Of a DNA stretch of 38,082 nucleotides, positions 1 to 38,082 are shown one piece after another; the stretch's first letter is position 1; each line of letters begins with the position of its first letter. Both the position numbers and the translations under genes were made by a program. The notes beneath the pieces were generated by a model. It did not search any database. It was not told where the DNA came from and saw only the letters and a list, made by a program, of their open reading frames with translations. The stretch covers positions 1 to 38,082 of the forward strand of contig CANQPJ010000020.1 of assembly GCA_947625755.1 (NCBI GenBank), given 5' to 3'. Origin of the DNA: an uncultured Lachnospiraceae bacterium. Lineage in GTDB: Bacteria > Bacillota > Clostridia > Lachnospirales > Lachnospiraceae.

Positions 1-104
1 TTAGAGTCTTTAGGTTTTTGGATAATTATCTCAAAATCATTTAGGTGTTACCATCCACCTTCTTATTTGACGCTTACGCTACATTTTTTGGCTATATTTA
101 TAAT
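1..104. other. No gene seen at window start
   Basis: I see no supportable reading frame or RNA gene here. Stop codons interrupt all frames at short intervals. The AT-rich sequence leads directly into the first unit of the tandem repeat array that starts at 105. Confidence 0.4.
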
Positions 105-441
105 TTACATATATATTTGGCTAGTTTTGCAAACAATATATGTAATACATTCTTGCCTGCTAGGGGTTTGCCAAGAATTTACATATAGACTTGGCTTGTT
201 TTGTAAACAATATATGTAATTGATTCTTGTTTGCTAGGGGTTTTTCAGGAATTTACATATAGACTTGGCTAGTTTCGCAAAGAATATATGTAATACATTC
301 TTGCCTGCTAGGGGGTTGCCAAGAATTTACATATATATCTAGCTAGTTTTGCAAACAATATATGTAATTGATTCTCACCCATTATGAATATTCCAAGAAT
401 TTACATATATATCTAGCTAGTTTCGCAAACAATATATGTAA
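105..441. repeat. Tandem array 1: five 74-bp units, each with a 41-bp interrupted palindrome
   Basis: Five units start at 105, 179, 253, 327 and 401, a period of exactly 74 bp. Each begins with TTACATATAT or TTACATATAG and ends 41 bp later with ATATATGTAA, so the ends are inverted repeats around a loop such as GGCTAGTTTTGCAAAC. The 33 bp between palindromes are also conserved and carry a weaker inverted pair, TTCTTG and CAAGAA. A decayed sixth unit may lie at about 470-495. The array is followed at about 500 by ACAAAAACTTTTTTACAG, which also closes array 2 near 22631. Because the between-palindrome sequence is conserved, this is not a CRISPR array. Function unknown. Confidence 0.9.
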
Positions 442-649
442 TTCATTCTCACCCATCATGGATTTTCCATAGATTTTACCCAATATACATGGTAGCTTAA
501 CAAAAACTTTTTTACAGTCCTTTTTTGTTCTCTGCCAAGAGCAAGAATTTGTTTTTATTTCCAAGATATTTGCTATAAAATTATATTGAGAAAATGCCCT
601 GATAATGTTAATATAATAGATAGGAAAAATTATTTTTAGGAGGGATTAT
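442..649. other. Intergenic leader after repeat array 1
   Basis: This stretch holds the decayed repeat end, the shared array tail near 500-515 and the probable promoter region of the next gene. A TATAAT lies at 612-617 with a weak TTGAGA at 586-591, but their 20-bp spacing is too long to be sure. A clear AGGAGG at 638-643 precedes the ATG at 650. Confidence 0.4.
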
Positions 650-1231
650 ATGAGGTTTAAAAATATATTTACATATATTCTGATTGCCTGTATTTCGCTT
701 TCTTTGATTGGCGAAACAGGTTGCGCTATTGTCAGTGCAAGTGATTTGGAAAATTGGGGAGATGTTGTGGAGAATCCATGGGATACCACTCCGGGCAGTA
801 TATCACCTATTCCGGATTTGTCTATGGATGATAAGGAAAAACCAACAGAAACTGAAGATCCTACAGAGGATACCGGGAAGGAAAACACCAAGCTAAAAAC
901 ATTCAGAAAAGCAGGCAGGGTAAAAGTTAAGACTGCAAAGAAAAAGAAATCATCTGCAAAGGTGAAGATTACTTTGAAGAAGGCTGTTAAAGCGGCTGAC
1001 GGATATAAGGTTTGGTTTTACAAGACAAAGAAGAACGCCAAAAAGAACAAAAAGGTTTTGGCAAAGGTAACTTATAAAAAAAATAAGAAGACGTTTACAG
1101 TCAAAAATAAAAAGCTGAAGAACAAAAAGACTTTGTATATCTGTGTTAAGGCTTATGTAAAAATCGGCAAAAAGACATACTACAGTAAGAAATGGTCTGT
1201 GGTTAAGAGGGTTAAAATAACAAAAAAATAA
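650..1231 (+). CDS. Secreted Lys-rich protein with a C-terminal fibronectin-III-like domain
   Basis: 193 aa. The first ~32 residues form a signal peptide (basic start, hydrophobic core, small residues near VSAS). An acidic, Pro/Thr-rich linker (~35-85) follows, rich in D, E and T. The last ~100 residues are extremely Lys-rich and carry the pattern of FN3-like domains common in clostridial surface proteins (an xxGYKVWFYKTKK strand, then TLYICVKAYVKIGKKTYYSKKW). The same style of domain ends the Big2 protein at 27392. AGGAGG lies 6 bp before the ATG. The acidic linker plus basic domain suggests binding to anionic cell-wall polymers, but that is inference. Exact family not recognised. Confidence 0.75.
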   Translation: MRFKNIFTYILIACISLSLIGETGCAIVSASDLENWGDVVENPWDTTPGSISPIPDLSMDDKEKPTETEDPTEDTGKENTKLKTFRKAGRVKVKTAKKKKSSAKVKITLKKAVKAADGYKVWFYKTKKNAKKNKKVLAKVTYKKNKKTFTVKNKKLKNKKTLYICVKAYVKIGKKTYYSKKWSVVKRVKITKK

Positions 1232-1301
1232 ATTATTTCACTTCAATTAAAAAGATACATATAGTTATATCAAAAAAAAGAAAAATATCTGATTATTTTA
1301 G

Positions 1302-1330
1302 TTGACAATGTTTCTTTTATATGTTATTTT
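1302..1330 (+). promoter_or_regulatory. Probable promoter of the 1398-2808 operon
   Basis: A perfect -35 TTGACA at 1302-1307 is followed after 17 bp by TATTTT at 1325-1330. Transcription would start near 1337 and cover the leader ORF at 1375 and the three genes after it. Confidence 0.6.
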
Positions 1331-1374
1331 TATTGCAACATATTGTATGAATGATAAAGTATAAGGGAAGGAAT

Positions 1375-1401
1375 ATGATAATTATCATGAACTGCAAATG
1401 A
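1375..1401 (+). CDS. Possible 8-residue leader peptide coupled to the next gene
   Basis: A GGGAAGGA Shine-Dalgarno-like run at about 1365-1372 sits just before ATG 1375. It opens an 8-codon frame (MIIIMNCK) whose TGA overlaps the ATG of the next gene at 1398. The next gene has no better ribosome binding site of its own, so translation may be coupled through this mini-ORF. It could equally be chance. Confidence 0.3.
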   Translation: MIIIMNCK

Positions 1402-1913
1402 GCAAAATAACAAAATGGATAAATTCTTTTTTAAATTGGTATATAAATTTTATAAAATATAGGCATACTAGCAACTGCAGATACCCTAAACGGACTTTTC
1501 TAAATATAATGTTATTGATTACATATACCATTCTTTCTTCCGTGTTCATATGGAACGAAGATGCAGCGGTTGAAACATTAGGTTTGAATTTAATTTTGAT
1601 AATGCGTATTTTTTTACAAAATATGATGACCTCATCTAAATATACGGAAGCTCTTTTAAAAGTTAAAATGCTTGATGGGCAAATGTTAAAAGAGCAAAAA
1701 TTATATATGTTTCATAATCATGCACGGAATAAAGCAATAGTTGTAGCATTTTTTATAATTGGAATGGTATTGACGATATGGATTGTTGGATTTCCACATT
1801 TATTAGTTAAATCATTTTCAACTTTTATGATTTTTAGTGCTTGTCTGAATGAGATAGATGAAATCATATTAGAAGAATATCATGCTGTTCCTATAATATG
1901 CAGAGAAATTTGA
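1398..1913 (+). CDS. Small membrane protein of unknown function
   Basis: 171 aa, no family recognised. Hydrophobic stretches at about residues 35-55 (FLNIMLLITYTILSSVFIW), 62-80, 112-132 (VVAFFIIGMVLTIWIVGF) and 135-150 suggest three or four membrane segments, with a charged loop at 85-108. It is the first gene of a three-gene operon. The next gene starts 33 bp downstream and also encodes a membrane-anchored product. Its start overlaps the stop of the possible leader ORF at 1375-1401. Confidence 0.6.
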   Translation: MSKITKWINSFLNWYINFIKYRHTSNCRYPKRTFLNIMLLITYTILSSVFIWNEDAAVETLGLNLILIMRIFLQNMMTSSKYTEALLKVKMLDGQMLKEQKLYMFHNHARNKAIVVAFFIIGMVLTIWIVGFPHLLVKSFSTFMIFSACLNEIDEIILEEYHAVPIICREI

Positions 1914-1946
1914 ATATAAAATTAAAAATATAAGTAAGGATTGAAT

Positions 1947-2258
1947 ATGGATATCATAATTAAAATAGCGATTAGCGTTCCGGTAATAATTGGGTTGATA
2001 ATATTATTTAGAAACTTCATTATTGAAACAAAAAAACAGAAGAAATTAATCGAAATAAAAAATAACCGGCTTAATCAGTATGTATATAAAAGAGATGAGC
2101 TTATTTCACAATATATAAATAATAGGGAATATATTAAAGATCAGCAATGGAAATTTCAGAAAAATACAGGAATTCATCCACGGAAATATAAGTATAACAT
2201 AAATGCAATGGATTACTCCGGACAATGTTCTTATATTGTTCCAAAGAAAGGGTTATGA
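1947..2258 (+). CDS. Membrane-anchored small protein of unknown function
   Basis: 103 aa from ATG 1947, chosen because TAAGGA at 1935-1940 lies 6 bp upstream. An in-frame TTG at 1941 would add two residues. One N-terminal membrane helix (~4-24, IIIKIAISVPVIIGLIILF) is followed by a highly charged, probably coiled-coil segment (KKQKKLIEIKNNRLNQYVYKRDELISQY, given here only to show the K/E/N pattern) and an aromatic C-terminus. It is the middle gene of a tight operon: the next ATG follows its TGA after one base. No family recognised. Confidence 0.55.
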   Translation: MDIIIKIAISVPVIIGLIILFRNFIIETKKQKKLIEIKNNRLNQYVYKRDELISQYINNREYIKDQQWKFQKNTGIHPRKYKYNINAMDYSGQCSYIVPKKGL

Positions 2259-2259
2259 G

Positions 2260-2808
2260 ATGGATATGCTGATGGATAAAGTATGGGAGACTGTTAAAAA
2301 CCTTTATGATTCGTACAAAAAAGATGATAATGTTAAATTTGATTCTGCAAAAAAAGAATGTTTTAAACAAACTTTTGAAAATCATTATAATGACATTATA
2401 AAAAGGTTTATGAACGAATCTACCGAAGTGTTAGATTCTCATAAACAGGCTGCCATTTTAACAATATCATTACTTGAATCTGAAGCAATTAGTTGCCGTT
2501 GTAAAGAAAATGAGATTAACATTGCACCATACATTATTGCCATTGATTTAGGCTTATCATATATGAATGAATGTTTACAATCCTGTTTAAAGAAAAAAAA
2601 TATTGCATATAAGGATATTCATTATATTTTGCCACAAGCGATTGCATGTGATACTCCTTATATAGAGATTATGAGTAGATTGTTATATTATGAGCAGACA
2701 GAAAAAGATATGAGCTTTAATATTTTGGAATTGGCGGATAGATATTTTTTGTTAGAATACATTACATTACTTCGTTATGATATAGAACCGGAAATATTAA
2801 AGGATTAG
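2260..2808 (+). CDS. Soluble helical protein of unknown function
   Basis: 182 aa. ATG 2260 was chosen because it follows the previous stop (2256-2258) directly and has GAAAGGG upstream. A longer frame from 2203 would overlap the previous gene. The protein is predicted all-helical, with no signal peptide. A segment reading SHKQAAILTISLLESEAISC is followed by YIIAIDLGLSYMNECL. That pattern reminds me of small uncharacterised helical proteins encoded beside membrane partners, but I cannot name a family. A strong hairpin at 2808-2848 ends the operon. Confidence 0.55.
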   Translation: MDMLMDKVWETVKNLYDSYKKDDNVKFDSAKKECFKQTFENHYNDIIKRFMNESTEVLDSHKQAAILTISLLESEAISCRCKENEINIAPYIIAIDLGLSYMNECLQSCLKKKNIAYKDIHYILPQAIACDTPYIEIMSRLLYYEQTEKDMSFNILELADRYFLLEYITLLRYDIEPEILKD

Positions 2809-2848
2809 TCTCAACGCAGTCTTATTTTTAGTGAGACTGTGTTGAGAC
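2808..2848. terminator. Long hairpin between convergent genes
   Basis: The arms GTCTCAACGCAGTCT (2808-2822) and AGACTGTGTTGAGAC (2834-2848) pair over 15 bp with one G-U, around an 11-nt loop. It begins on the last base of the upstream stop codon and lies 10 bp from the stop of the leftward gene. There is no strong U-run on either side, so it may act as a bidirectional terminator or as an mRNA 3' end stabiliser. Confidence 0.65.
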
Positions 2849-2858
2849 CGGTATTAAA

Positions 2859-3833
2859 CTAATTCTGTCTTTTTATTTGCTGTTTCCGAATCAATGGAAA
2901 CAGCATTAATTCTTTTTCATCCAGATTTTCTTTATGCATATCTATTGCGGTAATTTGATTATTTTCATAGGTAATATAGTAGTAAATACCTTTATCTGCA
3001 TTGCAGCAGGATGAAAATACGGTATATTCATATTTTCCGCCATCGCAGACCACACAGCCTTTTTGTTGAAATACAGAGCCGAGAATGTGAAAGAACTGAC
3101 TGACACTTTCTTGTTCCGTATCTCCTGAAACGGAATTTAGCTTGGTAAAAGAGGCTTTCACAAAACGGGACATGGAAGATAAATCTCCCGGCATACCCAT
3201 GCCACCCATGCCTCTGCTGTATATCTGCAGTTTCAAATCCTTTGAAAAATCATTTTGAGGATTTTTTGTTGACAATCGCATGTAATTATTTAAGTTAAAA
3301 GTCTGCATATTAAAATCCGGGCTGTTGGTCAGCACGCCGATAGGATTGTCGTATATTTTAAGTCCTTCTTTTACAGATTCTACAGTAATGGATTCCTCTC
3401 TATCACTAATAATCCAGTGCAATGGCGACAATGGAAACTGTTCGCTAAACGCTATGTTCACCATGTTCATGTGTTCCAGCAACTGCCTTGCAACAGCCAC
3501 TGTGGCGCATTGTCCCAGTATCCACGGAATAAATTCAAAGGGAGCAATATTATCGACGCCTTGCTTTTTTTCTCCATAATATGCATTATCGGGAAAATTC
3601 AAACCTGCCATGCTCAATCCCTTTTCATTGGTTGCATCATAATACAGAGGATAATTTTCCGAGGTTACTGCCATTCCGATAAGCGCATAATGTGTATGCA
3701 TCTCTCCCACAGTTCGAAAAGAAAACGGATAATTCCGCGGTGTAATGGTTACCCCCTCGCCATAGGAACATTCCCAGTCAAGAGTCCGTCCAAAATAATG
3801 GTCTTTTGTTTTGAAACTTATTGCTGTGCACAT
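2859..3833 (-). CDS. bsh: Bile salt hydrolase (choloylglycine hydrolase)
   Basis: 324 aa Ntn-hydrolase that removes glycine or taurine from conjugated bile acids in the cytoplasm. After Met removal Cys2 is the nucleophile (MCTAI start). The other catalytic positions are present: R16 and D19 (GRTLDW), N79 (AGLNF), N170 (GVLTNSP) and R223 (SRFVKASF). The C-terminus (GIYYYITYENNQITAIDM) closely matches the Clostridium perfringens enzyme as I remember it, which favours bile salt hydrolase over penicillin V acylase. Start: GGAGGT sits 7 bp before the MCT codon. The frame is open for 69 more codons upstream, but these overlap tspO and would bury the nucleophile. It lies 38 bp behind tspO, probably in one operon. 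Confidence 0.92.
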   Translation of the reverse strand: MCTAISFKTKDHYFGRTLDWECSYGEGVTITPRNYPFSFRTVGEMHTHYALIGMAVTSENYPLYYDATNEKGLSMAGLNFPDNAYYGEKKQGVDNIAPFEFIPWILGQCATVAVARQLLEHMNMVNIAFSEQFPLSPLHWIISDREESITVESVKEGLKIYDNPIGVLTNSPDFNMQTFNLNNYMRLSTKNPQNDFSKDLKLQIYSRGMGGMGMPGDLSSMSRFVKASFTKLNSVSGDTEQESVSQFFHILGSVFQQKGCVVCDGGKYEYTVFSSCCNADKGIYYYITYENNQITAIDMHKENLDEKELMLFPLIRKQQIKRQN

Positions 3834-3871
3834 ATTTGGTACCTCCGGATGCTTTTTTGTGTTATTGTCCC

Positions 3872-4342
3872 CTAATTTAAGTACCATATTCCAAAATTTA
3901 AGTAACCTGCGAATGTTACCCATATCAGATAAGGAATCATAAGATAGCCCGCAGTTTTTGATATACGGTAAAATCGCAATGTTGTAATTACAATTAATAT
4001 CCAAAGCAATATCAGCCATAAAAAAGAGAACAGATACCATTGAAAGTCAAAGAACAAGATAGACCAGAGAAAGTTCACCATAAGCTGGTAAGCATAAACA
4101 GCTATTGCTTTGTCTATCTGCTCTCGTCTTGCCCCCGAGGACAGTACCAGATAAGAGGCTATTCCCATTAAAATATAAAGAATGGTCCAAACGACTGGAA
4201 ACAGCCAGCCCGGCGGGGATAGTGGTGGTTTATTTAATTCCCCGAATATTTTCATTCCCCCACCGGATAAAAGTGCAGAGAGACCACCAACAATCAGTGG
4301 CACTAATATGCATTTTATTAATAATACTTTTTGAGACTTCAT
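3872..4342 (-). CDS. tspO: TspO/MBR family membrane protein
   Basis: 156 aa, five predicted membrane helices. It is the bacterial homologue of the mitochondrial translocator protein, which binds porphyrins and, in eukaryotes, cholesterol. Family signatures: KPPLSPPGWLFPVVWTILY at ~38-56, an aromatic NFLWSILFF segment near 90 and the C-terminal PYLIWVTFAGYLNFGIWYLN. GGAGGT lies 7 bp before the ATG. It is placed 38 bp upstream of bile salt hydrolase and 53 bp downstream of the GT-C gene, all on one strand. Pairing a sterol/porphyrin-binding membrane protein with a bile-acid enzyme suggests a link to bile handling. That is inference. Confidence 0.93.
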   Translation of the reverse strand: MKSQKVLLIKCILVPLIVGGLSALLSGGGMKIFGELNKPPLSPPGWLFPVVWTILYILMGIASYLVLSSGARREQIDKAIAVYAYQLMVNFLWSILFFDFQWYLFSFLWLILLWILIVITTLRFYRISKTAGYLMIPYLIWVTFAGYLNFGIWYLN

Positions 4343-4395
4343 ATTTTTACCTCCCGTATAAAATATGAAGATGACAAAAGGTATATGACCTGTTT

Positions 4396-5853
4396 TTATT
4401 TTGATTTTTTTCTCATGAGAATTAAATTGTTTGTGGTGAAAATACGTTCATAGTTTTGATAGATGAATGTATCCATGTTATTTTTTTTACCATCAGTTAA
4501 GACAATATATTTTGCTTTCAGCGACATAATATCTTTTTCAAAGTTCTTTCGCATTTCATCACTGGCACTACATTGAAAATCCTGTAACACAAAATTTTTG
4601 TAGCATGGTACAATATCTGCGGACAGATAAAATAGTGGGTCTGTGTTATATGCGATAACATATTTCCTATCTGACACAGGTATCTTTTCTTTAATCTGCT
4701 CTGCCTCTTTAATAAATACATGCGCAGAATTGTCTTTGTATAATTTGTAGTTATCTCTGTATGCCATGGCATTTTTATACAATATTATAATGATGCTGAA
4801 TATCAACAGTATCATTGCAAATTTTTTCACTTTCTTGTCTTTTAGCATATATGGAAACAGTCCTATCGCTACAACTAAAATTGGAATATATATAATCAAA
4901 TAATGAGTGTACATCTGGCTTTGTAATTGAAATCCAATTGCGGTAATGGAAGCAAGCAATACGCATATTGCAACTCTTCTTTCCTGCTGATTTTTAATAA
5001 TGTTGTAAACAGCAATAATTACAGCGACAATAAACAAACCTAAATAACCAATTACATGTTTTATTATTCCAATTACTGTAACATTAGCCGTCATGTTTAA
5101 TGCGTACTTAATGTTGTACAAAATTGTTCCATATAACATATCGTAAACTGCATCATTACAATAGAAATATATTAAGAACGGAAGGCAGCATATTGTAGCA
5201 CCAATGATAAAAAACAGGATATTTTTTATCAAATTTACGCCCTGTTTTTCCTTTATCAGCGTAATAAATCCAACCAAGATAAAAATACATAAAGGTAATG
5301 CGTTGGTCAATCTTGTAAGTGTACACACCATAAAAGTAATGCCATAAAAAAATGAATACCATACATTATGCTCTTTAGAAATATGAGATGATTTTATATA
5401 TTTTATGGCAAAGTAAATACTCCACATTAAAAATGGAAGGCAGTAGGTCTCTGTTATATTGCTAAAACCATAAACCCTGATTATTAATAAAAATGCCAAT
5501 GTTAGTATAATACTCATTTTTCTATTGAAATAAAATTTAAAAATTTTATTAATAGCTATTAGGGTAAATGCCATAAGGAGAGTGAGAACCCAAAAATAAC
5601 CGGTTTCACTATTATGGAACAGGGAAACAAACCAGTTGATTAATACAGTGACGGGACCTTTATGGTCAAAGCAGTCCTTATAAGGAATAAGTCCTTTCTG
5701 GGTAAATTTTCCCATGCAGAGAAATACATTGGAATCCAGATTAAAATTAATATGGTGTTTTAATAAATGTAACCAGTTAAGACAGCTTAATTTATATATA
5801 AATGCGAATCCTGTGAGCGTTAAGTATTCTATTATGTTTCTTTTTCTATTCAT
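4396..5853 (-). CDS. Polytopic GT-C (GT39/PMT-like) glycosyltransferase
   Basis: 485 aa with about ten membrane helices. The first extracytoplasmic loop holds the acidic residue expected of GT-C enzymes (FNLDSNVF, ~40) and the PYKDCFDHKGPVTVLINW signature (~58-75) of this PMT-like bacterial group. Such enzymes use polyprenyl-phosphate sugars to glycosylate cell-surface polymers or proteins outside the membrane. The last ~120 residues form a soluble domain ending in a basic tail. It lies 22 bp behind the GT2 gene, which would make the lipid-linked donor, so the pair forms one module. Acceptor unknown. Confidence 0.85.
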   Translation of the reverse strand: MNRKRNIIEYLTLTGFAFIYKLSCLNWLHLLKHHINFNLDSNVFLCMGKFTQKGLIPYKDCFDHKGPVTVLINWFVSLFHNSETGYFWVLTLLMAFTLIAINKIFKFYFNRKMSIILTLAFLLIIRVYGFSNITETYCLPFLMWSIYFAIKYIKSSHISKEHNVWYSFFYGITFMVCTLTRLTNALPLCIFILVGFITLIKEKQGVNLIKNILFFIIGATICCLPFLIYFYCNDAVYDMLYGTILYNIKYALNMTANVTVIGIIKHVIGYLGLFIVAVIIAVYNIIKNQQERRVAICVLLASITAIGFQLQSQMYTHYLIIYIPILVVAIGLFPYMLKDKKVKKFAMILLIFSIIIILYKNAMAYRDNYKLYKDNSAHVFIKEAEQIKEKIPVSDRKYVIAYNTDPLFYLSADIVPCYKNFVLQDFQCSASDEMRKNFEKDIMSLKAKYIVLTDGKKNNMDTFIYQNYERIFTTNNLILMRKKSK

Positions 5854-5875
5854 AATGAATCTCCTATATACCTTT

Positions 5876-6592
5876 TTACATTTTGCTTAATGTTTTGTTG
5901 ATTGCTTTAAAGTCTTTTAATGCCTGTCTGCCGATTCCAAAAATTCTTTTCATATTAATGGAATTTACACCACCTTGTCTCGGGCGAAAAGTGATAGGAA
6001 TATATTTTACCCTGCAGCCTTTCTTTGCATAGATAACGGATATGATAACGTTGGAAAGGTTAAAATCATTCGGCACCAGTCCTATATATTGTTTCAGTGT
6101 TGAGCACTTCATTATCCTGAACGGCGTATTGGCATCCGTTACTGTCACCCCAAAACATATCCTGATAACCAGTTTTAACGTCTTGGTTACAAATACTCTG
6201 GAACCGCCGTCCTGTCTGCCGTTACGCCAGCCAATTACCATATCGTGATTTTCCTTTTCCTCCCAGAACTGTGGAAATTCCTCCGGCAGAGTCTGACCAT
6301 CCGAATCTGTCTGGAAGATATAATCCGCACCCTGTTCCAGTGCATAGTTGTATCCGTATAATACGGTTGCTCCATGTCCACTGTTTGGTTTTGTAATAGG
6401 TATAAATTTGGGTCTGTTTTTTGCATACTCCTTCATGATTGCATAAGTGTTGTCTTTGCTTCCATCATCAACAATCACCAGCCTGCTTTCTTCCCCATAC
6501 TTTTCCACGATAGGATACCAGTCGTCAATGACAGCTCCTATGTTTGCTTCCTCATTGTACGCAGGTATTACAATGTACAACTTGTCGTTCAT
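5876..6592 (-). CDS. GT2 glycosyltransferase, dolichyl/polyprenyl-phosphate sugar synthase type
   Basis: 238 aa GT-A fold enzyme. Motifs: VIPAYNEE at the N-terminus, the nucleotide-binding VIVDDGSKDNT (~38-48), the metal-binding TDSDGQ (~95-100) and RPRQGG near 205. It has no C-terminal membrane helices, so it resembles DPM1-like synthases that load a sugar on undecaprenyl phosphate for a membrane GT-C partner, here the next gene. GGAGG sits 8 bp before the ATG. The start lies only 26 bp from a 25-bp inversion site (6619-6643), so its promoter probably depends on the orientation of the recombinase segment. Confidence 0.9.
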   Translation of the reverse strand: MNDKLYIVIPAYNEEANIGAVIDDWYPIVEKYGEESRLVIVDDGSKDNTYAIMKEYAKNRPKFIPITKPNSGHGATVLYGYNYALEQGADYIFQTDSDGQTLPEEFPQFWEEKENHDMVIGWRNGRQDGGSRVFVTKTLKLVIRICFGVTVTDANTPFRIMKCSTLKQYIGLVPNDFNLSNVIISVIYAKKGCRVKYIPITFRPRQGGVNSINMKRIFGIGRQALKDFKAINKTLSKM

Positions 6593-6618
6593 TTCAAATC
6601 CTCCATCTTAAGTATTTT

Positions 6619-6643
6619 TTCGCAGAATACCTAATTCTGCGAA
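6619..6643 (-). repeat. Left inversion site
   Basis: Two perfect 10-bp arms, TTCGCAGAAT and ATTCTGCGAA, flank an asymmetric 5-bp centre (ACCTA on this strand). Arms plus short centre is the layout of a tyrosine-recombinase crossover site. The same site occurs in opposite orientation at 7728-7752, and identity extends to 31 bp in all. The last codons of the recombinase (LSQN and TAG) lie inside this site, so inversion would preserve the protein end. Confidence 0.85.
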
Positions 6644-7572
6644 AGTGCCTTCAGCTTGTTCATCTGCTTTTTTTTAAACTCGAAAGAAGAATGAAAATAG
6701 TACTCCATTGTGATTTTAATATCTGCATGTCCAAGAATTTCGCTCAAAGTTTTTATATCGCATCCGGCAGTAATACATCTGGTTGCAAAGGTATGACGCA
6801 GACAATGAAAGTTTTTGTATGAAACTCCGCATTCGTTTAATGTCCTCTTATATGCATACTGGAGTGTCCTTGGATCCAGTGGTTTTTCATAACTGTTTGT
6901 GAATAAAAAACGCTGGTTTATTTCACATGAATATAGTTTCTTAAAATGTTGAACAATGAAGGAAGGAATTGGAATTACTCTGACAGATGAAGAACTTTTT
7001 GGATTCGTGATAACCAGTTGTGTTTTTTTGTGATTTTGGTCATTTTTTATTTCCTGTCTCTGAACAGACTTGTCGATGGAGACTGCACCATAATTGAAAT
7101 TAAAGTCGTTCCATTTTAAAGCGCATATTTCTCCGATTCTCAAACCGGAATATAATGCCAACAGGATTGCACTGTTGTATAAATCTATATTATGGTTTAT
7201 ATACATCTCCAGTTTTTTTTGCTCTTTGGAATTAAAGACTTCAACCCGTGGTTTAGTTTTTGATAATCCCGGTCTGACGTAAAGATGATTGGATAATAAC
7301 TGATGGCGATAACCATAATCGCAGCTGTTATTTACTATCATTAATATATTTCTTTTACTACTGGAAGATAGTGACTTTGTATAACTCCCTTCTAAAAGTG
7401 TCTTTCTGAAATCTTTAATAATATCCTCTGTTATATCCGGGCAGAGAATATTTTTAAAATATGGTTCAATATGGTTTTTAATCAGCTTTTCGTATTTCAT
7501 GTAAGTAGATGTGGATACTTCCGGCTGCTTATCTTGCAGCCATTCGTAAATTAATTTCGTGAATTTTTTCAT
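6631..7572 (-). CDS. Tyrosine recombinase (probable DNA invertase)
   Basis: 313 aa. An N-terminal SAM-like core-binding domain (~1-105) precedes the catalytic domain with R145 (SGLRIGE), K192 (TNPKSSSS), H256 and R259 (HCLRH), H282 (LGHAD) and nucleophile Y292 (TMEYYFH). All catalytic positions are present, so it should be active. GGAGGG lies 6 bp before the ATG. The stop codon lies inside the left crossover site, and a matching inverted site lies 155 bp upstream of the start. This arrangement fits a phase-variation invertase acting on its own segment rather than a prophage integrase. The 38-bp gap to GT2 with no terminator means read-through from this gene could also feed the operon in the present orientation. 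Confidence 0.9.
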   Translation of the reverse strand: MKKFTKLIYEWLQDKQPEVSTSTYMKYEKLIKNHIEPYFKNILCPDITEDIIKDFRKTLLEGSYTKSLSSSSKRNILMIVNNSCDYGYRHQLLSNHLYVRPGLSKTKPRVEVFNSKEQKKLEMYINHNIDLYNSAILLALYSGLRIGEICALKWNDFNFNYGAVSIDKSVQRQEIKNDQNHKKTQLVITNPKSSSSVRVIPIPSFIVQHFKKLYSCEINQRFLFTNSYEKPLDPRTLQYAYKRTLNECGVSYKNFHCLRHTFATRCITAGCDIKTLSEILGHADIKITMEYYFHSSFEFKKKQMNKLKALSQN

Positions 7573-7624
7573 TGTTTATCCCTCCAATATTTAATTTTGC
7601 AGTTATGATTTTGAATAAAAAAGA

Positions 7625-7653
7625 TTGTTATGTTAAGCTGTTTCTGGTATACT
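7625..7653 (+). promoter_or_regulatory. Strong promoter inside the invertible segment, facing right
   Basis: TTGTTA (7625-7630), a 17-bp spacer and TATACT (7648-7653) make a good vegetative promoter on the plus strand. It is divergent from the recombinase and would leave the segment through the right site at 7728. Inversion would turn it toward the glycosyltransferase operon. Confidence 0.65.
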
Positions 7654-7677
7654 GTTTTCAGTCTACAAATTGAAAAC
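7654..7677. promoter_or_regulatory. Inverted repeat at the start site of the invertible promoter
   Basis: GTTTTCA (7654-7660) and TGAAAAC (7671-7677) are perfect 7-bp inverted arms 10 bp apart. The first arm abuts the -10 box, so the expected transcription start lies inside the repeat. This is a natural operator position for a repressor. An early transcript hairpin is an alternative. Confidence 0.45.
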
Positions 7678-7727
7678 AATACAGGCATAAAGTTAGTTGT
7701 TTTCGCTTGATTTTACAATTTTTTACT

Positions 7728-7752
7728 TTCGCAGAATTAGGTATTCTGCGAA
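7728..7752 (+). repeat. Right inversion site
   Basis: Exact inverted copy of the site at 6619-6643: arms TTCGCAGAAT and ATTCTGCGAA with centre TAGGT. The flanks ACT on one side and a run of five A on the other are also shared. Eleven bases further right, ATCCGT and ACGGAT (7764-7778) form another small perfect palindrome with no copy at the left site. It might be an accessory recombinase or regulator site. Confidence 0.85.
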
Positions 7753-8093
7753 AAATAATGACCATCCGTCAAACGGATAAATCCTACTGTACTTACATAA
7801 TATTAATCTTCCCAAAAGTGCTTGTTTCCATACTTATACTTTAAGTTTTTGTGCGTATTGAATATCATAAGTGTACTTTTTTCTTTGAGATATTCATTTA
7901 TAAGTTCGGCTTGAAAATCTCATTATAAATAAAAGGTAATTAACACACATAGATACTTGCGCAGGGCTTATGAAAATGCTAAAATAAAAAAGAATTAAAA
8001 CAGACATTTTGAAATATGCAATAATACCAACCTATACGGCGGGGAGACTCCCCGCCCTTTACTTTATTTTCATCAGGTGCAAAGTATAGTTGC
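7753..8093. other. Non-coding region between the inversion site and the ATPase gene
   Basis: 341 bp without a supportable gene. It holds the ATCCGT/ACGGAT palindrome at 7764-7778, AT-rich sequence, a possible promoter (TTGAAA 8009-8014, 18 bp, TATACG 8033-8038) and the GC-rich hairpin at 8038-8056. I looked for a manganese (yybP-ykoY) riboswitch, since that class often precedes such ATPases, and did not recognise one. Confidence 0.45.
8038..8070 (+). terminator. GC-rich intrinsic terminator or attenuator before the ATPase gene
   Basis: GGCGGGGA (8038-8045) pairs with TCCCCGCC (8049-8056) around GAC and is followed by a T-rich tail (CTTTACTTTATTTT, 8057-8070). It would stop transcripts from the rightward invertible promoter before the ATPase. 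Because it lies only 24 bp before the annotated ATG, it could also act as an attenuator of the ATPase itself. Confidence 0.65.
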
Positions 8094-10562
8094 ATGAGTC
8101 ATAATCAAAACATTCAGGTGAAGCATATGAAAAAGAAAGATATAAGAAACGAAGAAATAAAACGGCGTCCGACGACCCGGTACCAGGCAGATATTCACAC
8201 AGGATTGAACAAGGAACAGGTACAGGAATATGTAAGAAACGGATGGATTAACAGACCGGTGGAACCACCATCGAAGACTGTTTCGGAAATTATAAAGAGC
8301 AATCTTTTTACCTATTTTAATTTGGTGTTTGCAGTGCTGGCGGCGCTGTTGATTATTGTGGGTTCCTTCCGGAGCCTGACTTTTCTTCCTGTTATTATTG
8401 CCAATCTTTTTATTGGTATTATACAGGAAATCCGCGCAAAGAATGTGCTGGACAAATTATCGGTTCTTCATGCGCCAAAGGCTTTGGCTGTACGTGATGG
8501 GAAGACCAGAGTAATTCCGGCAGAGAAACTTGTGCTGGATGATATTGTTATTTTTAAGGCAGGAAATCAAATCTGTGCGGATGCGGTAGTGCTGGAAGGC
8601 GAGATTTCAGCGAATGAATCACTGCTGACCGGAGAGTCGGATGAAATTGCAAAGAGACCGGGAGATACATTGATGTCAGGCAGTTTTGTGGTCTCCGGAC
8701 AGTGTTATGCAAGACTGAATCAGGTGGGGGAAGATTCCTATATTTCCAAACTTACATTGGAAGCCAAAACCATTAATGAAGAAGAGCAGTCAGAGATGAT
8801 TCGTATTTTGGACAAGTTAGTCGGAGTAGTAGGAATTATGATTATTCCGATTGGGCTGATGCTTTTTGGACAGTCGTTCTTTTTGTCCCATGTCAGCTTC
8901 CGCGACAGTGTTGTGTCCATGGTGGCAGCGGTCATTGGCATGATTCCCGAAGGGCTTTATCTTTTGGCAAGCGTGGCGCTGGTTGTCAGTGTTACCCGCC
9001 TTGCTTCGAAAAAGGTTCTGGTACATGATATGAAATGTATCGAGACACTGGCAAGGGTAAATGTGCTTTGTGTGGATAAGACCGGCACCATTACTGAAAA
9101 TACCATGAAAGTAGATGGTATTGTGCCTATGGAGGACAGTGATTTGGTGACGGTTGCAGAGCTGAAAAGTCTGATTACCGATTTTGCGGCGGCTATGCCC
9201 AATGACAATATTACAATAGAAGCATTGAAAGAGCATTTTGATGAACCCGTTGTACGGGAGCCTATTTCTGTGTCTTCATTTTCCTCTGCATATAAATATT
9301 CCGGCGCGGCATTTACAGATGCATCTTATGTTCTGGGTGCGCCTGAGTTTGTGTTGAGAGAGGATTATGAACAATATAAAGAAGAAATTGAGGAATATAG
9401 TTCAGAGGGATACCGCGTACTTGTCTTTGGAATTTATGACGGTACGCCGGATGGAGGCGCATTGACAGAAAAGGTTACTCCTCTGGGACTGATTTTTCTT
9501 TCCAATCCGATACGAAAAGAAGCACCGGACATATTCCGATATTTCGCAGGTCAGGGTGTGGATATTAAAGTAATTTCCGGAGATAATCCGGTCACGGTTT
9601 CACAGGTTGCCCTCATGGCAGGAATAGAAAATGCAGAAAACTATATTGATGCATCTACTCTGCAGACAGAGGAGGAAATACGTGATGCTGTTTTGCGATA
9701 TACGGTGTTTGGACGTGTCACTCCGGACCAGAAAAGACTGTTTGTGCGCGCGTTAAAAGATGCGGGACGCACGGTTGCCATGACCGGAGACGGTGTCAAT
9801 GATGTTCTGGCATTAAAGGACGCAGACTGTTCTATTGCTATGGCATCCGGAAGTGATGCGGCGGCTCAGGCATCCCAGCTGGTATTGCTGGAGTCCAACT
9901 TTGCATGTCTGCCTCCTGTTGTTATGGAGGGCAGGCGGGTGGTAAACAACATAGAGCGTTCTGCCAGCCTGTTTTTGGTAAAAAACATATTTTCCTTTTT
10001 ACTGGCTGTATTTTCAGTATGCTTTATGATAAACTATCCATTAGAGCCCTCGCAGGTTTCTCTGATTAGCAGTTTTACCATAGGCGTGCCTGCCTTTTTC
10101 CTTGCGCTTCAGCCGAACAAAAATATGATAGAGGGGCACTTTCTTACCAATGTGCTAATCAAGGCATTGCCGGCGGGTATTACAGACTTTTTGGTGGTGG
10201 GAGCTTTGGTAGTATTTGGGCAGACCTTCGGGGTGAACGCCAAAGATATTTCCACTGCATGTACCATGCTTCTTGCCATTGTCGGATTTATGATTTTATA
10301 CAATATCAGTAAACCAATGAATATACTGCGATGGTGTGTCTGGGCAGGAAGTATGATAGGACTTCTGGCTTGCAGTATTTTTCTTGGAAATCTGTTTGCA
10401 ATCGGCTCGATGTCCACAAGGTGCATTATGCTGTTTGTTGTATTTGCAATTATTACCGAACCGGTACTGCGGTACAGCACAATACTGATTGAACATATTG
10501 GCAGGGGAATTAAGAAAAAATATCAAAAAAGAAATAAAAAAAGAAATCAAAAAAGAAAATAA
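8094..10562 (+). CDS. P-type cation-transporting ATPase (P2-like, CtpE/YoaB type)
   Basis: 822 aa integral membrane pump. Motifs: TGES actuator loop (179-182), PEGL in transmembrane helix 4 (285-288, the Ca2+/Mn2+-pump style IPEGL), phosphorylated D328 in DKTGT, and MTGDGVNDVLALKDAD in the HAD hinge. PEGL and the overall length point to calcium, manganese or similar ions. There is no heavy-metal CPx motif and no N-terminal metal-binding domain. The C-terminal tail is a run of Lys/Arg. ATG 8094 has only a weak ribosome binding site. ATG 8127 (MKKKDIRNEE), with AGGTGA just before it, is a reasonable alternative start. The next gene follows after 14 bp. Confidence 0.88.
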   Translation: MSHNQNIQVKHMKKKDIRNEEIKRRPTTRYQADIHTGLNKEQVQEYVRNGWINRPVEPPSKTVSEIIKSNLFTYFNLVFAVLAALLIIVGSFRSLTFLPVIIANLFIGIIQEIRAKNVLDKLSVLHAPKALAVRDGKTRVIPAEKLVLDDIVIFKAGNQICADAVVLEGEISANESLLTGESDEIAKRPGDTLMSGSFVVSGQCYARLNQVGEDSYISKLTLEAKTINEEEQSEMIRILDKLVGVVGIMIIPIGLMLFGQSFFLSHVSFRDSVVSMVAAVIGMIPEGLYLLASVALVVSVTRLASKKVLVHDMKCIETLARVNVLCVDKTGTITENTMKVDGIVPMEDSDLVTVAELKSLITDFAAAMPNDNITIEALKEHFDEPVVREPISVSSFSSAYKYSGAAFTDASYVLGAPEFVLREDYEQYKEEIEEYSSEGYRVLVFGIYDGTPDGGALTEKVTPLGLIFLSNPIRKEAPDIFRYFAGQGVDIKVISGDNPVTVSQVALMAGIENAENYIDASTLQTEEEIRDAVLRYTVFGRVTPDQKRLFVRALKDAGRTVAMTGDGVNDVLALKDADCSIAMASGSDAAAQASQLVLLESNFACLPPVVMEGRRVVNNIERSASLFLVKNIFSFLLAVFSVCFMINYPLEPSQVSLISSFTIGVPAFFLALQPNKNMIEGHFLTNVLIKALPAGITDFLVVGALVVFGQTFGVNAKDISTACTMLLAIVGFMILYNISKPMNILRWCVWAGSMIGLLACSIFLGNLFAIGSMSTRCIMLFVVFAIITEPVLRYSTILIEHIGRGIKKKYQKRNKKRNQKRK

Positions 10563-10576
10563 AAAAGGAGAACATT

Positions 10577-11365
10577 ATGACAGACAAAATGACAGAAAAT
10601 GAAGTAGAGCAGGAAGTAGAAACTACTGCGGACAAACAGGAAACAGCCACAGCAGAAAACATGGAGGATTTGGGACAGGCGTTGGAAGATTCCTATGCTT
10701 ATATGGGAAATGGCGAGTACGACACAGATACGCTGCTTGCATGGGAGAAAATTAATAAGTACAAGGAATCCGGAGAAATTTTGCCGGTTACCGTATCCGG
10801 GATTGTCAATAAAGGCGTGATTGCAATGGTTGAAGGAATCCGGGGATTTATTCCTGTGAGCAGACTGGATGTTAAGCGTGTTGAGGACACAAACGAGTGG
10901 TTAGGAAAAGATATTAGAGTCCGTGTGATTGAGGCAGATATGGAGAGTGGAAAGCTGGTACTGTCTGCAAGGGAGATTTTAAAAGAAGAAACAGCGGCAG
11001 CCAGAAAGGCACAGAGAGAAATGGCAATTTCCAATATCGCTGTTGGTTCCGTTGTGGAGGGTACTGTGGAATCTCTGCAGACTTATGGAGCATTTATTGA
11101 TTTGGGAAACCATGTCAGCGGATTGGTACACATTTCGCAAATATCAGAAAATCATATCAAGTCGCCAAAAGAAGTATTGGAGATTGGACAGAAAGTTCAG
11201 GCACGGGTTATCAAAAATAAAGATGGAAAAATCAGTTTAAGTATAAAAGAGCTGATGGAAGAACAACGTGCCAAAGAAGAAGAGGAGATCAAACAGAATA
11301 TTTCTGAAACAGAAAGTATAGGAACATCCTTGGGTGACCTCCTCAGTGGGTTAAAATTGAATTAA
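10577..11365 (+). CDS. S1-domain RNA-binding protein
   Basis: 262 aa, cytoplasmic. An acidic N-terminus (~1-60) is followed by two S1 OB-fold domains at ~68-140 (VTVSGIVNKGVIAMVEGIRGFIPVSRL) and ~153-228 (GSVVEGTVESLQTYGAFIDLGNHVSGLVHISQIS), then an acidic tail. It resembles the two-domain ribosomal protein S1-like proteins of clostridia, shorter than classical S1. AAAAGGAG precedes the ATG and the gap to the ATPase gene is 14 bp, so the two are likely co-transcribed. Its TAA overlaps the stop of the convergent glycyl radical enzyme gene by four bases. Confidence 0.87.
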   Translation: MTDKMTENEVEQEVETTADKQETATAENMEDLGQALEDSYAYMGNGEYDTDTLLAWEKINKYKESGEILPVTVSGIVNKGVIAMVEGIRGFIPVSRLDVKRVEDTNEWLGKDIRVRVIEADMESGKLVLSAREILKEETAAARKAQREMAISNIAVGSVVEGTVESLQTYGAFIDLGNHVSGLVHISQISENHIKSPKEVLEIGQKVQARVIKNKDGKISLSIKELMEEQRAKEEEEIKQNISETESIGTSLGDLLSGLKLN

Positions 11366-13872
11366 AATGACAATTCTGTTCTGTGAATCAGATCAAGCTG
11401 TAATGGTTCTCCCAATTCTACAAAATATGCGCTGTATCCGGCTACGCGTACCAGCATATCTTTGTAGTCCTCCGGAGTTTTCATTGCAGCTTTCATTGTC
11501 TCATTGCTCATAATATTAAACTGACAATGCATTCCCAGTTTTTCAAAATAGGTGTCAATAAAACCTACCATATTATTTCTTCCTTCGATACCGCGGACAC
11601 ATTCCGGAGGGAATTTCCAGTTTAACAAAGTACCGTTTGTGGCAAGACTGTGGTCAACTTTGGTTACGGAATTGGCAATGGCGGTAGGACCGTTAATGTC
11701 ATGGGATGCCAGCTGGGTATGCACCGGTCCCATATTGTCGGAGATAGCTTCGCCTGCCTTTCGTCCGTCTAATGATGCGCCAAGCCACATTCCCAATGTC
11801 ACGTTGGCATTTACCGAATATACGCCCGGGCAGAATTCTCCGCCGCGGGTATTTTTACGCCCGGATATGTTTCTGCAATAGCATTCAAACACTTCTTTGT
11901 ATAAATCATCTGCGTAATCGTCATCATTTCCGTAGTGGTGTACTTTACTGCTGTTTACCAAAGCGTACAGAGCTTCGTATCCTTCCCAGTTATGTTTGAC
12001 GGCATCTAATAATTCTTTTCCCGTAAATTTTTTCTCATCAAACACAAGCTGTTTGATTGTAGAAAGAATGTCCGTACAGGTTCCGATACCGCTTGCCTGA
12101 GGTCCGGTGAAGTTATATTTTGTACCGCCGGCATTTAAGTCCTTTCCCTGTTCAATGCAGCCCTCAAAAAATGCCGATGCAAAAGGAACAGGCTTTTGTT
12201 CTTTTTGGGTATCTTCTATCATATTTAGCTGATTACACATCAGTGTTGTCCAGTAGTGCATCTGTTTATCAAAACTTGTAAGTACCTCATCAATACTTTT
12301 AAATGTTTCCAGACTGCCGGTGTTTGGTCCCAGCTGGGAGCCGGCTCCTGCACAGTGGGAATATCTTGGACAATGTCTGCTGCAGTCGATACATCTGCCC
12401 CCATTAATGGCAAGCTCCATAATTTTTGCAATATTTATGTAAGCAGCATCATGATAACCGTATTCTTTGCCGGGCAGGTCCGGCTCTACACAGCCTACGA
12501 CTTCATAATTGCGTGCCTCTTTCAAAGTCATTCCTTTTTTCTGCATTACCTTAATTGCTACCGCATCATTGAAAAGTTTTGGATGACCGTATCCTGCACG
12601 AATACACTCCACAGCTTTTACCTTTAATTCATAAGGTGTTTCTTTATGCATCCGCACGCATACCCATGGATTCATCATTCTTGTGTGCACAGATGCTTCC
12701 AGCAGCAGAAACGTCAAATCGTTTGTGGCGTCTTTTCCGTTTTCGTCGACACCGCCGATGGTAAGGCTTTCACCGCCCCAGCCCCGACCATTTCTCAATT
12801 CAGAGCTCGTTCTGTCCTTTAGTTTGGAAGGATTGCCGGTTTTGATGTATGCGCACTCTAATAATTCGAGTGCAAAATTCTTTGAAATGGTGTTGTTTTC
12901 CATGTCTTTCTGATAAAAAGGATACAACCACTGATCCATTCGTCCGTAGGACACGGAATGTCCATTGGACTCAATCATTGTAATGGTGGTAGCAAAGTGC
13001 CATAGCTGGAGTGCCTGCCAAAACGTTTGTGGTGTACCGTCTGCTAATTGGTAACAGTTTTGGGCAATTTTATCCAGCTCTTTTTTTCTGTCAGTATCTG
13101 GTTCCGTCTGACTTTTTACCTCTGCCAGTTTTGCATATCTTTTTACATAATTGCAGGCAGCTTCCAGTTCTATTAACATTGCACGGTAATAATCATATTT
13201 ATCGTAATAATCTTTCTCGTTTTCAGACAGATGTTTCAGTTGTTCTTGGATTTCCTTAATCAATCCGACAAAACCAACTTTCATCAGTTTTTCGTAGTCC
13301 ATTACGAAATGTCCCACTCCGGCAAAATGATATAAATTCGTCATATAGATTTTTTTGCCCATTTCACTGCCTTTTTTCATCTCGTCTGTCATTCGAGATT
13401 CAAACCGGTCTGCTACGGTATTTCCTTTCCAAAACGGTAGAAGGTCTAGCAGTTCTTTCTTATCTTCGTCTGTGATGTAGAACTTGTCATGCGGTCTCTG
13501 GTCAAAGGGGTGATGCTGTAATTCATCTATTATCCAGTTTATTGAAAATTCAGGGTATATTGGAGCGGCTTTGGCAGGAGCTGCCAATTCTCCCACAAGC
13601 AGTTCATCATCATAAATGTAAATTTCCACATTTTCTAATACATTTTTCAATGCAAAAGCTGTTTTCATGGCAATGGAAGCTTCTTCATGGTCTTGATATG
13701 CCTCTGTTACCAGTCGGGCTCTTTGAATGTCGATATTAAAAGGTCTGTCCAAAAAGACCTGTCTTAATTTGTTTACCCTGTCAAATGGAGAGAAACCTTT
13801 ATGTCCTACCTGATAACCGATACCGTAGCTTTTATCAAAGGCTTCTGTTCCGCAAGCGTTTGTCCGAATCAT
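11362..13872 (-). CDS. Glycyl radical enzyme, diol-dehydratase type; candidate dihydroxypropanesulfonate dehydratase (HpfG-like)
   Basis: 836 aa from the ATG 7 bp after AGGAGG (a GTG two codons upstream overlaps that site). Residues below are numbered from the GTG. Thiyl C463 and base E465 lie in VGCVEP; the radical is on G814 (RVAGYSAYF). H190 (GVGH), H307 and S308 (ESNGHS) and D477 (GYHD, 14 after the Cys) match residues that bind the diol in clostridial glycerol dehydratase, as I remember that structure; the Tyr339 position is not conserved. The R/Q pair of isethionate lyases appears replaced by H190 and D194. An odd four-Cys patch (C496, C499, C503, C509) follows the active-site loop. Neighbouring 4-hydroxybutyrate-like and semialdehyde-like dehydrogenases and a sulfonate-type importer favour dihydroxypropanesulfonate as substrate. 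The family is certain, the substrate inferred. Confidence 0.85.
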   Translation of the reverse strand: MIRTNACGTEAFDKSYGIGYQVGHKGFSPFDRVNKLRQVFLDRPFNIDIQRARLVTEAYQDHEEASIAMKTAFALKNVLENVEIYIYDDELLVGELAAPAKAAPIYPEFSINWIIDELQHHPFDQRPHDKFYITDEDKKELLDLLPFWKGNTVADRFESRMTDEMKKGSEMGKKIYMTNLYHFAGVGHFVMDYEKLMKVGFVGLIKEIQEQLKHLSENEKDYYDKYDYYRAMLIELEAACNYVKRYAKLAEVKSQTEPDTDRKKELDKIAQNCYQLADGTPQTFWQALQLWHFATTITMIESNGHSVSYGRMDQWLYPFYQKDMENNTISKNFALELLECAYIKTGNPSKLKDRTSSELRNGRGWGGESLTIGGVDENGKDATNDLTFLLLEASVHTRMMNPWVCVRMHKETPYELKVKAVECIRAGYGHPKLFNDAVAIKVMQKKGMTLKEARNYEVVGCVEPDLPGKEYGYHDAAYINIAKIMELAINGGRCIDCSRHCPRYSHCAGAGSQLGPNTGSLETFKSIDEVLTSFDKQMHYWTTLMCNQLNMIEDTQKEQKPVPFASAFFEGCIEQGKDLNAGGTKYNFTGPQASGIGTCTDILSTIKQLVFDEKKFTGKELLDAVKHNWEGYEALYALVNSSKVHHYGNDDDYADDLYKEVFECYCRNISGRKNTRGGEFCPGVYSVNANVTLGMWLGASLDGRKAGEAISDNMGPVHTQLASHDINGPTAIANSVTKVDHSLATNGTLLNWKFPPECVRGIEGRNNMVGFIDTYFEKLGMHCQFNIMSNETMKAAMKTPEDYKDMLVRVAGYSAYFVELGEPLQLDLIHRTELSF

Positions 13873-13874
13873 TT

Positions 13875-14834
13875 TCACTCCTCCTTATTTGTACTGGTGC
13901 CGTAGTTACAGTGGATTCCACGGCTGTTAAAATATGTTACATAGTCTTTTACTTTTTTTGAAAATTTATCTTTATCATAGGAAAGATAATCCATCGGATA
14001 ATCTATATTTAAGGATTTGTATTTTTCTTCCCCCAAGTGCATATATTCAAGAAGCTGTAGTTGTAATACTTTGTTGCCCAGTTCATTCAGAATAAAATCT
14101 GCAACTGCCTGCATATTTTCCATGTTGTCATTTACTGACGGAATCACAGGAATCCTTAAAATCAGCGGTTTGCCGCATTGCACCAGTTGTTTCATATTCT
14201 CAAAAATACGTTGGTTGTTTACACCCGTGTATTGTCTGTGGGTGTCACAATTCATATGTTTTAAATCACTGATAAAAATATCCGTTACCGGTAAAATTTG
14301 TTCTATGACAGTCCAATCAGCAAAAAGCGTTGTCTCCACGCAGGTGTGAATGTTATTTTTCTTACATTCTTTCAGCAGATGGGTGACAAAGTCGCTTTGC
14401 ACCAAAGGTTCGCCTCCGGAAAGGGTAACTCCGCCTCCGGAGCGTTCAAAAAATGACCTGTCTTTTAAAATAATGTCAATCAGCTCTTCTACAGTGTACT
14501 CTTTTCCCCAATATTTAATGGCGTCAGCCGGACAGGCATCAACACATTTCATACAGTTTACACATTGGGTTCTGTCAATACAGCTGATTTTGTCCTCTTC
14601 AAATTGAATCATCGGGCTGTCAGGACATGCCTGTCTGCAAAATCCGCACTGCATTATACCGATACACTTGGAAGAATAAATTCCCGGCTGGGATTGCAAA
14701 TGAAATCCTTCGGGATTGCTGCACCATTTACATCGAAGCGGACAGCCTTTGAAAAAGATTTCCGTTCGGATTCCGGGTCCGTCATGAATGGTGTAACGCT
14801 GAATATTAAACACGTTTCCTTTCTGCATAACCAT
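13875..14834 (-). CDS. Glycyl radical enzyme activating enzyme (radical SAM)
   Basis: 319 aa from ATG 14834, which has GAAAGG upstream. An upstream in-frame ATG at 14873 lacks a ribosome binding site and would overlap the previous gene. The radical SAM motif CxxxCxxC is in FFKGCPLRCKWCSNPEG. Next come two ferredoxin-type [4Fe-4S] motifs (C-GF-C-RQA-CP and C-VN-C-MK-C-VDACP), as in activases of glycerol dehydratase and other non-PFL enzymes. GGGVTLSGGEPL is the SAM-binding GGE segment. It reductively cleaves SAM and abstracts H from G814 of the partner encoded 2 bp downstream. Confidence 0.93.
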   Translation of the reverse strand: MVMQKGNVFNIQRYTIHDGPGIRTEIFFKGCPLRCKWCSNPEGFHLQSQPGIYSSKCIGIMQCGFCRQACPDSPMIQFEEDKISCIDRTQCVNCMKCVDACPADAIKYWGKEYTVEELIDIILKDRSFFERSGGGVTLSGGEPLVQSDFVTHLLKECKKNNIHTCVETTLFADWTVIEQILPVTDIFISDLKHMNCDTHRQYTGVNNQRIFENMKQLVQCGKPLILRIPVIPSVNDNMENMQAVADFILNELGNKVLQLQLLEYMHLGEEKYKSLNIDYPMDYLSYDKDKFSKKVKDYVTYFNSRGIHCNYGTSTNKEE

Positions 14835-14847
14835 AGTACCTTTCTCA

Positions 14848-15960
14848 TTATAAGCAGTCATGGTAAATATCAATGATATCTTCTTTGGATAAAACAGCAG
14901 GGTTATGTGACATAACAGCCTGTTGATATTTTAATACACTGTCTGCAAAGTTTATGACGTCTTCTTCGGTAACTCCATAATGGCTCATAGGTTGTTTTTC
15001 CAAAACGGTATTTAATAATTTATCCAGTTGTGACGGGACTTCATCTGCCGCACAGTTGAGAGCGGTTTTTAGTACATTGATGGTATCCGTGTAGTTTTTG
15101 ATACAGTTTTTTTCAGAGTATTTTTTCAGCACGGAAGTAAGGAGAGTATAGTTTGCCTCTCCGTGCGCCACATGGTATTTGCCGCTCAATGGATAACTCA
15201 TGGCATGTACAGCTCCGCAGCCTGCCTTTCCAAAAGCAATACCCGCATAATTGCTGGCAATGAGAAAATTTTCCAGCAGACTGTCCAAAATCTGAAAGCC
15301 TTCTTTTTCTATTTTTTTATAGGATTGAATAATTAAATGAATTGCCTTATCCCCAAACAGTTTGGAATAAGGAGTAGCAAGCGGAGATAATCCCGATTCG
15401 ATTGCGTGTATCAATGCATCAATGGAGCTTGTCGCAAAAAACTTTTTTGGTAAGTTATTGAGTAATTCAGGAATTAAAACTGCTTCATCCGCATATAACG
15501 CATCTACTGCCAAGCGCAGTTTGGTATTTAGGGACTGAAAGCCTAAAATAGATACATTGGTTACTTCGCTTCCTGTTCCGCATGTTGTGGGAACGAGAAT
15601 TAAATCATGTTTTTTCTCCGGAATAATCTTTCCCTGAAATAAATCTATAAGCGGCGTCATTGTTTTTAGTGCGAATAATTTTGAAATATCAAGAACCGTT
15701 CCGCCTCCAATTCCAATTACTCTGCTGTAAGAAAAATCAACGGACTGAATCATCTGATTAACCATATCATCATTAGGCTCGCCCTGTCCGAATTTTTCCT
15801 GATAGATAATCTGTGCTTTTATGTCCATATCTTTAAAATATGGTTCAAAAATATATTCGCAGGTGATAATAAGGTCGGATTCTTTCAAATCAAATTCCCG
15901 GACAAATTCCCTGCATGTATCGAATTTATTTATTCCGGAACTTAAACTTAATTGTCTCAT
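14848..15960 (-). CDS. Iron-type (group III) alcohol dehydrogenase, 4-hydroxybutyrate dehydrogenase-like; candidate sulfopropionaldehyde reductase
   Basis: 370 aa, NAD(P)H-dependent. GIGGGTVLDISK (~95-106) is the nucleotide loop and PTTCGTGSEVTN the family signature. Metal ligands are expected among SSIDALIHAIE, AVHAMSYP and KYHVAHGEAN. Along most of its length it resembles Clostridium kluyveri 4-hydroxybutyrate dehydrogenase as I remember it. That enzyme reduces succinate semialdehyde, the carboxylate analogue of 3-sulfopropionaldehyde. AAAGGAGT lies 6 bp before the ATG. It sits between the aldehyde dehydrogenase (12-bp gap) and the activase (13-bp gap), so it should act on the aldehyde made by the glycyl radical enzyme. 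HpfD of known dihydroxypropanesulfonate fermenters belongs to this broad class. Confidence 0.85.
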   Translation of the reverse strand: MRQLSLSSGINKFDTCREFVREFDLKESDLIITCEYIFEPYFKDMDIKAQIIYQEKFGQGEPNDDMVNQMIQSVDFSYSRVIGIGGGTVLDISKLFALKTMTPLIDLFQGKIIPEKKHDLILVPTTCGTGSEVTNVSILGFQSLNTKLRLAVDALYADEAVLIPELLNNLPKKFFATSSIDALIHAIESGLSPLATPYSKLFGDKAIHLIIQSYKKIEKEGFQILDSLLENFLIASNYAGIAFGKAGCGAVHAMSYPLSGKYHVAHGEANYTLLTSVLKKYSEKNCIKNYTDTINVLKTALNCAADEVPSQLDKLLNTVLEKQPMSHYGVTEEDVINFADSVLKYQQAVMSHNPAVLSKEDIIDIYHDCL

Positions 15961-15972
15961 TTTTTACTCCTT

Positions 15973-17406
15973 TTACATTATATTCTTTAACACAATACAT
16001 TTTAACGTTGTAAGCTCATCAAAGGTGGAATAAACACCTTCTGTACCAAGCCCCGACTGTTTATATCCGCCAAAAGGCATTTCAAAACTTCTGAAATAAC
16101 TGGAACCGTTGATAACCACGCTTCCACATTCGTATTCATTTACAAAATACATTGCTTTTTTCATGTCTTTTGTAAATACGCTTCCGCCGAGACCATACAT
16201 GGTATCGTTGGCAAGTTTTAAAACTTCTTCTTCATCATCAAATGAAGCAATCGGCATTACCGGACCAAATACCTCCATATCGTGCATAATGTCAGCGTCA
16301 GAAGGCACATCTTTTATAATGGTTGGTTCAACGAAGGCTCCGTTACGGTGTCCTCCAAGCACAATTTTTCCACCCTGTTTCACTGTGAGATTTATCTGTT
16401 CTTCCACTGTTTTTGCAGCCTTTTCACTGATAACCGTTCCGATTTTTGTGTCCTTATCCAGAGGATTTCCTGCTTTAAACTTTGACACTCTCTCTACAAC
16501 TTCATCCACAAACTTATTATAAAGGGATTTGTGTATCAGAAATCTCTTTGGTGCACAGCAAATCTGTCCTGCGTTAAAAAATCTGGCATTCACTGCTTCA
16601 GACACCGCCAGTTCAAAGTCAGCATCTTCCAAAACAATAAATGCGTCATTTCCACCCAGCTCAAGGGCTAAACCTTTCAGGGTAGCAGAAGCTGTCTGCG
16701 CAACATCCCGACCTACTTCCGTAGAACCGGTGAGAGATACAGCGTTTATATCCGGATGTTCTGAAAGATAGCGTCCTACCACGGAGCCGCGTCCTGTTAC
16801 TACCTGTATGACGCCGGCAGGGAAACCGGCTTTGCGCAGCAGTCCTACCAGTTTGCACACAGTCAGCGGATTGTCCGTAGCTGGTTTAACAATGGCGGCA
16901 TTACCGCACAATAGGGCGGGAGCAACTTTTTGATTAAATAAATTGCATGGGAAATTAAAGGGAATAATACATGCTACCACACCTACAGGTTCTCTTCTTG
17001 TTATCACAATATTATTATCATGTCCAAATTCACAGCCGTTAGGAATTACTTCATTATATTTATGTTTAATTTTTTCAGAAAAAGCATTCCATGCGGTGAA
17101 AATGTTGTTCATCTCAATTTGTACTTCTGTAATATTTTTTCCTGATTCCAAAGACAGTGTCCTAGCGAGGTCGTCTCTGTTCTCATCTACAAGCTGTAAA
17201 AATTTCTTCACCAGTTCCACCCTTTTATAAATAGGAACTTTTTTCCATTTCTTCTGGGCATTTACGGCGCAGCAGATTGCTTTGTTGACATCTTCTTTTG
17301 TCGCACTGGGAACAGTGTCAATCAAACTGCCATCATAGGGATTTCTTACTTCAATAACTTCTTTTGATGATGCATCGACAAAGTTCTCACCAATAATCAT
17401 TTTCAT
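15973..17406 (-). CDS. NAD(P)-dependent aldehyde dehydrogenase (semialdehyde/lactaldehyde dehydrogenase type)
   Basis: 477 aa. The catalytic Glu lies in LALELGGND and the catalytic Cys in FNAGQICCAPKRF, with a GSTEVGRDVA Rossmann loop. It oxidises an aldehyde to the free acid, since it is not of the CoA-acylating type. ATG 17406 was chosen because AAAGGAG lies 9 bp upstream; an open frame extends to 17448 without a start signal. It is the first gene of the leftward operon. With the alcohol dehydrogenase it would let the cell split the aldehyde into reduced and oxidised products, balancing NADH and possibly giving 3-sulfopropionate. That role is inferred. Confidence 0.87.
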   Translation of the reverse strand: MKMIIGENFVDASSKEVIEVRNPYDGSLIDTVPSATKEDVNKAICCAVNAQKKWKKVPIYKRVELVKKFLQLVDENRDDLARTLSLESGKNITEVQIEMNNIFTAWNAFSEKIKHKYNEVIPNGCEFGHDNNIVITRREPVGVVACIIPFNFPCNLFNQKVAPALLCGNAAIVKPATDNPLTVCKLVGLLRKAGFPAGVIQVVTGRGSVVGRYLSEHPDINAVSLTGSTEVGRDVAQTASATLKGLALELGGNDAFIVLEDADFELAVSEAVNARFFNAGQICCAPKRFLIHKSLYNKFVDEVVERVSKFKAGNPLDKDTKIGTVISEKAAKTVEEQINLTVKQGGKIVLGGHRNGAFVEPTIIKDVPSDADIMHDMEVFGPVMPIASFDDEEEVLKLANDTMYGLGGSVFTKDMKKAMYFVNEYECGSVVINGSSYFRSFEMPFGGYKQSGLGTEGVYSTFDELTTLKCIVLKNIM

Positions 17407-17595
17407 AATAAAATACTCCTTTATCATCCATAATATCTTTATTAACAACTACATTTTATGACAAATCAATAATTTTTAATGACGTTACGGAATTAAAATA
17501 TAATAAATTTTCTTTTACTTCTAAAAAAGAATTAAAAATACAAAAAGCAATGTTATTTTGTTTCATATTACAATATTTTTAAAAGGAGAAAATAC
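17407..17595. promoter_or_regulatory. Divergent promoter region of the catabolic and transport operons
   Basis: 189 bp, very AT-rich, between the leftward enzyme operon and the rightward transporter operon. An inverted repeat TTTTAAT (17474-17480) and ATTAAAA (17492-17498) around GACGTTACGGA is a possible operator, though AT-rich arms arise easily by chance. For the leftward operon TTGTCA near 17460 is a possible -35. I could not fix -10 boxes with confidence. AAAAGGAG at 17580-17587 is the ribosome binding site of the transporter gene. Confidence 0.45.
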
Positions 17596-18690
17596 ATGAA
17601 GAAAAAAATTATTGCTTTATTAATGGTTCTGACATTAAGCGTAACAATGTTTTCTGCCTGTGGAAAGGAAAGCGGAAAAAAGGATGAGGGAGAAAAGACT
17701 CCGGTAAGACTGGCGCTTATGACAACAGGTTTTACTGTACCAATTTATTACGCAGATGTTCAGGGATATTTTGAAAAATTAGGACTGGACGTAAGTGTTG
17801 AATATTTTGCAAATGGTCCTGCAATTAATGAGGCGATTGCTTCAGGAGATATTGATATTGCAGGAATCGGTGAGATGCCGTCTGTGACAGGCGCAATTAC
17901 CAATGGTTCAAAAATTGTCAGCTGGATGACAGATGATGAGGCGTCTATACAGTGTTATGCAAGAAATGATAGTGATATTGTTAAAGAAGGAAAAGGTCAT
18001 ATAAAGGACTATCCGGAAATTTATGGTACTGCAAAGACATGGAAGAATAAAGAAGTGATTTGTGCCAAAGGAACATCAAGTCATTATGGACTTTTGGCTA
18101 CGTTGAGTGCTTTGGGACTGACGGAAGATGATATTAAACTTACGAATATGGAAGGAACAGCAGGCGCGGCTGCATTTGCTTCCGGTACAGGAGATATTTT
18201 CTTTGGGTTTGACCCGCAATGGGCAGAGTTTTACCAGAACAGTGATAAATACACACAGATTTCTACCTGTGAAAAAGCAGGAAAAGGTCTGTATAATGTG
18301 TTAATTGCATCAAAAGATTTTTACAATAACCATGGAGATGCGATTACAAAATTCATTCAGGCAGTATTACAGTCAGAAGAAGAATTCCGTGCAGATGAAA
18401 ATACCTATTATTCGGCTATGTACGATTGGCAGAACTCTTATGGTTCCTGTACAGAAGAACTCGCAAAATACAGTGCGTCCATCAAAGAACTTGTTCCGTT
18501 GGACGAACAGAAAGCAAAATTTGAGGCAGGAAAAGATGGAAAATCAGAAGTTTCCAAATCTCTTGATGTTGTCTCACAGTTTATGGTGGACAATAAGGTT
18601 ATCAGCGCCAATGACAAGAAAGTTTTTGATAAGAGTGATGTAGTTGATACAAAATTCTTATATGAAGCGATTGATGATTTGCAGAAATAA
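17596..18690 (+). CDS. ABC transporter substrate-binding lipoprotein (SsuA/TauA/NMT1 family)
   Basis: 364 aa. A lipoprotein signal peptide ends at the lipobox MFSAC (Cys22), followed by a Lys/Glu linker. The mature part has the two-lobed NMT1/THI5-like fold: PVRLALMTTGFTVPIYYADVQGYF at the start, then AIASGDIDIAGIGEMPSV and VICAKGTSSHYGLLATLSALG. Relatives bind alkanesulfonates, taurine, nitrate or aromatic acids. It is the first gene of a complete importer and divergent from the glycyl radical operon, which suggests it captures that operon's substrate. A strong hairpin follows the gene, a common way to keep binding-protein mRNA more abundant than that of the membrane parts. Confidence 0.87.
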   Translation: MKKKIIALLMVLTLSVTMFSACGKESGKKDEGEKTPVRLALMTTGFTVPIYYADVQGYFEKLGLDVSVEYFANGPAINEAIASGDIDIAGIGEMPSVTGAITNGSKIVSWMTDDEASIQCYARNDSDIVKEGKGHIKDYPEIYGTAKTWKNKEVICAKGTSSHYGLLATLSALGLTEDDIKLTNMEGTAGAAAFASGTGDIFFGFDPQWAEFYQNSDKYTQISTCEKAGKGLYNVLIASKDFYNNHGDAITKFIQAVLQSEEEFRADENTYYSAMYDWQNSYGSCTEELAKYSASIKELVPLDEQKAKFEAGKDGKSEVSKSLDVVSQFMVDNKVISANDKKVFDKSDVVDTKFLYEAIDDLQK

Positions 18691-18716
18691 TGATATAGAT
18701 ATGCAGATATTGTTTG

Positions 18717-18751
18717 AACTTAAGGTTGAAAGTAATTTTCAACCTTAAGTT
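18717..18751 (+). terminator. Perfect 15-bp hairpin between binding protein and permease genes
   Basis: AACTTAAGGTTGAAA (18717-18731) and TTTCAACCTTAAGTT (18737-18751) pair perfectly around GTAAT. Only a weak T-tract follows. It is probably a partial terminator or a 3' end protector of the binding-protein mRNA rather than the end of the operon, because the permease genes follow on the same strand. Confidence 0.75.
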
Positions 18752-18795
18752 TATGTTAAAAAAGTTTGTGTGATGAATATATTAGGAGACAAATT

Positions 18796-19587
18796 ATGTA
18801 CAGAGAAAAAAATCGACCTTTATGGTTGAAAATGTTACTGTCCTCTGTGGGAATCATATTATTTTTCGGCATATGGGAGGCGGCTGTAAGACTGGGTTTT
18901 GTATCGCCGGACAAACTGGTTGCGCCATCACAGATTATATCGACTTTTGTCAACAAGCTGAGTAACCCTATACCGGATGGAAATACAATTATTGTTCATT
19001 TTTTTACAAGTTTGAAACTTGTGGTCTTGGGCTTTATTATTTCATGCATTATAGGAATCCCACTAGGATTGTTCATGGGATTTTTTAATACAGCCAACAG
19101 AATATTTACACCTATTTTTGAAATCATCAGACCGATTCCACCTTTGGCATGGATTCCGATTGTTATCGTTGTGCTGGGTATCGGACTGGAGGCGGAACTG
19201 TTTATTATTTTTGTGGCGACTTTTGTTCCCTGTGTCATCAATTCTTATACGGGGATTAAAGCTACCAGCCAGACGTTGATTAATGTGGCAAAGACAGCAG
19301 GTGCAAACAGGTTCCAGATTTTTTACAAAGTTGGTATTCCTTCAGCATTGCCTATGGTATTTACAGGTATTAAAGTAGCGTTTGGAAGTGCGTGGGCTAC
19401 TTTAGTTGCTGCAGAGATGATTGCATCTTCTGAAGGTTTGGGCTATATGATTCAACAGGGGAGAGTGGCGAGAAGACCGGATATTGTATTATTGGGTATG
19501 GCAGTGATAGGACTGGTAGGTGCTGTGCTTACTACTCTGTTGAGTTTATTAGAAGAAAAAGCAATACCGTGGAGAAAAGTAAAATGA
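18796..19587 (+). CDS. ABC transporter permease (SsuC/TauC family), subunit 1
   Basis: 263 aa, about six membrane helices. ATG 18796 was chosen because AGGAG at 18784-18788 lies 7 bp upstream; a GTG at 18766 has no such site. The EAA loop (IKATSQTLINVAKTAGANRFQIFYKVGIPSALP, shown for its EAA-type G and P) contacts the ATPase. The conserved RPIPPLAWIPI segment near 115 is typical of the nitrate/sulfonate family. The stop overlaps the next permease start (ATGA). Two different permeases imply a heterodimeric channel. Confidence 0.88.
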   Translation: MYREKNRPLWLKMLLSSVGIILFFGIWEAAVRLGFVSPDKLVAPSQIISTFVNKLSNPIPDGNTIIVHFFTSLKLVVLGFIISCIIGIPLGLFMGFFNTANRIFTPIFEIIRPIPPLAWIPIVIVVLGIGLEAELFIIFVATFVPCVINSYTGIKATSQTLINVAKTAGANRFQIFYKVGIPSALPMVFTGIKVAFGSAWATLVAAEMIASSEGLGYMIQQGRVARRPDIVLLGMAVIGLVGAVLTTLLSLLEEKAIPWRKVK

Positions 19588-20369
19588 ATGTGAATGTAAA
19601 GAATAAGATATTAAATGTTGTTTTACCTGTATTTTCAGTCTGCTTTGTGGTTTTCTTATGGTGGTATGCCGCCCAGAAAAATCCCAGTCTGGCAAGCCCG
19701 CTGGATATGGCAGACAGGTTTGTAAGATTAATTGAGCATCCATTGATGGGCAAAGGAATTATGGAACATGTTTGGGCAAGTATGAGAAGAATTTTACTGT
19801 CCTTTCTTGTAGCATCGGTTATCGGTATTTCGCTTGGAGTGGTTTTTGGTATTTTTCCAACATTCAGACGAATTATGTGGCCCGTATTTTCTATTATCAG
19901 ACCGATTCCACCATTGGCATGGATTCCTATCGTGGTTTTGTGGACAGGTATTGTAGGAGATACATCAAAAAATATTATTATTTTTATCGGCATTGTAATG
20001 GCGATTGTAATTAACACATATGCAGGAACAAGTCATACAGACGAATTGCTCTTAAAAGCGGGAAAAACATTAGGGGCAAATAAGCGGCAGATATTGTTTG
20101 ACATTACGCTTCCTAACGCAATACCATCTATTCTGGCTGGTATGAAGACAGGTCTTTCTACCGGCTGGATGTCTCTGGTGGCGGCAGAGATGATAGCGGC
20201 AAAAGAGGGAATTGGATTTTTAATCAATATGAGTATGAATGGTACTCCGGATACAGCTCTTGACTTTGTCGGGATTGTACTGGTTGCAATATCAAGTTCT
20301 ATGCTTACCCTTTTGCTTACTCTGTTAGAAAGGAGTTTATGCCCATGGCTGAGAATAAAATCAAAATAG
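19584..20369 (+). CDS. ABC transporter permease (SsuC/TauC family), subunit 2
   Basis: 261 aa from ATG 19584, inside the ATGA overlap with subunit 1; an in-frame GTG at 19569 is less likely. It is a paralogue of subunit 1 with the same RPIPPLAWIPI segment and an EAA loop (AGKTLGANKRQILFDITLP). It ends 25 bp inside the first ATPase gene, so the genes are translationally coupled. It forms the second half of the transmembrane heterodimer. Confidence 0.88.
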   Translation: MNVNVKNKILNVVLPVFSVCFVVFLWWYAAQKNPSLASPLDMADRFVRLIEHPLMGKGIMEHVWASMRRILLSFLVASVIGISLGVVFGIFPTFRRIMWPVFSIIRPIPPLAWIPIVVLWTGIVGDTSKNIIIFIGIVMAIVINTYAGTSHTDELLLKAGKTLGANKRQILFDITLPNAIPSILAGMKTGLSTGWMSLVAAEMIAAKEGIGFLINMSMNGTPDTALDFVGIVLVAISSSMLTLLLTLLERSLCPWLRIKSK

Positions 20370-21088
20370 AGGTAAAAAATCTATGTAAGACCTTTGTTCA
20401 TTCAAAGGAAGAGGTGGAAGTTTTAAAGGATGTTTCCTTTAATGTATATGAAAATGAATTTTTGGTTATTCTCGGACCGGGTCAGTGTGGGAAAACCGTA
20501 TTGCTGAATATTATGGCTGATATAGAAGATGCCACCGAGGGGGAAATACGCTTCACAGATGATAAAAATGTAGGGTTTGTTTTTCAGAGATATGCTTTGT
20601 TTCATTGGAAAAATGTGCTGAATAATGTTGCTACTCCTTTAAAATATCAGGGAGTGGACAAAAAAACGAGAAAAGAAACTGCCATGAAATATATTGATTT
20701 GGTTGGTCTTAACGGTTTTGAAAAAGCGTATCCGGCACAGCTTTCCGGTGGAATGAAACAGCGCGTGGGCATTGCAAGAGCATATGCCTCAGGCAATGAT
20801 GTTATTTTAATGGATGAACCGTTCGGAGCATTAGATGCGCAGACCAGGTATCAGATGCAGGATGAAATATTAAGAATCAGAAATTCAGAGAAGGCAACCG
20901 TTGTTTTTGTAACAAATAATATTGAGGAAGCCATTTATCTGGGAGATAGAATATTATTGTTCTCGAACAAGCCTTCAGGAATTGTAAAAGAATATGTACC
21001 GGATTTGAAACGACCAAGGAATCAGACTTCTAAAGAATTTATGGAATTGAGAAATGAAATAACCGCCAATATGGATTTGGCTTTATAA
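20345..21088 (+). CDS. ABC transporter ATPase (SsuB-like) with intact signature but Asn in the switch position
   Basis: 247 aa. ATG 20345 was chosen because AGGAG at 20331-20335 lies 9 bp upstream; an ATG at 20339 is only 3 bp away. Walker A GPGQCGKT (44-51, with an unusual Gln), Q-loop Q81, signature LSGGM (133-137) and Walker B ILMDEP with catalytic E158 are present. The switch His is replaced: FVTNN, N191. The partner ATPase shows the reverse pattern. It couples ATP hydrolysis to import through the two permeases. Confidence 0.88.
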   Translation: MAENKIKIEVKNLCKTFVHSKEEVEVLKDVSFNVYENEFLVILGPGQCGKTVLLNIMADIEDATEGEIRFTDDKNVGFVFQRYALFHWKNVLNNVATPLKYQGVDKKTRKETAMKYIDLVGLNGFEKAYPAQLSGGMKQRVGIARAYASGNDVILMDEPFGALDAQTRYQMQDEILRIRNSEKATVVFVTNNIEEAIYLGDRILLFSNKPSGIVKEYVPDLKRPRNQTSKEFMELRNEITANMDLAL

Positions 21089-21110
21089 ATTATTTTGAAA
21101 GGAACGAACC

Positions 21111-21857
21111 ATGGCTGAACAACCAAAGATTTCCGTTAAGAATTTAACGAAAAAGTTTGATGATTTAACAGTGTTAGATAACATCTCTTTTAACATAAAT
21201 AAAGGAGATTTTGTCTGTATTGTAGGACCTACAGGATGTGGTAAAACCACATTTTTAAATCTTTTAGTAAAATTAATAGAACCTACCGCCGGGCAGATAT
21301 TGATTGACGGAGAACCGGCTGACCCGAAAAAGCATAATATCAGTTTTGTGTTTCAGGAACCGTCAAATTTTCCGTGGCTGACGGTAGAAGATAATATAAA
21401 GTTCAATCTTAAAATCAAGGGCAATATTGACAAAGCAGAAATACAAAAAAGAACAGACAGAATTCTTGATATTATAGGTCTTTCGGAACAAAGAAACGTG
21501 TATCCGGGCGAGTTGTCCGTATCTGCCGAGCAAAGAGTAGTAATCGGCAGAAGTTTTGCGGTATATCCTGATTTGCTGTTGATGGATGAGCCATATGGGC
21601 AGATGGATATTAAGGTGAGATATTATCTGGAGGACGAGGTACTCAAATTGTGGAGGGAAACAGGCAGTACGGTGTTGTTTATTACCCACAATATTGAGGA
21701 GGCAATTTATCTTTCCCAAAAGTGCCTGGTAATGAGTCAGAAGCCGACTACAATTAAGGGAATTATAGATAATCCGCTGCCTTATCCGAGAAATATATCT
21801 GATCCGGAATTTATCAGATTAAGGGAAGAAGTCACGGATATGATTAAATGGTGGTAA
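21111..21857 (+). CDS. ABC transporter ATPase (SsuB-like) with degenerate signature motif
   Basis: 248 aa. Walker A GPTGCGKT (39-46), Walker B LLMDEP with E160 and switch H193 (FITHN) are intact. The signature reads LSVSA (135-139) instead of LSGGQ, and the D-loop is GQMD instead of GALD. It therefore supplies a good nucleotide-binding half but a poor signature half. The gene follows the first ATPase by 22 bp with its own GAAAGGA site and ends the operon before the terminator at 21896. Confidence 0.88.
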   Translation: MAEQPKISVKNLTKKFDDLTVLDNISFNINKGDFVCIVGPTGCGKTTFLNLLVKLIEPTAGQILIDGEPADPKKHNISFVFQEPSNFPWLTVEDNIKFNLKIKGNIDKAEIQKRTDRILDIIGLSEQRNVYPGELSVSAEQRVVIGRSFAVYPDLLLMDEPYGQMDIKVRYYLEDEVLKLWRETGSTVLFITHNIEEAIYLSQKCLVMSQKPTTIKGIIDNPLPYPRNISDPEFIRLREEVTDMIKWW

Positions 21858-21895
21858 AAGAGGGTGTTTCAAAACTCCCTGATTTTCTTGACTAG

Positions 21896-21938
21896 CAGAA
21901 CCTGCATCCGCATTAGCAGATACAGGTTCTGTCTTTTT
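21896..21938 (+). terminator. Intrinsic terminator of the transporter operon
   Basis: CAGAACCTGCATC (21896-21908) pairs with GATACAGGTTCTG (21919-21931) with one mismatch, followed by TCTTTTTGT. It lies 38 bp after the last ATPase stop. Confidence 0.85.
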
Positions 21939-21949
21939 GTATTTGTAAT

Positions 21950-22649
21950 TTACATATATTAGGCAGTTATAGCTTTATATAGATATGTAATATATTTTTA
22001 GTTGCTATGAATTTTACATGTATATTTGGTAGGTTTAGGGAAAAATATATGTAATTCATGCTTGCTTGCTATGGGATTCTCAAGATTTTACATATATAAT
22101 TGTCTTGTTTAGTAACAAATATATGTAAATCATTGTCACTTGCCATGGGGTTCTCAAGAAATTACATATATAATTAGATTGTATTGTAGAAAATATATGT
22201 AATTCATGCTTGCTTGCTATGGGATTCTCAAGAAATTACATATATAATTGTCTTGTTTAGTAACAAATATATGTAAATCATTCTCCTTTGCCATGGGGTT
22301 GTCAAGATTTTACATATATAATTAGATTGTATTGTAGAAAATATATGTAAATCATTGTCACTTGCCATGGGATTGTCAAGATTTTACATATATATTTAGC
22401 TTGTATTGTAGAAAATATATGTAGTTCATTCTCCCTAATCATGAGTTTCCCAACAATTTACATATATATTTGTCGGGATTTGCAAAAAATATATGTAAAT
22501 CATTCTCCCCCACCATGAATTGCTCGAAAATTTACATATATAATTGTCTTGTTTAGCAGAAAATATATGTAAATCATTCTCCCCCCCCACCATGAATTTC
22601 CCAAGAATTTACATATATTTGGCAGTTTTGACAAAAACTTTTTTACAGT
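21950..22649. repeat. Tandem array 2: ten units of the same 74-bp repeat family
   Basis: Units start at 21950, 22014, 22088, 22162, 22236, 22310, 22384, 22458, 22532 and 22609. The step is 74 bp except for 64 at the left edge and 77 at the right, where a run of eight C adds bases. Each has TTACATATAT near the start and ATATATGTAA 41 bp later, with a second weaker pair (CTTG, CAAG) between palindromes. Loops alternate between a TTGTCTTGTTTAGTAACA type and a TTAGATTGTATTGTAGAA type over units 3 to 6, giving a 148-bp higher-order repeat. The last unit lacks its right arm and ends in the tail ACAAAAACTTTTTTACAG, also found at the end of array 1. No gene is present. Confidence 0.9.
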
Positions 22650-22663
22650 TTCTTTTTGATATT

Positions 22664-24106
22664 TTATTCTGAATGCTGTTCGATAAGCGACAAGGATTTT
22701 CTCATTAGCTTTCCGGTCGCAGTGCGGGGGATTTTTTGAATTGGAATAATCTGTTTTGGAGTGCGGTAATCTTCCAGTTCCTTTTTCAGGTAGTCCATGA
22801 GCTGGTCGGTATCTGCCTCACATCCTTCTTTGTATTGGACAAAAAGCACAGGAATTTGTCCATATCTTACATCATCTTTTGCCACGCAGGCGCAATCAGC
22901 AATCATATGATAGTTTAAAGCGACTCTTTCAATATCCAGTGGAATTACTTTATGCCCATTGACATTAATGATGTCTCCAACCCGGCTGACAAAATAGTAG
23001 TAGCCCCGGTCATCGAAATAAGCAATATCATTCAAAATAAGTTTATCGCCGTACATAATCTGTTCTGTTAAATCTTTTTTCCGGTAATATCCCTGCATGT
23101 TCATGCCGCCGCTGACGGTTACATATCCGTATTTGCCAGGGAGCGTTATTTCTTCCCGGTTTTCGTCTATCAGACAAATCTGTGCATTACAGGCGGGTTT
23201 TCCCAGACAGTTTTCAGAATAATTATCTCTGGTGTTATTAATCAAAATGCAGCCTGATTCTGTACTGCCATAGACATTATAAAGCACAATATCCGGAAAT
23301 CTCTGATAAAATTTTGTAATAATACCTTCCGGCAATTCTCCGGTGGCAGATTCAATGGATTGGATACCATCTAAAATATTTTCAGAAATGTCAGCATCAC
23401 ACAGAAGAAATAAATCTGAACTGATAAGGGACATATGATTGAAATGGTATTTTTCGTTTATCAATGAAATCTGTTCCACTGAAAAGGCATCATGGGTAAC
23501 GATAATTGTACCACCCTGCATGAGTATTGCCATTACACGCCGATAGCCTGCAACCAAGTCAAAAGGAATGTTGGTAAACAGGATTGTGTCTGAAGTAATA
23601 TTGGTGCCGGCTGCCAGATTTTCTGCGGCAGCTACAAGACTTCGATTGGTGTGTGCAACAAAGGAAGGAGCTCCCGTTGTGCCGGTAGTGCTGTCGATGG
23701 TACATGTCGCATCACTTTTCGGTAAAATAAAATGGGAGATTATTTCCTCTTGTAATTGTAAATATTCATCATAATTTTCACCGTTATTTTTCATAAATAC
23801 CAGCTTGGGCTTTGTTTTTTTGAAAATATTTTGAAATTTATAGATAGATATATTTTTTTCGAAGGGAACTACAATGCACCCATACAAATGGCAGCCAAGG
23901 AAGGCGCAAAAATATGATATTAGATTGTCTGCCTCTAACATAATTCTGCTTCCCTTTGTTATTTTTTTTAATTTCAGTGTAAGAGCAAATGTCTTAATTC
24001 TCTTTGCCAAATCTGCATAGGTGATGGCAGTGTCGTTATATATAATCGCATTTTTGTCCGGAAATACATTGCTGTTTTCGAAAACTGCCTCAACAATACT
24101 CTTCAT
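22664..24106 (-). CDS. Stand-alone adenylate-forming enzyme (AMP-binding, acyl-CoA ligase-like)
   Basis: 480 aa. ANL superfamily motifs in order: P-loop DSTTGTTGAPSF (~137-148), YGSTES (~278-283), NDIAYFDDRGYYYFVSRVGD with the hinge region after it, and PRTATGKLMRK near the C-terminus with the catalytic Lys. The short N-terminal domain recalls O-succinylbenzoate or aryl/acyl-CoA ligases and the free-standing adenylation domains of natural-product clusters. No carrier protein or thioesterase is adjacent, so the acid it activates cannot be read from context. GAGGAG lies 8 bp before the ATG. It is divergent from the XRE regulator at 24209, which might control it. Confidence 0.85.
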   Translation of the reverse strand: MKSIVEAVFENSNVFPDKNAIIYNDTAITYADLAKRIKTFALTLKLKKITKGSRIMLEADNLISYFCAFLGCHLYGCIVVPFEKNISIYKFQNIFKKTKPKLVFMKNNGENYDEYLQLQEEIISHFILPKSDATCTIDSTTGTTGAPSFVAHTNRSLVAAAENLAAGTNITSDTILFTNIPFDLVAGYRRVMAILMQGGTIIVTHDAFSVEQISLINEKYHFNHMSLISSDLFLLCDADISENILDGIQSIESATGELPEGIITKFYQRFPDIVLYNVYGSTESGCILINNTRDNYSENCLGKPACNAQICLIDENREEITLPGKYGYVTVSGGMNMQGYYRKKDLTEQIMYGDKLILNDIAYFDDRGYYYFVSRVGDIINVNGHKVIPLDIERVALNYHMIADCACVAKDDVRYGQIPVLFVQYKEGCEADTDQLMDYLKKELEDYRTPKQIIPIQKIPRTATGKLMRKSLSLIEQHSE

Positions 24107-24123
24107 GTTCTTTTCTCCTCAGT

Positions 24124-24151
24124 TTGTGATTTGCAATAATATATTTATAAT
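24124..24151 (+). promoter_or_regulatory. Probable promoter of the XRE regulator gene
   Basis: TTGTGA (24124-24129), 16 bp and a perfect TATAAT (24146-24151). It lies in the 102-bp divergent gap after the AMP-binding gene. Confidence 0.6.
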
Positions 24152-24208
24152 ATCATATTAGAAAAAAATGTGGTAGAATTAAATTATATAAGAAGGGAAT
24201 CAACAGAC

Positions 24209-24454
24209 ATGAAGCCACGTTTAAAACCATTGGGGAACAAAAATCTGATTGGAGCCAATGTTACAAAAATCAGAAAATTAAATCATATGAGCCAGAAAGA
24301 GCTGGCTATCAGTATGCAGCTTTTAGGTTGTGATATTAATTATACTTCCTTATCGAAACTTGAGGGGCAGACAAGAATTGCAACGGACAGAGAGATTTAT
24401 GTTATTGCAAAAATTTTTGATATAAAAGTAGATGATTTATTTAAGGATTTATAA
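24209..24454 (+). CDS. XRE-family helix-turn-helix regulator
   Basis: 81 aa from ATG 24209, with GAAGGGA 10 bp upstream; the frame is open to 24170 but that start lies too near the promoter. The fold is a single Cro/CI HTH: IGANVTKIRKLNHMSQKELA, then NYTSLSKLEGQTRIATDREIYVIAKIFDIKVDDLF. It has no effector domain. It is divergent from the AMP-binding enzyme, and 50 bp before the phosphatase, so either could be a target. Confidence 0.85.
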   Translation: MKPRLKPLGNKNLIGANVTKIRKLNHMSQKELAISMQLLGCDINYTSLSKLEGQTRIATDREIYVIAKIFDIKVDDLFKDL

Positions 24455-24504
24455 AAACAGGTGAAAGAATATGATTTGTGTGGCATAAAGCAGAGGAGAA
24501 TGGA

Positions 24505-25101
24505 ATGGAAATATACATTGTTCGTCACGGTAAGACGGTTTGGAATAAATTAAGATTACTGCAGGGCAGCAGAGACATTGCGTTGAGTAAGGAGGGCAGG
24601 GAGGCTGCCATTGCCCGTGGAGAACAGTTAAAAAATATTCATTTTGATAAAATATACAGCTCACCCCTGTCCAGAGCTTATGAGACCGCCTGCCTCATTC
24701 GGGGCGACAGAGATACAGAGATTATCAGGGATGACAGGTTAAGAGAGATAAATTTTGGCGTTGATGAGGGACAGAGTTCAATAGAACTTCAGAAAGATAA
24801 AGAGAATCCTTTTTGTAAATTTTTTGATGACCCGGCAAACTTTAAAGCGCCGGAAGGGGGAGAATCTTTACATGATGTTTGTGCCAGAACAAAAGAATTT
24901 ATGGAACAGGTCGTGGAACCACAGAAAGATAAATTACAGAGAATCCTGATTGCCGGACATGGCGCCATGAATAAGGGAATTATGTGTCATGTATTGAAGC
25001 ATGGCGTTGATGAATACTGGACGGGAGGATTGCAGAAGAATTGTGGAATCCTGATTGTCCGGCTGGATGAGAATGGTTATGAGCAGATTGGAGAACTGTA
25101 G
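24505..25101 (+). CDS. Histidine phosphatase family protein (phosphoglycerate mutase-like)
   Basis: 198 aa. Catalytic motif IVRHGKTVWN at the N-terminus (phospho-His in RHG), then YSSPLSRAYETA, LREINFGVDEGQ and the second catalytic His in IAGHGAMNKG. It resembles broad-specificity cytoplasmic phosphatases such as PhoE/CobC-like enzymes; the substrate cannot be told. ATG 24505 was chosen because GAGGAG at 24493-24498 precedes it. The next gene starts 4 bp after the stop. Confidence 0.87.
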   Translation: MEIYIVRHGKTVWNKLRLLQGSRDIALSKEGREAAIARGEQLKNIHFDKIYSSPLSRAYETACLIRGDRDTEIIRDDRLREINFGVDEGQSSIELQKDKENPFCKFFDDPANFKAPEGGESLHDVCARTKEFMEQVVEPQKDKLQRILIAGHGAMNKGIMCHVLKHGVDEYWTGGLQKNCGILIVRLDENGYEQIGEL

Positions 25102-25105
25102 TAAT

Positions 25106-25825
25106 ATGTCAAATCGATTTTTAAGAACGGAAATGTTGATTGGAAAAGATAACATGGAAAAATTGTCGAATGCAAGAGTTGCAGTTTTTGGTATCGGCGG
25201 TGTCGGCGGATATGTAGTGGAGGCTCTGGCAAGAAGCGGAGTGGGAACCATGGATTTGATTGATGACGACAAAGTCAGTATTACCAATATCAACAGACAG
25301 ATTATAGCTGTCAGCAGTACAGTGGGAAAGTATAAAGTAGATGTGGCAAAAGACAGAATCATGGATATAAACCCGCAGGCAAAGGTAAATACATACAGGA
25401 CGTTTTATCTGCCGGAGACCGCAGGGCAGTTTGATTTTGGTCAGTATGATTATGTGGTGGACGCCATAGATACTGTGAAGGGAAAATTAGAGCTGGTGGA
25501 GCAGGCAAAAAAAAGTAATACGCCAATTATCAGTTCCATGGGAGCCGGAAATAAGATGGACCCGACAGCCTTTCAGGTGGAGGATATTTCAAAGACTTCC
25601 GTATGTCCTCTGGCAAAAGTGATGAGAAGAGAATTGAAAAAAAGAGGAATAGAACATTTGAAAGTGGTTTATTCAACGGAAAAGGCTTCCATACCACAGG
25701 AAGCTGACGAGGAAAAAGGTATTCATCCGAAGAGGAGAACTCCGGGCAGTAACGCATTTGTGCCATCGGTGGCAGGACTGATTATTGCAGGTGAAGTGGT
25801 AAGGGATATTATCAGGGGTGAATAA
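25106..25825 (+). CDS. tcdA: tRNA threonylcarbamoyladenosine dehydratase (TcdA-like, E1/ThiF superfamily)
   Basis: 239 aa. Nucleotide-binding VAVFGIGGVGGYVVEALARSG (~29-49) and the DDDKVSITNINRQI motif place it in the ThiF/MoeB superfamily. VVDAIDTVKGK and the late RTPGSNAFVPSVAGLIIAGEVV segment are typical of TcdA (CsdL/YgdL), which uses ATP to cyclise t6A37 in tRNAs to ct6A. It lacks the rhodanese domain of MoeB. The longer frame from 25055 overlaps the phosphatase; ATG 25106 directly follows its stop and gives the usual family length. Confidence 0.87.
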   Translation: MSNRFLRTEMLIGKDNMEKLSNARVAVFGIGGVGGYVVEALARSGVGTMDLIDDDKVSITNINRQIIAVSSTVGKYKVDVAKDRIMDINPQAKVNTYRTFYLPETAGQFDFGQYDYVVDAIDTVKGKLELVEQAKKSNTPIISSMGAGNKMDPTAFQVEDISKTSVCPLAKVMRRELKKRGIEHLKVVYSTEKASIPQEADEEKGIHPKRRTPGSNAFVPSVAGLIIAGEVVRDIIRGE

Positions 25826-25940
25826 AGTCTATGAAATATTTTATATGGAAATATCCAACAGAGTGATAAAATATTTGCTATTTTTTTCACTAGGGATTAA
25901 TATTATAGATATAAAATAATGCGATGAAGGAGAGGAAAAA

Positions 25941-27065
25941 ATGAACGGAAAAAAATTAGGTTTCGGTCTTATGAGATTACCTTTAAACAATCAGAATGAT
26001 GCAGGAGACATTGACATTAAAACCATGTCACAGATGGTAGATACATTTCTTGAACGGGGATTTACATATTTTGACACAGCATGGATGTATTGTGGTTTTA
26101 AAAGTGAGGAGGCGACAAAAGAAGCGCTGGTAAAACGCCATCCAAGGGATAGTTATACATTGGCGGATAAACTTCACGGGGGCTTTTTTAACAGTATAGA
26201 GGAAGCAGAAAATATTTTTAAGGAACAGCTGCGCAAAACAGGTGTGGAATATTTTGATTATTATCTGCTCCATGACGTTGGAATTGACCACTACAAAAAA
26301 TATATGAAACTGGGATGTTTTGAATGGCTGGCAGATAAAAAAGCAAAAGGATTGGTAAAGAAAATAGGATTTTCTTATCACGATAATGCAGAGTTATTGG
26401 ATAAAATATTGACGGAACATCCGGAAATAGAGTTTGTTCAGCTGCAAATCAATTATCTGGATTGGGAAAGTGAAGGCGTGCAGTCCCGCAAATGCTATGA
26501 AACCGCTACAAAACATGGTGTTCCGGTGATTGTGATGGAGCCGGTGAAAGGTGGAACGTTAGCAAATGTACCTTATGCGGTAGAACAGCATTTTAAGGAA
26601 TATCTTCCGGAAATGTCGATTCCATCATGGGCAATCCGTTTTGCAGCCGGTCTTGATAATGTTATGATGGTTTTAAGTGGAATGAGCAACATGGAACAGT
26701 TGTTGGATAACACAGGATATATGATGGATTTTAAGCCTTTAAGTGAAAATGAATTGAAAGTTGTACAGGATGCAGTAGATATTTTGAATGCAAATATTGA
26801 GATTCCATGTACCGGTTGTTCTTATTGTACAGAGGGCTGTCCAAAGAAAATAGCTATTCCAAAATACTTTTCATTGTATAATGCCGACCGGCAGGAGGTG
26901 AAGGAGAAGGGATGGACTCCGCAGGGAGAATACTATGACAGACTCACAGAGACCTTTGGAAAGGCAAGCGACTGTATTGCATGTGGCAAATGTGAAAAAA
27001 TCTGTCCACAAAACCTGCCGATTATTGAAAATATGAAAAAAGTTGCAGAGTATTTTGGCAAATAA
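25941..27065 (+). CDS. Aldo/keto reductase with C-terminal 4Fe-4S ferredoxin domain
   Basis: 374 aa. An N-terminal TIM-barrel reductase (~1-270: GFGLMRLPL start, FDTAWMY with catalytic Tyr, LADKL with catalytic Lys, YLLHDVG with catalytic His) is followed by a ferredoxin-like part with CTGCSYCTEGCPKKI and CIACGKCEKICPQNLP. This fusion is frequent in anaerobic Firmicutes and probably exchanges electrons between NAD(P)H or ferredoxin and a carbonyl substrate. The substrate is unknown. AAGGAG lies upstream of the ATG, and a clear terminator follows the gene, so it is likely a single transcription unit. Confidence 0.9.
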   Translation: MNGKKLGFGLMRLPLNNQNDAGDIDIKTMSQMVDTFLERGFTYFDTAWMYCGFKSEEATKEALVKRHPRDSYTLADKLHGGFFNSIEEAENIFKEQLRKTGVEYFDYYLLHDVGIDHYKKYMKLGCFEWLADKKAKGLVKKIGFSYHDNAELLDKILTEHPEIEFVQLQINYLDWESEGVQSRKCYETATKHGVPVIVMEPVKGGTLANVPYAVEQHFKEYLPEMSIPSWAIRFAAGLDNVMMVLSGMSNMEQLLDNTGYMMDFKPLSENELKVVQDAVDILNANIEIPCTGCSYCTEGCPKKIAIPKYFSLYNADRQEVKEKGWTPQGEYYDRLTETFGKASDCIACGKCEKICPQNLPIIENMKKVAEYFGK

Positions 27066-27102
27066 ACAGATTGCTGAAAAAGCTGTGATGTGGAGAAGGT
27101 GT

Positions 27103-27141
27103 AAAGAGCGTTGCATGATAAATGGCAACGCTCTTTTTTTG
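27103..27141 (+). terminator. Intrinsic terminator after the aldo/keto reductase gene
   Basis: AGAGCGTTGC (27105-27114) pairs with GCAACGCTCT (27125-27134) around ATGATAAATG and is followed by seven T. Confidence 0.93.
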
Positions 27142-27391
27142 CGGCTCTTTGGCGGGAGGAAAATGAAGTATCACAGGCAAAATCCGACTGGCAGCCTCTT
27201 AAAGGTTTACAGTAAAAAGATTTAGTAGTACTATATAAAATACTATCGTTTACGCATAATCTACTATCGTTTACGCAGAGTCTATTGATATAATAAAACT
27301 TTTTACGTACTTTGATAAAAGATAGTGTCGAATAGATTGGCACTTTTGTTATTTGGATAAAGTATGTGATTAGTATAGGAGGATTCTAAAA
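27142..27391 (+). promoter_or_regulatory. Upstream region of the surface-protein operon with 21-bp-spaced direct repeats
   Basis: Two identical 16-bp direct repeats, TACTATCGTTTACGCA, begin at 27241 and 27262, exactly 21 bp (two helical turns) apart. The second ends 11 bp before a perfect TATAAT at 27289-27294 and overlaps where the -35 box should be. No good -35 is visible, which suggests activator dependence. Two-turn direct repeats with CGTTTA cores resemble LytTR-type response regulator sites. Just before them, AGTACTATATAAAATACTATC (27227-27247; two close matches) shares its pattern with 36314-36333 before the last LRR gene. AGGAGG precedes the ATG at 27392. Confidence 0.6.
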
Positions 27392-29275
27392 ATGAAAAAA
27401 CGAAAGATAGCTGTGTGGGCGATAATGCTTATATTTACTGTTTTATATTTTAACTTTTCAGATAATAGTGTAAATATAAAAGCAGCAGCAAAACCTGATG
27501 CAAGAATTGTTGACTATGATTCTGATTCCAGAACAGAACGTTTTCACTATGGAAGAAATATTGGAGAGAGTGTCAATGTCACAGTAATAGGAGACCGAGA
27601 CAATATAAATGTGACAAATGTACAATTTACCAGCAGTGACCGTTCCGTATGTTCTGTGCAAAGGGAAGATGACTATTATGAAATAAACTTTTTAAAAGAA
27701 GGAACAGCAGTAATAACGATGACATGCCGGGCAGATGATGAACCGGTAGAAAAAAGGCTTTTGGCGTCCTGTCTGACATCCATCAGCAGTGTAGAGGGAA
27801 AAATAAAGGCTAATAGTACAGCATATCGGGGATGCTCCGATAAGGAAGGAATTTCATCAAAAACAACAGAAGTAAAAGATAAAATAACTGTCAGTACGGA
27901 TATTTCTATAGATGGAATTTGTAAAGAATACTTTAGAGTATGGTTAAAGGAAGGAAATTTCGGTGACAGTGGTGAAAATTGGGCATATGTAAAAAAGCAG
28001 GATGTTGAGATTCCTCTAAAAGACATTACCGTTCCGGAGACGATGAATATGTATGAGGGCGAAGAGAAAGACATGGATATTCAGTATGTTCCAAGTATAG
28101 CAACGAGCCATGAAGTCTTGTGGAAAAGCTCAAACACAAATGTGGTCAAAGTAGATGAAAATGGAAAATTATCCGCAGGAACAATCGGAAGTGCTGTTAT
28201 TACTGTATCATGCAAAAATAACGAAAAAATCATAAAAAAATGCAGGGTAACAGTAAAACCATATATTAAAGTGACCGGAATTAAAATTACTCCAAATGAT
28301 TTAAACATAGATGATGGGGAAGAAGGAAAATTTAATGTAGAAGTATTTCCCGAGGAAGCATCTAATAAAAAATACAAAATTAAAGTTGGAAATGAAAGCA
28401 TCATAGATGTAGATGAAAAAGGTGAATTTATGGCAATTACACCGGGAAAAACTACAGTTACGGTGATTTCAGAGGATGGCGGATATGAGGACACATGTAA
28501 TGTTAATGTTAAGTTTGTAGAGGCAACAGGTGTATGGATACAACCTACAATGATAATGGCAATCGGAGAGGTGACGCAATGTAATTGGAATATGATTCCT
28601 ACTACAGCTTCTAATCAGAGCGTAAAATGGAAGAGTAGTAATACAAAAGCAGTAACCGTAGATAAAGCAGGAAATTGTATTGCGAAAAGCGAAGGAATAG
28701 CAAAAATACAGATTATTACTGACGATGGATTTACGTCTTATTGCACGGTAATGGTAAAAGATTATGTAGAAGATATTAGTCTGGAAGAAAATGATATTAA
28801 ATTATCTTTGGGAAAAAGTAAAACGCTAAAATGCAATATATATCCGAAGGAGGCAACAAATAAAAAACTGATATGGAAAAGTAATAACGGGAATATTGTA
28901 AGCGTGACAAATAAAGGAAAAATAAAAGCATTAAAGACAGGAGAAGCAGAAATTTTTGTGTATGAAAGAAATGGGGGAGCATACGATTTTTGTTTTGTTG
29001 AAGTAAAAGCAGATTTGAATACACCGAAGCTGACAGTAAAAAAGAAAAAGAAGAATTATACATTATCATGGAAAAAAATAAAATATGCAACTTCTTATGT
29101 ATTATACCAGTATAATAAAAAAACGAAAAAATATAAAAAGCTAAAAACGTTAAACAGCAAAACATTAAAGAAAAAATTAGGGAAAGCAAAGAAAAACAGC
29201 AAGTATCGTTTGAAAGCATACTATAAACCGAATGACGAATATAGTGTTTTCAGCAATGTGATTAAGATAAAATAG
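27392..29275 (+). CDS. Secreted Ig-like (Big2) repeat protein with Lys-rich FN3-like C-terminus
   Basis: 627 aa. Signal peptide 1-33 (cleavage near IKAAA). A first Ig-like region lies at ~60-112, then four Big2 domains at about 211-294, 295-376, 377-458 and 459-543, each with the hallmark WKSSN...V..VD..G.. A...G.A.ITV pattern. The C-terminal ~80 residues are a Lys-rich FN3-like module (TLSWKKIKYATSYVLYQYNKK). No LPXTG or other anchor is present, so retention may rely on charge. It is the first gene of a run of five secreted proteins with small gaps (19 bp to the next), controlled by the repeats upstream. Confidence 0.85.
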   Translation: MKKRKIAVWAIMLIFTVLYFNFSDNSVNIKAAAKPDARIVDYDSDSRTERFHYGRNIGESVNVTVIGDRDNINVTNVQFTSSDRSVCSVQREDDYYEINFLKEGTAVITMTCRADDEPVEKRLLASCLTSISSVEGKIKANSTAYRGCSDKEGISSKTTEVKDKITVSTDISIDGICKEYFRVWLKEGNFGDSGENWAYVKKQDVEIPLKDITVPETMNMYEGEEKDMDIQYVPSIATSHEVLWKSSNTNVVKVDENGKLSAGTIGSAVITVSCKNNEKIIKKCRVTVKPYIKVTGIKITPNDLNIDDGEEGKFNVEVFPEEASNKKYKIKVGNESIIDVDEKGEFMAITPGKTTVTVISEDGGYEDTCNVNVKFVEATGVWIQPTMIMAIGEVTQCNWNMIPTTASNQSVKWKSSNTKAVTVDKAGNCIAKSEGIAKIQIITDDGFTSYCTVMVKDYVEDISLEENDIKLSLGKSKTLKCNIYPKEATNKKLIWKSNNGNIVSVTNKGKIKALKTGEAEIFVYERNGGAYDFCFVEVKADLNTPKLTVKKKKKNYTLSWKKIKYATSYVLYQYNKKTKKYKKLKTLNSKTLKKKLGKAKKNSKYRLKAYYKPNDEYSVFSNVIKIK

Positions 29276-29294
29276 TGGGAAGGAAAGAAAAGAT

Positions 29295-31628
29295 ATGTTG
29301 AAAATAATAAAGAAAATAGTGGCTGATATACTTGTAGCAGCATTATTTGTGACAAGTATTACAGTAATTGACAGAAAAGAAGTAAAGTCAGCAAATAAAG
29401 TATGTGAGTGGAACATTGAATGTATTAATGCGCAGAATGCATATGCGGACAGCAAAAAATGCAGCAAAATCAAAGTAGCCGTGTTGGATTCAGGTCTTGA
29501 TTTTGATGAAGATATTCCGTTTGTTGAGAGGGAAGATTTTCTTGGGGAAGAAGAATTGAGTGTTATGTATCAGGATTACACAGGTCATGGCACCTGTATT
29601 TCAGGATTAATATGTGCAAGAGAAAATACGCAGCGCGTAACAGGTATTGCATCGAATGTAGATTTATACATGGGACGTGTTTTAGATGAGAACAATGAAG
29701 CTGATGTTAACCGGGTTATCAAAGCAGTTCAATGGGCAATCAGTAAAAAGGTAAACATTATTCATATGAGTTTTGGAATAAAGACATATTCCGAAGCCTT
29801 AAATAATGTGATACAGGAAGCCTATAGAAAGGGAATTCTGATCATTGCAGCTGCTGGAAATGATGGAACAGCGGATGAAGATGAGTCTACCGTAGAATAT
29901 CCGGCTGCATTTGAAAATGTCATAGCAGTAGGGTGTACAAATGAAAAAAATAAAAAGTCTGATTTCAGTTCCAGTGGAAATGAAATTGATGTAGTAGCTC
30001 CCGGAGAAAAAATTCTGGGAACCGGAGTATTCAGCGGCATTGTTGTAGAAGAGGGTACGAGTCTTGCAGCAGCTCAGGTGACAGGTGTGGCAGCGGTACT
30101 TTGGGGAATGCATCCTGATAAAAGCAACGAATACATAAAAGAATGGATTATTTCCAGCGCCAATGACACCATAGGGAAAAACTGTGGAAATGGGATGATT
30201 GACTATGAACAGACAAAAAGGAATTACTCATGGATGGAAAAGAATTACCAGAAAAACAGAGATAAAGGTTATGGTGAGGAAAAGTCTGTAGAAATCAGTG
30301 CAAAACATCTGCCGGAGAATAAGGGAGAAATTGAAGAACATAAAGTAAATTATGTTGTAGGGACATGGAATGGGACAGATCATATAAATTATGTAAAAAA
30401 TGGGTTAGCAAAAAATAATATGTCTCTCACAAAAACACAAATATATTTGATAAAAAAGGGTACTCAAAGGGTTGATAAAGTAAAAGCAACTCAAGGTATG
30501 ATAAACAATCAGTGTTTTCATGGAGGAGGAAATTATGTAGCAAATACCCAGTATTTGTACAGTATGTATAGAAAATATATAAATAAGCCGGATAAAAAGA
30601 AAAACAAAAAAATAGTTTATAAAAAGTTAAAAATGCTTAAGTATACTACGGTGTTTAATAAAAAGAATCCGTACGAAAATGCTCAAAAAGAAATGAAAAA
30701 AAGCAAAAGCAATAAGTCTTTTGAGCCATATGATGTCAGGAAAAGGTTAAACAAAACACAGGAAGCTATTTTCAAAGATATTTTAAAAACTAGTAATAAA
30801 AAGAATTGGACATACAAAAAAAGAGCATACATTATACTTGGCATGGCAATTCATACAGCCACTGATGCATTTTCTCACCGGGCATATAAAATATTAAAAA
30901 TTAATGGGAGAAAAAGCCTGTGGCAGACGGTACATGACAGTAGAAAAAATACAAAAAAGAAGACAAGTGTCTCGAAGGTGTGGGCTGAACTAAACCATTA
31001 TTTAACATCAAATGAACAAAAAAAATCAATTTATCATGAACTGATGAGTAAAGCAATGATTGCTGACAGTGTGAAGGATTTAAAGCCACTTTATAATGAC
31101 TCTATGTTATTGACAAAGAAAATTCTTGGAAAGGCAAAAAATAAGCAGGCAAAAATATATTCCTGCTTTAAAGAAGTTGGCGTACATCATAAAAATAAAA
31201 AATACAAAGTCGCGAATTTTAAAAAATACTTAAAGCAGTTTACAAAAGTAAAGAAGAAGGAGTGCCGATACATCAATTATGATTATAAAGATTATGTAGT
31301 ACAGTTTGACACGAAAAGCATTATGTATGCTCCAAAAGTAAAGAGAATTATTACAATAAAGAAACAAAAAAAAGAACAAAAACAAGAAGAAAAAAAAGCA
31401 TGTATAAAAATGAAGTACAATAACAAAAACATATACGGAGTACGGGCAGTAAATGGAAAATCAAAAGTGCTACTGAACGAATATAAAAAAGAGAATGGAT
31501 ATATTTATTTTTATTATGCAGGGGGAGATTTGAATTATTCGAAATATAATCAGATATGGGTAACGATTATCCGACCATTGGGAATGAAAACATTTAAAGT
31601 AAAAATAAAAGTAGGAGAGAAGAAATAA
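29295..31628 (+). CDS. Secreted subtilase (S8) fused to a helical HxxxDxxxH domain
   Basis: 777 aa. Signal peptide ~1-33, then a subtilisin domain (~45-290) with the full triad D65 (VLDSGLD), H98 (GHGT) and S256 (GTSLAAAQ) and oxyanion N189 (AAAGND). The serine motif GTSLAAAQ is a variant of the usual GTSMA. Residues ~335-660 form an unrelated helical region whose LGMAIHTATDAFSHRAY carries H520, D524 and H528. This pattern recalls zinc-dependent phospholipase C/S1-P1-like or DUF6765-like proteins (LH..aDtfaH). The last ~120 residues are Lys-rich and beta-like. The second domain's activity is a guess. The stop lies 2 bp before the next gene's ATG. Confidence 0.83.
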   Translation: MLKIIKKIVADILVAALFVTSITVIDRKEVKSANKVCEWNIECINAQNAYADSKKCSKIKVAVLDSGLDFDEDIPFVEREDFLGEEELSVMYQDYTGHGTCISGLICARENTQRVTGIASNVDLYMGRVLDENNEADVNRVIKAVQWAISKKVNIIHMSFGIKTYSEALNNVIQEAYRKGILIIAAAGNDGTADEDESTVEYPAAFENVIAVGCTNEKNKKSDFSSSGNEIDVVAPGEKILGTGVFSGIVVEEGTSLAAAQVTGVAAVLWGMHPDKSNEYIKEWIISSANDTIGKNCGNGMIDYEQTKRNYSWMEKNYQKNRDKGYGEEKSVEISAKHLPENKGEIEEHKVNYVVGTWNGTDHINYVKNGLAKNNMSLTKTQIYLIKKGTQRVDKVKATQGMINNQCFHGGGNYVANTQYLYSMYRKYINKPDKKKNKKIVYKKLKMLKYTTVFNKKNPYENAQKEMKKSKSNKSFEPYDVRKRLNKTQEAIFKDILKTSNKKNWTYKKRAYIILGMAIHTATDAFSHRAYKILKINGRKSLWQTVHDSRKNTKKKTSVSKVWAELNHYLTSNEQKKSIYHELMSKAMIADSVKDLKPLYNDSMLLTKKILGKAKNKQAKIYSCFKEVGVHHKNKKYKVANFKKYLKQFTKVKKKECRYINYDYKDYVVQFDTKSIMYAPKVKRIITIKKQKKEQKQEEKKACIKMKYNNKNIYGVRAVNGKSKVLLNEYKKENGYIYFYYAGGDLNYSKYNQIWVTIIRPLGMKTFKVKIKVGEKK

Positions 31629-31630
31629 TT

Positions 31631-33097
31631 ATGAAAGTTAAAAAAATATTTATGGAGATGGCATGGATTTTGATTCTGATATGCTGTGCTTATATCAACT
31701 GTAAGGCAGAAGAGACAACAGTCGCAGTAGATGAGGCACATTTTCCGGATGAGAATTTTAGAAAATACATAACGGAAAACATCGACAAGGATAAAAACGG
31801 AGTACTGTCTTCGAAAGAAATTTCAAAAGTTAAAAGTATTGATATATTAAATGAAACAAACGAAAACTATCTTAAACCTAATAAGTATAAATTATACAGT
31901 GAGATAAACATAAAGGGAATTGAATATTTTACCAATTTACATGATGTACTGATTTGTTCAAAAAAAATAAATAATCTTAATTCTATTGTACAAAACAAAC
32001 GTTTAAACTGGATTCGAATTTATTGTGGAAAAATTAATTTTGCTGAATTGCCTCCGATAAAAAGTTTAAGGCAACTGGAAATATATGCAGATGATATGGA
32101 AGCAATAGATTTAAGTAAATACAGTAATTTATGTTTTTTAACTTTATCAAGTAAATCGAACCGTGTACTTCATATAAACTGTAAAAAAAATAAAAAACTC
32201 ATAGAAATCAGTATAAATAGTGGAGCCAAGAAAAAAACAAGATTGGATTTTTCCAATAACAAAGACCTAATGAAAATAGAATTGAATATTTGCTATTCAA
32301 AGATTATTTATCCTCAAAAAAACGATATAGAAAATCTTAATATAAATATGCGACAATTAAATCAAAAAATGCAGATAAAAGGGCTGAAAAGACTAAAAAC
32401 ATTAAGATTAAAGTTTGATAATAAGGATAAAATAAGAAAGCTAAAAATATCAAACTGTCCAAAATTGAAAACTATTATCGTAAAGGGAAAAGGAAAGCTT
32501 CATACATTAAATTTTACGCAAATGAAAAAATTGCAAAGTGTCTATGTTGAATTTGGAAAAAGTTTAAGACAAATACACTTTAGTAAAACACCAAATGTAA
32601 AAGATATTGGAATATCAGGAATAAACATTAAAAAAATGAATATAAACAGCCTGAAAAAACTGGATTATATTGATGTAGATCATTGCGGACTAAAAAAAGT
32701 GGATTTAAGGAATCTTAAGCAATTAGAAGAATTGATGTGGAATTACAGTAAATGTGAGACAATGCTGTTTAAAAACAATAAAAAACTGGAACAAGTGGAA
32801 ATTACCCATAACCGGATTAAAGGAACCCTTAACCTTTCAGATATGAGCAGCTTATGGAATTTTTATTGTGACCATAATAAAATAACAGAAATATATGCCA
32901 GCAAAAAACTGAAGGATTTCAATAATTTATCCTGTGAGTATAATAAGCTGAAAAAGATAAATCTGTATCATACATATGTAGAGCGTATATATGCAAAGCA
33001 CAATCCTAGATTAAAAGTAGCATACCTGAATGCTTGGGGAGGAGTACTGTATCACTTTGATAAAGGCGTAAAGAAACATTATAAGGAAAAATGGTAG
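31631..33097 (+). CDS. Secreted leucine-rich repeat protein with EF-hand-like segment (paralogue A)
   Basis: 488 aa. Signal peptide ~1-26. Next comes the conserved head DEAHFPDENFRKYI with an EF-hand-like calcium loop (DKDKNGVLSSKE, ~49-60), then irregular LRRs to the C-terminus (patterns such as LKKLDYIDVDHCGLKKVDL and LWNFYCDHNKITEIYA). This EF-hand plus LRR build is common in Lachnospiraceae surface proteins. It is a close paralogue of the gene at 36520, nearly identical in DNA at both ends and divergent in the middle. No cell-wall anchor is visible. Ligand unknown. Confidence 0.83.
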   Translation: MKVKKIFMEMAWILILICCAYINCKAEETTVAVDEAHFPDENFRKYITENIDKDKNGVLSSKEISKVKSIDILNETNENYLKPNKYKLYSEINIKGIEYFTNLHDVLICSKKINNLNSIVQNKRLNWIRIYCGKINFAELPPIKSLRQLEIYADDMEAIDLSKYSNLCFLTLSSKSNRVLHINCKKNKKLIEISINSGAKKKTRLDFSNNKDLMKIELNICYSKIIYPQKNDIENLNINMRQLNQKMQIKGLKRLKTLRLKFDNKDKIRKLKISNCPKLKTIIVKGKGKLHTLNFTQMKKLQSVYVEFGKSLRQIHFSKTPNVKDIGISGINIKKMNINSLKKLDYIDVDHCGLKKVDLRNLKQLEELMWNYSKCETMLFKNNKKLEQVEITHNRIKGTLNLSDMSSLWNFYCDHNKITEIYASKKLKDFNNLSCEYNKLKKINLYHTYVERIYAKHNPRLKVAYLNAWGGVLYHFDKGVKKHYKEKW

Positions 33098-33119
33098 ATT
33101 GATTAAGGAGAAAAACAAA

Positions 33120-34223
33120 ATGAAAAGAGCAGTATCAATAATGATAATTGCATTGACAATATTTTGTACGGTAAGTATAGTTGATGCTACAGAATCAAAA
33201 GTAAAAATTGATAAGAATCATTTTCCAAATACATACTTTAGATATTATGTGGGAATGGAGTATGATAAAGATTCTGATGGATATTTAAGCATGAAGGAAA
33301 GAAAGGCAGTCACGTCAATTGATGTAGGGGAATATTCCATATACCGGATGGAATATGAATTTCCTATGGTTACTACAATGAAAGGAATAGAATATTTTCC
33401 TAATCTGATACAGTTGGACTGCTCTGCTGCAAAACTTCAACACTTGAATGTAACAAAAAATAAAAAACTTCAAGTGCTAAAATGTTATAATAATGCCATA
33501 AGTAAATTAAATTTAAAAAAGAATAAGCAATTGGTCACCTTATCCTGTTCGGATAATTATTTGAAAAAGTTAAATCTATCCAATAATAAACAACTTGAAA
33601 ATTTAGATTGTGGAGAAAACAGGAACATTAAAATAAAAGGTGCAAAAAAATTAAAAAAATTAAAAACATTTTCCATTAATGAATCAAATCTTACAACTCT
33701 TGATGTAGGTGTGTTTAAAAATCTTGTTACATTAAAATGTGATAATAATAATTTAAGCAAATTAAGGTTAAAGCATAATAAAAAGTTAAGAGAGCTATAC
33801 TGTTATGCTAACAGAATTGAAAGACTAAATCTGTCAAAAAATAAGAGATTAAATTTATTGTCATGCGCAGACAATAAGATTTCAAAACTTAATCTTTCAA
33901 AGAACAGAAAACTGCAATATCTATATTGTCAGAGAAATCAATTGATTGCAGGAAATGTCCGTTTAGGGAGTCTTCAATTGGATGATGTTGTAGTGTCTCC
34001 TCAAAAAGCTACAATTCAGGCTGATAAAATAAAAAGCGGATATCTAATACCAATAAAGGGTGTGAAAAAAACCAATGTTATTAGAAAAATTTCCAGAGGA
34101 AAAATCACCGTAAAAGGAATTGTAGTAAAAAGAAAAAGATTACCGAAAATAATACAATATCAGTATAACATGTTTTCGGATGGAAAGAAAAAAACAAAAG
34201 TAAAAATAACGGTAAAAAAATAA
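33120..34223 (+). CDS. Secreted leucine-rich repeat protein with EF-hand-like segment
   Basis: 367 aa from ATG 33120 (AAGGAG 9 bp upstream; an ATG at 33099 overlaps that site). Signal peptide ~1-24, EF-hand-like DKDSDGYLSMKE at ~48-59, then about nine regular LRRs of 21 residues with the pattern NKKLQVLKCYNNAISKLNL (~105-290). The short repeat with Cys/Tyr in the LxCxxN strand is the bacterial type seen in InlA-like and BspA-like relatives. A Lys-rich beta-like domain ends the protein. Fourth gene of the operon. Confidence 0.85.
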   Translation: MKRAVSIMIIALTIFCTVSIVDATESKVKIDKNHFPNTYFRYYVGMEYDKDSDGYLSMKERKAVTSIDVGEYSIYRMEYEFPMVTTMKGIEYFPNLIQLDCSAAKLQHLNVTKNKKLQVLKCYNNAISKLNLKKNKQLVTLSCSDNYLKKLNLSNNKQLENLDCGENRNIKIKGAKKLKKLKTFSINESNLTTLDVGVFKNLVTLKCDNNNLSKLRLKHNKKLRELYCYANRIERLNLSKNKRLNLLSCADNKISKLNLSKNRKLQYLYCQRNQLIAGNVRLGSLQLDDVVVSPQKATIQADKIKSGYLIPIKGVKKTNVIRKISRGKITVKGIVVKRKRLPKIIQYQYNMFSDGKKKTKVKITVKK

Positions 34224-34250
34224 AAAACAATAGAGGAGGATGAAACAAAA

Positions 34251-36227
34251 ATGTTAAAAAAAAGATGGAGCTTACTTCTAATGGCAGTGGTAGTTATATT
34301 GACGAGTCTTCCATTGGTTTCAAAAGATACTTATGCATTTACACCGGAACTGGTGGTAGATAATGGAATAACGTATCCTATATCTTTAAAAACAGCGACA
34401 GATGCAACGGGAAAGCTGGTTTTTGAAGATGAGCAATTCTTTAAATATATCCAAACAGAAAAATTTCGTTCAGGAGCGTACAATGGATATGAGTTTGATC
34501 TGGACGAAGATGGATATCTGTCAAAAGAAGAGTGTGAATTGGTAAGAATTATTAATATTACCGGATTAGATAATATACATAGTCTCAAAGGAATTGAAGC
34601 ATTTACAAAATTAAGAGAATTATATGCGACAGGTGCTAATATTACAGAGTTAGATTTGACAAAAAATGTAAGGTTACAAACTTTAGCCTGTTCCGACAGT
34701 AAATTACAAAGGCTGAATTTAAGTGAATGCAGCATCCTGTCTGATTTAAGAATATCGGGGTGTCATATAGCATGTTTAGACTTGTCAGGCAATAAGCAGC
34801 TGACGAATGTAAGATGTGATTATCAGACAAGAGACACATATGAATACATAGAAGATTCTCAATATAAAGTTTCGCTGAAAGACTTGGATGAAAATTTCAA
34901 ACCGGATAAAGTTTCAAATGTAAAAATAGATGGTGCATATGGAGATAATATAAATTCAGGCTATGATGCACAAAATGGTGTTGTATATTGTTCTGATGAA
35001 ATGAAAGAAGTCTCTTTTGAATATGCGAATGGATGCTCCGGAAACATAGAAAATGTGCAGGATAAATTGACAGTTACATTATCTTTGCAGACAGCATATA
35101 GAGAAAAATTTGATTTAAATGGAGGATATGGAGTCCTTCCCGGTTATGTATTAGCAGGAGAAAAAGACATTGCTCCTGAAATTCCTAAAAAGAACGGATA
35201 TAGGTTTGTAGGATGGTACAGTAACCCAAATATGTCTGAAGATAGTAAATATGAATTTGGTAATGTATTAACAGAAAATATTACTCTTTATGCAAAATGG
35301 GAAAAAAAGAACTATATAGTAAAGTATAATGCAAATGGAGGAACAATTACCCAAAAGGAAAAAGGCGCACCGGTACAGTGGGATACAACAGATTTAATCC
35401 CGGAAGCATCCGATACTGCCAAGCGCATAGGTTATACGCTAAATGGTTGGAAGACAGAGTCGGGGATAATTATTAATTCATCGAATAAAAATCGTATTAC
35501 CTATGGAGAAAGTGTAAAAAATGACAATAAGGATTATACTGTATTGACTGCCCAATGGGTTGAAAAGAGAGGATACAAATTAAAGTACGCCACCAATTTA
35601 TCTGCAAAAAAGGTACAAGATATGCCAAAAAATGATTTATCTGGCAATATTAATTGGAATAAAAAAATTGATGTGGCATATGAATATCCAAGCGTAAGCG
35701 GATATGATTTTATTGGTTGGTATACAGCGAAAAAAGGCGGAAAAGAAATTAGTGAAGAGATAATGTATCATGACATCTATAAAGCACAGTTTCAGGGAGA
35801 TTCCACCTCCAATATTCCAACAGTGTATGCCAGATTTGTTAAAAGAAAATTTGTTATTGTTTATAAAACCTCCGGCGGTACAAAATTCAAAAATCGTAAG
35901 GGTATTGCATGGGGAAGTAAAAAACTTATTCCCCAAAAGAAACCAAAGAGAAAAAAATACATTTTCGTGGGTTGGAAGTGTAATGGAAAAATGGTTACTA
36001 GAAAAACAAAAATTAATGCCATTGCGGATGATTATTCTAATAAAGTGGTTATTAAAGCCGTATGGTATAAAAAGTATGAAAAAAAAGGAACCATTTTTAA
36101 ACGTTATGGGAAAAAGTATAAGGTTATTCAGTCGAATAAAAAAGGAAATAAAGTAAAATGCATTAAAGGAAAAAAGATACCAAGAACAGTGTTTTATAAT
36201 GGGAAGGTATTTAAGGTTGTAAGATAA
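34251..36227 (+). CDS. Secreted LRR protein with InlB B-repeat-like (Listeria-Bacteroides) domains
   Basis: 658 aa. Signal peptide ~1-29, an EF-hand-like DLDEDGYLSKEE at ~82-93 and a short LRR block (~100-200). Three to four InlB B-repeat/Flg_new units then follow (~280-600), each with YNANGG or equivalent, a GYxFxGWYxxxxxG core and LYAKW or VYARF end. The C-terminus (~605-658) is a Lys-rich beta domain. Proteins of this build are usually surface adhesins or interaction modules. AGGAGG precedes the ATG. It closes the operon before the terminator at 36258. Confidence 0.85.
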   Translation: MLKKRWSLLLMAVVVILTSLPLVSKDTYAFTPELVVDNGITYPISLKTATDATGKLVFEDEQFFKYIQTEKFRSGAYNGYEFDLDEDGYLSKEECELVRIINITGLDNIHSLKGIEAFTKLRELYATGANITELDLTKNVRLQTLACSDSKLQRLNLSECSILSDLRISGCHIACLDLSGNKQLTNVRCDYQTRDTYEYIEDSQYKVSLKDLDENFKPDKVSNVKIDGAYGDNINSGYDAQNGVVYCSDEMKEVSFEYANGCSGNIENVQDKLTVTLSLQTAYREKFDLNGGYGVLPGYVLAGEKDIAPEIPKKNGYRFVGWYSNPNMSEDSKYEFGNVLTENITLYAKWEKKNYIVKYNANGGTITQKEKGAPVQWDTTDLIPEASDTAKRIGYTLNGWKTESGIIINSSNKNRITYGESVKNDNKDYTVLTAQWVEKRGYKLKYATNLSAKKVQDMPKNDLSGNINWNKKIDVAYEYPSVSGYDFIGWYTAKKGGKEISEEIMYHDIYKAQFQGDSTSNIPTVYARFVKRKFVIVYKTSGGTKFKNRKGIAWGSKKLIPQKKPKRKKYIFVGWKCNGKMVTRKTKINAIADDYSNKVVIKAVWYKKYEKKGTIFKRYGKKYKVIQSNKKGNKVKCIKGKKIPRTVFYNGKVFKVVR

Positions 36228-36257
36228 ACTCCCATTCAAAATAGTATTTTTAATCGG

Positions 36258-36310
36258 AAAGCTTCTTGCAGTAATAATTTTATTACTGTGAGAAGTTTTT
36301 ATTTTTTTGT
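36258..36310 (+). terminator. Intrinsic terminator of the surface-protein operon
   Basis: An AAGCTTCTTGCAGTAAT arm pairs with ATTACTGTGAGAAGTT (some G-U) around a T-rich loop and is followed by TTTTATTTTTTTG. Confidence 0.85.
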
Positions 36311-36463
36311 ATTAGTACTATTAAAATACTATCATTCCTGCTTTAGTAAACTATAAAACAAATGTATATAAATATAACAGAAAATATAGTAAAATATAAG
36401 TAAAAAATATCGGATTAAGGTAAGTTATAATATCTTCATTTTATTTTGGGATAAAAATATAAT
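36311..36463 (+). promoter_or_regulatory. Regulatory region and promoter of the last LRR gene
   Basis: AGTACTATTAAAATACTATC at 36314-36333 matches the motif at 27227-27247 upstream of the other surface genes with one base less, so a shared regulator is likely. The CGTTTACG direct repeats themselves are missing here. A possible promoter further down reads TTCATT (36435-36440), 17 bp, TATAAT (36458-36463). Confidence 0.5.
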
Positions 36464-36519
36464 TAGAGGCGTTCTATATATAGTTAAATTTTTTGATAAG
36501 AAAACAGGAGAGAAGCAAA

Positions 36520-37998
36520 ATGAAAAGAGCAGGTAAAATAATGTTAATGTTTATGCTTGTACTGCTGATGGTTGCATCTTATATCAACTGTAAGGCAGAG
36601 GAAACGACAGTCGCAGTAGATGAGGCACATTTTCCGGATGAGATTTTCAGAAAATACATAACGGAAAACATTGACAAGGATAAAAACGGAGTGCTGTCAC
36701 AGCAGGAACGAGAAAACGTGAAAAAAATAATGATGTATGGTCCTATATACATATTAGATGAGCTGGCACCTAAAGCATATTATACCAGATTTAAACCACA
36801 TGAAAAAATCGATTTGCAGGGAATTCAGTACTTTACAAATCTGGAACAGCTATCAGTATATGCAGACCGGATTTATCATTTGTCGCTGGTTGAACAGAAT
36901 AAAAAATTAAAGGATTTAATTCTGGAAGGAAATAAAGAGGGGATTTTTGATATTCCCAAAATAAGCAGTTTGAAAACCCTGTCCCTTCGAGCCGGAGACA
37001 TGCAGAAAATTAATATAAGTAAATTGAGAAACCTTGAAGTTTTATATATAGGTAATGTATCGCAGAGGAGGCTGAAGCTGGACCTTAAGAAAAACAAAAA
37101 ACTGAAGGAAGTAGAGCTGTCAAGCCTGTCCAAGAAGAAATCAAAACTGGATTTTTCCAAAAACAACAGACTGGAAAAACTGGAATTAAATATAAATTAT
37201 TCAAAAATGATATTCTCCAAAAAAAATCATGTAAAGAAAATACATATGAGGGTAAAACAGACAAGCCGGAAACAGACAATAAAGAATTTAAAAAATCTGA
37301 AACGGCTGGAGATGGATTTTGAAAACAAGGATAATGTAAGAAAATTTACGGTATCCAACTGCCCAAAATTAAAAAATATTGTAATAGAGGGAAAAGGAAA
37401 ACTTCATACATTAAATTTTAAGCAAATGAAAAGATTAAAAAATGTCTATATTGAATTTGGAAAAAGTTTAAGACAAATACAGTTTACAAATACACCAAAT
37501 GTAAAAGATTTAAGAATGTCAGGAATGAACATAAAGAAAGTGAATTTAAACAGCCTGAAAAAACTAAAGATTTTGTATGCATATCATTGCGGACTAAAAA
37601 AAGCAGATTTAAGGAATCTTAAGCAGTTAATATATTTAGCATGGCGTTACAGTAAATGTGAGACAATGCTGTTTAAAAATAATAAAAAACTGGAGAATGT
37701 GGAAATCATCCATAACCGTATTAAAGGAACCCTTAACCTTTCAGATATGAGCAGCTTATGGAACTTTAATTGTGATCATAATAAAATAAAAGAAATATAT
37801 GCCAGCAAAAAACTGAAGGAGTTCAATGATTTGTCCTGCCAATATAATAAGCTGAAAAAGATAAATCTATATCATACATATGTAGAGCGTATATATGCAA
37901 AGCACAACCCTAGATTAAAAGTAGCATACCTGCAATATCGGGGAGGATCAGATTTTCACTTTGATAAAGGCGTAAAAAAATATTATAAGGAAGATTAG
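36520..37998 (+). CDS. Secreted leucine-rich repeat protein with EF-hand-like segment (paralogue B)
   Basis: 492 aa from ATG 36520, with AGGAGAG 7-9 bp upstream; a frame from 36493 has no such site. Build as in paralogue A at 31631: signal peptide, DEAHFPDEIFRKYI, calcium-loop-like DKDKNGVLSQQE, then irregular LRRs. The first ~60 and last ~110 residues are almost the same as in A, while ~65-200 differ strongly. It stands outside the operon with its own promoter and a shared upstream motif. The C-terminal end (HFDKGVKKYYKED) is complete. Nothing further is seen to the window end at 38082. Confidence 0.83.
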   Translation: MKRAGKIMLMFMLVLLMVASYINCKAEETTVAVDEAHFPDEIFRKYITENIDKDKNGVLSQQERENVKKIMMYGPIYILDELAPKAYYTRFKPHEKIDLQGIQYFTNLEQLSVYADRIYHLSLVEQNKKLKDLILEGNKEGIFDIPKISSLKTLSLRAGDMQKINISKLRNLEVLYIGNVSQRRLKLDLKKNKKLKEVELSSLSKKKSKLDFSKNNRLEKLELNINYSKMIFSKKNHVKKIHMRVKQTSRKQTIKNLKNLKRLEMDFENKDNVRKFTVSNCPKLKNIVIEGKGKLHTLNFKQMKRLKNVYIEFGKSLRQIQFTNTPNVKDLRMSGMNIKKVNLNSLKKLKILYAYHCGLKKADLRNLKQLIYLAWRYSKCETMLFKNNKKLENVEIIHNRIKGTLNLSDMSSLWNFNCDHNKIKEIYASKKLKEFNDLSCQYNKLKKINLYHTYVERIYAKHNPRLKVAYLQYRGGSDFHFDKGVKKYYKED

Positions 37999-38082
37999 TA
38001 GGTTAATTAAGTCCAGCGGTGATATGTCAAGATAGAAAAAATAATAATTAAGATTATTTTTCGTGTTTTGGGCGTAAAACAA

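Follow-up and report, generated by a model that had tools for sequence, protein, structure and literature searches.

The window (the whole 38,082-nt stretch of Lachnospiraceae DNA analysed here) contains what is probably a self-contained phase-variation switch, in which a tyrosine recombinase would flip the approximately 1.1-kb segment that carries its own gene and set an adjacent operon of two glycosyltransferase genes, GT2 and GT-C, to ON or OFF. An initial annotation of this DNA had proposed that the segment flips; comparison with relatives indicates that it is built to invert, the inversions themselves having been observed at loci other than this one.

The recombinase, its crossover sites and the glycosyltransferase operon

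The recombinase gene (positions 6631–7572, minus strand) lies within the segment, is intact and encodes a 313-aa protein with matches to the Pfam domains Phage_integrase (7.3e-28, above the cut-off) and Phage_int_SAM_3 (6e-13). Residues R145, K192, H256, R259, H282 and Y292, which we take to be the catalytic R-K-H-R-H-Y set, are invariant in all six aligned relatives, and R145 aligns with the corresponding arginine of Int. The initial description of an enzyme with all its catalytic residues was thus borne out. The catalytic domain resembles those of XerC/XerD and of Int-type relatives, presumably of the Tn1549/Tn916 kind, but no NCBIfam cut-off was reached: as regards membership in XerC/XerD or the integron integrases, the best match scored 93.4 bits against a cut-off of 220, and none of the 10 listed families passed. 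The best-scoring other recombinase of the same genome is 24% identical to the switch enzyme, and no close phage-borne relative was found in viral contigs, where the best of 37 related loci was 33% identical.

The segment is bounded by an inverted repeat of 31 nt per arm (6616–6646 and 7725–7755, 100% complementary), in agreement with the identical, oppositely oriented sites reported at the outset; the chance expectation for such a pair no more than 3 kb apart in 2.25 Mb is about 1.5e-9, assuming uniform base composition. Each copy contains a 27-nt palindrome (6618–6644 in the GT-proximal site), in which 11-bp arms, TTTCGCAGAAT and ATTCTGCGAAA, surround a 5-bp core that reads ACCTA in the GT-proximal site and its reverse complement in the distal site, the latter being as a whole the exact reverse complement of the former. 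The 5-bp asymmetric centre of the initial annotation was therefore retained, whereas its 10-bp arms proved to be 11 bp long. A search of the whole 51-contig assembly for the 25-nt site, allowing up to 3 mismatches, located it in these two places only, with neither a third copy nor an alternative junction. The recombinase had been described as enclosed by the sites, and it does lie between them, except that its last codons and TAG stop fall inside the GT-proximal site, which reads L-S-Q-N-stop. Because both sites are identical, crossover within them would leave the recombinase protein unchanged. Inverted recombination sites around the segment, as expected of an inverton, are thus present in the form of the 31-nt perfect repeat.

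GT2 (5876–6592, minus strand), a polyprenyl-phosphate sugar transferase-like glycosyltransferase, is the first gene of the putative target operon. It starts 25 nt from the palindrome and 23 nt from the 31-nt repeat, with a ribosome-binding site in those 25 nt, and its three solved relatives at E <= 1e-8 are all undecaprenyl-phosphate aminoarabinose-type sugar transferases. The second gene, GT-C (4396–5853, minus strand), encodes a membrane glycosyltransferase (Pfam PMT_2) for which no match was found among solved structures. Together, the two genes look like an operon that may serve decoration with a lipid-linked sugar. A second GT-C relative in the genome (L065; G000:C6:16517-17950) is 45% identical and has one in-frame stop codon in the match. 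Genes of the choloylglycine hydrolase family and of the TspO/MBR type (2859–4342) adjoin the operon, outside the block in common with the congener described below.

Within the genus, a recombinase at E <= 1e-60 was found in 2 of 23 genomes, one of them the window's own; the other, G021, carries at locus L018 a recombinase 88% identical to that of the window. At L018 the sites, recombinase, GT2 and GT-C recur in identical orientation, at what is otherwise a different locus. The DNA of window positions 4404–7755 (about 3.4 kb) matches L018 at 88.4%, and the only other matches between the window and the 11.3-kb L018 stretch are those of the sites to each other, to which a longer stretch of the L018 contig adds three short stray matches of 23–35 nt. 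The homology extends from the end of GT-C to the distal site's outer edge, so that the switch and the operon constitute a single unit, kept together at two places. This comparison supports the glycosyltransferase operon as the target, as had been suggested initially. The 27-nt palindromes are identical in the two species, while the surrounding block differs by about 12%, and the perfect repeat is 31 nt long at each locus, with limits that differ slightly between the two. The dN/dS values relative to L018 (0.12 for the recombinase, 0.06 for GT2 and 0.24 for GT-C) reveal purifying selection on all three genes.

Besides window/L018 (at 7755), the distal site's outer edge also marks the end of cross-species homology in L068/L232 (L068:8110) and L098/L158 (L098:6567), as if the site bounded a putative mobile unit; in L070/L230/L231 the homology does not stop there.

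Promoter-like sequences and the assembled orientation

A promoter-like sequence, TTGTTA-17-TATACT with a TG before the -10 (7625–7653, plus strand), points away from both the recombinase and GT2 as assembled, and L018 has the same hexamers and spacing. Scored with self-built weights based on the sigma-70 consensus, this outward promoter reached a z of 3.2 in the window and 2.7 in the G021 copy, the inward value in the window being 0.1. The same asymmetry was found across the family: in the gap between the recombinase start and the upstream site, the best sigma-70-like promoter lay on average 3.29 SD above shuffles in the outward direction and 0.01 in the inward direction (51 of the 52 repeat-flanked loci described below; L077, with a 27-bp gap, was dropped), and neither these loci nor the window showed a clear promoter reading inward to the recombinase. 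The outward promoter exceeded the inward one in 48 of the 51 loci, compared with 13 of 29 relatives without a site pair enclosing less than 2 kb, a control scored over a fixed 400-bp stretch that excludes 6 of the 35 such loci (those starting within 400 bp of a contig edge) and includes L070 and L071, where site pairs are present, as well as five loci with larger repeats (L071 among them).

A plain consensus scan of the region listed 5 promoter-like sites against a shuffle mean of 10.3, and none on the minus strand between GT2 and 7607. As this result is not above chance, the case for the window promoter is founded on its conservation and on the family pattern, and it is on sequence criteria that an outward-reading promoter, the other element expected of an inverton, is placed within the segment. 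Terminator-like sites are more frequent in the region than expected by chance (6 against 1.3). One such hairpin (8038–8056, plus strand) lies downstream of the outward promoter as assembled, before a P-type ATPase gene, and another (7762–7780, minus strand) lies outside the segment, facing inward. In L018, the outward promoter faces the 3' end of a gene convergent with it.

Eight nearer relatives have instead an outward promoter of the form TTGATT-17-TAGAAT (TATAAT in L069), 2–11 bp from the site. Its TTGATT -35 is retained in the window and L018, where its -10 seems to have been lost, so that these two may depend on the TTGTTA promoter. An imperfect inverted repeat, GTATACTG-TTTT-CAGTCTAC (7647–7666), which is identical in L018, spans the -10 of the outward promoter and could possibly be an operator for the recombinase or for a regulator.

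Control of the operon by the segment had been proposed initially with its mode unstated. Because the segment promoter faces away from the operon, the assembled orientation is probably OFF for the glycosyltransferase genes, or allows recombinase read-through only. In the proposed mechanism, the recombinase would bind both palindromic sites and invert the 1.1-kb segment holding its own gene, which would survive in either orientation because each of the two identical sites supplies the stop codon. A sigma-70-type promoter upstream of the recombinase would read outward through the distal site. As assembled, it would fire toward the terminator-like hairpin and away from GT2 and GT-C (OFF, bar possible recombinase read-through); after inversion it would stand beside GT2, the site hairpin becoming part of the leader, and both GT2 and GT-C would be transcribed (ON).

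Relatives, inversion and alternative readings

Recombinase relatives at E <= 1e-35 were found in at least 64 of 299 family genomes, the window's own included, a lower bound with up to 7 candidates scored per genome. At the order level, closer relatives (E <= 1e-75) were present in at least 3 of 392 genomes, again counting the window's own and with up to 5 candidates scored per genome. Altogether, 87 loci were examined, namely the window and 86 relatives' loci (all listed matches plus the G021 copy). By the scoring used here, an inverted repeat flanks the recombinase in 57 of them and encloses less than 2 kb in 52; of the 35 lacking a repeat pair within 2 kb, 6 begin within 400 bp of a contig edge. 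No inverted repeat longer than 14 nt was found in the control set of 20 GT-C gene loci (L048–L067), nor one longer than 13 nt at the 13 loci where the same genome has other recombinase matches (L002–L014). L072, at 42% identity, has no recognisable site pair. The recombinase relatives form a common class of such switches in the Lachnospiraceae. In G127, the switch lies, with further DNA, inside a second and larger inverted repeat (L071:10365-10503 / 13005-13143, 127 of 139 nt).

Site arms across the family are mostly of the TTTCGYAGA type, and the core is the most variable part between loci. Within a locus, the two cores differ at 2 of 253 positions, the inner arms at 18 of 500 and the outer arms at 118 of 597 (50 of the 52 loci, L118 and L141 being dropped for a weak palindrome), figures that are biased to matching pairs, since sites were found by similarity, and that for the outer arms are inflated where the repeat ends. 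A core that is alike within a locus and variable between loci is what would be expected of a strand-exchange overlap.

Relative to the neighbouring genes, 27 of the 52 repeat-flanked loci are co-directional (OFF-like), 5 are divergent (ON-like), 13 are both and 7 neither, the window being counted as both owing to the ATPase. The nearest gene on the promoter side is convergent with the promoter in 24 of the 27 co-directional loci. Pfam analysis of 30 neighbour genes (27 from the 52 repeat-flanked loci and 3 from L159–L161) gave no match for 3 and matches only below the curated cut-off for 2 (L087 and L088). The neighbours are of surface and regulatory types, including TadZ, isopeptide pilin, BspA-type repeats, Ig-like proteins, GT2, UDP-GlcNAc 2-epimerase, PP2C, a response regulator, HA-repeat helicases and TnpB-like proteins; judging by position, each would be the target of its switch.

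Genes of the TnpB/Cas12f type adjoin the switch in seven loci (L086:6923-8362, L092:3985-5340, L104:6576-7925, L126:6534-7904, L159:3917-5296, L160:2016-3383 and L161:6629-7996), and all seven have a TNB domain. Inspected by eye for what are presumably the RuvC catalytic motifs, L086, L092, L104 and L126 seem to be without the catalytic acidic residues, in which these four would resemble TldR repressors; the best solved-structure matches cover the C-terminal part only.

Inversion of the segment was observed in several of these relatives. L098 and L158 come from congeneric species and have a TadZ-like neighbour gene; one flank is collinear over 2.6 kb at 92% identity, and the recombinase segment is reversed, with its breakpoints at the sites. 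Beyond the other site the two loci are unlike each other. In another genus, a TnpB-like gene stands beside the switch in four loci of three genomes, divergent from the recombinase in L086 and L160 and co-directional with it in L159 and L161. The flank is collinear and the segment reversed between L159 and L160, whereas L086 represents a homologous target and not the same locus, because it has no flank in common with L159 and L160 beside the switch (blastn). Furthermore, the first 100 nt of the L160 contig repeat, exactly and in reverse complement, the site at the other end of the segment together with 72 nt of its flank. The alternative junction thus occurs in the same assembly, and this contig end is what an assembler yields when both orientations are present. 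Helicase-type targets are likewise found divergent (L113) and co-directional (L111, L134 and L135).

One fixed orientation in all relatives, which the initial annotation had named as evidence against a switch, was found in the near subclade and not in the wider family, where both orientations occur (L098/L158, L086 and L160 versus L159 and L161, and the L160 contig end). At 46% identity or more, all eight loci that could be judged (the window, L018, L068, L069, L070, L071, L186 and L231) are co-directional; L230 and L232, which end near a contig edge, are collinear with L070 and L068, respectively. No flipped copy of the window locus was found, the window and L018 (2 of 2 genomes) showing one orientation, and none of the near-subclade loci was found flipped in the genera of G127, G245 and G294 (a single genome in the last case). 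In the genus of G245, the sites of the relatives are degraded and the three loci compared are collinear; the switch of that genus may be locked.

These data bear on other readings of the window. The single orientation in both species and the degraded sites and collinear loci of the G245 genus would agree with a decayed or locked switch, whose genes are intact but whose flipping has been lost; this is decidedly improbable for the window, since both species have the same perfect palindromes and purifying selection acts on the recombinase. The assembled orientation might instead be ON, with recombinase, GT2 and GT-C on one transcript from a recombinase promoter that inversion would cut. The recombinase and GT2 are indeed co-directional with no terminator-like site listed between them, and this layout dominates the family, but such a reading is unlikely in view of the missing inward promoter signal (mean z 0.01) beside a strong outward promoter, and of the convergent genes on the promoter side of most co-directional loci, an arrangement that is sensible only if the segment flips.

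A small mobile element, consisting of a tyrosine recombinase with terminal inverted repeats that transposed in front of GT2 by chance, would account for the homology edge at the distal site in window/L018, for the similar edges in L068/L232 and L098/L158, and for the presence of the unit at different loci in two species. It is nevertheless very unlikely, as the additional copies or stray sites expected of an insertion-sequence-like element are not found in the genome, GT2 and GT-C stay with the unit, with the same site adjoining GT2 in both species, and other genera show in-place inversion of the segment with respect to one conserved flank; a simple mobile element was consequently rejected as the main reading. 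Least probable of all is a two-way switch driving the P-type ATPase as assembled and the glycosyltransferase operon when flipped. The ATPase gene, at 8094, is co-directional with the outward promoter and 338 bp beyond the distal site, but the hairpin at 8038–8056 intervenes and the same side in L018 holds the 3' end of a convergent gene; besides, the ATPase is present in 18 of the 23 genus genomes, the window's included, and no DNA homology to the switch was found beside it in its three closest matches. The ATPase was therefore discarded as main target. The reading preferred here remains a segment that, by flipping, would bring its promoter to face GT2 and GT-C.

Implications and comparison with known systems

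It is possible, although we put it at somewhat less than even, that these loci represent transferable self-contained switches: a lineage of tyrosine recombinases across the Lachnospiraceae that carries its two sites and an outward promoter, is usually found OFF, travels together with its controlled operon as a unit bounded by the distal site, and has been independently joined to genes for glycans, pili, adhesins, helicases and RNA-guided TnpB-like proteins. If the switch proposal holds, a compact module of recombinase, two sites and outward promoter makes an adjacent operon a heritable on/off trait, and is recognisable by sequence alone across a major gut family (flanking repeats in 52 of 87 loci). 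Phase-variable surface genes would then be predictable without reads, with assembled genomes mostly displaying the OFF state. In the bacterium studied here, only some of the cells would then carry the surface glycan produced by GT2 and GT-C, with possible consequences for phage or host recognition.

Invertible DNA with an adjoining recombinase has been described in gut bacteria. Inverton group 139 and tyrosine-type invertase group 35 are mostly from Clostridia, with a recombinase adjoining or overlapping the invertible DNA (PMC11892184, available text), and the family described here may overlap these groups, to which it is likened by description. That text mentions for group 139 neither a recombinase inside its own segment nor a promoter facing away from it, both of which are features of the present family. 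The available portions of the open-licence literature gave no description of an invertible promoter segment that contains its own tyrosine recombinase. As regards the TnpB-like neighbours, hin serine invertases lie beside most csrA-tldR loci according to the accessible part of PMC13418256, a possible parallel to the TnpB-like genes beside tyrosine-recombinase switches.

The C. difficile cmr switch, which is RecV-dependent, has inverted repeats and a promoter in the ON orientation (PMC8844915, in the portion available), and shares with the window the location of the promoter within the invertible segment. A difference, as far as that portion goes, is that one RecV serves several sequences, whereas the recombinase here appears to serve its own flanking pair, the genome holding no other site. 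The two enzymes are of one type: the recombinase of the window and RecV of Clostridioides difficile are both tyrosine recombinases.

In the Hin/fljBA switch of Salmonella, a promoter in the segment reads out into the neighbouring operon. Hin is named in the available excerpt of PMC5903667 as a recombinase located inside its own invertible segment, and the recombinase gene here likewise lies inside the segment to be inverted. Unlike the enzyme of the window, Hin is a serine recombinase regulated by an enhancer. The window differs further in that its promoter is divergent from the recombinase and that a crossover site supplies the recombinase stop codon. Should the proposal hold, the segment would be a minimal tyrosine-recombinase analogue of the Hin switch.
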